In this document: positions 1-64,000 of the stretch, in pieces
Position numbering within the stretch: position 1 is the stretch's first letter
Layout: each line of letters begins with the position of its first letter
Position numbers and translations under genes: made by a program
Source of the DNA: Nitrospira sp. KM1
GTDB taxonomy: Bacteria; Nitrospirota; Nitrospiria; Nitrospirales; Nitrospiraceae
DNA length: 64,000 nt
Direction: 5' to 3'
NCBI RefSeq assembly: GCF_011405515.1
Contig: NZ_AP022671.1
Coordinates: 2,728,001-2,792,000 of the forward strand
Notes under the pieces: model-generated
The model's input: the letters and a program-made list of their open reading frames with translations, nothing else
What the model was told of the DNA's origin: nothing
Databases searched by the model: none

Positions 1-1
1 G

Positions 2-607
2 GACAAGCTTCGTTGGCGGCAGAATTGGGGAGGACCATTTGAGGATTACGAGGCGCTCGCGCTCTTTGCGCGTGACCAGCATCTTGCGCTTATTGCGATG
101 AACCCACCCAAAGGATTGGTCAGGGCGGTCGCGAAACAGGGAATAGAGCAGGCCCGTCGTGACAATGAGATGATTCGATGGCACATGGATGACGAAACCG
201 TTGTCGATGATGCGGAATATCGGTCGCGAATCCTTGGGCAGCTCCGGGCCTGTCATGATGGGGGTCCTGATGCCATGTATCAGGCTATGTACGAAGCATC
301 GATGGTACGGGACGAAGGCATGGCCAGAACCGTGACCGAACAGGTCCAGCGCATAAGAAACGCTCATGATCGACTCGCGGGCCCGGTCGTGAGTTATACA
401 GGCGGAGGTCATATTCAATATAATCTGCCGGTTCCCAAGCGGGTTGCCCGCCGCACAGCCGGTTCCGTACGGCAGCTCACTATTTATATGACCTCCTACG
501 ATACGACGCGTCGCAACGAAGTGCTGGAAATGATTGGCGAAAACATCGCCGATTATGTCTGGCTGACTCCGATAGGAAGCCAGGGGCCTCCCCGGCGCTG
601 CCGTTAG
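2..607 (+). CDS. ChaN-like (haem-binding uptake) protein, 5' truncated by window edge
   Basis: The reading frame is open from base 2 with no stop before the first in-window ATG at 98, so the gene starts outside the window and only its C-terminal ~201 residues are seen. The part before the ATG reads WGGPFEDYEALALFAR, and with the following MNPPKGLVRAVAKQG and the late GGGHIQYNLPVPKR stretch it resembles the ChaN/DUF399 family. That family comprises iron-regulated lipoproteins of the Tiki/haem-uptake superfamily, some of which bind haem. The signal peptide and lipobox expected for ChaN lie outside the window, so location cannot be judged. The family call is from remembered motif resemblance. 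Confidence 0.75.
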   Translation, partial: DKLRWRQNWGGPFEDYEALALFARDQHLALIAMNPPKGLVRAVAKQGIEQARRDNEMIRWHMDDETVVDDAEYRSRILGQLRACHDGGPDAMYQAMYEASMVRDEGMARTVTEQVQRIRNAHDRLAGPVVSYTGGGHIQYNLPVPKRVARRTAGSVRQLTIYMTSYDTTRRNEVLEMIGENIADYVWLTPIGSQGPPRRCR

Positions 608-723
608 GAAGATGTTGCGATGCGGACTGGAGGATCCTACAATGAACCTGTCTCATCGCCGTGAGTGGGGAAAGGATGATGAATCCTTGACACTCGAAAC
701 GAGCCACCTCAGACTGAGCCGGG

Positions 724-1671
724 ATGAATCGGTTTCAGCGGTCGCGTCTGAGTTCGGGTATCCGGTCTATGCGCAACAAGATTCCTTGCTCGGCTGAACG
801 GCTCAGTCTCCTGGATCCTCCCATGATTCAGGGAGTCGTGGATCGCAATGCATTCCATATCGGAAACCAATATCTCTCCGAGAACAGAGTTCGCATCGTC
901 GAAGCTGATGATGCGCAAATTTCTTCTGCTGTCATCGGCAATTCCGGCCTGTATGAACAGACGATCAAGTTGAAAGATGGACACCTCGTCTCTCGGTGTA
1001 GCTGCTCTCTCCCCGAGGAGCCGATGTGCCGGCATTGCATCGCTGTCTTGCTGGAATATCACCGATGGGTCCAGCCCAGGACGAATGCGAAAAAAGCGAA
1101 GCCTCCTGCTCCAGTAGCTCCGGCTGCTCCAACCACCAATGGAGAGAGTACTCCTCCACCGTCGACAGGAGAACAAGGAATCGATGTCAGGTTGGGCGAA
1201 GTGATGGCATTCATTGAATGGCTTCAACCTGCCATGAAAGCCGTCGAAAAAGGGGCCGTCTTGCCGGATGCTTCTCGGCTCGCCGGTGATGTAAGCGTCT
1301 GGGCTCACATCATTCGAAATCTGGACCTTCGCAGACGTGAAAGTGAGGAAATTCAACTCACGCTTGAGTCTGAACGACGGGATCGTGAGGCTTTTCTGGC
1401 TAAAATGTCCGAGCAGCTCCAGGTCGCCATGGCTGAAACCAAGACGGCACAGGCCAGCAGCCAGCAGCTTCAACAAGATTTGTCTTCTTACAAGGACGTC
1501 ATGGGCAAAATTTCTGATATTGCCTCAGAAATCGGCGGCTACGACAGCCAGATAAAATCCATTTCCGGTGAGTTGCTCTCCAAGGGAGCGCAATTGGACA
1601 AATTGGCGAATTCATTTAGAGAAGTGGCCGCTGCTCTCAAAGCAGCCAGCAGGACGGGATCCTCTGAATAG
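724..1671 (+). CDS. SWIM zinc-finger protein with C-terminal coiled coil
   Basis: A 315-residue protein. Around residues 94-112 it has RCSCSLPEEPMCRHCIAVLL, the CxC...CxH pattern of a SWIM zinc finger, a fold used for DNA or protein contact. The N-terminal part (DRNAFHIGNQYLSENRV) is the usual lead-in of bacterial SWIM proteins. A Pro/Ala-rich linker (~118-150) separates it from a helical region (~165-315) with long charged heptad-like stretches, probably a coiled coil. The SNF2 helicase domain that often follows SWIM in bacteria is absent. The start is uncertain: ATGs at 724, 769 and 823 are in frame and none has a clear ribosome-binding site. The cellular role is unknown. Confidence 0.75.
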   Translation: MNRFQRSRLSSGIRSMRNKIPCSAERLSLLDPPMIQGVVDRNAFHIGNQYLSENRVRIVEADDAQISSAVIGNSGLYEQTIKLKDGHLVSRCSCSLPEEPMCRHCIAVLLEYHRWVQPRTNAKKAKPPAPVAPAAPTTNGESTPPPSTGEQGIDVRLGEVMAFIEWLQPAMKAVEKGAVLPDASRLAGDVSVWAHIIRNLDLRRRESEEIQLTLESERRDREAFLAKMSEQLQVAMAETKTAQASSQQLQQDLSSYKDVMGKISDIASEIGGYDSQIKSISGELLSKGAQLDKLANSFREVAAALKAASRTGSSE

Positions 1672-1719
1672 CGGTCAACCGTTCGTCCTCCCTTGCCGAC
1701 CTGTTTCCACGATCACCTC

Positions 1720-1749
1720 TTGCGCCGAACCTGGCTGATTCAGTACAAT
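1720..1749 (+). promoter_or_regulatory. Possible promoter for the small membrane protein at 1790
   Basis: A TACAAT -10-like hexamer at 1744-1749 is preceded 18 bases upstream by TTGCGC (1720-1725), a weak -35. It lies about 40 bases before the start codon of the small protein. Only the -10 is a good match. Confidence 0.3.
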
Positions 1750-1789
1750 GCGCACTTCTTTTAGTCATCCGATCAAGGGAGGATTCAGG

Positions 1790-1981
1790 ATGAAGAAGAT
1801 GTGTTCACAGATAAGCGCGATCGCCGGCACCGCTCTCCTGATCGGTGCGTCACAGGTGCTAGCCAACGAGCCGAAGGGTGAGGGACCGCCGGACTACAGC
1901 GGCATCAGCTGGATGTATTACACCCTGATCGGTATTGTGCTCGCATACGGCGTGTATGATTCATTTTTAAAGAAGGACTGA
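1790..1981 (+). CDS. Small secreted/membrane protein, 63 aa, unknown function
   Basis: The start at 1790 is chosen because AAGGGAGGA lies just upstream and because the protein then begins with a normal signal sequence (MKKMCSQISAIAG...ALLIGAS, probable cleavage after VLA). The mature part is only about 40 residues: an acidic/proline stretch (NEPKGEGPPDYSG) and one membrane helix (WMYYTLIGIVLAYGVY) ending in a short basic tail (FLKKD). It has its own putative promoter and is followed by a strong terminator, so it appears to be a monocistronic gene. I do not recognise the family. The topology suggests a tiny inner-membrane protein or an accessory subunit of a membrane complex. Confidence 0.65.
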   Translation: MKKMCSQISAIAGTALLIGASQVLANEPKGEGPPDYSGISWMYYTLIGIVLAYGVYDSFLKKD

Positions 1982-2005
1982 TTTCGGTCACCGAATGACT
2001 CGATG

Positions 2006-2036
2006 AGGCACCGGGACCCTACTCGGTGCCTTTTTG
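2006..2036 (+). terminator. Rho-independent terminator
   Basis: AGGCACCG (2006-2013) pairs perfectly with CGGTGCCT (2024-2031) across a 10-base loop and is followed by a T run (2031-2035, G, then TTTT). It sits 25 bases after the stop of the small membrane-protein gene and overlaps the 3' end of the convergent tesA gene. Confidence 0.85.
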
Positions 2037-2738
2037 TTTTCCTTTCTTATCCTTCCTCGCCCGATTCTGTTCGAGCACGGGCTTCAATGTTTCATATACC
2101 TTGTCTGTCACGATTCGGTAACCTTCTGCCGTGGGATGGATTCCGTCCGCTTGATTCAAGATTGATGATCCTGCAACGCGATCGAGAAAAAATGGGATCA
2201 ATGCGAGGCCATATTGCTTGGCCAATGTAGGGTACATGGCCTCGAAGCCGGCCGTATATTCCGATCCGTAATTAGGAGGAAGCTTCATCCCGGCAAGGAT
2301 CACTGTGACCGAGGCCTGTTGAAATCGTTCGATGATACGTTCGAGATTGGCCCTGGTTTCTTTAAGGCTCAACCCGCGCAATCCATCATTGCCTCCGAGT
2401 TCGAGAATGGCAAATTTCGGTTTGCTGTTCAGAGCCCAATCCACACGACGAAGTCCTCCCGCGGTCGTATCGCCGCTCACACCCGCATTGATGACACGGT
2501 ACGATAAACCTGCTGCGTCGAGCCGACGCTGGAGCTGTGCCGGATATGCCTCTTCCGGGGCCACTCCCAGTCCTGACGTGAGACTGTCTCCGAAGGCGAC
2601 GATGCGTGGCCGCTCGTGAGCCGGATTGGTGAGCGTTTCCGCCGAGGCGGACGGCCACGACGATTCGCCGGTCAGATGCGACGCCATGGCTATTGTGACC
2701 GCAGGTACTAGGATCCTGAAATAATCCAAGGCCTTCAT
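2019..2738 (-). CDS. tesA: TesA-like GDSL lysophospholipase/thioesterase (arylesterase)
   Basis: About 239 residues from the ATG at 2738. This start gives a proper N-terminal hydrophobic signal (MKALDYFRILVPAVTIAMAS); the frame is open further upstream but would overlap the divergent ABC gene. SGNH-hydrolase blocks are all visible: block I IVAFGDSLTSGLG (nucleophile Ser), block II GVSGDTTAGG (oxyanion Gly), block III LELGGNDGLRG (oxyanion Asn), block V DGIHPTAEGY (catalytic Asp/His). This is the TesA/arylesterase branch, a periplasmic esterase/thioesterase/lysophospholipase. The C-terminus is a Lys-rich tail (ARKDKKGKQKGTE). The gene is divergent from an ABC ATPase-permease pair, the same arrangement as E. 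coli tesA-ybbA-ybbP, which supports the assignment. Confidence 0.9.
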   Translation of the reverse strand: MKALDYFRILVPAVTIAMASHLTGESSWPSASAETLTNPAHERPRIVAFGDSLTSGLGVAPEEAYPAQLQRRLDAAGLSYRVINAGVSGDTTAGGLRRVDWALNSKPKFAILELGGNDGLRGLSLKETRANLERIIERFQQASVTVILAGMKLPPNYGSEYTAGFEAMYPTLAKQYGLALIPFFLDRVAGSSILNQADGIHPTAEGYRIVTDKVYETLKPVLEQNRARKDKKGKQKGTE

Positions 2739-2789
2739 AGAATTCAGTATAATAACAATCCAAAACGAATTTCTGCAGGAGGTACCAGA
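2739..2789. promoter_or_regulatory. Divergent promoter region tesA / ABC transporter
   Basis: Only 51 bases separate the divergent starts. They contain TATAAT at 2748-2753 (plus strand), and the same segment read backwards gives TTATAC/TATACT, so overlapping -10 elements could serve both genes. CAGGAGG at 2777-2783 is the ribosome-binding site of the plus-strand gene. No convincing -35 was found. Confidence 0.45.
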
Positions 2790-3473
2790 GTGATCAGTAT
2801 CGCTCATCTCTCGATGCGGCTGACCGCTGCCGGCCGCACGATCACAATCTTGGACGATATCTGTCTGGAGGTCCCGGAAAAGCAAACGGTGGCGGTCGTG
2901 GGGGCTTCCGGAAGTGGAAAATCGACCTTGCTCGGACTGATTGCCGGATTGGATCGTCCCTCAAGCGGATCGATCCGCCTCAACGGCATGGAGATCACCA
3001 ACATGTCCGAAGGATTGCTGGCGAAATTCCGCCGCAACCATATCGGTTATATTTTTCAATCGTTTCATCTCATTCCCACATTGACGGCATTGGAAAACGT
3101 GTTGGTGCCGCTCGAACTGTCCGGTATCACCTCAGCCGGCGAACGGGGGGTGGAATTGATGGGCGCCGTGGGGCTGAGCCATCGATTGCATCACTACCCA
3201 GTGCAATTGTCGGGCGGCGAGCAGCAACGCGTGGCGGTTGCGAGAGCTTTTGCCTGTCGTCCCTCGATTCTCTTGGCAGATGAACCGACGGGGAATCTGG
3301 ATTCCCACACAGGGTATCAGGTGCTCGACCTACTTCTCTCCCTCCATCGTGATTACGGGTCCACGTTGGTCCTGGTGACGCACGACCGTTCCCTGGCTTC
3401 TTCGATGCAACGGGTCGTCACCTTGCGCGACGGGCGTGTCGAATCGGATGAGTACAAGCCAGAAGCGGGTTGA
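2790..3473 (+). CDS. ybbA: ABC transporter ATP-binding protein, YbbA/LolD type
   Basis: 227 residues from a GTG start preceded by CAGGAGG. All nucleotide-binding motifs are present: Walker A GASGSGKST, Q-loop YIFQSFHL, signature LSGGEQQRVAVARA, Walker B ILLADEPTGNLD and the H-loop VLVTHD. The LADEPTGNLD form is typical of the MacB/LolD/YbbA group that drives FtsX-type permeases. The next gene begins 6 bases later and encodes such a permease. Known members of the group work by mechanotransmission, extracting lipoproteins or lipids or acting on periplasmic partners, rather than by classical import. The tesA neighbour suggests the YbbAP branch. Confidence 0.9.
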   Translation: MISIAHLSMRLTAAGRTITILDDICLEVPEKQTVAVVGASGSGKSTLLGLIAGLDRPSSGSIRLNGMEITNMSEGLLAKFRRNHIGYIFQSFHLIPTLTALENVLVPLELSGITSAGERGVELMGAVGLSHRLHHYPVQLSGGEQQRVAVARAFACRPSILLADEPTGNLDSHTGYQVLDLLLSLHRDYGSTLVLVTHDRSLASSMQRVVTLRDGRVESDEYKPEAG

Positions 3474-3479
3474 TAAGCC

Positions 3480-6164
3480 ATGACATTCCTTTCTCGTTTC
3501 GTCCGGCACATGGCCTGGAGAGAAACCCGCGGAGCGTGGCGTCATTTTTCGTACTTCTTTATCTGTATCGCAGTCGGTGTCGGTGCCGTCGTTGCCGTTT
3601 CGTTGTTCGCTGCTCATGTCGACCGAGCGATCAGCAGGGAGGCTCGTGGATTGCTTGGCGGAGACATGGAAATCCGGTCCTCCCGCGCCCTCTCGACCGA
3701 GGGACGACGGGTACTGGAGGATGTTGGCCGTCGCGGGATCGTCATCTCGCATGCAAGCGAATTGGTGGCTATGGCGGCTCGTGAGGATCGCTCATCCTCT
3801 ACGGCCAAAGCGAGTGGTCAGCTGACCCAGATCATTGAATTGAAGGCCGTGGAGCCTGCCTATCCCCTGTATGGCACCCTACGACTTGAGCCCCATGAGC
3901 CATTGACCGGGCTGTTGTATCCAGGAGTCGGAATGTGTGCTCAGCCCTGTCACGGAGCGGTGGCACAAGAGGCGCTCTTCCTCCGCCTGGGACTCCAGCT
4001 TGGAGACAAGATCAAGATCGGACAAGCGGTCTTTATCTTGGCCGGTATGGTTCGAACCGAGCCGGACCGGTCGGCTAACGCCTTTAGCCTGGGGCCGCGC
4101 GTGATCGTGTCACAAGAAGGTTTGCGGGCAGCAGATTTGGTCAAGCCCGGCAGCAGGGTGCGAGAACGGTATCTTCTCAAGACTCCTCCTGCGATACCGC
4201 TCGACCCGTTGCGCAGCGAACTGAGGGGACGGCTCGTATCGGAAAAGGTTCACATCTCTGGATATCGAGATGCCCAGCCACAACTCAAGCAGTTTCTCGA
4301 CCAGCTCTCACGGTATCTGGGCCTCATTGGCCTCACCGCTCTTTTCATCGGAGGCATGGGTGTGGCGATGTCGATTCACGCCTTCCTGCGGGAGAAGCTC
4401 AAGACCATCGCCATTCTCAAGAGCGTCGGCGCGGAGTCCTCGACGATTATCGGCATGTATGTGGTGCAGTCGCTCGCACTCGGGGCCATTGGAAGTCTCA
4501 CTGGCATGGCAGCCGGAGTGCTCATCCAGAGAGTGCTGCCCCCGCTGCTGACCGATGTGTTCGCCACGGAGATTCTGCAGCAACTAGGTATGTCCGCTGA
4601 CTTGTCCGTCGTGTCGATCGGGCCGTTGATCAAAGGGGCCATGCTCGGACTCCTTGCCACATTGTTATTCACGATGTGGCCGTTACTCGCGATCAGGGAG
4701 ATAAGGCCGGGATCGATTTTCCGCCGCGAAGTGGGAGTGACTGACGGTTATGCCGATACAACGCCCCTGTCTTGGAGGACCAGATGGGGGCTGAATGACG
4801 CGCCAAAAGTCATCACCATGGTCGCCTTGCTGACGGGTCTCGCCGGTCTGTCAATGTGGCAGGCTGGAAACTGGAAAGTCGGTGGATTATTTTTTGGCGG
4901 ACTGGGGGCTGGCGTCAGTGTGTTGTTGGTTGCCGCAACGTCCGCGGTCGGATGGCTCAGGAGGCTTCCGCGGCCGGGGGCACTGACACTGCGCTATGCG
5001 TTCGGCAACGTGATACGCCCCGGCAGCCAGTCCATCGGGATTATGATTGCCATCGGCGTCAGCGTGACGATCATCGTGACCGTGTCACTTGTCGAACGGG
5101 CACTTCTCAGGCAGGTCGGGGAAACGCGTCCAGTGGACGCCCCCACGTTTTTCTTCATCGACATTCAGCCGGATCAGCGGGAGCATTTTGCAGCGCTGAT
5201 CCGCGATCAGACAGGTGGGCGGCTTCCTGAATTGACCCCGCTTGTGCGCTCCCGACTCCATGCCGTTGATGGCCGGATCGTCAAAATTGAAGACGATCAT
5301 GAGCCGGAGGAAAGGAGGGATGAAGACAAGGAAGAACGCCGAAAACAGTGGTACCTCTCGCGTGAATATGTCCTTACGTATATGGACGAACTTCCGAAGG
5401 GGAACGAAATTGTGCATGGACGCTGGTGGACGTCGGACCGGTCGCCCACCACACCGACTGTCTCGGTTGAAGAGGAAGCGGCGAAGGCGTTGGGAGTGAC
5501 CATCGGCTCTACGCTCGAATTCGACATACAAGGAACAACGGTTGCCGCGCAGGTGTCCAGTGTTCGAAAGGTCGACTGGGGAAACTTCTCCACGAATTTC
5601 TATATGATCTTTTCACCGGGATTGCTGGAGGGAGCCCCGCATACATATGTTGGAACGATCCACGTGCCTTCCTCACAGGAGCTCCCGATTCAACAGGCGG
5701 TCGTGGCCGCGTTTCCTAACGTGAGCGCGATCCATGTGGGCGACGTCCTGGAAAATTTCGGTCGTGTGTTGGACCGGCTGGCACTCGCCATCCGGGCAGT
5801 GGCCTTGTTCTGTCTGATCGCAGGGGGAGCCGTCATGGCTTCTGCCCTTGCCGCCACAAGATATCAACGCCTCTATGAATCCGTCATTCTCAAGTCGCTC
5901 GGCGCGACGCGGGCGATGATTGCCCGAACCTTTGCCCTGGAATATATGATGATCGGAATGATGGGGGGGGCCATGGCGGTGGGGTTGGCGAGCGCGCTGT
6001 CATGGCTCGTCTTGACCTATCTGTTCGAACTGTCATGGTCGTTCCACCCTGCCGTGCTGCTGAGTGGCCTTGGCCTCACGATTCTCGTGACGCTTCTGAT
6101 CGGGTCCATCAGTACGTATCGCATCCTGGGACAGAGACCACTCGCCATTCTGCGTCACGAGTGA
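3480..6164 (+). CDS. ybbP: FtsX-like ABC transporter permease, YbbP type
   Basis: 894 residues. Topology: an N-terminal membrane helix (~residues 20-42), a large periplasmic domain, three helices near 275-410, a helix pair in the middle (~440-500), a second periplasmic domain (~550-740, with a charged EPEERRDEDKEERRKQ insert) and three C-terminal helices (~760-885). FtsX-type blocks are seen twice: LREKLKTIAILKSVGA and YESVILKSLGATRAMI. The double FtsX layout and length are those of YbbP. It pairs with the ATPase immediately upstream. Substrate unknown; association with the esterase TesA suggests a link to envelope lipids. Confidence 0.88.
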   Translation: MTFLSRFVRHMAWRETRGAWRHFSYFFICIAVGVGAVVAVSLFAAHVDRAISREARGLLGGDMEIRSSRALSTEGRRVLEDVGRRGIVISHASELVAMAAREDRSSSTAKASGQLTQIIELKAVEPAYPLYGTLRLEPHEPLTGLLYPGVGMCAQPCHGAVAQEALFLRLGLQLGDKIKIGQAVFILAGMVRTEPDRSANAFSLGPRVIVSQEGLRAADLVKPGSRVRERYLLKTPPAIPLDPLRSELRGRLVSEKVHISGYRDAQPQLKQFLDQLSRYLGLIGLTALFIGGMGVAMSIHAFLREKLKTIAILKSVGAESSTIIGMYVVQSLALGAIGSLTGMAAGVLIQRVLPPLLTDVFATEILQQLGMSADLSVVSIGPLIKGAMLGLLATLLFTMWPLLAIREIRPGSIFRREVGVTDGYADTTPLSWRTRWGLNDAPKVITMVALLTGLAGLSMWQAGNWKVGGLFFGGLGAGVSVLLVAATSAVGWLRRLPRPGALTLRYAFGNVIRPGSQSIGIMIAIGVSVTIIVTVSLVERALLRQVGETRPVDAPTFFFIDIQPDQREHFAALIRDQTGGRLPELTPLVRSRLHAVDGRIVKIEDDHEPEERRDEDKEERRKQWYLSREYVLTYMDELPKGNEIVHGRWWTSDRSPTTPTVSVEEEAAKALGVTIGSTLEFDIQGTTVAAQVSSVRKVDWGNFSTNFYMIFSPGLLEGAPHTYVGTIHVPSSQELPIQQAVVAAFPNVSAIHVGDVLENFGRVLDRLALAIRAVALFCLIAGGAVMASALAATRYQRLYESVILKSLGATRAMIARTFALEYMMIGMMGGAMAVGLASALSWLVLTYLFELSWSFHPAVLLSGLGLTILVTLLIGSISTYRILGQRPLAILRHE

Positions 6165-6376
6165 GAGGGATCGGCGGGATGCCAGGAACCGGAACCGGTT
6201 GCCTGATGAAGTGTCAGCGCATACCTCGGACCGAGGATGACGCCATTCGACAGACGGGTGTCGGCTGAGTCCAATTTGATACGGACGCCCTGGGTTCGAA
6301 GTCCGGCAACCGACTGTCTTCTGGCTCTTGCCTGGTCACGTGCCGGATACATGGTCAGTGCGGTGAATTTCACCAT
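6155..6376 (-). CDS. Small basic protein, 73 aa, unknown
   Basis: The start at 6376 has a good ribosome-binding site (GAGGAG, 8 bases before the ATG) and follows the stop of the M1 aminopeptidase by only 11 bases, so it looks like the last gene of that operon. The product (MVKFTALTMYPARDQARARR..., ...GVILGPRYALTLHQ) has no membrane segment or cysteine and is rich in Arg and Ala in its first half. The 3' end overlaps the convergent permease gene by 10 bases. Not recognised; coding status rests on the start signals and position. Confidence 0.5.
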   Translation of the reverse strand: MVKFTALTMYPARDQARARRQSVAGLRTQGVRIKLDSADTRLSNGVILGPRYALTLHQATGSGSWHPADPSHS

Positions 6377-6387
6377 CGAAACGCTCC

Positions 6388-9138
6388 TCATTTCCAAGCA
6401 GCCTGTAGGTACCCGGGCAGAGCCGCCGATTGAGTCTGTCGAAATGTGACGACGATGCGGAGCTGTTCGAGATATTGCTCAAGCGTTCTTCCTCCAAGAT
6501 CGATGTGACGGCTTGAAAAGAACGTCCTGACATCCTCCTCGAGTTCGGGGGTGGCCAGCCCGGTGATGCCGCCGCACAGTCGCCGAAGCCCTTGCTTCGG
6601 AAACTGGCGGTCCATCAGGTCCCAATTGGCCTTGACGAAATTCCAGCCGAGATGACGTCCATATACATTACCCATGACCGCGCTGACGATGAAGGGCGCG
6701 TCCTGTACACGAATCTCGCCATTGAGTGTCTTCGCCAGGGTTTGCTCCAGTAACGATGGATGTCGAAAGGCCGTCAGGGCAAACAGATAGCGGCGTTCCT
6801 CCTGCGGAGTGGCGGCAGTCTTGAACCGTTCGGTAAACTCCTCATACCGGGCCGCATCGCCGGTAAACGCCAAGATCGATACAAGAGCTGGAACAAGGTT
6901 CGGGTCGACCGAATCCGCCTCGCGTCTTGATTGACCGTACAGTTCTTCTGCCTTGGTCTGAGCCGATGAGTCGTTCCCGAGTCTGCCCAATGCACCGACG
7001 AGTTCGCTGCGCAATTGTCTAGTCAGATCATTTTCATCGGCGTGCGGCGTCCAGCCTATTTCGCTGACGGCAGGTCCGAGCCGGTGGCGGACAAACGTTT
7101 CGAGCGCGGGACGGTCTGACGTTTCGATTATGCGATTAAGAAAGGAAAACGAGTCGATCATTACAGCCCATACGTTTTTATCGCGCTCGGAGGTGAAACG
7201 TCCGGTCAATGCCAAATAGTCCGACAGAGGGAATAATCCCGCAACGGTGGTCGCCCACGCATCATTCAGAACATTGAACCGCTCGATGGCCGCAAGGTGA
7301 TTGAGGCCGCCGTCGAGCAGGCGGGCGAACAGCGAAGGACCATACCGCACTCTGAAAAACCCGTGTCCACCCTCATTCACGACGAGGGATTCGGTTTCAG
7401 ATGGCACCGTCACGCGAGTGCTGCGGTCGACAAGCAGCACCCGGCGGGTCCCGGACATAGCGCCAGCTCGCAGACGGATCTGAACCGGCACATGCCAGCT
7501 CGGTTGTAATCCTTTGGCTTGACTCGCTGAAGAGGGAAGATAGGTAAAGCGCTGCTGGGTCAGAGTCAGTTCTCCGTTGTCGGCAAGCTCCGCCGAGACA
7601 AGCGGGTAGCCCTCCTGGAAAATCCAGCCGTCCATCAGTTCGGGGACCGGCTGGCTGGCGGCTTTTCCCAGTGAGATCCAGAGATCCTTGGTATCGGCGT
7701 TTCCATAGGCATGGGTCTTGAGATAATCGCGAACGCCGTCTCTGAAGACAGCCGGACCGATGTATTGTTCGAGCATGCGGAGGACCGACGCCCCTTTTTC
7801 ATAGGTCAGCACATCGAACATGGCTTCGGCATCCTTGGGAGCGCGCACGGGGAATTCGATTGGTCTGGTGCTGTGGAGACCGTCGACTGCGAATGCCGCC
7901 GCGCGAGAGACACTGAACGTGTCCCATCGCTTCCATTCCGGCTTCCAGGCATCCACGGCCAGCATTTCCATGAATGTGGCGAATGCCTCGTTGAGCCATA
8001 GTCCGTTCCACCAGGACATCGTGACGAGATCGCCAAACCACATGTGGGCATTCTCGTGTGCCACGACGTCCGCCACTCGCTCCAATTCCCCATGCGTGCC
8101 GCGATGCTGGTCGACCAAGAGCGCGGTTTCTCGGAATGTAATGGCCCCGAGATTTTCCATCGCACCCGATGCGAAGTCTGGAAGAGCAATCAGGTCCAAT
8201 TTGTCGCCCGGGTAGGGAATGCCGTAGTAGGATTCAAAAAATCTGAGCGATGCGGCGGCAATATCCTGTCCAAAGGACATCAGCGACTGCTTGCCTGGCA
8301 CGGCCCAGAGTCGCAATGACGTCGCCCCGATCAGAGTTGGCGCACTGCCTTCCAATGGGCCGACGACGAATGCGACCAGGTAAGTCGACATCTTCATGGT
8401 ATCCGCAAATCGGACGACGGTCTTGTCTCCTTGAGCTGTTTTGGAAAGAACCGAACTGTTGGACAGGGCCGTGACATTCCTGTCCACCACGAGAGTGGTG
8501 GAAAACACAGCTTTGAAATCCGGTTCGTCCCAACAGGGAAAGGCTCGACGTGCGTCGGTGGCTTCGAATTGGGTGGCGGCAATCGTGTGGCTGACGCCGC
8601 GAGGATCCTTGTAGGTGCTGCGATAAAATCCTCGCAGCTTGTCGTTGAGAATTCCGCCGAATGAGAGGCTCAACCACCATTCTCCTGGAGGAATGATCGG
8701 GTCAAATGTCAGACGGCACCGTTGCAAGTCGGGTTCAAGGTCGACCGTGGCGGTTTGTTCTTGCCGACCCAGGCCCTCATGGATCGCGGCCTGTGCAATC
8801 GTCAGATCGACCGCATTGAGGACAATCGTGTGAGTCGGCTGCGCAATCTGCAATGCGATCCGTTCAGTTCCTTGAAAGGTGGCCTTGGCCAGATCCGGTT
8901 CGAGGCGGAGTTCGTATCTCGTCGGAACGACATGCCGTGGCAAGCGGTACGGATCGACCTCAGCTGATGAGTCATGAGTCATATGAGTACCTTTCAATTG
9001 GATTGGGAATGTCTGAGCCGCGGCAGGCCGAATGGCGGAGACCAATAACCTGTCGAGCGGAATAGCGACCAACGCCCCTGTCAGCCACCCCAGCATCTTA
9101 AGAATGGGGCGTCTTCCGGTCGCCGGAGAGCGGCTCAT
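6388..9138 (-). CDS. M1-family zinc aminopeptidase with probable Tat signal
   Basis: 916 residues from the ATG at 9138. Zinc site HENAH at ~361-365 with the third ligand in NEAFATF (Glu ~384), and the substrate-binding GAMEN motif at ~324-328, define an M1 metallopeptidase. The C-terminal half is the helical ERAP-type domain. The N-terminus is MSRSPATGRRPILKMLGW, close to the twin-arginine consensus (S/T)RRxFLK, then a hydrophobic stretch and a PAAAQ cleavage site, pointing to folded export. An in-frame ATG at 8982 (MTHDSSAEVD) has its own AAAGG ribosome-binding site, so a cytoplasmic form is also possible. The upstream start overlaps the rpiA stop as ATGA, indicating coupled translation. Confidence 0.93.
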   Translation of the reverse strand: MSRSPATGRRPILKMLGWLTGALVAIPLDRLLVSAIRPAAAQTFPIQLKGTHMTHDSSAEVDPYRLPRHVVPTRYELRLEPDLAKATFQGTERIALQIAQPTHTIVLNAVDLTIAQAAIHEGLGRQEQTATVDLEPDLQRCRLTFDPIIPPGEWWLSLSFGGILNDKLRGFYRSTYKDPRGVSHTIAATQFEATDARRAFPCWDEPDFKAVFSTTLVVDRNVTALSNSSVLSKTAQGDKTVVRFADTMKMSTYLVAFVVGPLEGSAPTLIGATSLRLWAVPGKQSLMSFGQDIAAASLRFFESYYGIPYPGDKLDLIALPDFASGAMENLGAITFRETALLVDQHRGTHGELERVADVVAHENAHMWFGDLVTMSWWNGLWLNEAFATFMEMLAVDAWKPEWKRWDTFSVSRAAAFAVDGLHSTRPIEFPVRAPKDAEAMFDVLTYEKGASVLRMLEQYIGPAVFRDGVRDYLKTHAYGNADTKDLWISLGKAASQPVPELMDGWIFQEGYPLVSAELADNGELTLTQQRFTYLPSSASQAKGLQPSWHVPVQIRLRAGAMSGTRRVLLVDRSTRVTVPSETESLVVNEGGHGFFRVRYGPSLFARLLDGGLNHLAAIERFNVLNDAWATTVAGLFPLSDYLALTGRFTSERDKNVWAVMIDSFSFLNRIIETSDRPALETFVRHRLGPAVSEIGWTPHADENDLTRQLRSELVGALGRLGNDSSAQTKAEELYGQSRREADSVDPNLVPALVSILAFTGDAARYEEFTERFKTAATPQEERRYLFALTAFRHPSLLEQTLAKTLNGEIRVQDAPFIVSAVMGNVYGRHLGWNFVKANWDLMDRQFPKQGLRRLCGGITGLATPELEEDVRTFFSSRHIDLGGRTLEQYLEQLRIVVTFRQTQSAALPGYLQAAWK

Positions 9139-9833
9139 GTCCTCGAAGCAGTCAGGACTTCGGCTCCCGCTGGTTTTCCAACAATGAGCAGGTCCGTGCG
9201 TCCAACGAAGAGTCCGGTTTCGACCACTCCTGGAATCTGATTGAGCGCGGTCTCCATCTGGCGAGGATGCTCGATGGCCGCCAGATGCACGTCGACGATC
9301 ATGTTGCCGGTTTCCGTTCTGAACGGGGCGCGACCTCTTTCGCGAACGAGTGCACGACTCTGTGTCACGTTCTCGATCTGGCGGACCGTGCTTCTCCAGC
9401 CGAAGGGTACGATTTCCACTGGCAAAGGAAATGAGCCGCCGAGCACAGAAACCTGCTTGGTATAGTCCACCATCACGATAAACTGTTTGGCCGCCGCAGC
9501 AACGATCTTTTCTTTCAAGAGGGCACCGCCCCCCCCCTTGATCAAATTGAATGCGGGATCAGCTTGGTCAGCCCCGTCGATGGCGAGATCAATCACCCAA
9601 GGCTCATCGGTCTGGAGCAGTGCGATGCCGGATTGTGCGGCGAGATCGGCGGTTTCCTGCGACGTCGGTACGCCGCGCAATTTCATGCCGTTACGGACTT
9701 TTACTCCCAGGGCCATCAGCAGGTGTTTTGCCGTCGATCCAGTCCCGAGACCGAGAACCATGCCGTCCCTCACATACTCGACCGCCTTGAGAGCGGCAGT
9801 TCGCTTGCATGCGTCGAGATCGGTCGCAGTCAT
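9135..9833 (-). CDS. rpiA: Ribose-5-phosphate isomerase A
   Basis: 232 residues, the usual RpiA length. Interconverts ribose-5-phosphate and ribulose-5-phosphate in the non-oxidative pentose phosphate pathway, in the cytoplasm. Visible blocks: phosphate-binding GLGTGSTA (~28-35), VPTSQETADLA, the catalytic DLAIDGADQADP (Asp residues) and KGGGGALLKEK (catalytic Glu and Lys). The start overlaps the glk stop and its own stop overlaps the aminopeptidase start, both by 4 bases (ATGA), so the three genes are translated in tandem. Confidence 0.96.
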   Translation of the reverse strand: MTATDLDACKRTAALKAVEYVRDGMVLGLGTGSTAKHLLMALGVKVRNGMKLRGVPTSQETADLAAQSGIALLQTDEPWVIDLAIDGADQADPAFNLIKGGGGALLKEKIVAAAAKQFIVMVDYTKQVSVLGGSFPLPVEIVPFGWRSTVRQIENVTQSRALVRERGRAPFRTETGNMIVDVHLAAIEHPRQMETALNQIPGVVETGLFVGRTDLLIVGKPAGAEVLTASRT

Positions 9834-10894
9834 GGACGGGCAAGTTGGGCGGCTGTGCCGGCCGCCCCGAGGAGAGCGGTGTATTCATTCAGGACGACAT
9901 GAACGGGGATATTGCTCATCAACCGTTTATAGCGTCCTTTGTTGGTGAAGGCCTTCATAAACGTTCCATCTTTCAGTTTCGCAAGCAACTTGGGAGCGAT
10001 GCCGCCCCCGAGGTAGAGCCCGTTGATTGCCATGGCTTTTAAAACCAGATTGCCGGCTTCTGCCCCATAGATCGAGGCAAAGAGATCCAATGCCTGCTTC
10101 GCGATTTCCGCCTGACCTTTGAGGCCCGCCTCGGCGATCTCGGCAGGAGCATTGCCTGCCGCAATTTTTTCGGCCAGCCATGTGGGCTCGTTCTTTTTCG
10201 TATCTCTCAGGAATTCATAAATCGCATGCAATCCGGGTCCGGACAATACCCGCTCATAACTCACATGAAGATAATGGCTCCGGACATGTCGCAACAGTTC
10301 AACCTCGGTATCGTTGTTTGGTGCAAAGTCACAATGACCACCCTCCGACGGCATTGGCCGATAGCGGGTACCATCCCAAAACAGGATAGATTCCCCAAGC
10401 CCGGTACCCGCTGCGATGAGGGCGATTGCCTGCTTCTGTTGGGGAGGCGCGCCGGCGTTCAGAGTGTGAAGCTCATCGGGCCGGAGAAGCAAAATCCCGT
10501 GGGCGGTGGATTCTAGGTCGTTCAGCAGTTTCACGGTTTGAACGTTGAAACGTTTGGCCAGCGCGGAACCGTCGACGACCCATGGGAGGTTCGTTGTATG
10601 GCTGTGGTTATCGATAACCGGCCCAGCGACTCCAAAACAGGCTGCATCGATCGTGACTGGACTGGCATCGTGCACGGTTTGAGGAGGAGTCTCCGTCTCC
10701 GTGGATGACTGGTTCATCGTGTCCAGCGGCACCGGCGGTTTTGGAGGAACCAGAAATTCTTCGAGCATTTCCTCCAGGCTTGTGTAATCGGAGCTCTGAA
10801 ACGTCTCCAGCCTGGTGGGTTCCGTGCGTTCGTGACTCCAGTCAAATAAGGCCAGATGGGTTTTTGTCCCGCCGATGTCTCCCGCGAGGATCAT
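9830..10894 (-). CDS. glk: Glucokinase
   Basis: 354 residues; phosphorylates glucose to glucose-6-phosphate. The N-terminal phosphate-1 motif is GDIGGTKTHLALFD, the catalytic region contains NDLESTAHG, the adenosine part AAGTGLGESI, and EGGHCDFAP is the sugar-binding block of the Glk (ROK-unlike) bacterial glucokinase family. There is a Pro/Thr-rich insertion at ~50-80 (VPPKPPVPLDTMNQSSTETE) that most relatives lack. Start 10894 has GAAAGG 7 bases upstream. It lies between pgl and rpiA and overlaps rpiA by 4 bases, which groups it with sugar-phosphate metabolism. Confidence 0.93.
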   Translation of the reverse strand: MILAGDIGGTKTHLALFDWSHERTEPTRLETFQSSDYTSLEEMLEEFLVPPKPPVPLDTMNQSSTETETPPQTVHDASPVTIDAACFGVAGPVIDNHSHTTNLPWVVDGSALAKRFNVQTVKLLNDLESTAHGILLLRPDELHTLNAGAPPQQKQAIALIAAGTGLGESILFWDGTRYRPMPSEGGHCDFAPNNDTEVELLRHVRSHYLHVSYERVLSGPGLHAIYEFLRDTKKNEPTWLAEKIAAGNAPAEIAEAGLKGQAEIAKQALDLFASIYGAEAGNLVLKAMAINGLYLGGGIAPKLLAKLKDGTFMKAFTNKGRYKRLMSNIPVHVVLNEYTALLGAAGTAAQLARP

Positions 10895-10914
10895 GGGTGC
10901 CTTTCAAAAGATGA

Positions 10915-11715
10915 CTAATTGCTCATGGTGGTCAATGCGGCGGCCGCCGGCCGATCCAACAGCCAGATCACATGACCCTGATGGGGACGTACGAGGGCAG
11001 CCGGAAGTTTGCGATCTGCTTCCGTTTTTGGTTGCAACAGGCGTCCGATGATTTGGGCCTTCCCGGCTCCCATGACGAGAAACACTATCATACTCGCGCG
11101 GTTGATCATATCCAGCGTCAACGTCAGCCTCGTCCTTACTCCCTGAGCCGCCTGTCCCACAGTGACCAGCCGGTCGTTGTCTGACAATGCCGGGGTGTCT
11201 GGGAATAGTGACGCGGTATGTCCGTCGTCTCCGAGGCCGAGAAGAACCAGGTCCAGGCATGGAACGGCTGGAGCAGAGCTACCGGCGACGCTGCGGATTC
11301 TATCCTCGTAACGACGCGCCGCGACTGTGGCGTCCGGGAGCTCTCCCTCCATTCGATGGATGCGATCCGCCCGGAGCCTGAGCGGGCGAACAAGCGTGAT
11401 AAGAGCCGTATGGTAATTGCTGTCAGGATGATCGGGGGGAACACAGCGCTCATCTCCAAAGAACAGTTCGATCTGGGACCAGCGAACAGCGTCGCTCCAT
11501 TCTGGTGTGGCCAAACGTTCGTACAGAGTTTTTGGCGTGGAGCCGCCTGAAAGAGCCATGAGGCAGCGGCCGTTTGTCTCAATGGCTCGGGTGGTCGCTT
11601 CGAGGACTAGTCGGGCGCCATCCTGGGCCCATTGGCGGCTGTCGGCCGCGACGCGTATCTCTGGGATATCAGGCATAGTGGTAATGAACGGTCGCCGCGG
11701 TGATCTCACGGTCAT
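10915..11715 (-). CDS. pgl: 6-phosphogluconolactonase (DevB type)
   Basis: 266 residues from the first ATG; an ATG at 11676 (MPDIPEIRVAADS) fits the family start better, and neither has a strong ribosome-binding site. Motifs: ALSGGSTPKTLYERLA near the N-terminus (phosphate-binding), FFGDERCVPPDHPDSN in the middle, and LLGLGDDGHTASLFP with the catalytic His. It hydrolyses 6-phosphogluconolactone in the oxidative pentose phosphate pathway. The stop is 20 bases before glk. Neither zwf nor gnd is in the window. Confidence 0.93.
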   Translation of the reverse strand: MTVRSPRRPFITTMPDIPEIRVAADSRQWAQDGARLVLEATTRAIETNGRCLMALSGGSTPKTLYERLATPEWSDAVRWSQIELFFGDERCVPPDHPDSNYHTALITLVRPLRLRADRIHRMEGELPDATVAARRYEDRIRSVAGSSAPAVPCLDLVLLGLGDDGHTASLFPDTPALSDNDRLVTVGQAAQGVRTRLTLTLDMINRASMIVFLVMGAGKAQIIGRLLQPKTEADRKLPAALVRPHQGHVIWLLDRPAAAALTTMSN

Positions 11716-11794
11716 GGCGGCACGTTGTCGATTGGTACAGGATCCTCATATCTCAAGGCAAGGGAGGATATCGATCATCTTATGGAGCCGAGCG

Positions 11795-12472
11795 TCAAAA
11801 GGCAATGTGCGCTTTTTCTTCGTCTCCGGCTCTCCGGATCAGAAACGGAGTGCCATCGATGACTGACCATGCCAGCGACTGGGCATCGACAGTTGAAAGC
11901 GTGAGTTCCAGTCGTGGCTTCTCTTGGAAATCTTGCCCGGTCAACAAGATCGTCCACCATTTGTAAGCCCACCGCCGAACTATTTGTGCCTGATGCCACA
12001 ACCACAAGAGCGGACGGCCGGCAGTGGACGCCACAATGTCAACTGTCAGCGCCGGTTGGAAAAGTAAGGAATATTCAGCGGGCATATCTGCCAGCGAAAC
12101 CGGTTCCTGAGCGATGGGACCTGCTGGATCGATCTTGCGGCGGTCGATAGACGGGCGTGTGGATAAACGAAAGATTCCAATCAGGCTAGCAGACTGATCA
12201 AGCGACCAGCGGACAATTGGAATACGATAGAGATCGACGGCGCGCCCCCTCAGAAAGATCATATTCGTCCTAAGATCGATCAGCACATACATCTGGGCTG
12301 TTGTCGCCAACCGAACCTCTTCGGCCAATACTCGGTTGGTTTCGATCAGAGATGCAGGATCATCGGGGTCTACGGGGAGAGAGAAGGGCGAGTCCGCGGC
12401 ACCGCCATCCGATGCGATGGCGCCAAGCAAGGCAAGAAGTAGGACGAAGGCCGTCATGGGCTGCGCCGACAT
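11795..12472 (-). CDS. Exported L,D-transpeptidase-like protein without catalytic cysteine
   Basis: 225 residues (ATG at 12457 also possible) with an N-terminal signal-type hydrophobic stretch (TAFVLLLALLGAIAS). Residues ~60-90 (MYVLIDLRTNMIFLRGRAV) closely parallel the start of the YkuD domain of the next upstream gene (PYILVDTARNHLYIKQRDRV). The rest diverges: there is no HGC motif and no cysteine anywhere in the protein, so it cannot be a working YkuD transpeptidase. The gene starts 8 bases after that transpeptidase stops. A structural partner, regulator or decaying copy are the options; the intact frame and operon position favour a functional product. Confidence 0.6.
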   Translation of the reverse strand: MSAQPMTAFVLLLALLGAIASDGGAADSPFSLPVDPDDPASLIETNRVLAEEVRLATTAQMYVLIDLRTNMIFLRGRAVDLYRIPIVRWSLDQSASLIGIFRLSTRPSIDRRKIDPAGPIAQEPVSLADMPAEYSLLFQPALTVDIVASTAGRPLLWLWHQAQIVRRWAYKWWTILLTGQDFQEKPRLELTLSTVDAQSLAWSVIDGTPFLIRRAGDEEKAHIAF

Positions 12473-12480
12473 GACGCAGA

Positions 12481-13110
12481 TCAGAAAATCATGATGGGGG
12501 TTCCGACGCGCGCCAACTGATAGACGCTTTTCAAGTCCGTATCGTTTAATCTGATGCAGCCATGCGTCACGTTTTTGCCGAGCAGGCGAGTGTAGAGGGT
12601 GCCATGGATGAAATAACCTTTTCCGAAACCGAGTGCATATTCACCGAGAACGCCGAGTTCGATCCGATTGGCCTGCCGCGCGGGGATTTCGAGGCCCTCT
12701 TCCACGAATGCCCAGTCGGGTTTGACCCAGACGGGATTGACGAGCTTGGATTGAACCACAAACTCTCCACGAGGTGTATCAAAGACCCATTGCCCTTCAC
12801 GTTCCCCCGGCTTGTCCAAGATACCGCCACTACCGGTGGAGGCGAGCGCATCGAGAAGCACCCGATCCCGTTGCTTGATGTACAGATGGTTTCTCGCGGT
12901 GTCGACAAGAATATAGGGGCGGGCAGGGGCCAATTGGGACAGTTGTCTCGTCAACGATTGATAGCGTTTTTGTTGCGTTCGCAACTCCAAGGGGTCGGAT
13001 TCAACTACGCGCTCATGTGATGTGCCGGTTGTTGGCGATCCGGTACTTTGGGTTCCGGACACGAGGACTATGCCGATAAGACACGATAAGAGTGCGGAGC
13101 TTGTGCGCAT
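12481..13110 (-). CDS. L,D-transpeptidase (YkuD domain)
   Basis: 209 residues. An N-terminal signal (SSALLSCLIGIVLVSG) sends it to the periplasm. The YkuD domain runs from ~70 to the end. The active site is GKGYFIHGTLY followed by THGCIRLNDTD, i.e. the conserved distal His and the HGCIR catalytic block. Such enzymes make 3-3 peptidoglycan cross-links or attach proteins to peptidoglycan. A short coiled segment (TQQKRYQSLTRQLSQL) precedes the domain. It lies 12 bases downstream of another transpeptidase gene and 8 bases upstream of a catalytically dead relative. Confidence 0.92.
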   Translation of the reverse strand: MRTSSALLSCLIGIVLVSGTQSTGSPTTGTSHERVVESDPLELRTQQKRYQSLTRQLSQLAPARPYILVDTARNHLYIKQRDRVLLDALASTGSGGILDKPGEREGQWVFDTPRGEFVVQSKLVNPVWVKPDWAFVEEGLEIPARQANRIELGVLGEYALGFGKGYFIHGTLYTRLLGKNVTHGCIRLNDTDLKSVYQLARVGTPIMIF

Positions 13111-13122
13111 GATGCATTCCGA

Positions 13123-14271
13123 TCAAATCTGACCAGCCGGGGCATCGAGATTCGTCAGAGCCCTGGCAATAGAATTCTCCTCGTGGAGAGCGCCCACGAT
13201 TGTCACCGGCGTCCCCTTGTCTACGCGGTTGAAGAGCAGCGCCATGTGTGGATTGTCGAGCATCACGCAGCCCAACGTTTGCTGCATGGGACGGTTCTCT
13301 CCACCATGGATTTCGATTTGTCCTCCGATCGATCGGGCCGAAGGGACGCGACCGGCTTTACGGCTGGACTGAAAGCGTCGGCGGTCTTCTCCATTCGGAT
13401 AGTCGAGCACCAACGCCCGAAAGAATTGAGTCTGGCCCTGACCGCGTTTGTCGGCGATGCGATAGAGACCTTCCGGCGTTGCCCCATCGCCCTGATAGCG
13501 CTTTTCCTTGATGCCGTTGTAACCAAGGCGGATGGAATATGTCGCCACCTTCTCTCCGCTGCGGTACAGCGTGAGCAGACGATCGGCCTTGCTGACGACG
13601 ATGGCCGTCGTCCGATGGGTGCGGGACCAGTGTACGGTGTGCCGAGCCATTTCCTTCCACTGGCCGATATGGTCGCGGTCGGCATAGCGGCCGAGTTCGC
13701 GGTTTAGGAGGGCTGCCTGCGAGACAAGATTCTCGGACGCGAGCCGAGCAGCTTCCAAAGATTGGCCATACAGTCCTTGCTGTAGAAAACTGCGAGCTTG
13801 TTTGATAAGCAGATCGGTTTCAACCGGTTTACGACCCAATATGAGGCGGCCGTCAATTGCATGGATTTGGAGAGTCGTTAAATTATGTCGATCCTCCACG
13901 CGAGCGAGTTGGTCCAGTGCTGATCGTTTGAGGGATTCGCGCTGCATGTTGATCCGGGCGACGGTGGCTTGACCATCTTCATGAAGCAGGCGAAGCGCAT
14001 CCCCGACATCATTAGATTCCCATGGCCAGCGAATGGCGTCGTCTTCTGCATCCACTCTGGCTTTGAGGACGATCCATCTGTCCACGAAGTGCGCATACTC
14101 ATCGGGAGAATATTCCACCGCCCGTAAATTGACCAGATCTCTGTCGATGGATTTGACCGCCTCCACCGCCTCGGGCGGAGCCACTTGAACACAGCCGATC
14201 TGGCTGACTGAATAAGCCAGGCCTCCCAGAACAACTGCACGACCCATTCGAGATACCAGCAGAGATTTCAT
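13123..14271 (-). CDS. L,D-transpeptidase with helical N-terminal domain
   Basis: 382 residues. The N-terminus is hydrophobic and ends at SQIGC, an imperfect lipobox, so it may be a lipoprotein. Residues ~35-210 are helical (repeating Arg/Ala/Leu patterns), similar in style to the DUF4398 lipoprotein just upstream. Residues ~215-370 are a YkuD domain: SKADRLLTLYRSG, GYNGIKEKRYQGDGATPEG, then IEIHGGENRPM and the nucleophile in QQTLGCVMLDNP. The block is TLGC rather than THGC, as in the YafK/ErfK-type subgroup. The stop-to-start gap to the next gene is 12 bases. Expected role: periplasmic peptidoglycan cross-linking or carboxypeptidase-type activity. Confidence 0.88.
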   Translation of the reverse strand: MKSLLVSRMGRAVVLGGLAYSVSQIGCVQVAPPEAVEAVKSIDRDLVNLRAVEYSPDEYAHFVDRWIVLKARVDAEDDAIRWPWESNDVGDALRLLHEDGQATVARINMQRESLKRSALDQLARVEDRHNLTTLQIHAIDGRLILGRKPVETDLLIKQARSFLQQGLYGQSLEAARLASENLVSQAALLNRELGRYADRDHIGQWKEMARHTVHWSRTHRTTAIVVSKADRLLTLYRSGEKVATYSIRLGYNGIKEKRYQGDGATPEGLYRIADKRGQGQTQFFRALVLDYPNGEDRRRFQSSRKAGRVPSARSIGGQIEIHGGENRPMQQTLGCVMLDNPHMALLFNRVDKGTPVTIVGALHEENSIARALTNLDAPAGQI

Positions 14272-14283
14272 GAATGATAGGGC

Positions 14284-14907
14284 TTATTTCACCTTCCGTT
14301 TTGGTGAAGAGGCCTTTACTTTTCCAATTTTTGCCAGAGCCGACTCGATTTCCGCCGAAACCGCTTGGCTTTTCTCTCTTACGGCTTTGGCCTTTGTCTG
14401 TGCTGTCAGGTAGTCACCCTTGTCAATCATCATCTGAACGTCATTCGCCGAAGCTTTCAATGCATCCGCGTCGGCTTTGATCGATTCGAGCGCCGCACGA
14501 TCCTTCCCCGTTGGGGCTTTCATCACAAGGTCCATTGTCCTATTGACCGAATCTTGAGCATCATGATGTGCCTGCACGGCGGCAGTTTTTGCATCTTCCA
14601 TGATTCGGGCCGACTCAGTCTTCACCCGCGAGGCCTCGGACTTCGCTATGGCGGCCATCTGATCGACCTTGCCGTAATCACGGAAAAGCGCGAATTTACT
14701 TTGCTGCTCAGAGACTTCCCTTTGGATGGCGGCCATGGTTGCCTCAAGCTTCGCATTCTCGTCTGGTAAATAAGCGGCTGCCCCGCTCTGCTGCGCTTCC
14801 TTGACGGCCTGATCGGCCGCATTGATGTCCTCGGTGGGCGGTTGCGCGCAGGCAGTGACGCACAGTACCAAGGCAACAATAGATAATGGCCGCAACTGGA
14901 GTCTCAT
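14284..14907 (-). CDS. DUF4398-like lipoprotein, helical
   Basis: The start at 14907 is fixed by GGGAGGAAC 6-8 bases upstream; it gives a clean lipoprotein signal (SIVALVLCVTAC, lipobox VTAC). The mature ~190 residues are almost all helix: Ala/Lys/Glu-rich with AADQAVKEAQQSGAAAYLPD at the beginning, the hallmark of DUF4398 envelope proteins, and several further Ala-rich helices. It ends in a basic tail (SSPKRKVK). It leads an operon with two L,D-transpeptidases, suggesting a periplasmic helper at the peptidoglycan. Biochemical function unknown. Confidence 0.8.
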   Translation of the reverse strand: MRLQLRPLSIVALVLCVTACAQPPTEDINAADQAVKEAQQSGAAAYLPDENAKLEATMAAIQREVSEQQSKFALFRDYGKVDQMAAIAKSEASRVKTESARIMEDAKTAAVQAHHDAQDSVNRTMDLVMKAPTGKDRAALESIKADADALKASANDVQMMIDKGDYLTAQTKAKAVREKSQAVSAEIESALAKIGKVKASSPKRKVK

Positions 14908-15218
14908 GAAGCGTTCCTCCCGAATTCTTTCTAACGAGGTTCGATTAGGCTCCACACCCAACTGTTGGACTTCGCAAACACGATGCCCGGATCGGTTGCC
15001 GGAAATTCTCGGAGCCTATTAATGAAACAATGAGATATGCTGACGGGATCTGCAGTGCTGCTTCTTCTTGTGTAGCAGTTTAGCTCAGTTAAACAGAAAA
15101 CTCTACAAAAGCGTCACATTATGAAAGCGTTATCAATATCTTAGGCCAGCTAAAGGTGACTTCTTCGTCTCGAAAGATTATATGAGGTAAAACTGCGTTT
15201 GCTGTGACTCGTTGCGGT
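14908..15218. other. Intergenic region upstream of rpmH; no gene seen
   Basis: About 310 bases between the divergent DUF4398 lipoprotein and rpmH. It is more A/T-rich than its surroundings. I saw no tRNA, no clear DnaA box (TTATNCACA) and no long open frame. It presumably holds the promoter of the minus-strand operon. Confidence 0.5.
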
Positions 15219-15247
15219 TTGACAGGAAATACCCTCAACCCTATAAT
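15219..15247 (+). promoter_or_regulatory. Consensus sigma-70 promoter of rpmH
   Basis: Perfect -35 TTGACA (15219-15224) and perfect -10 TATAAT (15242-15247) with a 17-base spacer. Transcription should begin about 15254, some 33 bases before the rpmH start. It probably drives the whole rpmH-rnpA-yidD-yidC-mnmE block. Confidence 0.9.
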
Positions 15248-15286
15248 GCCCGTTCGCTTGTAACGTTCTGACAAGGAGCTATGGGT

Positions 15287-15424
15287 ATGTCGTTTACCTT
15301 TCAACAGCCATCAAATCTCAAGAAGAAGCGTGAGCATGGATTCCGTAAACGTATGAGCACCAAGAACGGCCGAAAGGTGCTGGCTCGCCGCCGGGCCAAA
15401 GGGCGCGCTCGTTTGACGGTCTAG
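15287..15424 (+). CDS. rpmH: 50S ribosomal protein L34
   Basis: 45 residues, very basic: [18 protein letters not shown], then [17 protein letters not shown] and KGRARLTV, the complete L34 pattern. AAGGAG at 15273-15278 selects the ATG at 15287 (8-base spacing) over the ATG at 15281, which is too close. L34 is a small protein of the large ribosomal subunit. It heads the conserved rpmH-rnpA-yidD-yidC order and has a consensus promoter. Confidence 0.97.
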
Positions 15425-15556
15425 GTCCATTCACGGAACCGCAGACATTCGCGAGGATTCTTGCCCTCCTTGCATCTCCCTGATCGGAAGTCTTTTTTCC
15501 AGCATGATGCGGTGTAGTTGTGGTCGACCTCGGCCCGTAGGCATGAGTTAATCGCC

Positions 15557-15928
15557 ATGGCGTTGCGAGGGACCGGGGCAGACAAGAATTTATTTCTTCG
15601 AACCAGCCGCGAGATCGAATACGTCAAGCAACATGGACGGCGGGTGTCGAACACGGTTTTCAACATGCTCATCTGCAAAATCGGTGATGGGAATACGCGT
15701 GTGGCGATCATTGTCGGCAGAAAGTTCGGCACGGCCGTACGTCGGAACAGAGCCAAACGTCTCTTCCGCGAACTCGTTCGACACATACACACGGAGCTTG
15801 TTTCCGGCCATTTGCTGGTGGTCTTTCCGAAGAGGGATGCATTGACGCTTCCCTTCAAGGCGCTCGCCCAAACATGGCGCTTCACTCTAAGGCGGCATGG
15901 CATCATCATTCACGGAGAATGCTGCTAA
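15557..15928 (+). CDS. rnpA: Ribonuclease P protein component
   Basis: 123 residues from the ATG at 15557; the frame is open to a TTG at 15518 but the ATG gives the normal family length. Blocks: LFLRTSREIEYVKQHGRRV (substrate 5'-leader cleft) and the RNR signature FGTAVRRNRAKRLFRE. It binds the RnpB RNA to mature tRNA 5' ends. It sits between rpmH and yidD, and its stop directly abuts the yidD start, consistent with co-translation. Confidence 0.95.
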   Translation: MALRGTGADKNLFLRTSREIEYVKQHGRRVSNTVFNMLICKIGDGNTRVAIIVGRKFGTAVRRNRAKRLFRELVRHIHTELVSGHLLVVFPKRDALTLPFKALAQTWRFTLRRHGIIIHGECC

Positions 15929-16147
15929 ATGCGTGCGCTACTGCTCTACGGCTTGGCCGGCTATCGATACCTGATTTCACCGTTTCTTGGCCGAGCGTGC
16001 CGGTTTGAACCTACGTGTTCCGAATATGCGAGCGAGGCTATCGAGCGATTCGGGGTGGGGCGTGGAATCTGGTATGCCTGCCGTCGCCTGCTGAAATGCC
16101 ATCCGTTCCATCCCGGAGGATGCGATCCGGTGAAAGAGGCCAGATGA
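15929..16147 (+). CDS. yidD: Membrane protein insertion efficiency factor YidD
   Basis: 72 residues. Starts immediately after the rnpA stop. Family landmarks: [26 protein letters not shown] and [14 protein letters not shown]. Cys residues and the amphipathic N-terminal helix are as in other YidD proteins. It assists YidC/Sec membrane insertion from the inner face of the cytoplasmic membrane. The order rnpA-yidD-yidC is highly conserved. Confidence 0.96.
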
Positions 16148-16172
16148 AGAATTTCTGTGTGCGCGGATCACG

Positions 16173-17852
16173 ATGATGGAAAAACGAGTCGTTATTTTTT
16201 TGGTTCTTTCGTTGGCTGTGATCCTGGGGTATGACTTTCTCCTTAAACAGTTCGGACTGCTGCCGCAATCGCCGACCGTTCAAGAGGAACCCGTCAAGAG
16301 CGAACTTGGATCCACAGCTGAGGAGGCCCATCCTGCAAATGCGGAACGAAAGGTAGAGCCTCGGCCCGACCTCTCTGTGAAGCGAGATGCGCCATCTTCG
16401 AACGACGTCACTGAGCGCACGGCCCCGCTGTCAGAGCAGGTCGTCACGGTTGAAACCGATCTTGTCAGGGTCGGAGTCTCGTCGCGGGGAGGAGTCATAT
16501 CAAGCTGGGAGCTCAAACAGTATCGCAGCAGCTCTCAAGAACAAGAGCCCGTTCAATTAATCCATCAGGGTGGAAAATTCAGGGGACCGCTCTCCATCAT
16601 CACCGGGAATGGCACGGCCGAGAAAGCATTGCACGAAGGGATGTTTTCGGTCGATGCGGATTTCGCAAGCCTTGACGCTTCCCATCCTGTCGGGCATATG
16701 ACGTTGCGATTCCAGGATGCCAGAACGGGTTTGGCCGCTGAAAAAGTGCTCACGTTCCATCAGGGAAGTTATGTGGTGGATGTTGCAATTACGCTTACGG
16801 GTGTCACCGATCCCTACGAGGTCGTGCTCGGAACGAATTTCGGTATCGTGGAATGGGGTGACGGGTTCATCGGCCTGATCGGTTCGGCATCGCTGGTAGA
16901 TGGAAAGGTGGAAAAAGAAACGCCGGACTCCGAACTCGAGCGAAAGGGAGCGGTGCAATGGGTGGCGCTCCAGGACAAATATTTCATGTCAGTCCTGATG
17001 CCTGCCGGGGGAATGGCCGTCCACGTCAAGAAAGAAGCCGATAAACTGGTGTCCGCAGGTGTGCGGATGCCTGCGTCTGGAGGGCGGATATCAAGCCGGC
17101 TCCAACTGTATGCCGGCCCCAAGGAATACGATACCCTACGTGCCCTCAATGTCGGACTGGAAGACACCATCGATTTCGGGTGGTTCGTCTTCGGCAGCTG
17201 GAGCGTCGTGAAAGCGGTCGCCAAACCGATCTTTTACGTCCTGAGATTTATTAATGAGTACACGTACAACTATGGTGTGACCATCATTGTTTTGACCATG
17301 TTCATCAAACTGCTTTTTGTTCCCCTGCAGTACAAGAGCTATAAATCCATGAAACAGATGCAGGGCATTCAACCTAAGGTGTTGGCGCTGCAAGAGAAAT
17401 TCAAGGACGATCGTGATCGGTTGAACAAGGAGCTGATCAAACTTTACCGTGATTACAAAGTGAATCCCGTCGGCGGTTGTTTGCCGATGGTGCTCCAGAT
17501 GCCTGTTTTCGTAGCCCTATTCAATATTCTGTATATGACGATCGATCTCAGGCAGGCCCCCTTCATGGGCTGGATTACAGATCTGTCAGTGCAGGATCCC
17601 TACTACGTTTTGCCGATTATCATGGGTGCGACCATGATCATCCAGCAGAAAATCACTCCGACTACTATGGATCCCACCCAGGCCAAGATCATGTTGATGC
17701 TGCCGGCCTTCATGACATTCTTGTTTATCAACTTTCCGGCAGGGCTGGTCCTATATTGGCTGACGAACAACGTGCTGACCATCACCCAGCAGGTCGTTAC
17801 CGATCGCGTGCTCTTTGCCAACAAACCATTGGTGGTTGAACCAGCGAAGTAA
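16173..17852 (+). CDS. yidC: Membrane protein insertase YidC
   Basis: 559 residues (second Met at 16176 equally possible). One N-terminal membrane helix (~5-22), a low-complexity Glu/Pro linker, a periplasmic beta-domain (~75-330) and the five-helix insertase core (~345-545) with NPVGGCLPMVLQMPVFVALF. The long periplasmic domain is that of Gram-negative YidC. The charged residue in the first core helix is Lys (LTMFIKLLFVPL) where E. coli has Arg366, a conservative change. It inserts and folds inner-membrane proteins, including ATP synthase c subunits. Confidence 0.96.
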   Translation: MMEKRVVIFLVLSLAVILGYDFLLKQFGLLPQSPTVQEEPVKSELGSTAEEAHPANAERKVEPRPDLSVKRDAPSSNDVTERTAPLSEQVVTVETDLVRVGVSSRGGVISSWELKQYRSSSQEQEPVQLIHQGGKFRGPLSIITGNGTAEKALHEGMFSVDADFASLDASHPVGHMTLRFQDARTGLAAEKVLTFHQGSYVVDVAITLTGVTDPYEVVLGTNFGIVEWGDGFIGLIGSASLVDGKVEKETPDSELERKGAVQWVALQDKYFMSVLMPAGGMAVHVKKEADKLVSAGVRMPASGGRISSRLQLYAGPKEYDTLRALNVGLEDTIDFGWFVFGSWSVVKAVAKPIFYVLRFINEYTYNYGVTIIVLTMFIKLLFVPLQYKSYKSMKQMQGIQPKVLALQEKFKDDRDRLNKELIKLYRDYKVNPVGGCLPMVLQMPVFVALFNILYMTIDLRQAPFMGWITDLSVQDPYYVLPIIMGATMIIQQKITPTTMDPTQAKIMLMLPAFMTFLFINFPAGLVLYWLTNNVLTITQQVVTDRVLFANKPLVVEPAK

Positions 17853-17860
17853 TCTCTGAC

Positions 17861-19288
17861 ATGGCCATGCGCGGAGGATTGGAAGACACAATCTGCGCAG
17901 TTGCGACTCCTGCAGGCCAGGGTGGAGTCGGAATCATTCGTCTGAGTGGTCCTCGCTGCCTTGCCATTGCGGACAGTCTTGTCCGCTTGCGATGCCGACG
18001 ACCCCTCGAGTCGATCACGTCCCATTTCATGTACTTGGCCGATGTGCTGCTGCCGCGCTCCATGCGTCGTACTCACCCGCTTGAGGCGGAGACGGAAGCG
18101 GCCGATGTGCTTGATGAAGCGATGATTGTCTACATGCGGTCTCCTCGCTCGTTCACAGGCGAAGATGTCGTTGAAATTCAATCGCATGGAGGCGGGCTCG
18201 TATTGTCGCTTGTCTGCAAGGGATGCGTGGAGGCCGGGGCAAGGCTTGCCGAGCCCGGTGAATTTACGAAGCGCGCATTTCTCCACGGCCGGTTGGATCT
18301 GTCTCAAGCTGAAGCGGTCCTTGATACGATCCGTGCGAATTCGGCTGCCAGTCTGTCTGTGGCACAACGTCAGCTAAGAGGAGAATTGGCGGAGCAGGTG
18401 GCTGTGACCCGAGCCATCCTCGTCAACATTCTGGCACATGTTGAAGCGGGAATCGATTTTGTGGAAGAAGACATTGCATTTGTCGGACGAGAGGAACTGA
18501 GCGCCTCAGTTCAACAGGCCTCAGCCACCGTTCGCCGCCTGCTGGACACGGCGCAGCAGGGGCGCATGATGCGAGAGGGGGCTCGCGTAGTCATCGTGGG
18601 TCGCCCAAACGTGGGTAAATCCAGCCTGCTGAATGCCCTTCTCAAAGAAAATCGCGCGATCGTCACCGCGATTCCCGGGACGACGAGAGATGTGATCGAG
18701 GAAGCCGTCGACATTCAGGGGTTATGCGTGCATCTCGTAGACACGGCGGGTATTCATGAATCGGTCGATCCAGTTGAGCAGGAGGGCATTCGCCGGACAA
18801 GTCTTGCGCGGGAGCAGGCGGACCTCGAACTTCTTGTGATTGATGGGAGCACGGGTCCGACCGCTGAAGACCTGAGTCTCCTAGATGAGGTCCAGAGTAG
18901 GAAGCACATTGTTGTTCTGAGCAAGTCCGATCTGCCCGCACAGGCTGATTTTGCCAACCGTGCGAGGGGCTGGAACACTTGTCACGTTTCCGCTGTGACA
19001 GGAGAAGGTATCGATCGGCTCAGGGGCATGGTGCACAATCAGTTGGTTTCAGGTGGTGGAGACGCAACGGAAGGGGTTATGGTGACGAACATTCGCCATC
19101 AAACGGCTCTGCTTCGAGCCGCCGGTGCGCTGGATCATGCAGGAAACTCGGTTTTGATGGGGTTGCCGGCAGAGTTGATCGCGCTTGACGTGCAGACAGC
19201 GGCCGATGCGTTGGGAGAGATCACGGGCGAGATAACCAGTGATGAGATCCTGGAAAAGATATTTGCCGAGTTTTGCATCGGCAAATAG
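17861..19288 (+). CDS. mnmE: tRNA uridine-5-carboxymethylaminomethyl modification GTPase MnmE
   Basis: 475 residues. The N-terminal folate-binding domain begins [20 protein letters not shown]. The G domain has [12 protein letters not shown] (~247-258), IPGTTRD, DTAG and SKSD. The C-terminus is FCIGK, the conserved CxGK end with the catalytic-site Cys. Together with MnmG it makes the xm5U34 modification on tRNA wobble uridines. The next gene, mnmG, starts 17 bases after the stop. An insertion around residue 55-80 ([18 protein letters not shown]) makes it a little longer than E. coli MnmE. Confidence 0.96.
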
Positions 19289-19305
19289 GGAGTGAAGGAA
19301 TACAC

Positions 19306-21186
19306 ATGAGTCTGTCCGTTGACGTGCTCGTAGTGGGCGGGGGACATGCGGGATGCGAAGCCGCTTTGGCAGCCGCACGGATGGGAGCAACAACTCTGCT
19401 TTTGACGATGGAGCGCGACCGAATTGCCCAGATGTCGTGTAACCCTGCCATCGGGGGCATTGCCAAAGGGCATCTGGTAAAGGAGATTGATGCTCTAGGC
19501 GGCGAAATGGCAAGAAATACCGATCGAGCCGGCATTCAATTCCGGCTGATCAATACGAGCAAGGGGCCGGCCGTTAGAGCCTTGCGGGCCCAGTGTGACA
19601 AGCGGCTCTATTGCGAAGCAATGCAGAAGACGCTTTCTGAACAGTATGGGCTGTCTATCGGCGAGGGAACCGTCGATCGGGTGCTTTCCAGCGATGGAAG
19701 GGTCACTGGAGTCGTCACGAATCGCGGCGACCGGATCAACGCGCGGGCCGTGATCCTCACATCGGGTACATTCCTTAGGGGACTTATCCATATTGGACTC
19801 AATCATTTTCCCGCCGGACGTGCCGGTGAATCCTCAGCCGAACACCTTTCGGACTGCATGCGGGATTTTGGTTTCGAGATCGGCCGGCTAAAAACCGGTA
19901 CCCCTCCGCGGTTAGATCGTGACACAATCGATTTCTCTGTTATGCTTCGACAGCCTGGAGATGATCCACCTCTACCCTTTTCTTATCGAACAGATAGGGT
20001 CAGGATGCCTCAACGTGATTGTTTTTTGACCCATACGAACGAGGCTACGCACGACATCATCAGAAGCAATCTCGACCGCTCGCCACTATATAGCGGAATC
20101 ATTGATGCCGTCGGCCCGAGGTACTGCCCGTCTATTGAGGATAAAGTTGTTCGATTTGCCGACAAGCAACGGCATCAAGTATTCATAGAACCAGAAGGTT
20201 TGGATACTCGAGAATTTTATCCTAACGGTATTTCGACGAGCCTTCCCGTGGACGTTCAAGCTGGCATCCTACGGACAATTCCAGGGTTGGAAACGGCGGC
20301 GATACTCAAGCCAGGATATGCAATCGAATACGATTATTTCCCGCCTCGACAGCTGCACCCGACCCTTGAGACTAAGCTAGTCAAAGGGCTGTATCATGCC
20401 GGTCAAATAAACGGAACGTCCGGCTACGAGGAAGCGGCTGCGCAGGGTTTGATGGCAGGCATCAATGCGGCATTGCAGATTCAAGAAAGATCTTCTCTGG
20501 TCCTCGATCGATCGCAAGCGTACATTGCGGTGCTAATAGACGATCTCATCACAAAGGATGCAAGAGAACCATACCGAATGTTCACGTCCAGAGCAGAATA
20601 TCGGCTATTACTGCGTCATGGGAACGCTGACCTGCGATTGACTCAGATTGGTCGTGATATGGGTCTGATCGATGACGACCTGTATACACGATTTCATCGC
20701 AAACAAGAACAGATCGCTTCTGAGGTTGAAAGGCTTGGGCAAGTAAGACCGAGCATCAATGAAGAAGTGAAGCGCCGTTTGATAGCTTCACAAATTAAAG
20801 ATGCGACAGGACCCTGTACTGTAGCCCAATTGTTGCGCAGGCAGAACGTGAGTTATGAAATACTTCTCGATAGTTTGGATCTTGAACGTATATACGATAA
20901 GGAAAATATTGAGGAAATTGAAATTCAGATTAAATACGAAGGTTATATCAAACGCCAGCTCCAACAAGTGGGTCGTTTTAAGAAGTTTGAAGAAAAGCCA
21001 ATCCCAGCAGGGTTTTCATATGACAAGATATCTGGTTTCTCACGTGAGGTCAGGGACAAGCTTAATAAAGTTAGGCCTGCGTCTGTTGGTCAAGCATCAA
21101 GAATATCAGGGGTGACGCCAGCCGCCATTTCACTTCTTCTCGTCAGCCTCGAAAAAAGTAATCTCCATCCGACAGTGCCCATCTAA
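19306..21186 (+). CDS. mnmG: tRNA uridine-5-carboxymethylaminomethyl modification enzyme MnmG
   Basis: 626 residues from the ATG at 19306, with GAAGGA upstream; this is the family length. FAD-binding [17 protein letters not shown] at the N-terminus, then [32 protein letters not shown] and [16 protein letters not shown]. It is the FAD/folate partner of MnmE. Base composition shifts towards A/T through the last third of this gene and remains so through rsmG and parA. Confidence 0.96.
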
Positions 21187-21231
21187 CCGCAGCGTTTCTA
21201 CCGCCTTGACCTCTTCTTCCGATTCGCGTAA

Positions 21232-21918
21232 TTGTTCCACGTGGAACAGTCAGAGATACGAGAATGCGTAAAAAGGTCCGCACAGGCAGTTGGAGTCGTG
21301 CTCACTGATGAACACGCATACTGTTTTTACAAATATCTCGAGCATCTGACTTTATGGAATAAGGCAATCAACCTGACGGCCATAGAGGACTCCAAGGAAA
21401 TAATAGTTAAACACTTTACGGACTCACTTACTGCCCTTGTATCAGTATCAATTCAGCATGGCGCAGTACTTATAGACATAGGCACTGGGGCTGGATTTCC
21501 ATCCATTCCGTTAAAAATAGTGAGACCTGATCTGACCTGTGAGTTGATTGAGCCCAATCGTAAGAAAGTCTCATTTCTTACCTCGATCATAGGATCGCTT
21601 AAGCTCTCAAATGTTTCTGTTTTTGTCGGAAATATTGAAGATTACATAGCCAATCCTGATCATAAACTCGGAGACATCGTTGTATTTCGAGCTTTGAAAT
21701 TCGAGCCAATTGTGAAACACGTATCTTCGATACTCCATAAGTCTGGTCTGGTCATTTTATATAGAACGGAAAGGTTGAAACGAGCCTCAACTGGATCTTT
21801 ATCCGTTGAAGCAGAAACAAGTTTTTCTTTGCCATTCGGATATGGGGAAAGAGTCATATCAGTCTTGCGACATCAAGACAGTGTTCCACGTGGAACGTCG
21901 ATTATGGAGAAAGACTGA
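21232..21918 (+). CDS. rsmG: 16S rRNA (guanine-N7)-methyltransferase RsmG
   Basis: 228 residues from a TTG at 21232; a GTG at 21241 is an alternative, and neither has a good ribosome-binding site. The start codons lie within a parS palindrome, so the N-terminus reads FHVEQ. SAM-binding region: LIDIGTGAGFPSIPLKIV, with the preceding HFTDSLTAL and downstream ELIEPNRKKVSFL typical of RsmG/GidB. It methylates G527 (E. coli numbering) of 16S rRNA. Classic order mnmG-rsmG-parA-parB. Noticeably A/T-richer than most of the window. Confidence 0.94.
   Translation: MFHVEQSEIRECVKRSAQAVGVVLTDEHAYCFYKYLEHLTLWNKAINLTAIEDSKEIIVKHFTDSLTALVSVSIQHGAVLIDIGTGAGFPSIPLKIVRPDLTCELIEPNRKKVSFLTSIIGSLKLSNVSVFVGNIEDYIANPDHKLGDIVVFRALKFEPIVKHVSSILHKSGLVILYRTERLKRASTGSLSVEAETSFSLPFGYGERVISVLRHQDSVPRGTSIMEKD
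21233..21248. promoter_or_regulatory. parS centromere site 1
   Basis: TGTTCCACGTGGAACA, a perfect 16-base palindrome matching the bacterial parS consensus TGTTNCACGTGAAACA apart from the symmetrical C/G. It overlaps the first codons of rsmG and lies 1.4 kb from parB, the normal place for parS. Confidence 0.93.
21882..21897. promoter_or_regulatory. parS centromere site 2
   Basis: TGTTCCACGTGGAACG, 15 of 16 bases identical to site 1, in the last codons of rsmG and 24 bases before parA. It could load ParB and also place ParB at the parA start region. Confidence 0.88.
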
Positions 21919-21920
21919 CA

Positions 21921-22697
21921 ATGGCGCGAATCGTAGCAGTTGCCAATCAAAAGGGCGGCGTTGGCAAGACCACAACTTCTGTAAATTTGGCAGCGGCGCT
22001 TGCTGTACATGGTAATAAAGTTCTCTTGGTTGATATGGATCCTCAGGGGAACGCCACCAGCGGCCTTGGAGTTGACCCTAGATCGTTAGATATGACAGTG
22101 TATAACTGTTTGATAAAGTATATAAAATTTGAAGATGCCGTAAGGCAGACTGAAATTTCCGGGCTATCCTTATTGCCATCAAACCATGATTTGGCAGGTG
22201 CCGAAATTGAGTTGGTTAACGTGGAAGAGCGAGAAAAACTCCTTCGAAACTTCCTTCGAAACGTCGATTCATTGTTCGATGCAGTGTTCATCGATTGCCC
22301 TCCAGCACTCGGTATTCTGACAGTGAATGCCCTAGTGGCAGCCAGATCAGTGCTGATCCCAGTTCAATGTGAGTATTATGCGATGGAAGGGTTGAGCCGT
22401 CTTATTGGAAGTATTGAGCGCATACAACAGGCGTTGAATCCGGGCCTGACAATCGAAGGAATCGTCTTGACAATGTACGACGCTCGGAATACTTTGGCAC
22501 GCCAAGTTGCCGATCAGGTTCGTGAACATTTTGGAGACCGTGTTTATCAGGCCACAATTCCAAGGAATGTCACATTGGCTGAAGCCCCGAGCTATGGGCG
22601 CCCGGTTCTCCTCTACAATGCTTCGTCGGCCGGGGCGCAATCCTATCTCTCCCTAGCCAAGGAGTTTTCGAGTCATGGAGAAAAAGGCCCTGGGTAG
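21921..22697 (+). CDS. parA: Chromosome partitioning ATPase ParA (Soj)
   Basis: 258 residues. Deviant Walker A KGGVGKTTTSVNLAAAL at ~11-27, LLVDMDPQGNATSGLG (Walker A'/switch I) and FIDCPPALGILTVNAL (Walker B). The short N-terminus without a helix-turn-helix identifies the chromosomal Soj type. It forms an ATP-dependent nucleoid gradient that moves ParB-parS. It starts 2 bases after the rsmG stop region and overlaps parB by 23 bases. Confidence 0.96.
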   Translation: MARIVAVANQKGGVGKTTTSVNLAAALAVHGNKVLLVDMDPQGNATSGLGVDPRSLDMTVYNCLIKYIKFEDAVRQTEISGLSLLPSNHDLAGAEIELVNVEEREKLLRNFLRNVDSLFDAVFIDCPPALGILTVNALVAARSVLIPVQCEYYAMEGLSRLIGSIERIQQALNPGLTIEGIVLTMYDARNTLARQVADQVREHFGDRVYQATIPRNVTLAEAPSYGRPVLLYNASSAGAQSYLSLAKEFSSHGEKGPG

Positions 22698-23523
22698 AGG
22701 ACTCGATGCGCTATTGCCCTCGTCAAGGACAGCGTCAGTAGCCGAGGCTTCCGAGCTTCAGCACATCCGCCTCGATGCCATCGTCCCCAATCGCTTTCAG
22801 CCTCGGCACACCTTCTCACCGGAAGATCTTGCTGAACTCACATCTTCATTGAAGCAGAGTGGGTTGTTGCAGCCCATTCTGGTACGACGTAAAGGAGACG
22901 GTATTTATGAGTTGATTTCCGGGGAGCGTCGATGGCGGGCGGCCAAAGATGCAGGACTGGAAACAATTCAAGCTGTCGTTCGAAATTGCGCGGATGAAGA
23001 GTCTGTCATTCTCGCCCTGGTTGAGAATCTCCAACGCGAGGACCTCAACCCGATGGAAATGGCCAAGGCGTATCACCGCATGATGACGGAGTTTGGATTG
23101 ACTCAGGATGTGATCGCCAAGCGGGTCGGGTGCGATCGATCTTCGATAGCGAACCTCGTTCGATTGTTACAGCTACCCGTCGACGTCCAGCAGTTGATAG
23201 AAACAAATCAACTTTCATCCGGACACGCGAAGGTCATCCTTGGCCTTTCAAGCGCCGATGAGCAGCTCAGGGTAGCTCAGTTGGTCGTCTCCAAAAACCT
23301 ATCCGTGAGGGAAACGGAAAAAATCATCGAGCAGGCCGTGCCGGATCGAAAACGGCGCGGTCGGGAGATCAGACGATCTCCACTGTCCGACGTAGAGGGA
23401 CGGCTTCAAAAACGGTTTGGCACCAAAGTGACCATTCAGAATGGACGCCGAGGAGGCAGGATCGTAATCCATTATTTTTCGCCCGACGAACTGGACGGAA
23501 TTCTGGAAAACATTCTGCAGTAG
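22675..23523 (+). CDS. parB: Chromosome partitioning protein ParB (Spo0J), CTPase
   Basis: 282 residues. N-terminal ALGRGLDALLP, the ParA-interacting signature; GERRWRAAK (~84) and ENLQREDLNPMEMAKAY (~116), which form the CTP-binding pocket; a helix-turn-helix centred near AKRVGCDRSSIANLVRLL; and a C-terminal dimerisation segment. It loads at parS and slides as a CTP-dependent clamp. The ATG lies inside the end of parA (23-base overlap), implying coupled, stoichiometric expression. Confidence 0.96.
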   Translation: MEKKALGRGLDALLPSSRTASVAEASELQHIRLDAIVPNRFQPRHTFSPEDLAELTSSLKQSGLLQPILVRRKGDGIYELISGERRWRAAKDAGLETIQAVVRNCADEESVILALVENLQREDLNPMEMAKAYHRMMTEFGLTQDVIAKRVGCDRSSIANLVRLLQLPVDVQQLIETNQLSSGHAKVILGLSSADEQLRVAQLVVSKNLSVRETEKIIEQAVPDRKRRGREIRRSPLSDVEGRLQKRFGTKVTIQNGRRGGRIVIHYFSPDELDGILENILQ

Positions 23524-23675
23524 GCCGCGTCCTCTACAAATTATGATGAGGAGGAGAAAAGCATATTTGTTGATAATTCATCGGACTGATGGCACTGTTT
23601 CTAGCAGATCTCCTCGCCGTCATGTCGCAGATGTCCTCGGAATAACCATTTGACCAATCATGAGGGAGGAGTGCG

Positions 23676-24170
23676 ATGTGGGGACAAGATAAGCAAGACA
23701 ATAAGCGCGGATCTGATTCCGAACAGAACTTGGATGAAATGGTGAACAGTTCTTCTCCGGTGCGTGAAGGTGACGAGGATATCAGCGCCTTTGTCGGAAA
23801 GGGAGTCGATTTCAAAGGCACCATCACCTATAACGGCACGGTGAGAATCGATGGCTCGCTTGATGGCGAGATCCATACTGAGGGAACCCTCCTGATCGGA
23901 GAGGAAGCCGTCATCAAAGCCAAGATCACCGCCGGCACCATTGTCTGCAAGGGGAAGGTTACAGGAGACGTAGTCGCGAAAGATCGGGTGAAGCTTCGTG
24001 CACCAGCCGTCATGAATGGAAGCGTGAAGACGCCCATGCTTTCAATGGAGGACGGCGTATTGTTCAACGGCGGTCTTGAGATGAGTCAGGTTCGGGAGAC
24101 AACGCAGGGAACGACGTTGCATTCAGTTGGGGGCGGCGGCGCCGGTCCCGGTACCAAGCGGGCGGGCTGA
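23676..24170 (+). CDS. Bactofilin family protein (first of two)
   Basis: 164 residues, start with GGGAGGAG upstream. A disordered, charged N-terminus (~1-45), then the bactofilin beta-helix (~48-140): VDFKGTITYNGTVRIDGSLDGEI, GTLLIGEEAVIKAKITAG and KGKVTGDVVA repeats of short beta-strands. The C-terminal tail is Gly/Thr-rich. Bactofilins polymerise without nucleotide into filaments that scaffold cell-shape enzymes or chromosome segregation proteins. Position directly after parAB suggests a segregation or polar-organising role, as reported for Myxococcus bactofilins and ParABC; that is inference here. Confidence 0.93.
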   Translation: MWGQDKQDNKRGSDSEQNLDEMVNSSSPVREGDEDISAFVGKGVDFKGTITYNGTVRIDGSLDGEIHTEGTLLIGEEAVIKAKITAGTIVCKGKVTGDVVAKDRVKLRAPAVMNGSVKTPMLSMEDGVLFNGGLEMSQVRETTQGTTLHSVGGGGAGPGTKRAG

Positions 24171-24247
24171 TGGTCCGGAGCATTTTCCTAGTTGTTAATA
24201 CGTAGGTCCATGTCCGGTCTCGATCTCGCCGACAAGGAGGCATTCGT

Positions 24248-24643
24248 ATGTGGGCGCTAAAAGAACGAAATGCGCAGATCGAGACCGACAACGAAAATAT
24301 CACGCTATTTGCGAAAGATGTGCTGTTTAAGGGTGTCATGAGTTTTGACGGGACGGTGCGGGTTGATGGGCATGTGGAAGGGGAAATCCATACCAAAGGC
24401 ACGCTGATCGTGGGGGAGAGTGCGGTCATCAAGGGGTCGGTGACTGCTGCCGTCCTCATGAACAGCGGCAGGATCAATGGCACCATCACGGCGACGGAAA
24501 AAATCCAGATTCTCAAACCGGGAATCCTTGTCGGAGACATCAGCACACCTCTTATTGCCATCGAAGAGGGTTCCCATTTCCATGGCATGTGCGACATGGG
24601 CATGCACCGGCTTGACGAGCACGTCATTCCTGTTGCCTCTTAA
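24248..24643 (+). CDS. Bactofilin family protein (second of two)
   Basis: 131 residues. Core beta-helix at ~18-112: VLFKGVMSFDGTVRVDGHVEGEI, GTLIVGESAVIKGSVTA, NSGRINGTITATEKI. It is a paralogue of the gene 77 bases upstream, sharing the EIHTxGTLxxGExAVIK block, but has a shorter N-terminus and a His/Met-rich tail (FHGMCDMGMHRLDEH). ACAAGGAGG precedes the start region. Two adjacent bactofilins often form mixed filaments. Confidence 0.92.
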   Translation: MWALKERNAQIETDNENITLFAKDVLFKGVMSFDGTVRVDGHVEGEIHTKGTLIVGESAVIKGSVTAAVLMNSGRINGTITATEKIQILKPGILVGDISTPLIAIEEGSHFHGMCDMGMHRLDEHVIPVAS

Positions 24644-24711
24644 GCGGGCCTCTTCTCCCTGCCCAGCTTCCTCTAGCCCTTTGTCACCTGTCTCAGTACA
24701 ATAGCGTCCCC

Positions 24712-25794
24712 ATGACCAAGCCCCGGGTGCTTCTTGGAATGAGTGGCGGAGTCGACAGCTCAGTGGCTGCGGCGCTCCTTGTCCGTCGCGGGTACGATGT
24801 TCAAGGCGTCACATTGCAAGTCTGGGAGCATGAGGACGAAACGGTCGCAGCCTCAAAAAAGTGGCAAGAGCGAGGCTGCTGCAAGGTTGGGATTGCCCGC
24901 TTTGTGGCCCAAAAGCTCAAGATCTCGCACGAGGTCATTGATCGACGCGAAGAATTCCGCAGCGGTGTCATTCAGGACTTTCTGCACGCCTATGCCGCAG
25001 GGACGACTCCCAACCCGTGCGTCCGATGCAATGAACGAGTCAAGCTCCGTAGTTTGTTGGAGATTGCCGATGCACGCGGGATTGCATATGTAGCCACCGG
25101 TCATTATGTCCAAATCGACGATTCGGGTCCCAGATTGCGCTTGAGACGTTCCGCCGATCGGAAGAAGGATCAGAGTTACTTTCTCTATCGGTTGAATCCG
25201 AGCTGGTTGCCGCGATTGCTCTTTCCCGTCGGCGCCATGCAAAAAGGGGAAGTTTGGTCAGAGGCGGAATCCCTGGGACTACCTGTAGAAGAATTGCAAG
25301 AAAGTCAGGAAATCTGTTTCGTCAGCCACGGAGATTATCGGACTTTCATCGAGGCGGAACTTCCATCAGCCAGAAAACCTGGGGCCTTCAAGGACAAGAA
25401 TGGACAGTACCTCGGGCAACACGACGGGATTGCGTTTTATACTCCCGGCCAGAGGCGCGGATTAAGAGTCGCAACCGGGCAACGCCTCTATGTGCAACAG
25501 GTCGAACCTCAGACCAATACAGTTGTACTCGGTACCGAGGAAGGGCTGCTTAGCCGGAACTGCCGCGTCCATGATCTGAACCTCTTTGACGAGACGCTGG
25601 GCACCGGGCGATGCGAGGTGGAAGTCAAGGTCCGCTATGCGACTCCTTCAACTACGGCCACAGCGGAGCCGCTTGGTGACGGCAGCATGCAAATTCATTT
25701 TCATCACCCGCAACGTGCATTGAGTCCCGGTCAGTCTGCGGTGTTCTATCGCGGGGACGAGGTGCTTGGCGGAGGAATCATCCAGCCGATCTGA
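24712..25794 (+). CDS. mnmA: tRNA-specific 2-thiouridylase MnmA
   Basis: 360 residues. ATP pyrophosphatase P-loop GMSGGVDSSVAAALL (~9-23), catalytic Cys in TPNPCVRCNE (~102), second active-site Cys in SQEICFVSHGDYR (~200), and the C-terminal beta-barrel. It installs the s2 group of U34 on Glu/Gln/Lys tRNAs, complementing MnmE/MnmG encoded nearby. There is no ribosome-binding site before the ATG, and a TACAAT hexamer ends only 9 bases upstream, so the transcript may have almost no leader. Confidence 0.96.
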   Translation: MTKPRVLLGMSGGVDSSVAAALLVRRGYDVQGVTLQVWEHEDETVAASKKWQERGCCKVGIARFVAQKLKISHEVIDRREEFRSGVIQDFLHAYAAGTTPNPCVRCNERVKLRSLLEIADARGIAYVATGHYVQIDDSGPRLRLRRSADRKKDQSYFLYRLNPSWLPRLLFPVGAMQKGEVWSEAESLGLPVEELQESQEICFVSHGDYRTFIEAELPSARKPGAFKDKNGQYLGQHDGIAFYTPGQRRGLRVATGQRLYVQQVEPQTNTVVLGTEEGLLSRNCRVHDLNLFDETLGTGRCEVEVKVRYATPSTTATAEPLGDGSMQIHFHHPQRALSPGQSAVFYRGDEVLGGGIIQPI

Positions 25795-25814
25795 GCTGCA
25801 GCGGCATCTCCGTA

Positions 25815-25844
25815 TTGACACTTCCCTTCTTCCAATGCTAGTTT
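25815..25844 (+). promoter_or_regulatory. Possible promoter of the ATP synthase F1 operon
   Basis: TTGACA at 25815-25820 is a perfect -35; a weak TAGTTT at 25839-25844 with an 18-base spacer could be the -10. It lies about 75 bases before atpH. The weak -10 keeps confidence low. Confidence 0.3.
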
Positions 25845-25920
25845 TGCGCGCCAATTTTCGTGCTCCGGCACGGAAGCATTCCGTGTGTCTCAAATACTAC
25901 TCACGAGCGGACAAGGAATA

Positions 25921-26460
25921 GTGATTAAGACAGCAGTTGCGCGACGGTATGCCCAGGCTCTTTTTGAGCTTCTGGAACAATCACAGATTGAGGCGACGCG
26001 AATCACTCTTCAAGGGCTGGGACAAGCTCTCAAAGATTCGTCCTCTCTCCGCCACGTGGTCGCCTCTCCAGCATTCGGGGTGGGGGAAAAGATTGCCGTC
26101 CTGATCGAACTCGGTGAACGGCTTGGCTGTCCTCCGTCCTGCAAGGCCTTTATTCAGCAACTCGTCAAGAAGAATCGAGTGGGATTCATTCCTGAGATTG
26201 CTCAGGAATTTTCGAAGCTGGTCGACCGATCGAAGGGAACTCAGCAGGTTACGATCCTGTCTACCGCCTCTCTGCCTCAGACTGAGCAGGAACGGATCAC
26301 CGCTCGATTGCGAGAAACGTTAAAGCAAAACGTGGATGTCACGTTTCATGTCGAACCCAGCCAGCTTGCCGGACTTCAGATCCATATCGGCAGCACCGTC
26401 GTGGACAGTACGGTCAGGGGTAGACTCAATAGCATGCGAGCTGTCCTGACGCGAGATTAG
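25921..26460 (+). CDS. atpH: ATP synthase F1 subunit delta
   Basis: 179 residues from the GTG at 25921 (AAGGAA just upstream), beginning IKTAVARRYAQALFELLEQ, the usual OSCP/delta start; an earlier in-frame GTG at 25885 would add 12 untypical residues. The C-terminal block DVTFHVEPSQLAGLQIHIGS...VVDSTVRGRL is diagnostic. It links the F1 head to the peripheral stalk. It is the first gene of atpHAGDC here, with no atpF upstream. Confidence 0.93.
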   Translation: MIKTAVARRYAQALFELLEQSQIEATRITLQGLGQALKDSSSLRHVVASPAFGVGEKIAVLIELGERLGCPPSCKAFIQQLVKKNRVGFIPEIAQEFSKLVDRSKGTQQVTILSTASLPQTEQERITARLRETLKQNVDVTFHVEPSQLAGLQIHIGSTVVDSTVRGRLNSMRAVLTRD

Positions 26461-26562
26461 CCCCGCCATATGGTGGTGCAACAAGGAAGCAGAGCAGATC
26501 GCTCTCTCGTCAAAACCATCGACTTTCAATGCCTGTCGAGACTGACGGACTAAGGAGTAGCC

Positions 26563-28080
26563 ATGCAGATTAAGGCAGAAGAAATCAGCGCCATTATCAA
26601 AGAAAAAATCAAGGGTTTTGACAAGCAGGTCGACGTCAAGGAGGCGGGTTCCGTCATCCAGGTCGGAGACGGCATTGCCAAGGTCTACGGCCTCGACGGA
26701 GCAATGGCAGGTGAAATGCTCGAGTTTCCCGGCGGTCTCTACGGCATCGCGCTCAACCTCGAAGAAGACAACGTGGGTGCGGTGTTGATGGGTGACGACG
26801 TTGGAATCAAGGAGGGTGACCCCGTCAAGCGAACCGGACGCATCGCCGAGATTCCGGTCGGCGAGGCATTGGTGGGCCGTGTGGTTAACGCCATTGGCCA
26901 ACCAATTGACGGTAAAGGGCCGATCAAGTCCGATCATTCGTCACGGATCGAGGTCGTTGCGCCGGGCGTCAATACACGTCAATCCGTCCGGGAGCCTCTA
27001 CAGACTGGGATCAAGGCTATTGATGCCATGATTCCGATTGGCCGTGGTCAGCGAGAGCTTATCATCGGAGACCGTCAGACAGGAAAGACCGCGATCGCAG
27101 TCGATACGATCATCAATCAGAAGGGCTTGAATGTCTTCTGCATTTACGTCGCCATCGGACAGAAACGCTCGACGGTCGCCCGAGTGGTCAAGACCTTGGA
27201 AGAACACCACGCCATGGAATACAGCATGGTGGTTTCGGCCACGGCCAGCGACGCAGCCCCGATGCAGTTCCTGGCGCCGTTTGCTGGCGCCGCAATCGGC
27301 GAATATTTCCGCGACAACGGAAAGCATGCGCTGATTGTCTATGATGACTTGTCCAAGCACGCTGTGGCCTACCGGCAGCTCTCGCTCTTGCTTCGGCGGC
27401 CACCGGGTCGAGAAGCCTATCCGGGCGACGTGTTCTACCTCCATTCCCGTCTGCTGGAGCGCGCGGCAAAATTGAGTGACCAGCTGGGCGGCGGCAGCCT
27501 GACGGCTCTTCCCATCATCGAAACACAGGCGGGCGACGTCTCGGCATACATTCCGACCAACGTCATCTCAATCACCGACGGGCAGATTTATCTCGGAAGC
27601 GATTTGTTCTATTCCGGCATCCGCCCGGCCATTAACGTAGGTCTGTCGGTATCACGTGTCGGAGGATCAGCGCAGATCAAGACGATGAAACAGGTTGCCG
27701 GCACGCTCAGACTGGATTTGGCCCAATATCGGGAGATGGCGGCTTTCAGTCAGTTCGGCAGCGAACTCGACAAAGCCACTCAAATGCAGTTGGCTCGCGG
27801 GGTTCGCATGGTTGAACTTTTGAAACAGGGGCAATACAAACCTATGCCGGTTGCCGATCAGGTGTTGTCGATCTATGCCGGTGTCTCCGGGTTCCTGGAC
27901 GATGTGCCGGTCGAAAAAGTTCAACAGTTCGAAGCGGATCTCCTGCATTACGTGCAGCAGCACCATCCGGAATTGAAGAAGGAAATCACGAGCATTGGAA
28001 AGATCGACGATAAAATCGGCGGCCGGCTCAAAGAGATCATTTCCACGTTTAAGCAGAAAATGGGATTCGGAGCGAAGTAA
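26563..28080 (+). CDS. atpA: ATP synthase F1 subunit alpha
   Basis: 505 residues, AAGGAG upstream of the ATG. Walker [14 protein letters not shown] (~170), the alpha/beta signature [13 protein letters not shown], and the arginine finger in that stretch. Forms the non-catalytic part of the alpha3beta3 hexamer. Third-strand composition and codon use match its neighbours. Followed 16 bases later by atpG. Confidence 0.98.
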
Positions 28081-28096
28081 CTCCGGAAGCCGACGC

Positions 28097-30452
<2,356 letters not shown>

Positions 30453-30507
30453 CCGGTCGCTCGGCCTCGAAGAGATCGTCGTTCGAAGACAACCTGTAGG
30501 GTCGGAC

Positions 30508-30927
30508 ATGCCTGGGAAAATTCTGTTAGAAGTCGTCACACCGGATAAGCAGCTGCTGAGTCAACAGGTCGATGAAGTGATCGCGCCAGGATCAGAGGGC
30601 GATTTCGGAGTCCTCCCGGGGCATTGCCATTTTCTGTCGATGCTGAGGATCGGTGAACTGCGCTACCGAATCGATAATGCCATGCATCACATGGCTGTGC
30701 TTTGGGGGTTTGCCGAAGTAACCCCGACGCAAGTCACTATCATGGCGGAAATCGCCGAGAAAGCGGAAGATATCGATGTGGCCAGAGCCCAAGCCGCGGT
30801 CGAGAAGGCAGAACAATTGGTAAAGGCCGGAGGGCTGCCCTCCGAGGTAAGAGACGCGGAGATCAGTTTAGAGAAGGCCCGGCTCCGAAAGAAAATTGCT
30901 GAACGCGCAGTAAGACCTGTCCGATAG
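30508..30927 (+). CDS. atpC: ATP synthase F1 subunit epsilon
   Basis: 139 residues: N-terminal beta-sandwich (LLEVVTPDKQLLSQQVDEV, GDFGVLPGHCHFLSML) and a helical hairpin C-terminus (AQAAVEKAEQLV...EISLEKARLRKKIAE), the inhibitory part. It ends the F1 operon, 55 bases after atpD. Confidence 0.96.
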   Translation: MPGKILLEVVTPDKQLLSQQVDEVIAPGSEGDFGVLPGHCHFLSMLRIGELRYRIDNAMHHMAVLWGFAEVTPTQVTIMAEIAEKAEDIDVARAQAAVEKAEQLVKAGGLPSEVRDAEISLEKARLRKKIAERAVRPVR

Positions 30928-31011
30928 TGCTCGGATTGCAGGAACGCTGGTCGTAACGCCTACTTGTATCCTTGCTCTTTAGACTCCTGCCGTCACGCCT
31001 CGTAAGCCGCC

Positions 31012-31584
31012 TCAATTATCCAACGGGATTTCAATCACCAGGCCGTCCATCACATCGTCGATTTTGAAATCTTTTTTCTGACTGTTCGGGTGTGCATTAT
31101 GGCATTCCACGCAAGATCGGCTGACTGCCCGATCGGCATAAACAGCCTGAAAATAAAGACGATTGTCGATTGTAACCGTACCGGTCACCGATCGTTCGGG
31201 ATGCTCTCGCACCGCGGATAGCCCATTTGCTTCAAGCCTCCCTTGAGGACCATTCTGCGGATTGATCGGCCATTGGCTGATTAGGCGATAGCGCACCTTC
31301 GAACCCGTTGTGGCGGCGAGATTACCGGCTTCCAGGAGGAATTGAGCCGGGAGCGGAAGAATATTTTTCTTGGAGCGCCAATTTTCTGCTGCAGGTGCTC
31401 CTCCATTCTGTTCCTGTCGTTCGACGACGTGAATAGTGTAAAAAGTTCTGTCTGCTTCGATCACTGCGTGGATATAATCTGTGACGGTCTCAGGGGCAAT
31501 GCCGGGTTGGTTGCGCGCGTTCAAACGATCCGTCACAACGAGACCGATCAGCACTACGCAACTCAAGAGAGCAAGCCCTTTCAT
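31012..31584 (-). CDS. DUF3365 (Tll0287-like) c-type haem protein
   Basis: 190 residues, AAAGGAGG 5 bases before the ATG. N-terminal signal/anchor (MKGLALLSCVVLIGLVV). A single haem-c motif CVECH near residue 160 in SRSCVECHNAHPNS, followed by the VMDGLVIEIPL end that closes many DUF3365 domains. These domains are PAS-like periplasmic haem sensors, some fused to kinases and some standing alone. Here it is free-standing, convergent with the ATP synthase operon, and no sensor kinase is adjacent. A redox or gas-sensing or electron-carrier role is inference. Confidence 0.85.
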   Translation of the reverse strand: MKGLALLSCVVLIGLVVTDRLNARNQPGIAPETVTDYIHAVIEADRTFYTIHVVERQEQNGGAPAAENWRSKKNILPLPAQFLLEAGNLAATTGSKVRYRLISQWPINPQNGPQGRLEANGLSAVREHPERSVTGTVTIDNRLYFQAVYADRAVSRSCVECHNAHPNSQKKDFKIDDVMDGLVIEIPLDN

Positions 31585-31702
31585 GGGGACCTCCTTTGAT
31601 GAATAAAATGTTCTTCACCCAGCATACCCTTCCCGTTCCATCCCGGGCAATGCGCGGGATTCTGGACCGTCGGCAACAAGTCGGAAGTGACGCGTTACGC
31701 AT

Positions 31703-32668
31703 ATGATTACAGAATTTGTCGTGACCGCCGGTGAGCAACCCAAACGGCTGGATGTCTTCCTCGTCAACCGTGAGCGAGACATTTCACGCTCCGCGCTCCA
31801 GCGTCTCATTGAGCTGGGCAGGATCCGAATCAACGGCCTTGCCGTAAAGCCAAGCCAGAAGATCAAGCCAGGCGATACGATCACCATGGACGTGCCCAAG
31901 CCGGAGCCCCTCGAGCTCAAGGGAGAAGCGATTCCATTGGAGATCCTCTTTGAAGACGACCAATTGCTTGTCCTGGAGAAGCCTTCGGGCATCGTGGTCC
32001 ATCCGGCGCCAGGTAATTGGAATGGGACTCTCGTGAACGCCCTCCTCCATCATTTTCAAGTCGCAGGAGGCAGTGTCTCGACCATTGGCGGGAAAGAGCG
32101 CCCCGGCCTTGTTCACCGGCTCGATAAGGAAACGTCCGGAGTGATGGTCATAGCAAAGACCGATCAGGCGCACCGCCATTTGGCAGCGCAGTTCAAGCAC
32201 CATACGATTTCCCGTGTGTATGAAGCGTTGGTCCTCGGCGTCCCGAAAAAGGGACATGGCCTGATCGAACTGGCTATCGGCAGGGACCATAAGGAACGAA
32301 AGAAGTTTTCCTCTCGCACGACACGTCCAAAGGAGTCTGTCACGGAGTACCGGGTCGATCACCGGTTTGGAAAAACCGCTTCCCGTGTCCTGCTGTATCC
32401 GCGGACCGGCCGCACTCACCAGCTCCGCGTACACTTATCGTCTCTTGGACACCCTATATTGGGAGATCCCACTTACGGCGGACGGAAGGTTTGCTATGTT
32501 GAAGGAATTGAGATTCCCAGAGTCATGCTCCATGCGCGATCTTTGGGTTTTCAACATCCGATGACCGGGGAGCGTCAGGAATATGTGCGGCCCAATCCTC
32601 CCGATATGGACCAAGTCATACATCAATTGACCCGGATCGGCTCCGCACCGCGGCTCACCGAAGCATAG
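31703..32668 (+). CDS. rluD: RluD-family 23S rRNA pseudouridine synthase
   Basis: 321 residues. N-terminal S4 RNA-binding domain (RLDVFLVNRERDISRSALQRLI...) then the RluA-type catalytic domain with HRLDKETSGVMVIAKT at ~139 (catalytic Asp), RKKFSSRTTRPKESVTEY and LYPRTGRTHQLRVHL. S4 plus RluA in this length matches RluD, which modifies helix 69 of 23S rRNA; RluC-type specificity cannot be excluded from sequence alone. The last ~20 bases before the next gene contain a purine-rich run. Confidence 0.92.
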   Translation: MITEFVVTAGEQPKRLDVFLVNRERDISRSALQRLIELGRIRINGLAVKPSQKIKPGDTITMDVPKPEPLELKGEAIPLEILFEDDQLLVLEKPSGIVVHPAPGNWNGTLVNALLHHFQVAGGSVSTIGGKERPGLVHRLDKETSGVMVIAKTDQAHRHLAAQFKHHTISRVYEALVLGVPKKGHGLIELAIGRDHKERKKFSSRTTRPKESVTEYRVDHRFGKTASRVLLYPRTGRTHQLRVHLSSLGHPILGDPTYGGRKVCYVEGIEIPRVMLHARSLGFQHPMTGERQEYVRPNPPDMDQVIHQLTRIGSAPRLTEA

Positions 32669-32699
32669 TGCCGCGAAAGGAGTAATAGGAGATAACGCT

Positions 32700-33122
32700 A
32701 TGGAAACGGGAAGCGTCCTCGATGCCATAGGAGGATTCATCGCGCATCTGAAATTGTTCGCGGCCAAGCTGCCTGATATTGTTCATTTCGCGGTCATGCC
32801 CACAGGTATGAAACCGAAACTCGAATCGATCGAGGATTACGAAGAACTGGTTTCCCGGTTTCGAGGTATGAGCGGGACGACCGCCTACAAGATGCTGAAT
32901 GGGTTTTTTGTGGAATCCCTCGAAGCGTTCGAAGTCGGCAATCTACTTGGGGCCGTGCATCCGCTCCTGGCCGCACTCGATCATATCGAACGGATGCATC
33001 AGGACAGGGAAATCGCTATCGGAGCACCTGACGAAAAGCGAATCACGGAATATCGTCAGGCCTTGCACAAAATTCTTCCCGGAAACAAACCGGAATTGGA
33101 CGGTGCCGGAAGGGGAATATGA
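32700..33122 (+). CDS. Conserved-looking hypothetical protein, 140 aa
   Basis: ATG preceded by TAGGAGA. Cytoplasmic by appearance: no signal or membrane helix, no cysteine. Predicted helical with a Leu/Ala-rich centre (AVHPLLAALDHIERMHQDRE) and a Gly/Asp C-terminus. It starts 31 bases after the pseudouridine synthase and may be co-transcribed. Function not recognised. Confidence 0.65.
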   Translation: METGSVLDAIGGFIAHLKLFAAKLPDIVHFAVMPTGMKPKLESIEDYEELVSRFRGMSGTTAYKMLNGFFVESLEAFEVGNLLGAVHPLLAALDHIERMHQDREIAIGAPDEKRITEYRQALHKILPGNKPELDGAGRGI

Positions 33123-33203
33123 TCTGGGCTGATCCTTGAAGAGGCGGAATTCTTACGGCATCCCGCGTATACGTTCCGGAGACGCCGGAGCAAACAAAGA
33201 ACA

Positions 33204-33383
33204 CTAGTGACCCATCTTGGGCCCGGTGGCGTTTGCTCCTTCGGCCACCAGCTTGAACCGTACGGTAGACCCGCAGTGCGGACACTTGGCACGGATCGTC
33301 GCTTCGTCCAATGGTTCGTATTCATTCTGCTTGAGCCACATCAGCTGGAAACATTTGGGACAGCTACGGACTTGCGTTGTCAT
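33204..33383 (-). CDS. Small zinc-ribbon protein, 59 aa
   Basis: Found by reading the minus strand: ATG at 33383 with GAGGAAC 7 bases upstream, stop TAG at 33204-33206. The product begins MTTQVRSCPKCFQLMWLKQN and continues to AKCPHCGSTVRFKLV; the two knuckles CPKC and CPHCG, 26 residues apart, form a four-cysteine zinc ribbon. The tail (ANATGPKMGH) is unstructured. It may be a transcription- or RNA-associated ribbon, but nothing in the neighbourhood identifies a partner. Too short for many gene callers. Confidence 0.7.
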   Translation of the reverse strand: MTTQVRSCPKCFQLMWLKQNEYEPLDEATIRAKCPHCGSTVRFKLVAEGANATGPKMGH

Positions 33384-33549
33384 AACGTTCCTCGTACACT
33401 ATGCGCGCAAGATGTTCAAGACGATACCCGGAATCGACTCCAACTCATCTACAAAAAGTCAGGGCCACCGGCGGCGTGCTCTTTTCTTCACCTCCCGCTC
33501 GCGTGTGTGGAAGGCAATCGAACCGCCAGAGGAGCTACTGTAGTCCAAG

Positions 33550-33981
33550 ATGGCGCCTGCCCTCAAGCCTGTCGTCACGTTCTCGGAAAAAAAAGAGCTT
33601 CAGCCGGAGCAACTTCTCAAGCTGTTTCATCAGGCACCCTGGGCCAAGGAACGGACGCTCGAAGATGTTCGGGACATGCTGCGCCACACGGATATGGCAT
33701 TGTGTGCGTGGGACGGCGATCATTTGATCGGATTCATCCGTGTGCTGACGGACTTTGTCTATCGTGCTACCATCTGGGATGTGATCGTCGACAAATCCCA
33801 TCAAAGGCATGGCATCGGAACCGATCTTGTCCAACGAATCCTTCATCATCCCCGCCTCAAGCGCGTAGAACTCTTCTGGCTCTGTACCCGCCGTCCTGCC
33901 TTCTACGAAAAGCTTGGGTTTAACTCCAAGGAGCAGACCGGCATGGTCTGGGTCCGCTCAAAACACGTCTCCCTCGATTAG
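33550..33981 (+). CDS. GNAT-family N-acetyltransferase
   Basis: 143 residues. Acetyl-CoA-binding motif A is DVIVDKSHQRHGIGTDLVQRIL (Q/RxxGxG/A form RHGIGT), and the end has the motif B Tyr/Phe in RRPAFYEKLGFN. Preceding strand: LCAWDGDHLIGFIRVLTDFVY. Substrate unknown. GAGGAG lies about 20 bases upstream of the ATG, farther than ideal, so the start could be slightly different. Confidence 0.85.
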   Translation: MAPALKPVVTFSEKKELQPEQLLKLFHQAPWAKERTLEDVRDMLRHTDMALCAWDGDHLIGFIRVLTDFVYRATIWDVIVDKSHQRHGIGTDLVQRILHHPRLKRVELFWLCTRRPAFYEKLGFNSKEQTGMVWVRSKHVSLD

Positions 33982-34035
33982 CCTGAAATATTCAGAGCGG
34001 CCGGCCGTGGATGTTTTGCTGGCAATCCGAGGTCT

Positions 34036-34394
34036 CTAGCAGGCCGTTGAAAAACTGTTTTGGACCCCGGAAAACACAAACCCGGGTATGATCGCTGATC
34101 GAGTCGGAAGAGCTCACAGGATGTTCAAAAAGGCCTTCCGGCAAGGCCGCAGCGAACGAAGAGGCGAATCGTAACCGTTCTCACCCGCCCGCCCCGAGCG
34201 GCCCAAGCCGCTCTTACCCGGGCGTACGCTGAGCCTCTGAGGTTCACGCCGTGCCGAATAAGGCACGGCACGCCTGTGAACGCCGCCGAGATGGTGAGGC
34301 GGCAGTGTCCCGCGAGACCGCAGCCTGGTGAAGACGTGTCTTGGCACGTCCGGGCGGGCGGGTGACATGAGCGACTTTTTCAACATCCTGCTAG
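34036..34394. repeat. MITE/REP-like structured repeat with imperfect inverted ends
   Basis: About 359 bases without a gene. The ends CTAGCAGGCCGTTGAAAAACT (34036-34056) and, on the other strand, CTAGCAGGATGTTGAAAAAGT (from 34374-34394) match at 18 of 21 positions. A third copy of the motif, CAGGATGTTCAAAAA, lies inside at 34117-34131. Between them are strong hairpins: GCCGTGCC/GGCACGGC around 34248-34269, flanked by GTTCAC and GTGAAC, and GACGTG/CACGTC at 34333-34350; CACCCGCCCGCCCC (34182-34195) can pair with GGGCGGGCGGGTG (34352-34364). No transposase is encoded. Other copies were not seen in this window. Resembles the intergenic repeats I recall from Nitrospira genomes (recollection). Confidence 0.75.
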
Positions 34395-34448
34395 GCATAG
34401 GAACGCCGCCGTCCCGGCGAGAGTGATCGCCGGGGGGCGTATTCCGGT

Positions 34449-35117
34449 CTAGAATATGTACTTGACGCCGAAGAGGATGTTCATGCTGGAAGCGTCGAAC
34501 GCAGACCGATCGGTGACCGTCGACCCCTGTTTGGTCTCAAGGGTTCCGCGGTTTCGATTGACGGCAAATTCTGTATTTAGAAGAAAATGTTGGGTGAGGG
34601 CGTAGTCTAATCCGCCGGCGACGCGCCAGGCGAAGGTATTGCCTGGGCTTAGGGTAATATTCTGGCGCTTGAACGCGTCCGCTTCACTGGTCGAGTTGAT
34701 ATTGACGCCGATGCCGGTTCCGACATATGGCTGCAGTTTACCAAAATGCCCAGGCCGAAATTCTGCATAGAGCGGCAACAATGTCACCGTGTTCACGCTG
34801 GCTAAATCCGCCTTGGGTCGTTCGAGGTCGACCGAATGGCGTTCCCAGGTCAGCATGGCTCCAATGTTTATCCATTTATTTACGCCGTACATGGCCTGGA
34901 AGTTCAGTGCCGGCCCCACGCTGCTGTCGGTACCATCCACCACTTCTTGAGTCAATAAACTGAGTCCGGCACGGAACCCCACGGTCATTCTTCCTTCTGG
35001 CGCCGTCCCTTCATGTTTCCACGACATGTCCTCCGCTGCAGCGGAGCCTGAGAACCCGAAGGTGAAGAATCCTAGCAGCATCGATAACACAACACATAGG
35101 CCGAACCGGACGTTCAT
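34449..35117 (-). CDS. Outer-membrane beta-barrel protein (OmpW/Omp-like)
   Basis: 222 residues, ATG with GGAGG upstream. Signal peptide LSMLLGFFTFGFSGSAAAED (cleavage after AAA). The mature part is a run of amphipathic strands (GFRAGLSLLTQEV, FNLEFxx-type alternations, LQPYVGTGIGVNINS) and ends NILFGVKYIF with the C-terminal Phe of Bam-dependent barrels. Probably an 8-stranded OmpA/OmpW-like barrel. It directly follows the structured repeat. No specific ligand can be inferred. Confidence 0.85.
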   Translation of the reverse strand: MNVRFGLCVVLSMLLGFFTFGFSGSAAAEDMSWKHEGTAPEGRMTVGFRAGLSLLTQEVVDGTDSSVGPALNFQAMYGVNKWINIGAMLTWERHSVDLERPKADLASVNTVTLLPLYAEFRPGHFGKLQPYVGTGIGVNINSTSEADAFKRQNITLSPGNTFAWRVAGGLDYALTQHFLLNTEFAVNRNRGTLETKQGSTVTDRSAFDASSMNILFGVKYIF

Positions 35118-35234
35118 ATGGTCCTCCGTGGTAAATGTGAACTGGCGCCCATTTTCTGGATTTTGAAGGGGCGTAATCTACCAAATGCCTGGAGGGGTTT
35201 CAATCGAAACTTGAGGATCGGGGGTAGTCAAGTC

Positions 35235-36062
35235 CTAGGCCGGTACAGTTGCCGTTCCGCGTGAACGTTTGGGTGAGAACAGGATTGACAGAAAAAACAG
35301 CAGGGTCGAGAGCAGGACGATGGCCGGCCCGGACGGCACGTCCCAGGTGGCTGAGACCAAGACACCGGCTACTGCGGTGGAGACTCCGATGAGTAACGAA
35401 TAATACGTCAGTGTCCTGAGGCTGTGCGTCAATTGGTATGCGGTCGACGCGGGAATAAGCACCATCGCGAACACGAGAATGGCGCCCACCGTCTTAAGCG
35501 AGACGACGACGGTGATTGCAATCAACGTCAAGAGGAGAAAAAACATGCGCCGAGCCGGTACGCCGGACGCTTCGGCCATTTCCTGATCGAAGGCAATGAA
35601 GTACAACTCCTTTGAAAACACGACAATGGTTCCGATCACGAAAACCGTCAGTCCCGCAATGACTCGGATTTCCTCTGATGTCACCGACAAGACGTTCCCG
35701 AAGAGATAGCCATAGACTTCAGCATTGTAGGCTTTCATCAACCCGATAAAGAGAATGGCGAGGGCCATCGTGGCCGTATACAGGATGCCGATTGAGACAT
35801 CGAGCTTCATGCGGCCGCGTTCTTCCATCCATCCCGTCATCCAGACGGTGATCAGTCCGAAGACTATAGCAACCAACAGCGGCGGCCATCCCATTAAATA
35901 GCCCAACGCCACACCGGCAAACGCGGCATGGGCCGTCCCGGCTCCGACGAATGCAAGACCGCGCAACACCACGAATACGCCGATGACGGAACAGACCCCT
36001 CCGACCAGCGCCGCCGCGAGCAGGGATCGTTGCATGAAGTCGTAAGTGAGGAGCTCAAGCAT
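35235..36062 (-). CDS. znuB: Zinc/manganese ABC transporter permease (ZnuB-like)
   Basis: 275 residues with about eight or nine membrane helices. Characteristic blocks: LRGLAFVGAGTAHAAFAGVALG and VSLKTVGAILVFAMVLIPASTAYQL. It forms the channel of a metal ABC importer together with the ATPase and binding protein on the same strand upstream. A 243-base gap separates it from the ATPase gene, unusual for this operon. Confidence 0.92.
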   Translation of the reverse strand: MLELLTYDFMQRSLLAAALVGGVCSVIGVFVVLRGLAFVGAGTAHAAFAGVALGYLMGWPPLLVAIVFGLITVWMTGWMEERGRMKLDVSIGILYTATMALAILFIGLMKAYNAEVYGYLFGNVLSVTSEEIRVIAGLTVFVIGTIVVFSKELYFIAFDQEMAEASGVPARRMFFLLLTLIAITVVVSLKTVGAILVFAMVLIPASTAYQLTHSLRTLTYYSLLIGVSTAVAGVLVSATWDVPSGPAIVLLSTLLFFLSILFSPKRSRGTATVPA

Positions 36063-36085
36063 TCGGTGACGAGATCAGTATCGAT

Positions 36086-36292
36086 CTATTGAAACAGCGA
36101 GGTCCGGGACATTATTCCCTGATCAGGGAACATCTTGAACGCAATGCCATCGAGGCTCCAGCGGACAAGCGAGTTCAGACCGCTGTTTGAAGCTCCAGAA
36201 AGATTCACAGAACCGATTAATTGCATAGTAGCCTGATCAAAGGCAAATAGCTTGACGAAACCAGAGGTGTTCAGAGAATCCGACTGTGCCAA
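36086..36292 (-). pseudogene. Possible beta-propeller protein fragment between znuC and znuB
   Basis: An open frame of 68 residues, MAQSDSLNTSGFVKLFAFDQ..., containing two strand-like stretches, FDQATMQLIGSVNLSGAS and LNSLVRWSLDGIAFKMFPDQG. The RW..(D)GLAF pattern is reminiscent of the C-terminal repeats of bacterial beta-propeller/Ig-repeat surface proteins. With no signal and only one to two blades it may be a remnant of a larger gene inserted between two transporter genes; a short real protein cannot be ruled out. Not confirmed by any search. Confidence 0.35.
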
Positions 36293-36305
36293 AAGGGTTC
36301 TACCA

Positions 36306-37094
36306 CTAATGATGATGATAGTCTTCGACGATTACGAGATCATCACCGGTGATGACCAGATCCTTGCCATACACCTCACGAAGGATATCAGGTTTGAGGA
36401 CTTCCTCCGGCGGCCCAGCGGCATACAGACGAGTTTTCAGGAGCACCAATCGATCCACGCGCGATCGGATCAAATTGATATCATGGGTGATCAGAAGGAC
36501 GGTCAGACCGAGATCTTCGTGCAGACGTTGCACGAGATCAACGACGCTGTGTTGGGTGGTGATGTCAAGACCGGTGGTGGGCTCATCCAACAACAGGACT
36601 TGAGGTTGCTGAGCGAGCGCTCTGGCGATGAACACACGCTGTTGCTGACCGCCTGACAAATGTCCCAGCGCGGTATGTTGGTGGGCCTCCATCCCGACAT
36701 GGCTCAAGGCGTCCAGTGCGATAGCCCGGTCCTGCCTGGACGGACGCGTCAGCAATCCAAGCGCGCCGTAGCGGCCCATCATGGCGGTTTCAAGCACCGT
36801 GACCGGAAAATGCCTGTCGATCACCCCTTTTTGAGGAAGGTATCCAATGCGCGCCCGATGGTGACACCGAAGTTCATCGCAGGAGCAATCGAAGATTCTC
36901 ATATGCCCCTGTCGGGGCGGCATCAGTCCCAGTACGGCGCGGCACAGAGTTGTTTTTCCTGATCCATTGGGACCAATGACCCCGATGAACTCCCCTGCAT
37001 GGATTTCAAGGCAAATGTCCTTGAGGGCCGTTACTCCAGGAAAGCCAAACGTCGCGTGGTCAAAATGGATGATGGAGGGTGTTGAGCGGTGCAC
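36306..37094 (-). CDS. znuC: Zinc/manganese ABC transporter ATPase (ZnuC-like)
   Basis: 262 residues from a GTG. Walker A GPNGSGKTTLCRA, Q-loop YLPQKG, signature LSGGQQQRVFIARAL, Walker B VLLLDEPTTGLD, switch His VLLITHD. The sequence ends VEDYHHH, a His-rich tail also seen in some metal-transporter ATPases and possibly metal-binding. znuA is 46 bases upstream, so they are probably one transcript. Confidence 0.93.
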   Translation of the reverse strand: MHRSTPSIIHFDHATFGFPGVTALKDICLEIHAGEFIGVIGPNGSGKTTLCRAVLGLMPPRQGHMRIFDCSCDELRCHHRARIGYLPQKGVIDRHFPVTVLETAMMGRYGALGLLTRPSRQDRAIALDALSHVGMEAHQHTALGHLSGGQQQRVFIARALAQQPQVLLLDEPTTGLDITTQHSVVDLVQRLHEDLGLTVLLITHDINLIRSRVDRLVLLKTRLYAAGPPEEVLKPDILREVYGKDLVITGDDLVIVEDYHHH

Positions 37095-37140
37095 TAGTCA
37101 CATCTCCTCCGGCCTGCCCGGATGGATCGAAACCGATCGC

Positions 37141-38103
37141 TTAAACGGCTTCCAGTGCATACGCCAATTGGAGCACATTATAACGCAACATGTCGAGATA
37201 GGAGTCCGTCTGGGGTATGCCGCCCGGAAGTGTCGTGAGAACCACGACACGGGCCCCCGTTTCCTTCGAGAGCAGCTCGGGAAGCTTTTGGCTGAGTTGA
37301 ATTTCTGAGACGACAACTTTGACGTCCTCCTTTTTCATCATATCGATGAGTTCCTGCATGTGGAGTGCGGAAGGCTCGCTTCCAGATTGCATCTGGATCG
37401 TCCCGGCAATTTGCAGGCCGAATCGCCGGGCTAAATACGGCCAAGCTGGGTGATGTGCGACAAACCGGCGATTCTTTAGCGCTTTGACCCGACCGGCCAG
37501 CTCAGACTGGAGTTGGTCAAGACGGGTGAGATAGGCGGCTTGATTACGGCGATAATCATCCGCATGGCCTGGATCGACCTGGATCAGTGACTCCGTAATA
37601 TGACGCATCATGGTGGCCGCGTTTTGCGGATCCATCCAGACATGCGGATTGCCCGATTCGCTGTTCTCGTGGGGATGTCCGTGATCGTCACGGATCAACC
37701 CGATGCCTTTGGACGTGGTCACGACCTGCAACGATCCGCTCCCGGCATTCTTGACGAGAGAGGCGACCCAAACCTCTAATCCGATACCCACCTCGAATAA
37801 CAATCGCGCTTTTCTCACCGCCACCAGATCACTGGGTTTCGGAGAGTAGGTGTGTTCGTTTTCATAGCCCTTCAACAGTGAGGTGACCCGGACATGTGAG
37901 CCGCCTACCTGTTCGGCCAGATCCTTGAGCACAGGAATCGTGACGACGATATTCAAGGGTCCCTGAGGCGGTCCGGCCCAAGACGATCCCGCCAGAAGGG
38001 AGATGATGCTCATCACGAGGACGCGGATGTATCCGTACAAGGAGCGAGGCATGGGGTCGGGACCGTAACATCGGGTTTGTACGAAGTCAACGCGCGCAAT
38101 CAC
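37141..38103 (-). CDS. znuA: Zinc/manganese-binding periplasmic protein (ZnuA-like)
   Basis: 320 residues from the first ATG at 38103, 303 from the ATG at 38052 (MPRSLYGYIRVLVMS), which begins a signal peptide cleaved near SSWAG; the latter start is more likely. Cluster-9 metal-binding features: HVRVTSLLKGYENEHTYSPKPSD (first His ligand), the His-rich loop RDDHGHPHENSESGNPHVWMDP, and FVAHHPAWPYLARRFG (third His). C-terminal VVSEIQLSQKLPELLSKETG and VVLTTLPGG complete the family. Zinc is more likely than manganese because of the His-rich loop, but the metal is inferred. Confidence 0.92.
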   Translation of the reverse strand: MIARVDFVQTRCYGPDPMPRSLYGYIRVLVMSIISLLAGSSWAGPPQGPLNIVVTIPVLKDLAEQVGGSHVRVTSLLKGYENEHTYSPKPSDLVAVRKARLLFEVGIGLEVWVASLVKNAGSGSLQVVTTSKGIGLIRDDHGHPHENSESGNPHVWMDPQNAATMMRHITESLIQVDPGHADDYRRNQAAYLTRLDQLQSELAGRVKALKNRRFVAHHPAWPYLARRFGLQIAGTIQMQSGSEPSALHMQELIDMMKKEDVKVVVSEIQLSQKLPELLSKETGARVVVLTTLPGGIPQTDSYLDMLRYNVLQLAYALEAV

Positions 38104-38185
38104 TAGCCGTTCTCTTTACCTGCGACTTGACCGGACGACGCACTTCAATTAGCGTAGCGGCAAACTTATCTGTGGAGGGCGTTGC

Positions 38186-39361
38186 ATGAAGATTGTGGGA
38201 TTGATGTCGGGTACATCGGGGGACGGAGTAGATGCAGCGCTGGTGGACATCACAGGTCGAAATCAGTCACTCACTGCTCGGACACTTGCCGCACAAACGC
38301 TGGCCTATCCCCGTTCATTGCAACAGCGGATCCTCACCGCCTCCGTGTCGGGGACGGTCGCAGACATTTGCCACTTGAACGCGTTGCTCGGAGAATGGTT
38401 TGCGGATGCGGCATTGCAGGTCATCCGGCAGGCCAAACTGCGGCCGGCTGATATCGCGCTGATCGGATCTCATGGACAAACCGTTCATCATCTCCCCTAT
38501 GGGATCCATGGGCCTGGCGTCGGAGCGATCCGCTCGACGTTGCAGATTGCCGAACCTGCCGTCATTGCTGAGAGGACCGGTATTACGACCATCGCGAATT
38601 TTCGCCCTCGCGATATTGCAGCGGGGGGCCAGGGTGCCCCTCTTACTCCGTCGGCTCACACGCTGCTCTTGAGACACTCTCGCCGTGCCAGGCTGATTGT
38701 AAATCTGGGTGGTATCAGCAATGTGACATACGTACCCAGCCGAGCGAGCAAGGACGGTGTCCTCGCGTTCGATACCGGGCCCGCGAACATCGTTCTGGAC
38801 AGTTTGGTCGCGCGGGTGACGAAAGGACGGATGTCCATGGACCGTGACGGGAAGATGGCCCTCAAAGGGACTGTCGATACCAGACTACTCGGCAAGCTTC
38901 TGGCCCATCCGTTTCTTTCGAAGCGTCCGCCGAAATCCACAGGGCGGGAGGATTTTGGACCGGCATTGGTAGACGAAGTGCTGAACGCTCAGCAACAGCA
39001 GCAACTCTCTCTTGAAGACGTGCTTGCCACATGCAGTATGTGGACGGCCAAAGCCGTCGGTACCGCTCGGCGATGGATAACCGGGGAAGTGGATGAAGTC
39101 GTCGTAGGGGGAGGAGGGACGCGTAATAGAGCCATTATGAATTGCTTGTCCTCCGTTTTTTCTCCCGTGCCGGTGACGACATTCGAAGCCCTGGGGTGGG
39201 ACAGCAAATCCTTCGAGGCGGTGGCCTTTGCGGTCTTGGCGTATCAGACCGCGACTGGACAAGGCGGCAACATTCCCGCTGTCACCGGTGCCACCCATTC
39301 TGTGCTGCTTGGCACCATTGTTCCCGCCGGCCCTCGCTGGACGCGGCATTTTCATCGATGA
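38186..39361 (+). CDS. anmK: Anhydro-N-acetylmuramic acid kinase
   Basis: 391 residues, GGAGGG 6 bases before the ATG. N-terminal GLMSGTSGDGVDAALVD and the ASKHA phosphate loops IGSHGQTVHH, NLGGISNVTYV and FDTGPANIVLD. It phosphorylates anhydroMurNAc to MurNAc-6-phosphate during peptidoglycan recycling. The catalytic Asp is in the MDRDGKMALKG region. Its stop overlaps the next start by 4 bases. Confidence 0.95.
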   Translation: MKIVGLMSGTSGDGVDAALVDITGRNQSLTARTLAAQTLAYPRSLQQRILTASVSGTVADICHLNALLGEWFADAALQVIRQAKLRPADIALIGSHGQTVHHLPYGIHGPGVGAIRSTLQIAEPAVIAERTGITTIANFRPRDIAAGGQGAPLTPSAHTLLLRHSRRARLIVNLGGISNVTYVPSRASKDGVLAFDTGPANIVLDSLVARVTKGRMSMDRDGKMALKGTVDTRLLGKLLAHPFLSKRPPKSTGREDFGPALVDEVLNAQQQQQLSLEDVLATCSMWTAKAVGTARRWITGEVDEVVVGGGGTRNRAIMNCLSSVFSPVPVTTFEALGWDSKSFEAVAFAVLAYQTATGQGGNIPAVTGATHSVLLGTIVPAGPRWTRHFHR

Positions 39362-39882
39362 TGAATCACGCCATGGAGTACGTCGCAATTGGAATGGGTG
39401 TTGTGGCCATCGTTGTGGTGTTCTGGCAGATGGCTCGGCGTTCAAAGCACTCGGATCAAGAGGACGCCATCACGCTCCCGAGCCATGTCGTCGTGAAGCC
39501 GCAGGAACTCCTCACGGCAGGAGAGTTGGCGTTCTACAATATGATCCAATTGGCGGTTCACGACCGGTATCTCGTGCTCGCCAAGGTGCCGTTGCGGGCT
39601 GTCTTATCTCTTCAAGTGGATGGAGCCGTCAGGCTGCCGCTGTTGCGCCGGATGGCGTTGAAGCAGCTCGACTTCGTGCTGATGCATCCGGGTTCAAGAA
39701 CGATCGAACAGGTGATCGTCGTCGGCGATGCCCATTCCGATACAGAAGAGCATCAAGTGGGTCAAAAAGAGACTCAGGAATTTTTGAGGGCGGCGGGAAT
39801 CCGAGTCACGACGTTAGGAAGAAATCGCGCATATACGGTTCAGGAATTGGAGCGGATGTGTGGGCTTGGAGACGATGATTGA
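39358..39882 (+). CDS. DUF2726-domain protein, membrane-anchored
   Basis: ATG at 39358 overlaps the anmK stop (ATGA); a second ATG at 39361 is equivalent. An N-terminal helix (VAIGMGVVAIVVVFWQM) anchors it. Residues ~48-170 match the DUF2726 pattern: LLTAGELAFYNMIQLAV, RYLVLAKVPLRAVLSL, LKQLDFVLMHPGSRTIEQVIVVGD. DUF2726 is a nuclease-fold-like domain of unknown activity, often in restriction-nuclease-like proteins. Pairing with AnmK suggests only co-transcription. Confidence 0.7.
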   Translation: MMNHAMEYVAIGMGVVAIVVVFWQMARRSKHSDQEDAITLPSHVVVKPQELLTAGELAFYNMIQLAVHDRYLVLAKVPLRAVLSLQVDGAVRLPLLRRMALKQLDFVLMHPGSRTIEQVIVVGDAHSDTEEHQVGQKETQEFLRAAGIRVTTLGRNRAYTVQELERMCGLGDDD

Positions 39883-39888
39883 AATACC

Positions 39889-40419
39889 TCACCGCAAGCC
39901 GTCAGCGACATCCTCAGAGAACGGTGGAACCGGTTCGATGCGGATCGAATCCGCCTCGATCGCTTTGCGAGCCAGCTCTGCTTCCGGACTGTCCGGATAC
40001 TGGTCGACCACGCGCTCATACATCATTCGGGCTTTTTCGAGGTCTTTGAGCTTGGTATAGGTTTGGCCGATCTTCAGAGTCGAGGCTGCGAGTTTGGGAC
40101 TTAACGGATAATACGAAACGACGTTGTAAAAGGCCTTGAGCGCATCCTTGTATCGCCCCATCCTGTACTGGCACTCGCCGACCCAGTATTCGGCGTTTGC
40201 CGCGAGTGCCGTGTGTCCGTGGAGTTCGAGAAAGAATCGAAAGCCCGCCAGAGCGGCTTCGTAGTCACGATGTTTGAATTCTTCCATGATCCGATCGTAT
40301 AGATGTCGGGAGGTGTCCTGTATCTGAGAGGGAGTTGCCGTTGCATAGAGAGGAGGAGTGACAGTCAGGAGTAGGAGCATGGCGAATATTCTCACTATCC
40401 GGCCACGTCGTATTCTCAT
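39889..40419 (-). CDS. TPR-repeat periplasmic protein (YbgF/CpoB-like)
   Basis: 176 residues with AGGAGG just before the ATG and a signal peptide (VRIFAMLLLLTVTPPLYA). It has two to three tetratricopeptide repeats: YEAALAGFRFFLELH, EYWVGECQYRMGRYKDALKAFYNVVSYYP and KIGQTYTKLKDLEKARMMYERVVDQYPDS, the arrangement of the C-terminal YbgF domain. CpoB/YbgF coordinates Tol-Pal with peptidoglycan synthesis; without tol genes nearby the role here is only a family inference. It converges with the DUF2726 gene, 6 bases apart. Confidence 0.8.
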   Translation of the reverse strand: MRIRRGRIVRIFAMLLLLTVTPPLYATATPSQIQDTSRHLYDRIMEEFKHRDYEAALAGFRFFLELHGHTALAANAEYWVGECQYRMGRYKDALKAFYNVVSYYPLSPKLAASTLKIGQTYTKLKDLEKARMMYERVVDQYPDSPEAELARKAIEADSIRIEPVPPFSEDVADGLR

Positions 40420-40654
40420 GGGAACCTCCTGGGATCAAACGTCCTCGGGTATGTCGCAATCGGCATGCCAGATCAGACATCGAACTATACCGCTAAAAGT
40501 AAGGCAATTCGCCTTGTTACAATTGTCCCCCCGAGGCCCGGTGCGATGGCGAACCTCGAACGCCCGACAGATTTGTACGATCCAGTGAGAGCCCGATCAT
40601 GACTGCAAGACGCGAACGCAGCTGATTTCCGTTGTCGGCAGATAGGCCATTCAT

Positions 40655-41470
40655 ATGAACAGCCCATCAGAAAATGATTCAGCGATGATGAAGATTCCAG
40701 ACAATCCGCACGGAGGCAGAACACTGATCGTCGACGGCCAGGATCCCCGGGCCTATCAGAAACCCAGCGAGGCGTTGAAAGAGGCGGAAGAACGCGACCA
40801 GATTTTTGTGAAGCCGGGTATGTATGAAGACAAGGTATTTGTCGCGGAGAGGCCGATTTTCCTTATCGGTGCCGGCAGGGACGCCGTGCAAATCTATTCC
40901 CGTCGAGGCGGACCGCTGTATCTCCAACAGGTGAAAACTGGACGGATATCCGGCATCACCTTTCGCTATGTCGGGAGCGATCAGCATTCGGCGATGAATC
41001 TGCTCGATTCCACATGCGTGGTAACGCAGTGCCGGGCCAAGGAGGGCATTTTGTCAGGCGTGGTGATTTATGGTCCGTCATCTCGTCCCACCTTCGTCGA
41101 TAACGAGGTGTGCGACAACCGGGAGTCGGGCATTTTTGTATTTGCAGGAGCCCAGCCCAGAGTGGCCGACAATATATGCCGCAATAACCATCATTTCGGG
41201 ATTGCGGTGCGGGATGCGGGAAGTCGGCCTGAACTTGTGAGAAATCACTGTTGTGAAAATATGCTGAGCGGAATATTGCTTTTCCATCATGCCGAAGCCT
41301 TTCTCATGGACAACCGCTGCGCCGGGAATATGCATTGGGGGATGGTCATCACGCCTGACGCCTCAGCGACACCCGGCGCTGATCAGCTTGTCAATTCAAA
41401 CGTGTTTTACCCAAATCCTCGAGGGACCATCCTGGTGACGGATTCACCGTTAGCCGAGATTGGGCGATAA
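40655..41470 (+). CDS. Right-handed beta-helix (NosD/pectate-lyase-fold) repeat protein
   Basis: 271 residues, no clear signal peptide; start has no strong ribosome-binding site. About six beta-helix turns from ~residue 85 onwards: SGVVIYGPSSRPTFVDNEV, SGIFVFAGAQPRVADNIC, FGIAVRDAGSRPELVRNH, SGILLFHHAEAFLMDNRC, WGMVITPDASATPG. The repeating G-[IV]-x-[VF]...N-x-[CV] pattern is that of the NosD/CASH domain. Its beginning (LIVDGQDPRAYQKPSEALKEA) is the start of a PbH1-type protein. Function unknown, possibly polysaccharide or nucleoprotein binding. Confidence 0.8.
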   Translation: MNSPSENDSAMMKIPDNPHGGRTLIVDGQDPRAYQKPSEALKEAEERDQIFVKPGMYEDKVFVAERPIFLIGAGRDAVQIYSRRGGPLYLQQVKTGRISGITFRYVGSDQHSAMNLLDSTCVVTQCRAKEGILSGVVIYGPSSRPTFVDNEVCDNRESGIFVFAGAQPRVADNICRNNHHFGIAVRDAGSRPELVRNHCCENMLSGILLFHHAEAFLMDNRCAGNMHWGMVITPDASATPGADQLVNSNVFYPNPRGTILVTDSPLAEIGR

Positions 41471-41522
41471 GGGCAGTGAGAATGCGGTTCAGATCGAGAC
41501 GGGGATCGCAGTACTAAAGAAA

Positions 41523-42476
41523 TCAGGAGGTAGAAACGGCAGCCGATGCGGCATATCCTGATGCCTCGTGGAAGGAGAATCCGCTTCCGCCCTGTTGCTT
41601 GGCGCGGTACATTGCGGCGTCGGCATGCTTGAGCAATTCGTCTACACCCTGGTCGTCATGCGGAAAGACCGTGATCCCGATGCTCACGCCGACAGTCACC
41701 GTGTGCCCCTTCAAATCGAACCCGGCTGAAAGCGCTTCGACGATCCGCTTTGCCACAATGACGATTGCGGCTTCGGTCGCCACGCCTTCCAAAATAATGG
41801 TGAATTCATCTCCTCCCATTCTTGCAACCGTATCCACTTCCCGCACACAGCTCTTGAGGCGCTCCGACACGGTCTTTAAGAGTTCATCTCCGATGTCATG
41901 ACCCAATGTGTCGTTAACTGCCTTGAATCGATCAAGATCGAGCAGCATGAGCCCGATGGGCTGTTGGATTCTCTTGCTGCGGGCCATTGCCTGAACCAAC
42001 CGGTCCCGAAATAGACTGCGGTTCACCAGTCCGGTCAGATGATCGTACTGGGCCAGGTATGTCAACCGTTCCTCGGTTCGCTTTCGTTCTATTGCATAGC
42101 GAACGGCACGTGCGAGCAGTTCGGGGTGCCCCTGTCCTTTGACCAGATAGTCCTGCGCTCCTTGTTGGACGGCCTGGAGAGCGAGTGTTTGATCGCTGAC
42201 GCCGCTCAAGACTACTAAAGGAATTGAAGAGTTGGTCGCATGAACCTGTCGAACGGTCGGGAGACCGAATGCGTCGGGAAGGGAGAGATCGAGGAGAATG
42301 GCATCAAAACGACTCCGGCCGAGGCGATTCAGACCCTCCGTCAGCGTCTTGACATGGGTGATCTCAAATTCCTCGACGCTCCACTCCGCGAGGAGATCCT
42401 GCGTGAGTCGTGCATCGACGTCATTGTCCTCGATGAGCAAAACGGTGATCATGGAAGGACCCTTAACCGGTACCAC
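41523..42476 (-). CDS. Response regulator with GGDEF diguanylate cyclase domain
   Basis: 317 residues from 42476; the ATG at 42452 (MITVLLIEDND), with AAGGG before it, is the better start. REC domain ~1-125: LLIEDND acidic pocket, phospho-acceptor Asp in AILLDLSLPD, Lys in YLVKGQGH. GGDEF domain ~145-300: DHLTGLVNRSLFRD, DLDRFKAVNDTLGHDIGD and the active-site MGGDEFTI, all intact, so cyclic-di-GMP synthesis is predicted. The RxxD inhibitory site upstream of GGDEF is ARMGGDEF preceded by CVREVD, compatible with an I-site (RExD). No histidine kinase is adjacent. Confidence 0.92.
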   Translation of the reverse strand: MVPVKGPSMITVLLIEDNDVDARLTQDLLAEWSVEEFEITHVKTLTEGLNRLGRSRFDAILLDLSLPDAFGLPTVRQVHATNSSIPLVVLSGVSDQTLALQAVQQGAQDYLVKGQGHPELLARAVRYAIERKRTEERLTYLAQYDHLTGLVNRSLFRDRLVQAMARSKRIQQPIGLMLLDLDRFKAVNDTLGHDIGDELLKTVSERLKSCVREVDTVARMGGDEFTIILEGVATEAAIVIVAKRIVEALSAGFDLKGHTVTVGVSIGITVFPHDDQGVDELLKHADAAMYRAKQQGGSGFSFHEASGYAASAAVSTS

Positions 42477-42695
42477 TCAGCGGATGGTGCTTCGCTGACC
42501 GGAACAGCCGGCCGGATACGGTCGGCGGATCTCGATTGCCATTATAAGCACGAGTGGCGAGGCAAGAAACAAAAACCGCAAAACCGCCGCCCTGCAGATC
42601 GAATAATGGCGCGCTATGCCTAGCCCGGGGAAGACTCGATCAACTGTTGCGTTTTGACAACTCGGCGGACAATGCGAGGTGGGTGCTATGAACAA

Positions 42696-43016
42696 TTATC
42701 CGTGAGGGACCAGCGGTGAAACACCGAGATAGGGCCCGCCAGGCAACCGCTCAGGACCTATGGCCGCCTCGCAGGCATACCCAGGCTCGAACGGCCAGAG
42801 CATGGACCGTCCCAATGTCGATCCTCTTACGTGGACGTACCGGAATGTCACTCCGAGACGTTCAGCCTCCTCGCGCATGGTGGAAAGACAACCCTCGTAA
42901 GAAAAGGATCTTCGCCCCAAGATAATCGGTTCACCGGTTCGACTGTGAAAAATCGTAAAGGGCTCGGCACAACCGGCCAGCAAGAGCACGCTGACAAGCA
43001 GAAATACACCACGCAT
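42696..43016 (-). CDS. Small lipoprotein, 106 aa, unknown
   Basis: The ATG at 43016 is chosen because it opens a lipoprotein signal, MRGVFLLVSVLLLAGC (lipobox LAGC); the frame is open for 105 further codons upstream, but that part has no sensible N-terminus. Mature protein ~90 residues with GRRSFSYEGCLSTMREEAERLG and further Cys residues. Not recognised. Confidence 0.6.
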   Translation of the reverse strand: MRGVFLLVSVLLLAGCAEPFTIFHSRTGEPIILGRRSFSYEGCLSTMREEAERLGVTFRYVHVRGSTLGRSMLWPFEPGYACEAAIGPERLPGGPYLGVSPLVPHG

Positions 43017-43349
43017 TGGGATGGCTTGTCCTAACACAATGTCTCTCAATAAAAGTCCAATCGAATCGGCTTTACATCTGTAATAAGTGAACCTGATCCC
43101 TTCAACGGGCACCGCACCTGTAATTGGCCTTCGCCACTCATTCCTCTGAATTCTACACCAAAGATTCTCCCTGCGCACCAACGTATTTGAGCAAGCCCTA
43201 TGGAAAGAAACAATCACAGGATCCAGGCGGAGAGCGTAGGAAAACCTCATGGGCAGGTTCCATGCCCTAACCATCTTGGCAATCAAAATATTCACGTATG
43301 TCGATGGTATGACGGTGGAGAGAGTAGGCAAACGGATGCTGCTGGTTCC
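43017..43349. other. Gene-poor stretch
   Basis: About 333 bases between a lipoprotein gene and a small protein gene, both on the minus strand. Plus-strand frames here look like antisense shadows. I see nothing further that I can support. Confidence 0.4.
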
Positions 43350-43547
43350 TCAGACCGGTTTCTCAGCGATGTATTCGAGGTATTTCCACAGATCCTTTGC
43401 TTCGGCTTCTCCAAAGACGAGAGGAGTATTGTTGGCAGAGCCGGTAAAATACACTTTCACTGTCAGCTCGTCCTGCCAGGCCTGAACCTCACAATAGGCG
43501 ATGCTGTCCAAGTTGAGGGCTTTTTTCCCGATACGTACATAGTGCAT
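43350..43547 (-). CDS. Small protein, 65 aa, unknown
   Basis: ATG at 43547 with GAGGGAT 4-5 bases upstream; a GTG at 43559 is also in frame. Product MHYVRIGKKALNLDSIAYC..., with a beta-like middle (ELTVKVYFTGSANNTPLVF) and a helical C-terminus (EAKDLWKYLEYIAE). The compact alternation looks like a real small globular protein. Not recognised. Confidence 0.55.
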   Translation of the reverse strand: MHYVRIGKKALNLDSIAYCEVQAWQDELTVKVYFTGSANNTPLVFGEAEAKDLWKYLEYIAEKPV

Positions 43548-43715
43548 GCCATCCCTCACAATAAGATGGATCGAGTTCAGTTCGTTATAACATCGCCATG
43601 ATGTCGCTCCAATGACTAAACGATTTCATGAGGGCCATACCTGCGTGGCGAGGCTTGGCAATGTATTGCGAGCGATGGATCGGATATCAGACCGCACAGA
43701 CCAAGGCTATGGAAA

Positions 43716-44039
43716 TTAGTTTCGTGGTCGTGGATCGAGATCTGCGGGCAGGCAGTAGTAGTGGGCGCTCCGGCTCACGCCCCTCTTTTCGAAAACCAGC
43801 GCGTTCCTTTCGGAGTCCGATACTTTCTCTCCACGGTCAATCGCTGATGTTTTGATGGAATTGATCAGGCCTTTCATGTCCCGCTTACACTCCTCGCGTG
43901 ATTCATAGGCTTCGTAAATCGACCAACGGGTCTGCTTATTGACGAGATCCAGTAGCGACCCGCTCTCCACCCAGAGGATCCAACTGGTAAAGAGGATAGT
44001 TGTCCCACTCTGTGCCCATGTAGGCAGGAGGGAATTCAT
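43716..44039 (-). CDS. Small membrane/exported protein, 107 aa, unknown
   Basis: N-terminus with a hydrophobic segment (TTILFTSWILWVESGSLLDL) that may act as an anchor or signal. Then YEAYESREECKRDMKGLINSI and EKRGVSRSAHYYCLPADLDPRPRN, with two cysteines that could form a disulfide. Small Nitrospira-type proteins with a similar Tyr-Glu-Cys layout exist in my memory but no family can be named. Confidence 0.5.
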   Translation of the reverse strand: MNSLLPTWAQSGTTILFTSWILWVESGSLLDLVNKQTRWSIYEAYESREECKRDMKGLINSIKTSAIDRGEKVSDSERNALVFEKRGVSRSAHYYCLPADLDPRPRN

Positions 44040-44378
44040 CTAAGCAGTTCCCCGTTCGCGGCAGGTTCTGTTGGGCCTACAGTATGAATTCATCAAGCCG
44101 CTGTCAAATATTTGTTGATACGAAATACAACCAATAGGCTTTGATGAAAGCCTTACAGAATCGCCTCCTGCCGTGTCTTCATGCGAACATTGTCGCAATT
44201 AGTTCTCGGAATCGCCGTATCAGCAACACCCATCGCATTGAATGCCGGTTCGCAATGAGAGTTGAAAGGGTCGTACGCGGGGAATTGTGTGCGCAGATGA
44301 TCCGTTAAATCTTGACTCGTATTATAAACACGATAGCCTAATCGAACATTGGTCAACCTCAATCCAAAAGGTGTTCGA
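44040..44378. other. Upstream region of an outer-membrane protein gene; no other gene supported
   Basis: About 339 bases, A/T-rich near 44100. AAAAGG at ~44367-44372 is the ribosome-binding site of the next gene. A TTGACT at 44312-44317 is a -35-like hexamer without a good -10 at normal spacing. Confidence 0.35.
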
Positions 44379-45113
44379 ATGGCTAATCGTGCATCCATCC
44401 TCTTGTGTTTTGCCGGAGCGCTCATGTTCCTCTTGTCGTTCCCCGTGTCTGCCAGGGCCGAATATTATGCCGACATCTACGGCGGTGAAGTCTTTACCAA
44501 GGATACCGACCTCACCATCACCAGTACGCGGGGCACGACGATCAACAACCAGAATCTAAAGGTCATGAATAACTGGACAATCGGAGGGCGGGGCGGCTAT
44601 TGGTTCGAAGGCATGGACTGGCTCGGTGTCGGATTGGACGTGTTCTACTTCCACCTGAAGGCTCCCAGCCAACTCGTCCAGAGCACGGCCACAGGCTTCG
44701 GCCCCACCACCACGACATCGACACCTGCGGATTGGTCGTTGCCGGTCCTCGGTATTGGGTTCGACGTCCTTCGACTACGGGCGCCGCTGCTACGCAGCGA
44801 GGAGTTTACTCACGGACGGTTGCAACCGTTTATCAGCGCGGGGCCGGCGCTCTTCATCACATGGGCACAGACGCCTCGGAACGTCCAGCCCACGGGTCAA
44901 CACGATACGAACGTGGCCGTGGGAGCAAAGGCCGAAGGGGGATTGACGTTCCTCGTCACCAAAACGATCGGTCTGTTTGCAGAATATCGGTTTACGCACT
45001 TCACCTCGAAGCTGAGCTATGAAAACACGGCAGGGGGACCGGCCACTGATACTTACAAAACAACGTGGGACTCTCATCAGGTCATCGGCGGAATTACGTT
45101 TCGATTCCCCTGA
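44379..45113 (+). CDS. Outer-membrane beta-barrel protein
   Basis: 244 residues from the ATG at 44379 (AAAGG 6-7 bases upstream); an earlier in-frame start at 44349 lacks this. Signal peptide SILLCFAGALMFLLSFPVSARA. Mature strands: YYADIYGGEVFTKDT, GGRGGYWFEGMDWLGVGLDVFYF, LQPFISAGPALFITW, GGLTFLVTKTIGLFAEYRFTHF, and the C-terminal GGITFRFP. Probably an 8-stranded barrel of the OmpA/OmpX or PagP-like size class. The final residue is Pro after Phe. No function can be named. Confidence 0.82.
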   Translation: MANRASILLCFAGALMFLLSFPVSARAEYYADIYGGEVFTKDTDLTITSTRGTTINNQNLKVMNNWTIGGRGGYWFEGMDWLGVGLDVFYFHLKAPSQLVQSTATGFGPTTTTSTPADWSLPVLGIGFDVLRLRAPLLRSEEFTHGRLQPFISAGPALFITWAQTPRNVQPTGQHDTNVAVGAKAEGGLTFLVTKTIGLFAEYRFTHFTSKLSYENTAGGPATDTYKTTWDSHQVIGGITFRFP

Positions 45114-45211
45114 CGAGCGGGTACAGGTATGAATCGATTTATGGTCGCCGTGGATACGTCGTCCATGGTCAGGAGGAGAAAATCGGACGTGTAGTGTCCA
45201 AGGTCTTTCCA

Positions 45212-45510
45212 TCATGGAATCAACACTCGCACGGCCTGCGTGCAATATACGCAGCCTAGGTAGGTGACCTCCGTGCTCCGCCTGTATTCGTCAGGGCGCA
45301 TCGCCTTCACTGGTGCCAGCGCCGATGCCATGGCAGTATTGATCCGGACATCAATTGGCCCCAGTGACCGCTCGATCTTCTCAACTGCTGATCCAACCTG
45401 ATCTGGATCACAAATCCTTTTACGGTCGCACGACCGACTCCCGCGGACGCTCCTGCGACGACGACCACTCCTTCCCCTGAGCCTATTGTTCCGACCGACC
45501 TTTGAGCTGA
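45212..45510 (-). pseudogene. Decayed short-chain dehydrogenase/reductase gene
   Basis: On the minus strand, one frame reads GVVVVAGASAGVGRATV, the Rossmann TGxxxGxG start of an SDR. After about 30 bases the homology moves to another frame: QVGSAVEKIERSLGPIDV...AMASALAPVKAMRPDEYRR...EVTYLG, which is the helix/strand order of an SDR around its NNAG motif (here NTAM). About 40 codons between the two parts are missing, and the gene ends before the Ser/Tyr/Lys catalytic region (stop at 45212). Frame shift, internal deletion and early stop together indicate a remnant. No intact copy is seen in the window. Confidence 0.75.
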
Positions 45511-45711
45511 GTTCCTGCGTTCTCATCGCTGTGAATATAGTAGGACGAGTGCATTCGCACGAGGGGCACTGTATGGAAACATATTAGGTACAAACAACGA
45601 GTAACGATGTTACAGATATGCGGAGATTGAAGATGCCGTACAGTGATGTTGGAGATCGGTTCCTTGGAGTCGCTTTGACAGGGAGGGAGAAGGTTTAGAG
45701 GTGCGAGCCGC

Positions 45712-46149
45712 TCACCCTTTTGAAGATAGGTGCTGATCGTGCCACAACTTCATCATCGTTTCGTATAAACGGTCCACTGCGGCTTCCTTGTTGATGAACA
45801 CCGAGGCTCCGGCCTCCATCATCGCAAGTTCAACGGGGCCACCCTGGTGAACAGAAAGCCCGATCACGATGATTTTGGGATGGGCTTGCTTGATCTGCCG
45901 GGTCGCTTCAATACCGTCGAGCTTCGGCATCGTAATATCCATGAGAATAACATCGGGCTGCCGCTGTTTAGCCAAGAGGATCGCCTCTCTCCCATTGGCA
46001 CCTTCACCGATGACTTCGACTCCGGGATAGCTTCTGAGCATGTCGGTCAGTACTTCTCGCATGGAGGCATGGTCGTCAACGACGAGGACGCGGATGGCGC
46101 CTATGGCAGTCTGAGAGTCAGTTGAGTCTCCGAGGGAGTCCTGTATCAT
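45712..46149 (-). CDS. Stand-alone response regulator receiver protein
   Basis: 145 residues. Receiver domain with LVVDDHASMREVL (acidic pair), phospho-acceptor Asp in VILMDITMPKLDG and the Lys in SVFINKEAAVDRL. It resembles the REC part of NarL/FixJ-type regulators (GLSVHQGGPVELAMMEAGA), but the helix-turn-helix output domain is absent. It ends in a short tail (DQHLSSKG). Likely acts through protein interactions. There is no kinase neighbour. Confidence 0.88.
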   Translation of the reverse strand: MIQDSLGDSTDSQTAIGAIRVLVVDDHASMREVLTDMLRSYPGVEVIGEGANGREAILLAKQRQPDVILMDITMPKLDGIEATRQIKQAHPKIIVIGLSVHQGGPVELAMMEAGASVFINKEAAVDRLYETMMKLWHDQHLSSKG

Positions 46150-46389
46150 GGTCGATCGTATTTCATTCGTCCCGAATATTTCGAATTACTCTGACCGGAA
46201 GTCAATCCTTACGCAACTCGTCGATACCAATGACAAAGGATTGGGGGGGTGCTGTAAAGATTGACCCTCAAATCACCTGCGACATGAGGAATTGGGGATG
46301 ACCATCGCGCCGAACTCGCTTGAGAGCAGCCTCACATGAATGATTGGTCGGGTCGATGTCGCCACACAGCTTCAATAGCCATTGTCGGT

Positions 46390-46716
46390 TCAACGCCCGT
46401 TGTAAGGTGGCCTCGTATAGGATTGGCCGAATGATTGTCCGACCGGAGCGAGCGGGTCACCATAGTTCTCCATGGCCTTCAACCGTCTTTCCCGCTCAGC
46501 CCGTTCCTGTTGTTCTTCTTTCTCGCTTTCAGTCAAATATTCCGCAGCGCTTCGGTATCCAGTGACACCAGAAGCATTAAGGAGAAGTCCTTGTGTCCCT
46601 TCAGGGCTGGCGGTCGAATTGGGGTTTGTGTTTATAGGCTGAGCATGTACTGGACATGGAAGGAAAGCCAAAATAAATAATAAAACCGATACAGTGTGTC
46701 GTATTGAAAATTTCAT
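46390..46716 (-). CDS. Small secreted protein, 108 aa, unknown
   Basis: Signal peptide HTVSVLLFILAFLPCPVHAQ. The mature part is Asn/Thr/Ser-rich, then a charged helix (LTESEKEEQQERAERERRLKAMEN) and a Tyr/Gly/Pro tail (GQSFGQSYTRPPYNGR). No ribosome-binding site is seen, so the start is provisional. Not recognised. Confidence 0.5.
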   Translation of the reverse strand: MKFSIRHTVSVLLFILAFLPCPVHAQPINTNPNSTASPEGTQGLLLNASGVTGYRSAAEYLTESEKEEQQERAERERRLKAMENYGDPLAPVGQSFGQSYTRPPYNGR

Positions 46717-47255
46717 GATTTAGCAGACCATTCTCTGCATGGACTCGCAATCTCAGCTTCGATACATCGTACTATTATACTTCTATTTATACTTCTATTA
46801 CGACTCTTGTGCTCCACATTAAAAAAGAACCTGTTCCATTATTCTAATAATCGTATGTATACATTTGGAACCAAATATCCGAGATTCCTACAGTAGCGAA
46901 GAACCAACGCTCTCATAGCTTCTACAAATTCGCTCAAACTAAAGGATTACACTCTCATGCAAAGAAAAGGATAGATGGCCCGGCTCTTGCTGACATAAGA
47001 ATTAATGTCCGGCTTCATAAAGTACGCGCGTTTCTTAACGCCGACTTTGACAACAAACCTTTGCTGAAATTAGTAATCCGAATATGTCTGCGGAAACTCC
47101 TCAGCGATACACTGCCGGTCCATCTCAGACCGATCCTCCTCTGTCCTGCACTGTCTGAAATTCGTTATCGAGTGCGGTTCCCCATCAATTGTCCGTTGTG
47201 CAATGACGAACCCGCGTAAAAGTGTCACTTAATAATTAATTAAGAGGAGCAGATC
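46717..47255. other. A/T-rich gene-free stretch upstream of the polysaccharide locus
   Basis: About 540 bases of clearly lower G+C than the genome around it, without a coherent reading frame. It contains a short direct duplication TATACTTCTAT...TATACTTCTAT (about 46779-46798). AAGAGGAG at its end is the ribosome-binding site of the methyltransferase gene. It separates the housekeeping part from the glycan locus and may mark a border of horizontally acquired DNA. Confidence 0.45.
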
Positions 47256-48041
47256 ATGCCGGCAACGCCGTTTGGAGTTCCAAGTGCTTCACCTTTGTCG
47301 TGGGACCAAAGCACTGCTGCCAAACCTGAATTATCGATAGCCACCCCTCGAATCATTTATGACACGTTTCCGCAAAGTCGAACAGCCGATGATGCGTTCA
47401 TTCGTGATGGGATGAGTCCGGTGGAACTGCGAAAGCTGCGGGAGTTGGTCTTGGCAGAAAAACCCGCTCATGTGCTGGAGGTGGGCATGGCTAACGGGAC
47501 GAGTTCGGTGGTCATTGCCGATGCGTTACGCCAGTCTGGAGGTGGATCGTTCACTTCGATTGATCCAAAGCAAACGGCCTCCAGTCCTGAAGGATACGGC
47601 AGTGCCGGGCTAAGGGCGGTAACACCGATTCTGCCGAACCATCGGCTCATTGAAGATTTTGATTATGTTGCGCTTCCCCGGTTAGCGGAACATGGAGAAA
47701 AGTTTAATTTCATTTTGGTTGACGGCTATCACTCATTTGATCTGACACTGCTCGATCTCTTCTACGCCGACAGTCTGCTCAAGGTTGGAGGCCTGCTCGT
47801 GTGTCATGACTCATCATCACCTCCGGTCTTTAAAGCGTTGCGATGGTTGGAATGCAATAAGCCTTACTCGCGCCTTTCTCCTCCGCTCTATACGGGAGGT
47901 CAACCGATAACGCGCAAACTCTACAGCCGCATTTTTCAGCGGAAGGCTCGACGCGAGAGGCAAACTCAGTGGCAAATGCTGGTTGCCTATCGGAAACAGG
48001 CCGAACACCATATGCCCGAACACCTCTTGTCGGACTTTTAG
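47256..48041 (+). CDS. Class I SAM-dependent methyltransferase (Methyltransf_24-like)
   Basis: 261 residues, AAGAGGAG before the ATG. SAM-binding motif I HVLEVGMANGTSSVVIADAL (~75-95), acidic residue in FTSIDPKQ, and motif FILVDGYHSFDLTLLDLFYA, then LLKVGGLLVCHDSS. The DGYH motif is typical of methyltransferase-24 enzymes of glycan and natural-product loci. It stands apart on the plus strand at the beginning of the polysaccharide region. Substrate unknown. Confidence 0.82.
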   Translation: MPATPFGVPSASPLSWDQSTAAKPELSIATPRIIYDTFPQSRTADDAFIRDGMSPVELRKLRELVLAEKPAHVLEVGMANGTSSVVIADALRQSGGGSFTSIDPKQTASSPEGYGSAGLRAVTPILPNHRLIEDFDYVALPRLAEHGEKFNFILVDGYHSFDLTLLDLFYADSLLKVGGLLVCHDSSSPPVFKALRWLECNKPYSRLSPPLYTGGQPITRKLYSRIFQRKARRERQTQWQMLVAYRKQAEHHMPEHLLSDF

Positions 48042-48364
48042 ACCTGCAATCGTTCTCAGGCCCGCTAGACCCAAGCTTAGGGAGGCTATCGTCGGTTGAA
48101 CTACAGGCCTGACTGTTTCCCCTCGTGTCAGATGCAGCTCATATCCGTCCCAAAGAAATCCTCTGCTAGTATCCAATAGTAATTCTGGCAGCGAGCGGAA
48201 TAGCCGTGTGTCGCGCTCGGTCTTCTCTGCGTATGAATGTACAGCTCGTTCCCAGACCGATATCAATCTTCTTAAGCAATACCTCGCCTTTCCGGGAGAT
48301 CATTCTTGTATAATGTGAAGCGTTGACCATGGACTCACCGTCGATCGACAGAAGGAAGGTCCCC
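48042..48364. other. Intergenic stretch before a TRL-like lipoprotein gene
   Basis: About 320 bases. No frame on either strand looks coding. GAAGGAAGG at its end is the ribosome-binding site of the next gene. Confidence 0.35.
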
Positions 48365-48640
48365 ATGAACACACGACTGATACTGATCACGATACTGCTG
48401 CCGGTCATTTCCGGTTGTGAATCGTATACAAGACCGTTGGGAGTCACCAATACGACCGTTGCCTCTGCAAAACAGGGCGAAGACTGCCGGCTTATCGTGT
48501 TCGGACTGGGAGATATGGCTGATGTGACCGAGGCCGAAGCCATACGGTCGGGTGGAATTACGAAACTACGGAATGCGGAGTATCACGTCCACACCTTCCA
48601 AGGCGTAGGAAAGGAATGCGTGACCGCTCACGGTGAATGA
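48365..48640 (+). CDS. TRL-like family lipoprotein
   Basis: 91 residues from the ATG at 48365 (AAGGAAGG upstream; an earlier in-frame ATG has no such site). Lipoprotein signal RLILITILLPVISGC (lipobox ISGC). The mature part, SAKQGEDCRLIVFGLGDMA...AEAIRSGGITKLRNAEY, is the TRL pattern: a Cys-containing KxGxxC strand, an acidic helix and GGITKI/L. TRL proteins are small envelope proteins of unknown function. Its 3' end overlaps the convergent glycosyltransferase gene by 13 bases. Confidence 0.72.
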   Translation: MNTRLILITILLPVISGCESYTRPLGVTNTTVASAKQGEDCRLIVFGLGDMADVTEAEAIRSGGITKLRNAEYHVHTFQGVGKECVTAHGE

Positions 48641-49806
48641 ATAAAGCGCGACGGCGTTGAAGAGCAATCGATAAGCGGGCTCGGCCCTGTATCTATCTCT
48701 TGGTCTCTGCCCCGTAGTATCTCTAAAATGAAGGTTTCCAGTTTTTCCACATGTCGGTCGACAGCAAATTGTCGACTCAATTTCTCCGATGGTACTTGAG
48801 TGGCCAATAAACCGGCTTGAGATGAATTCAAGAAAGACACCCACTCTTCGGCACTGTCGAGAATCTTTAGACCGGCCCCCGATTGATATTCGATGCCGCG
48901 AAGGGCGTGAGGAGTTGCAAGAACGGGCACTCCGTGGTACAGGCTCTCGGCAAGCTTAATATTCACGCCCGCACCGGTGCGGATGGGGCACATCATAATA
49001 TCAACCCGGTTCCAGACCACTTGGAGTTCACGGGCAAAGCCGTGGGCGACGACTCGGTCGCGAGTCGGTATCTTGTCGCTCTGCCGTCCAAAGACGTGAA
49101 CTTCGATCGAACGGTGCACGTTCGGAAGGATCTCATTGAGCAGCCACATCCAGTTCTGGCGATTGGGCCACCAGGCAAAATCAGCAAGGAATCCGAGGCG
49201 AAGCCGTGCACTGGGTTGACGCGTGCGGGCTATCGGAGGCTCTGTAAACAACGGCGGAACGTACAGGCCTCGCAACCCCGGGATTTGGGTACAGCCCCAA
49301 GCCATCTCAGTCGTTGAAAGAAAAATAACTCCTCGAACACGACTGAAACCTGCAATCTCGTAACACCGCTGCTTGGCAATTTCCGCCTTAAATATCCGAT
49401 GGAGGAAGGAAGAACCCAGTTGCTGAACCAGCAACTGATGCTCAAGATTATGAGCGATGAGTACCGTCGGCATGTCCGAAGGTAAGACGTCAAGAGCCCA
49501 CAACATGTCGCTGCTATTGATCAACGCGGCATCGTAATGATGAGCATGCGCTCTTTCCAGGATTCTCTGCTCGAACTCGCCTTGACGCGCAAACAGGGCC
49601 TTTGCGGGGAGTTCTGAAAAACACGATTTGGCCAAGGACGCGAGCTGCCGCGACCGGTACCAGGGGCCGGGAGGAGGGTGAAGGGGCCCAATCAAGTCAA
49701 CCGTGTGGTTTCTTCGCAGAGCGGCTACCAGGCCGCGCGTATAGGTGCCTGCGCCGCCAGGATGGGTGGCAGGGTCAACCAATGACGCAATGAGTAGCTT
49801 TGCCAC
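48628..49806 (-). CDS. Glycosyltransferase, GT4/GT1 family (GT-B fold)
   Basis: About 392 residues from the GTG at 49806, where the protein begins VAKLLIASLVDPATHPGGAGTYTRGL, the normal GT-B opening; the frame runs on upstream, overlapping the next gene, but that part is not GT-like. C-terminal donor-site block AESLYHGVPVLATPHALRG (E-x7-E type) and LGFLADFAWWPNRQNW. Starts 5 bases after the previous gene stops, so the two are probably coupled. Substrate unknown. Confidence 0.85.
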   Translation of the reverse strand: MAKLLIASLVDPATHPGGAGTYTRGLVAALRRNHTVDLIGPLHPPPGPWYRSRQLASLAKSCFSELPAKALFARQGEFEQRILERAHAHHYDAALINSSDMLWALDVLPSDMPTVLIAHNLEHQLLVQQLGSSFLHRIFKAEIAKQRCYEIAGFSRVRGVIFLSTTEMAWGCTQIPGLRGLYVPPLFTEPPIARTRQPSARLRLGFLADFAWWPNRQNWMWLLNEILPNVHRSIEVHVFGRQSDKIPTRDRVVAHGFARELQVVWNRVDIMMCPIRTGAGVNIKLAESLYHGVPVLATPHALRGIEYQSGAGLKILDSAEEWVSFLNSSQAGLLATQVPSEKLSRQFAVDRHVEKLETFILEILRGRDQEIDTGPSPLIDCSSTPSRFIHSP

Positions 49807-49811
49807 AGCGG

Positions 49812-50795
49812 TCAGCGGTAGTTCGTTTCTTCCAGCTGTTGGTTTCTGAAAGCCATCAGCATTCCCTTGATCTCCACAGCATGGATCCAAAACGCGAGCC
49901 CCAGAGCGATGGGGAAGTCCGCCAGCCGCAGGCCGTAATATCGGCCTACCCGGAAACATGTTCCCCAGCTCTCGATCAGTCGACCTATGTAGAACAATGG
50001 AATTGAAGCCTGCCCGAGTCTGAGAAGCCAGCTGAAGCGCAATTGGGGGTCAACCTGACGAATGCGTATAGTGGCCCAGCCGATGTGACAACGGATATCC
50101 CGCTCCATGGACCATCCTTCGAATTCGTGTATCACGGTCATGGCAGGCTGAAAAATAAAGCGGCCTCCGTCCCGCTGGATGGCCGCAGATTGCAGTTGCG
50201 CGGCATACGGGCCTTCCTTCTCGGGTAGGGGAAACCGTTCCAAGGTTGTTCGGCGAATTCCGGAGTTGTTGTTCGAAATGAACCGGGTAGGCGCCACTCT
50301 CCCGGGATCAAGGAATCCTCTGGTCAAGACCGCAAGGCTTCGCTCGATGGCGGTCTTGCCTTCGTACATCGTCCGGCCGCTGACGGCAACGTGTTGGGGA
50401 TGCAAACGTAAGGTGTCCACCAGCGATTGGAGCCATCCGGAAACTGGCGTGCAATCGACATCCAGTATGGCGATGATTTCACCTTTCGCCGCCTTGGCAG
50501 CTGCATTTTTCCGCTCATAGCTTCCATCGTGAGGCACGGCAAGTACCCGCAAGTCAGGTAGTTCGGCGATCACCTCGGCAGGGAGCTTCCGAGCGCGTTC
50601 GTCTGTCTCAACGAGGAGAAACTCGACGGGTTGGTCGACTTTCTGTCGTGCGAGAGCTTGCAGACAACTTCGCAAGTCCTCAAGGCCCTCGTGGCGCGTG
50701 GTGTCATGGTCCGCGACAATCACCACACTGACTACAGGCTTGGAATTGGCGCCGATCACCGACTGTTCCGTCATTGTATTTGTAGATGTTGGCAT
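49812..50795 (-). CDS. Glycosyltransferase, GT2 family
   Basis: 327 residues from the ATG at 50795 (GGAG about 10 bases before); the frame is open to 50906. GT-A features: VVSVVIVADHD at the N-terminus, GSYERKNAAAKAAKGEIIAILD and the DxD metal motif DVD in AILDVDCTPVSGW, FISNNNSGIRRTTLERF. C-terminal membrane-associated segments (WLLRLGQASIPLFYI, ALGLAFWIHAVEIKG). Makes a glycosidic bond on the cytoplasmic face. Its start precedes the end of the upstream GT4 gene by 62 bases. Confidence 0.86.
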   Translation of the reverse strand: MPTSTNTMTEQSVIGANSKPVVSVVIVADHDTTRHEGLEDLRSCLQALARQKVDQPVEFLLVETDERARKLPAEVIAELPDLRVLAVPHDGSYERKNAAAKAAKGEIIAILDVDCTPVSGWLQSLVDTLRLHPQHVAVSGRTMYEGKTAIERSLAVLTRGFLDPGRVAPTRFISNNNSGIRRTTLERFPLPEKEGPYAAQLQSAAIQRDGGRFIFQPAMTVIHEFEGWSMERDIRCHIGWATIRIRQVDPQLRFSWLLRLGQASIPLFYIGRLIESWGTCFRVGRYYGLRLADFPIALGLAFWIHAVEIKGMLMAFRNQQLEETNYR

Positions 50796-50856
50796 CGTGA
50801 ATTCTCCGACTCTTGTTGTGTTCCCTGTGCATCCATCGACCAGGATGCGCGATGTT

Positions 50857-52014
50857 CTATTTACCCGTGCTGCAGTGTTCAACGAGACGTTGATACAGGT
50901 CGGCATGGCGCCTGACGCCCTCTTCTTTTGTGTATCGAGCGAGGACCTTTGCGCGAGCCGTTTTCAACTTGTTCAATGCTGGGGCAGGGTTGGCGATGAT
51001 GTCGAGCGCTGCATCTGCCCATCCGTCTGGATCCAATGGCGCCACCAAATTACCATACAGGCCGTTCTCAAGAATTTCTGGAAATGCACCGCTGCGGCTT
51101 CCCAGTAACGGCACGCCGGCGGCAATCGATTCCAAGACCACGTGGCCGAATGCTTCGTTGTACGAAGGTATCAATAATAGGTCTATAGTCGACATGACGT
51201 CGCAAATTTGGGTTCGATGACCGGTGAATTCGACATTCTTCGAGAGTCGCAGTGTCTTGACCTGATCCTTGAGTTCTCCCTCCAAGCTGCCGCCACCGAT
51301 AATCATGAGTCGAGCGTCAGGGACAGCATCAACGATTTTTCGCATGGCAGCGATCGCAACACAATGCCCTTTTTCATATTCCAGCCTTCCGATGACGGCA
51401 AGTACTGGACGCACGGGATTCCTAAGGGCGCGAATTTCCGGCAATTCGGTGCGGCCTGCAAGAAAACGATTGAGATCGAAAAATCCGCCAATCACTTCCG
51501 CACGATCCCATTCGCGTGGCAGCAACTCCTCTTTGAGCAGATGCTTCGCTACACAAACGTATGCGGCGGTATGTGTCGACAGCCAGGAGTGCATCACACG
51601 CATCAACGGCCTAAGAAACCATCGTGGTTTTGGGCCACCCCCAAAATTTATCGTTGCGATGACCACCGGTACCCGCGCCAGTCGTGCGGCCAAGCGGCCC
51701 CACACATTGCAGAACCCGGATTGCGTGTGAACGATGTCCGGTCGAATGCGGCGGAACGTCTTGTAAAATGCATAAATGGTCTTGATCATGCCCGCAGGAG
51801 TTCTAAGACTCGGAATGCCCAGCCCAAGTTCATGTATCGTGCAACCGGTTGCCAACACCGCAGCGCCGAGTGAAGAGGTGGTCGGCATCAGGGTGACAAT
51901 TTCGAACTTGAAGCGCTCGCGATCCAGTTTTTCGGCAAGACCAAGCGGTGCATGCTCTCCTCCGGCATCGCGATAAAAACCAAGATAGACATACAGCACA
52001 TGTATCTTTTTCAT
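50857..52014 (-). CDS. Glycosyltransferase, GT4 family
   Basis: 385 residues. GT-B domains with FYRDAGGEHAPLGLAEKL (acceptor side) and, in the donor domain, LAVIGRLEYEKGHCVAIAAM, LMIIGGGSLEGELKD and EAFGHVVLESIAAGVPLLGS (E-x7-E). Most like GT4 retaining transferases for polysaccharides. It is the first of three closely spaced glycosyltransferase genes read on the minus strand. Confidence 0.92.
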   Translation of the reverse strand: MKKIHVLYVYLGFYRDAGGEHAPLGLAEKLDRERFKFEIVTLMPTTSSLGAAVLATGCTIHELGLGIPSLRTPAGMIKTIYAFYKTFRRIRPDIVHTQSGFCNVWGRLAARLARVPVVIATINFGGGPKPRWFLRPLMRVMHSWLSTHTAAYVCVAKHLLKEELLPREWDRAEVIGGFFDLNRFLAGRTELPEIRALRNPVRPVLAVIGRLEYEKGHCVAIAAMRKIVDAVPDARLMIIGGGSLEGELKDQVKTLRLSKNVEFTGHRTQICDVMSTIDLLLIPSYNEAFGHVVLESIAAGVPLLGSRSGAFPEILENGLYGNLVAPLDPDGWADAALDIIANPAPALNKLKTARAKVLARYTKEEGVRRHADLYQRLVEHCSTGK

Positions 52015-52096
52015 TCCGGTGTTACATGGCGAAGGATCACCGATACACAGCTGAACCCGCGCTGTACCACGCGAGTTCGGCGAAGCCGTGGTCCAG

Positions 52097-52954
52097 TTAA
52101 GGCTTGCGAAATCGATCCCGAAGTCTTTGTGCGATGAGTGCTACTGTTGCCCATAGGCCCCGGTAATGGAGAGACCATTTGACGAGGTCGAAGTGATTTC
52201 TCCTCCCATCATGGCCGCAAGCAACCTTTAACGTTCCCCACTTCATAATGTGAGTCCTTCGTGAACGATCTGCGTTGATCGTGTTGGCTATCATACGCGG
52301 ATTCGGATGGCGACCATGAAGTATTTTTACAGTGTTATGCACAAATCCTGGTGATTCAAATCGACAATTATACTCAGAGGTGAGATTTGCCACTCTCACG
52401 CGGCTGTTATATACGGCTTCTCGAAATGCTGGCTGATCATTAAGGTTGCTATCCACTTTCGTGACGATTCCGAAGGGAGTGAGCCATTGTTGCTCCTTCC
52501 CCACATCCCTCTCATACAAGGCCAGCCAATCAGCAAACAACTGCTTGATTTGGGGAGACTTCTTAAACAACATCACTCCGGTATTAAACTCGGGAAAACT
52601 GTCTGGGATGCCATTTACCCGGTAAACGGCTCGGTACGTGCTGTGGGCCAAGGCGAGGTCGAACTTGTCCAATAGTGTAAATAGCTCCTCAAAGCTATCG
52701 CAGACGTACGTATCAGTATCCAAGAACAGAGTGTTTTCGTAAGGAGAAGAGTTCATGAGCAACACTTTATCCATGAGATTAAAGCGGGGATGTTGAATTG
52801 GCATCACACTGTCGAAATGTTTTGATTGCACCTGTTCATTGCAAAACAGTGTGATCGGGATGGCCGGCATTTGGCGTTTTAAACTTTCGGCAGAGACACA
52901 GCACTCATCAATAAATTTCCTTCCTGTTGCGATGTAGATGACTCCAGTCGACAT
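52097..52954 (-). CDS. GT-A glycosyltransferase, GT8-like/nucleotide-diphospho-sugar transferase
   Basis: 285 residues. VIYIATGRKFIDECCVSAESLK at the start, DxD motif in NTLFLDTDTYVCDSFEELF, FNTGVMLFKKS and KILHGRH near the end: the signature set of GT8-like and related putative transferases. Base composition is visibly A/T-richer than the adjacent glycosyltransferases and gaps of 80-160 bases flank it, so it may be a separate acquisition. Substrate unknown. Confidence 0.8.
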   Translation of the reverse strand: MSTGVIYIATGRKFIDECCVSAESLKRQMPAIPITLFCNEQVQSKHFDSVMPIQHPRFNLMDKVLLMNSSPYENTLFLDTDTYVCDSFEELFTLLDKFDLALAHSTYRAVYRVNGIPDSFPEFNTGVMLFKKSPQIKQLFADWLALYERDVGKEQQWLTPFGIVTKVDSNLNDQPAFREAVYNSRVRVANLTSEYNCRFESPGFVHNTVKILHGRHPNPRMIANTINADRSRRTHIMKWGTLKVACGHDGRRNHFDLVKWSLHYRGLWATVALIAQRLRDRFRKP

Positions 52955-53113
52955 AAATGAGAAATGAAGACCCCAAAAGCTATTCCAAACTCACGAGCCT
53001 ATGAGCAGCCGATCAAGCGCGTGACTTGGCAAAACCGTGCTCCGCGGTTTGTGGGGCTAAGCATGTATTGCCACATCATCGACGTTGGACTTCACGTGTG
53101 GATCAAACCAGCA

Positions 53114-54742
53114 CTATACGATAAGCGACTGGCCGGGAAGGTCGCTATGAAGGACGCCTGCTGCCGCCAAGACTGTAGCAGTTACATCAACCAAATGAGG
53201 CTGTCTCCCCTTGATCGGTCGGTACGTTCCCGATCGCGGCACGATAATCGCGCGTGAACCGTGGACGTGGTTTCCCGACCGCCCTGACCCCACCCCTTCG
53301 CGCAACACGGTGCCGTAGACCGGTGAAGTCACGCCCCGCAGATGTATAGCTTGTTCATTGCTCCACCGAATAATGAGGTCGGGAAGGTGATCGAGCGCTC
53401 GACCGGGAGGTAAATGTTCCCCAGGACGTTCAATGCCTGCAATGCACGCGTTCCCGTCGATATCGCAATACGTCCGGAGCCCTGCGGAAATCTCGTTGCA
53501 AAGCTCGTTTACCTCGGACTTGGCAACAATGCCATTCCGCTCTCGGCCTCGGACGTTGAGCCGAACCAACCCGGGTCCGTCGGAGGGTAATGAAAAAGCC
53601 CGAAGGGTTGGCCAGTCTTTCCCGATCGTCCCGAGTCGAGCGGTGAGCTCGAGCGAAAGGGAGTCCGGCAGCATGTCCGCTATGGCCGTTCGAAGCGAAG
53701 TGGGAACCATCGCGCGCAGTTTCGTGAGAGCGTCACTTCCAGATGACTTCTGGACCGGCGCTCCGGGGTTCAAAATTCGTTTCAACATCTCGGGAAGAAG
53801 ATCGGCCCGACAGGTTTCCTGACCCATGCCCTTGGGCCAGAAGACGAAGATATTTGCGTCGGCAGGCAGTGCCTTCACAATCCGACCGAGTGCGGCATCC
53901 GCTGCTTGGTAGACGTCGACCAACGAATTCTTCAACAAAGCGGACCCAGCTGAGGATTGACCTATGAGGTTGACGGCCGCTGGATTCAAAAACTGATGGC
54001 CCGCCAGGTGTACGGCAACCATATGCACCCAGAGCACGTCTACAGTCTTCTCGGCCAGCAGTCGTTCAACTGCGCCGGCTAGGCGACCGGGTGCCTGCAT
54101 GAGAATATCCCGGAGATATAACAGGTGATGCTGCGATGGCTGTCCAAAGGTCTCCTCACCTCTTGGTGTCTGGCCGAGGTGTTCTGAGAGTTCCTTGCCC
54201 ACGTTTGAGGGACGCGACCACTTGGCTAAGTGGACCCGTGACTGAAATTGGCATCCGCTGACCACAATGCTGTTGGTCAGATTCTGTAGAGGATGTTCGG
54301 GTGGATCGATGGCAAGGACTCGCTTGCCCGCTCGGTCCAATCGTTGGAACAACGTATCAGCCGGCATCAGGTCATAGGAAAGCCGGAGTCGTTGTTCGGA
54401 AGGAGACCAGGTAAACAAGGAGTAAATGCCGTGTTCCGATGGATGACGACCCGTGTAAAGAGTCGAATAGACGGAACCATCGAGAAACGGGGGGGCGAGC
54501 TGAACGTTCTGGCCTGCTCGCTGAAGAGCTGCAAGATGCGGCATTCGGTCATCCCCGATCAACTGCTCGATCAGGGGCGCCGATGGAGCCTCTAATGAGA
54601 TGGCCGCAATCACTTTGTGTACACCATGACAGATTGAATGGATGCGCGTGTGGCCCTTGATCCTGCACACTCCGTGGGGTGAGCTGGATTCCCCGGTTAA
54701 GACTGCCCAAAAACTATGCCAGCTCGGAATCAAAAAAATCAA
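53114..54742 (-). CDS. Alkaline-phosphatase-superfamily (type I phosphodiesterase-like) protein, metal site apparently lost
   Basis: 542 residues from 54742, but the family-like part starts near residue 44 (GTG at 54613). The order of blocks is that of the predicted AP-superfamily/type I phosphodiesterases: VIAAISLEAPSAPLIEQL, YTGRHPSEHGIY, LSYDLMPADTLFQRL, VDVLWVHMVAVHLAGHQF, IFVFWPKGMG, a VRGRERNGIV block, PDLIIRW and VDVTATVLAAAG. At the metal-binding and nucleophile positions the usual residues are changed (see finding). It sits in the glycan locus, in the same direction as the four glycosyltransferases. Inferred role: glycan or lipid-phosphate modification, or a structural partner. Confidence 0.75.
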   Translation of the reverse strand: MIFLIPSWHSFWAVLTGESSSPHGVCRIKGHTRIHSICHGVHKVIAAISLEAPSAPLIEQLIGDDRMPHLAALQRAGQNVQLAPPFLDGSVYSTLYTGRHPSEHGIYSLFTWSPSEQRLRLSYDLMPADTLFQRLDRAGKRVLAIDPPEHPLQNLTNSIVVSGCQFQSRVHLAKWSRPSNVGKELSEHLGQTPRGEETFGQPSQHHLLYLRDILMQAPGRLAGAVERLLAEKTVDVLWVHMVAVHLAGHQFLNPAAVNLIGQSSAGSALLKNSLVDVYQAADAALGRIVKALPADANIFVFWPKGMGQETCRADLLPEMLKRILNPGAPVQKSSGSDALTKLRAMVPTSLRTAIADMLPDSLSLELTARLGTIGKDWPTLRAFSLPSDGPGLVRLNVRGRERNGIVAKSEVNELCNEISAGLRTYCDIDGNACIAGIERPGEHLPPGRALDHLPDLIIRWSNEQAIHLRGVTSPVYGTVLREGVGSGRSGNHVHGSRAIIVPRSGTYRPIKGRQPHLVDVTATVLAAAGVLHSDLPGQSLIV

Positions 54743-54936
54743 TCCGTTTGTCTTGTTGCTGGAATCATTCCACTGAGCACATGGATTAGCCGGTATATGG
54801 GATGCTATTTTCCTGAATTGCCTAAGCCAGGGGCCGCCCCCTATACTCTTTCACATGGTCCCTGACAGAGTGAGCGATCCGACAAGGTTGTTCATCGTTG
54901 GAAGGCAGAGTTGTCTTGTCACCGCACAAACGGTCG

Positions 54937-55956
54937 ATGATTGACCGTACCGAATCTCCTCAAGCCGACACCATTTCGGTTGTTGTCCCGGTTCATAATG
55001 GAGGGCCGGACTTCCGACGGTGCCTGGCGAGCTTGCAGGCCGCTTCGCCACCTCCGTTTGAAATTATCGTGGTTGCGGACGGAGACACCGACGGGTCGGG
55101 GGCCTACGCCGAGCGCCTCGGCCTGCAGGTGTTGCGATTCCCAACGGCGGGAGGGCCCGCAAGAGCGCGAAATCTTGGTGCCGGCAGTGCGCGAGGAGCG
55201 ATCCTCTTTTTTGTGGATGCCGACGTCACCATCAAGGGCGATACGATCGGCCGGGTGGAGGAGGCTTTCCGGCGAGAGCCGGGTGTCGCCGCAGTAATGG
55301 GTTCTTATGATGATCAGCCGGGCGATCCGAACGTGCTTTCCCAGTACAGGAATCTCTTGCACCATTGGGTTCATCAGGAGGGACGTGAGGAGGCTTCAAC
55401 GTTCTGGGGGGCCTGCGGAGCCATACGTCGGACCGTGTTCGAGAAAGTAGGCGGGTTCGACGAAACATATCGAAGACCTTCCATCGAAGATATTGAACTT
55501 GGGTGTCGGCTCAAAAACGCGGGTTATCGGATACGCCTGGTGAAAAGCTTGCAGGTCACCCACTGGAAGAAGTGGACTCTTTCGTCAATCGTCTGGACCG
55601 ACGTGTTTTGCCGCGCATTGCCCTGGACCGCACTCATCCTTTCACAGCGTGGGATCCCCAATGATTTAAACTTGAAGATGTCCGGGCGCATCAGCACGTT
55701 ATTGGTGGGGATAATGGTGGTGAGTCTGGGCATCGTCTGGTGGTGGCCCTGGGCAATCGTCATCACAGCCCTGTCCATAGTGGGGCTGCTTGCGTTGAAC
55801 CATCAACTCTATGGGTTTTTTATCAAGAAACGCGGATTGAGTTTTTCCCTGCGGGCTATCCCCTTGCACTGGGTCTACTTTCTCTACAGCGGGCTGGCCT
55901 TTGGAGCCGGAGCGCTCCGATTTCTGATGATATCTCGCACGAGGCCGGCCCGCTGA
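54937..55956 (+). CDS. Glycosyltransferase, GT2 family, membrane-associated
   Basis: 339 residues from the ATG at 54937; a TTG at 54898 is in frame. GT-A core: ISVVVPVHNGGPDFRRCL, IIVVADGDTDG, AGGPARARNLGAG, metal-binding DAD in FFVDADVTIKG, and SIEDIELGCRL (catalytic base region ED). Three to four C-terminal membrane segments (~250-345). First gene of the plus-strand half of the locus; the divergent gap to the phosphatase-like gene is ~195 bases and should hold promoters for both directions. Confidence 0.9.
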   Translation: MIDRTESPQADTISVVVPVHNGGPDFRRCLASLQAASPPPFEIIVVADGDTDGSGAYAERLGLQVLRFPTAGGPARARNLGAGSARGAILFFVDADVTIKGDTIGRVEEAFRREPGVAAVMGSYDDQPGDPNVLSQYRNLLHHWVHQEGREEASTFWGACGAIRRTVFEKVGGFDETYRRPSIEDIELGCRLKNAGYRIRLVKSLQVTHWKKWTLSSIVWTDVFCRALPWTALILSQRGIPNDLNLKMSGRISTLLVGIMVVSLGIVWWWPWAIVITALSIVGLLALNHQLYGFFIKKRGLSFSLRAIPLHWVYFLYSGLAFGAGALRFLMISRTRPAR

Positions 55957-56011
55957 ACTTCGGACTTGAAGGGCACGTGTTTCATGAAGTTCGTGTAATT
56001 GGAGAATCCAG

Positions 56012-57850
56012 GTGAGCCGAGCTTCTACAGTGATCATTGGCGCCGGTCCGGCCGGACTGACCGCTTCCTACGAGCTCTCCAAGCGGGGAGTGATGTCGAC
56101 CGTACTGGAGAGCGGAACCCAGGTCGGCGGGATTTCGAAGACCGTGAATTACCACGGATATCGTTTTGATATCGGGGGGCATCGATTTTTCTCGAAAGTG
56201 CCGCTGATTAATGAGTTGTGGCAGGAGATCCTGGGAGAGGAATTCCTGCTGCGTCCGCGCAAGTCCCGCATCCATTACCAACAGCATTTTTTCGACTATC
56301 CCTTGAGGCCGGTCAACGCCTTGCTCGGATTGGGACCACTCGAGTCCGTTTTGATCGCGCTCAGCTATTTGAAAGCGAGATTCGCACATATCCACGACGA
56401 AAAGACTTTCGAGGACTGGGTGTCAAATCGGTTCGGGTACCGACTGTATAACATCTTCTTCAAGACCTACACGGAGAAGGTCTGGGGGATTCCCTGCAAA
56501 GAAATCTCGGCAGATTGGGCGGCACAGCGGATCAAGAACCTTTCCCTCAAGCAGGCCGTCCGCAACGCATTGCTGGGCGCCTCTCGCGGGATAGATGGTC
56601 AGAAGATTACCTCCTTGATCGAACGGTTTCACTATCCAAGGTTTGGGCCTGGAATGATGTGGGAACGGTGCGAGTCGGTGATCGGCGAGCGGGGTGTCCG
56701 CACGATTCGCGGCATCCACGTCCAGCGGCTCCGTCACGGACAAGGGCGAGTTGAGTCCGTCTCCGGGACGACGCTGACTGGAGAACAGACGGAATTCGAC
56801 GGCTCTGACTTTGTCTCGACGATGCCGCTTCGGGAGCTTGTGTTCGCGCTGGATCCCTTACCTCCGGAAACAGTGCTCCATGCCGCCTCGCGTCTCCGCT
56901 ACCGTGATTATTTGACCGTGGTCCTGATCCTCAACCGCGAGGAGGTCTTCCCGGACAACTGGATCTATATCCATTCTCCGGATGTCAAGGTTGGAAGAAT
57001 CCAGAACTATAAGAACTGGAGCCCCTACATGGTGCCGGATCCAGCAACGACCTCGTTAGGACTGGAATATTTTCTCTGGGATAAGGATGAGGAATGGTCA
57101 TGGCCCGATGAACAGCTCATCCACTTGGGCACCCGCGAATGTCATCAGTTGGGGCTCATCGATCCGAAGGAGGTCGTTGGTGGGACGGTCGTTCGGATGG
57201 AAAAAGCCTACCCCGTGTACGATCAAACGTACCAAGCCAATGTGACGATCATCCGTGACTATCTGGCGTCATTCGCGAATCTGCAGACCATAGGACGGAA
57301 CGGGCTTCACCGATACAACAACCAGGACCATTCGATGCTGACCGGGATTTATGCGGCTCGGAACATCACGGGAGAACGGTGGGACGTGTGGACGGTGAAC
57401 ACCGAAAAGGAATATCACGAAGAGGGCCGCATGGCGAACTCGAAGGGCGGGGATCGGTTGGTTCCCGAGCCGGTAACCGTTGCCGTGAAGGACCCGCCGG
57501 CCTCACTCGATCGGGTGCTCGACCGGGCCTTTGCGCGGCTGGATCCGGTTGCCATGGGAGTGGCGATGGGGACGGTCAGTGGGCTTGGGCTCCTCCTGGC
57601 TACCGTGATCTTATTGGTCAAGGGCGGTGGAAACGTGGGGCCGAATCTGTCTCTCGTCGGACAGTTTCTTTCAGGTTTCAGCGTCACATGGATCGGCGCG
57701 GTGATCGGCTTGGTCGAGATGGGGCTATGGGGATTTCTGACTGGATACGTGGGTGCATGGCTGTTCAACCGTGGCATCGTACTCTATGCACTGCTGGTGC
57801 GTTCTAGAGCCGAGGCGGAGGAGAGACGCAATCTATTGGACAAGGTATAG
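56012..57850 (+). CDS. FAD-dependent oxidoreductase (UDP-galactopyranose-mutase-like) fused to membrane domain
   Basis: 612 residues from a GTG (GGAGAATCC upstream). Rossmann FAD motif [20 protein letters not shown], then [11 protein letters not shown] and [12 protein letters not shown], the pattern of UDP-galactopyranose mutase/protoporphyrinogen-oxidase-like flavoproteins in sugar loci. [11 protein letters not shown]-type end ([13 protein letters not shown]) closes the FAD domain at ~455. After a linker, residues ~505-600 form a small two- to three-helix membrane domain ([37 protein letters not shown]). A similar domain stands alone in the next gene. Confidence 0.85.
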
Positions 57851-57953
57851 CGGGATGTCGGAAAGTCCCCAGCGTTCTTCTCGGGTCACGGTTTTCAAAG
57901 CATCGAATTAGTTGTACAACAGCCTGATCGTGTTCTGGATCGATAGGTGATAG

Positions 57954-58262
57954 ATGGACAATGCGGATCGGGAAGAACGGGAACTCAATCGCGCAGTGGT
58001 GAGAATCCAGGCGGTCCTGCTCGCGGCCGGCTTCGGACTGGTGTGCGGAGCCGGCTTATTTCTCATGACTGCCTGGCTGCTGATCAGAGGCGGCGAGGAT
58101 GTCGGAATCCATCTCCGCTTGCTGGCGAATTACTTTATCGGCTATTCGGTCACCTGGACCGGCAGCCTCGTCGGCTTTCTCTACGGCACCGCAACGGGGG
58201 GACTCATCGGATGGGCCCTGGCGACTATTTATAATCGGGTTGTCGACATGCGATCGAAGTGA
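57954..58262 (+). CDS. Small membrane protein, paralogue of the mutase-like protein's C-terminal domain
   Basis: 102 residues. VLLAAGFGLVCGAGLFLMTAWLL and NYFIGYSVTWTGSLVGFLYGTATGGLIGWAL form two to three membrane helices. The order G-(x)n-VGxxLxLxxxxFxxGxSVTWxGxxxG is shared with the C-terminal domain of the upstream protein ([11 protein letters not shown] versus SVTWTGSLVGF), so the two are related. Probable inner-membrane protein of the glycan assembly apparatus. Confidence 0.72.
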   Translation: MDNADREERELNRAVVRIQAVLLAAGFGLVCGAGLFLMTAWLLIRGGEDVGIHLRLLANYFIGYSVTWTGSLVGFLYGTATGGLIGWALATIYNRVVDMRSK

Positions 58263-58292
58263 GGACTGTCGGGCAAAAGGAGTCCCTGCCAC

Positions 58293-59279
58293 GTGAGCGA
58301 GACGAACAGCCCGTTGATGTCGGTCGTGATCGCGACCCCTGATAGTTTTGACGGCATTCGTCATACGATCTCCTACCTGATCCGCCAGACGGCCCGGGCT
58401 TCGCTCGAAATCGTGATCGTGGCTCCCTCGCGTAGGCAACTGAACCTGGATGAAGCTCGATTGTCCGAGCTTCTAGCAGAGTTTTCGCAGGTGCAGATCC
58501 TGGAGGTGGGGGCCATTCACTCCATTGGTCGGGCTAATGCCTCGGGGATTCGCCGGGCCTCCGCTGCGCTGATCGCATTGGCGGAGGACCATTGCTTCCC
58601 GGATCCACAATGGGCGGAGAGCTTAATCAACGCCCATCGCGGTCCTTGGACGGCCGTCGGTCCCGCGGTCCGCAATGCGAATCCCAATAGCGCCGTGAGT
58701 TGGGCGGATCTCTTTATTGGCTACGGCCCTTGGCTCTGGCCGACAACCGCCAGAGAGGCTGACTTTCTTCCCGGTCATAACACCAGCTACAAGCGGAACG
58801 TGTTGCTTGAATACGGGGAACAATTGGAGCCGATGATGGAGGCGGAAACGCTTCTGCATTGGGATTTGCGCAAGACCGGACACCGCCTCTATATCGATCC
58901 ATCCGCTCAGGTTGCGCATACGAATTTTTCGTTGTGGCGGTCGTGGTTACCCGTGCAATTCTACAATGGTCGCCTCTTTGCCGGTGCAAGGGTGCGGGAA
59001 ATGGCTTTCTGGCGGCGCACGCTGTTCGTTGCAGGCTCGCCGCTGATTCCTGCCTTGCGGCTCTGGCGGATCTGGCGAGGCCTTGGGTCCATTGAGCAAC
59101 GGCGCCGGTTTCTTTCGTGTATCCATGCTCTGGTGATCGGACTGGTCATGGATGGGATCGGACAATTGGTGGGCTATGCCGCTGGAGTCGGAGGAGCCGT
59201 CGATCAAGTGGCCCGGTTCGAATTTCATCGGTTTCGGCACATTCGAGACGAAGACCGCCGGGATCTGTCTCTGGTGTGA
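58293..59279 (+). CDS. Glycosyltransferase, GT2 family
   Basis: 328 residues from a GTG; AAAAGGAG lies 11 bases upstream. GT-A core: LMSVVIATPDSFDGIRHTI, RRASAALIALAEDHCFPDPQW (DxD-equivalent Glu-Asp-His) and PGHNTSYKRNVLLEYG. C-terminal half has membrane-associated segments (SCIHALVIGLVMDGIGQLV). Acts on the inner face of the membrane, substrate unknown. Confidence 0.88.
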   Translation: MSETNSPLMSVVIATPDSFDGIRHTISYLIRQTARASLEIVIVAPSRRQLNLDEARLSELLAEFSQVQILEVGAIHSIGRANASGIRRASAALIALAEDHCFPDPQWAESLINAHRGPWTAVGPAVRNANPNSAVSWADLFIGYGPWLWPTTAREADFLPGHNTSYKRNVLLEYGEQLEPMMEAETLLHWDLRKTGHRLYIDPSAQVAHTNFSLWRSWLPVQFYNGRLFAGARVREMAFWRRTLFVAGSPLIPALRLWRIWRGLGSIEQRRRFLSCIHALVIGLVMDGIGQLVGYAAGVGGAVDQVARFEFHRFRHIRDEDRRDLSLV

Positions 59280-59294
59280 ACAGCGGGCTGGCGT

Positions 59295-60350
59295 ATGGAA
59301 GGCGACACGGAGATTCGAATCGGGTTCGTCGGGTGCGGGCGTGTCACCGAACAGTTGCACCTACCGGCGTTGAAGTCACTTCAGGGGATGAAGATTGTCG
59401 GGTTGGCTGATATGGACCCCGAGGCGTTGCACCGTGCGTCTCGGCACGTCGACGCCGAGTATCGGTTCACCGATTATCAGGACCTGCTCAAGGTCGACTC
59501 GATTGATGCCGTGGCGATCTGCGTGCCGGCACAGAAACATGTGGAGGTCGCGCTGGCCGCGCTGGATGCGGGGAAGCATCTCTTTATCGAAAAGCCGCTC
59601 GCCCTCACGCTGGAGGATTGCGATCGGCTGATCGACCGGGCGTCACGCACGACTCGGATGGTGATGCTGGGATTCAATGTACGATGGCATCGGCTGGCCC
59701 GTCAGGCGAGGGCATTGATCCAAGAGGGCAGATTGGGACCGCTCGATCTCATCCGCAGTGTCCTGACGAGTTCTCATGACAGTGTTCCTGAATGGCGAAA
59801 GACCCGTGCGACGGGCGGGGGGGCTATGCTGGAGATGGCCATCCATCACTTCGATCTGTGGCGCTATCTGGCGCAAGCGGAGGTGGAGGAAGTCAGCGCC
59901 TATACGCGGTCCGGGTTGTGGGAAGATGAATCAGCCACGGTGATCGCCCGAATGAGTAACGGCGTGCTGGCTACCGTTGCCTGTGCCGAACGGACGAGTC
60001 AGAACAACAGCGTGGAAATCTGCGGGCGGACGGGCTCCCTCGCACTGTCATTCTATCGGTTTGACGGCCTGGAGTGTGCCACGACGACGAGCATCCCCGG
60101 GGATGTCCGAAGCCGAGTGGACGCAGCGAAGCGCCTTATTCAGGAACTGCCTCAGGCGCTATTAGGCTTCCGGCACGGGGGAGAGTGGTTGCTGTCCTAT
60201 CGGGACGAGTGGCGGCATTTTCTTGCGAGTCTCCAAAACGGTGCCCAACCCGGGTGTACTCTGGAAGACGGCCGGCAAGCTTTGGCGGTGGCGCTGGCGG
60301 CCATAAACTCAGCCTCGACCGGCAAAAGCGTAAGAGTCGATCGGAGATGA
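59295..60350 (+). CDS. Gfo/Idh/MocA-family sugar-nucleotide oxidoreductase
   Basis: 351 residues. NAD(P)-binding RIGFVGCGRVTEQLHLPAL, and the catalytic EKP motif in FIEKPLALTLEDCDRL. The second part has GGGAMLEMAIHHFDLW with the conserved His-x-x-D pair. Members modify nucleotide sugars (for example 3-oxidation in amino-sugar or uronic pathways). It starts 15 bases after the preceding glycosyltransferase and 7 bases before the next, so the genes are co-transcribed. Confidence 0.93.
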   Translation: MEGDTEIRIGFVGCGRVTEQLHLPALKSLQGMKIVGLADMDPEALHRASRHVDAEYRFTDYQDLLKVDSIDAVAICVPAQKHVEVALAALDAGKHLFIEKPLALTLEDCDRLIDRASRTTRMVMLGFNVRWHRLARQARALIQEGRLGPLDLIRSVLTSSHDSVPEWRKTRATGGGAMLEMAIHHFDLWRYLAQAEVEEVSAYTRSGLWEDESATVIARMSNGVLATVACAERTSQNNSVEICGRTGSLALSFYRFDGLECATTTSIPGDVRSRVDAAKRLIQELPQALLGFRHGGEWLLSYRDEWRHFLASLQNGAQPGCTLEDGRQALAVALAAINSASTGKSVRVDRR

Positions 60351-60357
60351 GAGAGGC

Positions 60358-61281
60358 GTGAGCGACGATCATGTCCCTGCTTCGAACGCCGAGCGCTCAA
60401 CTACGCCCGTGCCGTTCTTTTCGATCATCGTTCCCACGTGGAATCGACCGCGACAACTTCGGGCCTGTCTCGGAGCGTTGACCGGGCTGGAGTACCCGGC
60501 GGCACGTTTCGAGGTGATCGTGGTTGACGACGGAAGCCACCCGCAGCTTGACGCAACGGATTTCGGTCGGTCCGATGGTCGCGTGACGTGGCTGCGCCAA
60601 CCCAACGCGGGTCCGGCGGCGGCCAGGAACACGGGAGCCGCCAAGGCCCAAGGCGAGTACCTGGCCTTCACCGATGACGACTGCGTGCCGGCTCCGGCCT
60701 GGCTGAAAGGTTTCGCCCGCGCGTTCGAGCACGCGCCTCGGGCGATGATCGGTGGCTGCACCACCAACGCATTGCCTGACAATATCTATGCGACTGCAAG
60801 CCATGTGATCGTGGAGGCGGCGAGGGCGTATTTTCTCTCGACGCACAGCCAGTTCCAGTTTTTCGCTTCGAACAACCTGGCTCTGCCGGCTGATCTGTTC
60901 CGGGCCATGAGAGGGTTCGATCCGTCCTTTCGAACGTCGGAAGATCGGGATTTCTGTGATCGGTGGGTGCGCGGAGAGCATCAGCTCGTCTATGCTTCCG
61001 ATGCGGTGGTCCATCACTGTCACGAGCTGACCTTGGCCGGATTCTGGCGTCAGCATTTCGGCTATGGGCGAGGCGCGTATCGTTTTCATCGCGCTCGCGC
61101 CATGCGCGGGGCCGGGGCCTTTCGCCCCGAGTTCTCCTTCTATCGGAACGTGCTGGGATATCCGTTCGTGCGCACGCGTGACAGACGGACGGCTTCCCTT
61201 GCCGCGTTGTTCCTCTTGTGGCAAGTGGCGAATGTCGCCGGATTCCTTTGGCAGGGCTGCCGGCGAGAAACGCCCAGGTGA
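60358..61281 (+). CDS. Glycosyltransferase, GT2 family
   Basis: 307 residues from a GTG. GT-A core: FFSIIVPTWNRPRQLRACL, VIVVDDGS, GPAAARNTGAAKAQGEYLAF, metal motif in FTDDDCVPAPAWL, and FRTSEDRDFCDRWV. It has a C-terminal membrane-associated stretch. Seven bases after the oxidoreductase; its stop overlaps an in-frame GTG of the flippase (GTGA). Confidence 0.92.
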   Translation: MSDDHVPASNAERSTTPVPFFSIIVPTWNRPRQLRACLGALTGLEYPAARFEVIVVDDGSHPQLDATDFGRSDGRVTWLRQPNAGPAAARNTGAAKAQGEYLAFTDDDCVPAPAWLKGFARAFEHAPRAMIGGCTTNALPDNIYATASHVIVEAARAYFLSTHSQFQFFASNNLALPADLFRAMRGFDPSFRTSEDRDFCDRWVRGEHQLVYASDAVVHHCHELTLAGFWRQHFGYGRGAYRFHRARAMRGAGAFRPEFSFYRNVLGYPFVRTRDRRTASLAALFLLWQVANVAGFLWQGCRRETPR

Positions 61282-61298
61282 AGGATGGCACGACCGCG

Positions 61299-62861
61299 AT
61301 GACAACCGCTCGGGTACATTCCCAGCCGGGGCACCATTTGCTCGACGGCACTGTCCGGGTCATGCTCGCGGAGGCGCTGTTCCCGGTGACTGGGCTGGTG
61401 ACCGCCGCCTTTCTCACGCGCAGCCTTGGACCGGACGGATATGGATTGCTGACGTTGGCGGTCACGCTGATTGGGTTGGTGGAGTGGAGTATCAACTCGT
61501 TTTTTTCCAGGGCCACCATCAAGCATGTTGGAGAAAGCACGGACTGGCGGCCCATTGGTACGGTCGCCATCCAGCTTCAGTTCCGCATGGGGGTCTGGGC
61601 CATGGCGGCGATGTGGATGCTGGCTCTGCCGTTCGCCCGGCTGCTCAATGAGCCGTCGCTGGTGGCCTATCTCGCACTCATGGCAATGAATATCCCGATA
61701 TTCGCGCTTGCCCAGGCCCATCGCCATGTTCTCGCCGGAACGGGCGCCTACCGGGAGTGCGCCGTTGCGAGTGCCGGTCGATGGATCGCGAGGCTGGTGT
61801 TTGTGATCATTCTGGTCGCAGGAGGCTTGTCCGTGTTCGGCGTCATCCTGGCCATCATCGGCTCAACGTTGCTTGAACTGCGTCTGTATCGCCGGTCTCT
61901 GCGCCCGGCGCTGTTCTCGCGCATTGGATTAACGTCATGGGCGCTGTGGGATTACTCATGGCCGCTGTTTCTATCCGCGATGTGCCTTGCGGCGGTAGGC
62001 CGCATCGATCTATTCGCCGTCAAGGCCTTGGGTGCCACGGCAGAAGAGGCCGGACTCTATGGTGCGGCGCAGAATCTTGCATTGCTTCCGGCGCTCCTGA
62101 GCATGTCGGCGGCGCCGCTGTTGCTGTCGAGTGTGAGCCGGGCGCTTTCGAGCGGAGATTCCAATCTCGCCAAGACAATGACGCGGCAGGCCATGCGGGG
62201 TGTCCTGCCGTTATTCCCCCTTGCCGCAATGGTTGCAGGATCGGCCGATGAGATCGCGGTCTGTCTGTTCGGGGAGTCATTCCAAGGGACTGGGCGGTTT
62301 CTCTCCTCACTCATCTTCGGAACTGCAGCAACGTTGCCGCTGTCGGTCGTGCTTACCGTGCTGATTGCGGATGGACACCCGCGAATGACGTTCGTGCTGA
62401 CCGGACTCCTCGTTCCCCTCGCGCTGCTAGGACACGTCGTGGTGATCCCGCGATATGGTCCGTTCGGCGCCTCACTCGTCACCACCTCCGTGGAGTTCAT
62501 CGGAATGGTGATCGGATTGGTCACCCTCGGCCGGCTCTGGGGTGTGACGCCGCCGCTTGGCACAGTGGTCCGCACGCTCGTTGTGAGCCTGATCGTGCTG
62601 ACTGTGGCGCTGACGTGGCCGACTCCCGGCTTACTCGTCTTCGTCAAGCTGTGTGTACTGACCGGCTTGGTCATTGCCTGCTATTGGGCGTTTCAGGAAT
62701 TTACAGGGGAGGAAATTGCCCTAGCCCGCTCCCTGGTCATGCGCAAGAGAACCGCGATGCCCTCGACCAACGAGACAGAGGGAGTCTCCGAGGCAGACCC
62801 AATCAAGCACGAGGACTCCGGGTCAGCGAGAACTGTGCGCGGAAAGGCCGCTACGCCATGA
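61299..62861 (+). CDS. Wzx-like oligosaccharide flippase (MATE/PST superfamily)
   Basis: 520 residues from the ATG at 61299; a GTG at 61278 overlapping the previous stop is an alternative. Twelve or more membrane helices: MLAEALFPVTGLVTAAFLTRSLG is the usual N-terminal signature of PST/Wzx proteins, followed by repeated hydrophobic segments to ~490. The last ~45 residues are a charged hydrophilic tail. It would move lipid-linked repeat units across the inner membrane for a Wzy-dependent or related pathway. Confidence 0.92.
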   Translation: MTTARVHSQPGHHLLDGTVRVMLAEALFPVTGLVTAAFLTRSLGPDGYGLLTLAVTLIGLVEWSINSFFSRATIKHVGESTDWRPIGTVAIQLQFRMGVWAMAAMWMLALPFARLLNEPSLVAYLALMAMNIPIFALAQAHRHVLAGTGAYRECAVASAGRWIARLVFVIILVAGGLSVFGVILAIIGSTLLELRLYRRSLRPALFSRIGLTSWALWDYSWPLFLSAMCLAAVGRIDLFAVKALGATAEEAGLYGAAQNLALLPALLSMSAAPLLLSSVSRALSSGDSNLAKTMTRQAMRGVLPLFPLAAMVAGSADEIAVCLFGESFQGTGRFLSSLIFGTAATLPLSVVLTVLIADGHPRMTFVLTGLLVPLALLGHVVVIPRYGPFGASLVTTSVEFIGMVIGLVTLGRLWGVTPPLGTVVRTLVVSLIVLTVALTWPTPGLLVFVKLCVLTGLVIACYWAFQEFTGEEIALARSLVMRKRTAMPSTNETEGVSEADPIKHEDSGSARTVRGKAATP

Positions 62862-64000
62862 ACGTCGGATCGTCCGAAGGGAATAGGCAGCATCAGGCTT
62901 CATTGGAGCAAGCCGTCCTACGGCCGGCACAGGATCGCCGATACGATCTGCTCGCAATGGCATTTTGTCTTTTCATTGCTGTTTTAGCACTATGGCTGGG
63001 GTCCTTCCGAGAAGTGGGAAATTGGGGAGTAGAGACCGACTTTTTCGAGCGAGATGTCATACAGGCCGCCCGGATCGTTGCCGGACAACCCTATACGAAC
63101 CACCACTATCCGCCTGGCTATGCGTATCTGCTCGCCCTATCGTCCCACTTCACGCACGACATGTTTACCGCGGGCAAGATCCTGACGGGTGTTTCGGTAG
63201 GTCTGATCGGCCTCGTGAGTTATCGTCTGCTGACGATCTTGTGGGGAAGGCGGCCGGCGCTTGCGGCCATCGTCCTGACACTGCTCGCGCTCCTGCCGTA
63301 TGCGGTTGTCGCATCGGCCGACATGGTCGTCAACCTTGCCCTGCTGGTATCGATGTGGATGCTGTTGCGACACGAAACCACACGGGCCGTCTGCGCGATG
63401 GCCGGCATCGCGGCGGGCGTCGCGTACCTTCTCCGCTACAACGCTCTCTTCGTACTCGTCGGGGCTCCCGTGGCGCTGCTGATTCTCGGCAAGGAAACCG
63501 ATTCTTGGAAGAAGAGACTGGGTAGGATCGGGGTGTTCTCAGGAGCAGCCCTGATCGTCATGGCGCCATGGCTGTTGGTGAATTGGCATCGAAATGGGAA
63601 TCCGTTTTCGAGCGATCTCTATCAGCAGGTCGCTGCGCACTTTTATCATCCGCAAGGGGATGGGTTCGGCCGGACGATTGCTGAAATGGGACAGCGCTTC
63701 ACCTCTCCATGGGATGTCATGGTCCATGATCCCTTGCGGATCGCGAAGAGGTTTTTCAAGGACGTGCTCTATACCAAGGCCGCTCACTTGACATGGCGGG
63801 TGATAGAGTTCCCGGCCGCTCTGTTTGCCGGCGCAGGGCTGTTGTTATATTTCCAGCGGATGACGAAAAAGCGGGCGGCGTTTTTGATCCTGTGCATGGC
63901 CGGATACCTGCTCCATGGGCTGGCCGGATTTGCCGTCCGTTTCTATTTCTTTCTGTTTCCACTCCTCTTTGCGCTGGTGGTGCTGCCGATATTTTATTTT
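62858..64000 (+). CDS. GT39/PMT-like membrane glycosyltransferase, 3' truncated by window end
   Basis: Starts at an ATG overlapping the flippase stop (ATGA). At least 381 residues without a stop to the window end. N-terminal membrane helix (LAMAFCLFIAVLALWLGS), then the periplasmic catalytic loop ETDFFERDVIQAARIVAG and HHYPPGYAYLLALSSHF: an acidic DFFE motif and the YPPG pattern common in GT39/ArnT-type GT-C enzymes. Repeated membrane helices follow (ALAAIVLTLLALLPYAVV, MVVNLALLVSMWMLLR, GVFSGAALIVMAPWLLV). It should transfer a sugar from a lipid-phosphate donor at the periplasmic side. Confidence 0.9.
   Translation, partial: MNVGSSEGNRQHQASLEQAVLRPAQDRRYDLLAMAFCLFIAVLALWLGSFREVGNWGVETDFFERDVIQAARIVAGQPYTNHHYPPGYAYLLALSSHFTHDMFTAGKILTGVSVGLIGLVSYRLLTILWGRRPALAAIVLTLLALLPYAVVASADMVVNLALLVSMWMLLRHETTRAVCAMAGIAAGVAYLLRYNALFVLVGAPVALLILGKETDSWKKRLGRIGVFSGAALIVMAPWLLVNWHRNGNPFSSDLYQQVAAHFYHPQGDGFGRTIAEMGQRFTSPWDVMVHDPLRIAKRFFKDVLYTKAAHLTWRVIEFPAALFAGAGLLLYFQRMTKKRAAFLILCMAGYLLHGLAGFAVRFYFFLFPLLFALVVLPIFYF

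Follow-up and report, generated by a model that had tools for sequence, protein, structure and literature searches.

Substitution of the classical metal-site and nucleophile residues in an H-type alkaline phosphatase-fold protein encoded beside glycosyltransferases in Nitrospira sp. KM1

Analysis of a 64,000-nucleotide stretch of Nitrospira sp. KM1 DNA (hereafter, the window) revealed a gene for a protein with the AlkP/NPP fold in which the classical nucleophile and the nucleophile-side metal ligands have been replaced, and which belongs to a clade, designated H-type, spanning about ten phyla. The explanation that we favor, to which we would give roughly an even chance, is that H-type proteins constitute a distinct and widespread clade in which the nucleophile side has been lost and the other site rebuilt as a His3 site, and that they function as non-classical, cytosolic metalloenzymes partnered with glycosyltransferases. 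If true, the clade would be either a set of partner proteins for glycosyltransferases or an example of new chemistry on the AlkP fold.

Reading frame, fold and family

The open reading frame at 53114-54742 on the reverse strand is intact and, counted from the most upstream TTG, encodes 542 amino acids. Because detectable homology starts ~40 residues past this TTG, and because an orthologue (L003) has an ATG at the codon matching the GTG at 54613, the true protein is probably that encoded by 53114-54613, of ~499 amino acids (Table 1). Residues are numbered here along window:53114-54622 (-), a frame of 502 amino acids, such that each number is 40 lower than in the original prediction. No paralogue of the protein was found in the same genome, and a search of plasmid sequences for copies of the gene gave no match. 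From the absence of an obvious N-terminal signal sequence, taken by itself, the protein would be expected to be cytosolic.

Both fold and profile place the protein in the AlkP superfamily. Specifically, PF01663 is its sole Pfam match and exceeds the curated cut-off (36.7 bits vs. 23), and an AF2 model built from 87 aligned relatives has a mean pLDDT of 90.1 and a pTM of 0.91. Foldseek matches this model best to phosphonoacetate hydrolase and NPPs (E about 1e-12); structural alignment to NPPs covers 330-350 residues at Z about 22-23, and that to phosphoglycerate mutases about 240 residues at Z about 23-24. No NCBIfam equivalog covers the protein, its relatives giving weak matches at best, and no Pfam or NCBIfam model tells the H-type clade apart. 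The protein does not qualify as a sulfatase, a family marked by a formylglycine Cys/Ser and an Asp-rich single-metal site, having neither Cys nor Ser at position 48 and having lost the Asp of the SDHG block, and a single, weak Sulfatase Pfam match was obtained among 87 H-type members.

Table 1. Coordinates, within the window, of the gene, its key codons and the neighboring glycosyltransferase genes
Feature	Position	Strand	Description
H-type AlkP/NPP-fold protein gene	53114..54613	-	probable GTG start at 54613; longest ORF reaches 54742
E11	54590..54592	-	NPP3 Asp168 position; GLDG replaced by SLEA
D48	54479..54481	-	Thr/Ser nucleophile position (NPP3 Thr206); FLDGSVY
D106	54305..54307	-	invariant in H-type clade (96/96); 2/18 canonical relatives
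H205	54008..54010	-	NPP3 Asp326 position; Asp replaced by His (clade 100/100, canonical 0/19)
H209	53996..53998	-	NPP3 His330 position, kept
P263-K264	53831..53836	-	Asp-His of SDHG (NPP3 Asp373-His374) position; lost
R354	53561..53563	-	invariant in H-type clade (95/95); 4/19 canonical relatives
R448	53279..53281	-	invariant in H-type clade (92/92); 1/18 canonical relatives
H452	53267..53269	-	NPP3 His483 position; kept (91/92 in clade)
GT4-type glycosyltransferase	50857..52014	-	part of conserved block
GT2 glycosyltransferase	49812..50906	-	part of conserved block
Second GT4-like glycosyltransferase	48628..49959	-	end of conserved block
GT2 glycosyltransferase, divergent neighbor	54898..55956	+	remotely resembles the GT2 domain of the Actinomycetota fusions

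Substitution of the classical active-site residues

The active site of NPP3 is composed of D168, T206, D326, H330, D373, H374, and H483 (PMC6052110), seven ligands whose conservation across NPPs and alkaline phosphatases has been described as strict (PMC6052110). In the window protein these positions are occupied by E11, D48, H205, H209, P263, K264, and H452, respectively. The correspondence was derived from a profile-profile alignment against canonical relatives (498 columns, E 2.2e-90), from aligning the canonical profile with XacNPP over the nucleophile and SDHG blocks, and from the secondary structure of the AF2 model, in which E11 follows the first strand, D48 begins a helix, H205 and H209 lie on the helix that follows a strand, P263-K264 sit between two strands, and H452 falls within a strand. 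Where a catalytic NPP would present a Thr/Ser nucleophile, the window protein has D48; E11, P263, and K264 replace the nucleophile-side Asp, Asp, and His of GLDG and SDHG; and H205, H209, and H452 stand in place of the Asp, His, and His of the second site.

The original prediction had been aligned by eye, and the three lines of comparison agree with it throughout: the Glu proposed to replace the first metal Asp is E11 (SLEAP), the Asp proposed at the Thr nucleophile position is D48, the Asp-His pair said to read VAVHLAGH is VAVH205LAGH209, the SDHG block said to read WPKG is W262-P263-K264-G, and the last His, said to be kept, is H452 (SGNHVHG), each at its canonical position. Its description of the ligands as apparently lost holds for the nucleophile and for the Asp and His of SDHG, which are gone, but not for the D326/H330/H483 site, which, through replacement of the middle Asp by His, has become H/H/H rather than simply disappearing. 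By homology, H205, H209, and H452 would adopt a His3 geometry.

Conservation and distribution of the H-type clade

Orthologues from other genera of the family and from a second family share the pattern, with Pro or Ala at position 263 and identity at the remaining positions. The original prediction had suggested looking for the same substitutions in orthologues, and since they are fixed at about 70-74% identity, the ligand pattern is, as judged from these sequences, not a product of chance. Among genes of the window clade, dN/dS is 0.13-0.19 (about 0.15), with a large dS of about 0.4-1.35, and selection on them is purifying. The substitution of every classical nucleophile-side position is what a recent pseudogene, or a sequencing or alignment artefact, might also produce, but the reading frame is intact, the fold is predicted with high confidence, orthologues carry the same residues, and dN/dS is low; this explanation, refuted by the comparison with orthologues, is regarded as exceedingly improbable.

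A total of 100 H-type sequences from about ten phyla, about 90 of them distant relatives, came from profile searches within Nitrospirota and from scanning the contigs of GTDB species, the hosts beyond Nitrospirota including Rokubacteria, Acidobacteriota, Gemmatimonadota, Verrucomicrobiota, Planctomycetota, Actinomycetota, Pseudomonadota, Myxococcota, and Binatota. Nitrospirota rows were drawn by profile and many of the others by a pattern containing the middle His, such that the occurrence of this His in every one of the 100 rows partly reflects selection by the contig-scan pattern. The other changes in the clade were not selected for: the SDHG Asp is absent from 98/98 rows; the nucleophile position is varied (Val 27, Glu 22, Ser 14, Asp 11, Thr 7, Pro 6, and others), being Ser or Thr in only 21 of 96; and D106, R354, and R448 are invariant. 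At every position covered, canonical relatives in the same phylum display the classical D, S/T, D, H, D, H, H. A single branch, with a support of 100, divides the H-type rows from the canonical ones in a maximum-likelihood tree; the canonical rows come from Nitrospirota alone, and the tree does not fix the root or the exact sister group.

The window protein possesses all of the features that define the H-type, namely His in place of the middle Asp, a second His four residues later, the last His, D106, R354, and R448. Most members of the clade additionally retain the Asp in GLDA, the motif E-x-H-x-x-x-H, and the His of S-x-H-G; the Glu of E-x-H-x-x-x-H, found in 82/100 members, is common rather than defining, and the window protein has A203 at this position. 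In the window clade, which comprises nine full-length rows, and in its sister, both the Glu two residues before H205 and the SDHG His are missing, and the nucleophile position 48 is acidic (Asp or Glu). Change has gone furthest in the window subclade (E11, D48, A203, P263, K264), and the common core left in the window clade consists of H205, H209, H452, D106, D242, R354, R360, and R448. The pairing of the loss of E203 with an acidic residue 48 (16/18) was considered as independent evidence and rejected, all cases belonging to one clade. Across the H-type clade no Ser, Thr, or Cys column above 90% was found, and a relocated covalent nucleophile is for this reason unlikely.

Genomic context and glycosyltransferase fusion

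The window gene lies in a glycosyltransferase-rich region, and the PDE-GT4-GT2-GT4 order seen there (Table 1) is kept in all six of the other window-clade loci examined, with extra genes between in some; the block is shared by other genera and by a second family. Between the H-type gene and the first GT4-type gene of the window, window:52097-52954 (-) encodes a protein resembling glycosyltransferases, in which LDTDT and FNTG motifs occur; it matches no Pfam family at 1e-3, and the orthologous loci contain no close counterpart of full length. With genes called by longest ORF, 46 of 72 H-type loci (17/33 in the multi-phylum set) have a GT2/GT4-like gene no more than three genes away. Such a context is not special to the H-type, an idea rejected when canonical relatives, used as a control, were found to have a glycosyltransferase nearby in 8/13 loci; because these relatives also lie near glycosyltransferases, the link to glycans is probably older than the change of the metal site.

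The strongest functional clue is provided by five Actinomycetota members, which run in-frame into a C-terminal family-2 glycosyltransferase domain akin to chondroitin synthase and SpsA-type GT2 domains. A link between H-type proteins and glycosyltransferases is seen, then, both in gene neighborhoods and in fusions, and the glycan context originally proposed is supported by the conserved operon and by the fusions in relatives.

Several additional features of these loci were recorded. Three H-type proteins are encoded in direct tandem at L092:6656-11487 (genome G349), and tandem or near pairs of H-type genes occur in L093, L086, and L120. A radical SAM-SPASM protein (Pfam-checked in L104), a possible functional partner of the H-type protein, recurs in seven loci of more distant Nitrospirota (L102, L103, L104, L106, and L076-L078), its gene being upstream of the H-type gene in the mapped loci. 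Six loci on Acidobacteriota, Gemmatimonadota, and Binatota contigs (L107, L110, L115, L140, L145, and L151) contain a GMC-type oxidoreductase (Pfam-checked in L110), located near the H-type gene where mapped. Within the window itself, the open reading frame at window:57954-58262 follows an FAD-dependent oxidoreductase gene (window:56012-57850) and is 37% identical over 94 residues (E 9e-17) to the C-terminal segment of that oxidoreductase, which looks hydrophobic and membrane-spanning; the two genes recur jointly in five other loci.

Proposed function and its alternatives

That the residues of the covalent mechanism are gone and a new set has become fixed is seen directly in the sequences. According to the proposed mechanism, H-type proteins would have lost the nucleophile-side metal site together with the Ser/Thr nucleophile, while the other site would have been rebuilt as H205, H209, and H452 alongside the new invariant D106, R354, and R448. 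The three histidines may bind one divalent metal, on the side that in NPP3 terms is the phosphate-binding Zn1, and R354 and R448 may hold a sugar intermediate by its anionic group, either phosphate or carboxylate. In surface-glycan assembly, the protein would be a cytosolic partner of a GT2 or GT4 glycosyltransferase, acting as a metalloenzyme with a non-classical mechanism that forms no covalent phospho-Ser/Thr, and would not be a phosphatase. Two observations weigh against this proposal: the window's own subclade is more strongly altered than any other and has no Glu in the E-x-H-x-x-x-H motif, and the glycosyltransferase context is the same for H-type and canonical proteins.

The loss of the nucleophile and of one entire metal site, as well as the fusion or proximity to glycosyltransferases, would also suit a pseudoenzyme, that is, an AlkP-like domain without catalysis serving as a substrate-binding or a scaffolding/regulatory subunit of GT2 (or GT4), in which the histidines hold a structural metal or line a ligand pocket. 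However, H205, H209, R354, R360, R448, D242, and D106 are invariant over about ten phyla, in a manner resembling a working site, whereas scaffolds usually let former active-site positions drift. A plain degenerate pseudoenzyme appears less likely because three histidines at ligand positions and three new active-site-like residues are invariant across very large divergence. The non-classical metalloenzyme is ranked slightly ahead of a binding or regulatory pseudoenzyme, which we consider doubtful while keeping it as a serious contender. Of the two outcomes that the original prediction had offered, a pseudoenzyme or an altered site used in polysaccharide assembly, the second is the better supported, the altered site being evident as a coordinated, clade-wide set of new invariant residues.

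A further possibility is that phosphoester cleavage persists, with a metal-bound water at the His3 site replacing Ser/Thr as the nucleophile. The kept site corresponds to the phosphate-binding Zn1 of NPP3, the presumed binding place of the hydrolytic water (PMC6052110), and the new invariant arginines could stand in for the charge of the second metal; nevertheless, the Asp-to-His change and the loss of the second site run counter to known two-metal chemistry, and we judge this alternative improbable.

No description of the H-type clade was found in the open-access literature on the superfamily, COG3379, pseudoenzymes, or glycosyltransferase fusion. Under the favored metalloenzyme reading it is possible, and is suggested here tentatively, that the clade represents a previously unrecognised enzyme family that would combine the AlkP fold, a single His3 site opposite to that of sulfatases, a non-classical reaction on a glycan intermediate, and complex formation with, or fusion to, GT2.

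Comparison with known systems

The window protein resembles the NPP/type I phosphodiesterase family (PF01663; XacNPP, ENPP1-7, phosphonoacetate hydrolase) in whole-chain fold, PF01663 match, and block order, and has in common with it two of the three Zn1 ligands (H209 and H452); it differs in that the nucleophile, both SDHG ligands, and the Zn1 Asp are replaced, and in the new invariant D106, R354, and R448. EboF, encoded in the ebo operon, is likewise an unassigned PF01663 lineage, with eukaryotic members that have no apparent targeting sequence (PMC5133447); its gene context differs from that of the H-type. Outside the clade, the nearest relatives are the canonical AlkP-like proteins of Nitrospirota glycan loci, with an alignment of 498 columns; these too are found near glycosyltransferases but retain the full D, S/T, D, H, D, H, H set. 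Lastly, sulfatases are single-metal members of the superfamily, and the H-type may resemble them in having one site rather than two; the site kept in sulfatases, however, is that on the Asp/nucleophile side (PMC11677397), opposite to the one that H-type proteins would retain.
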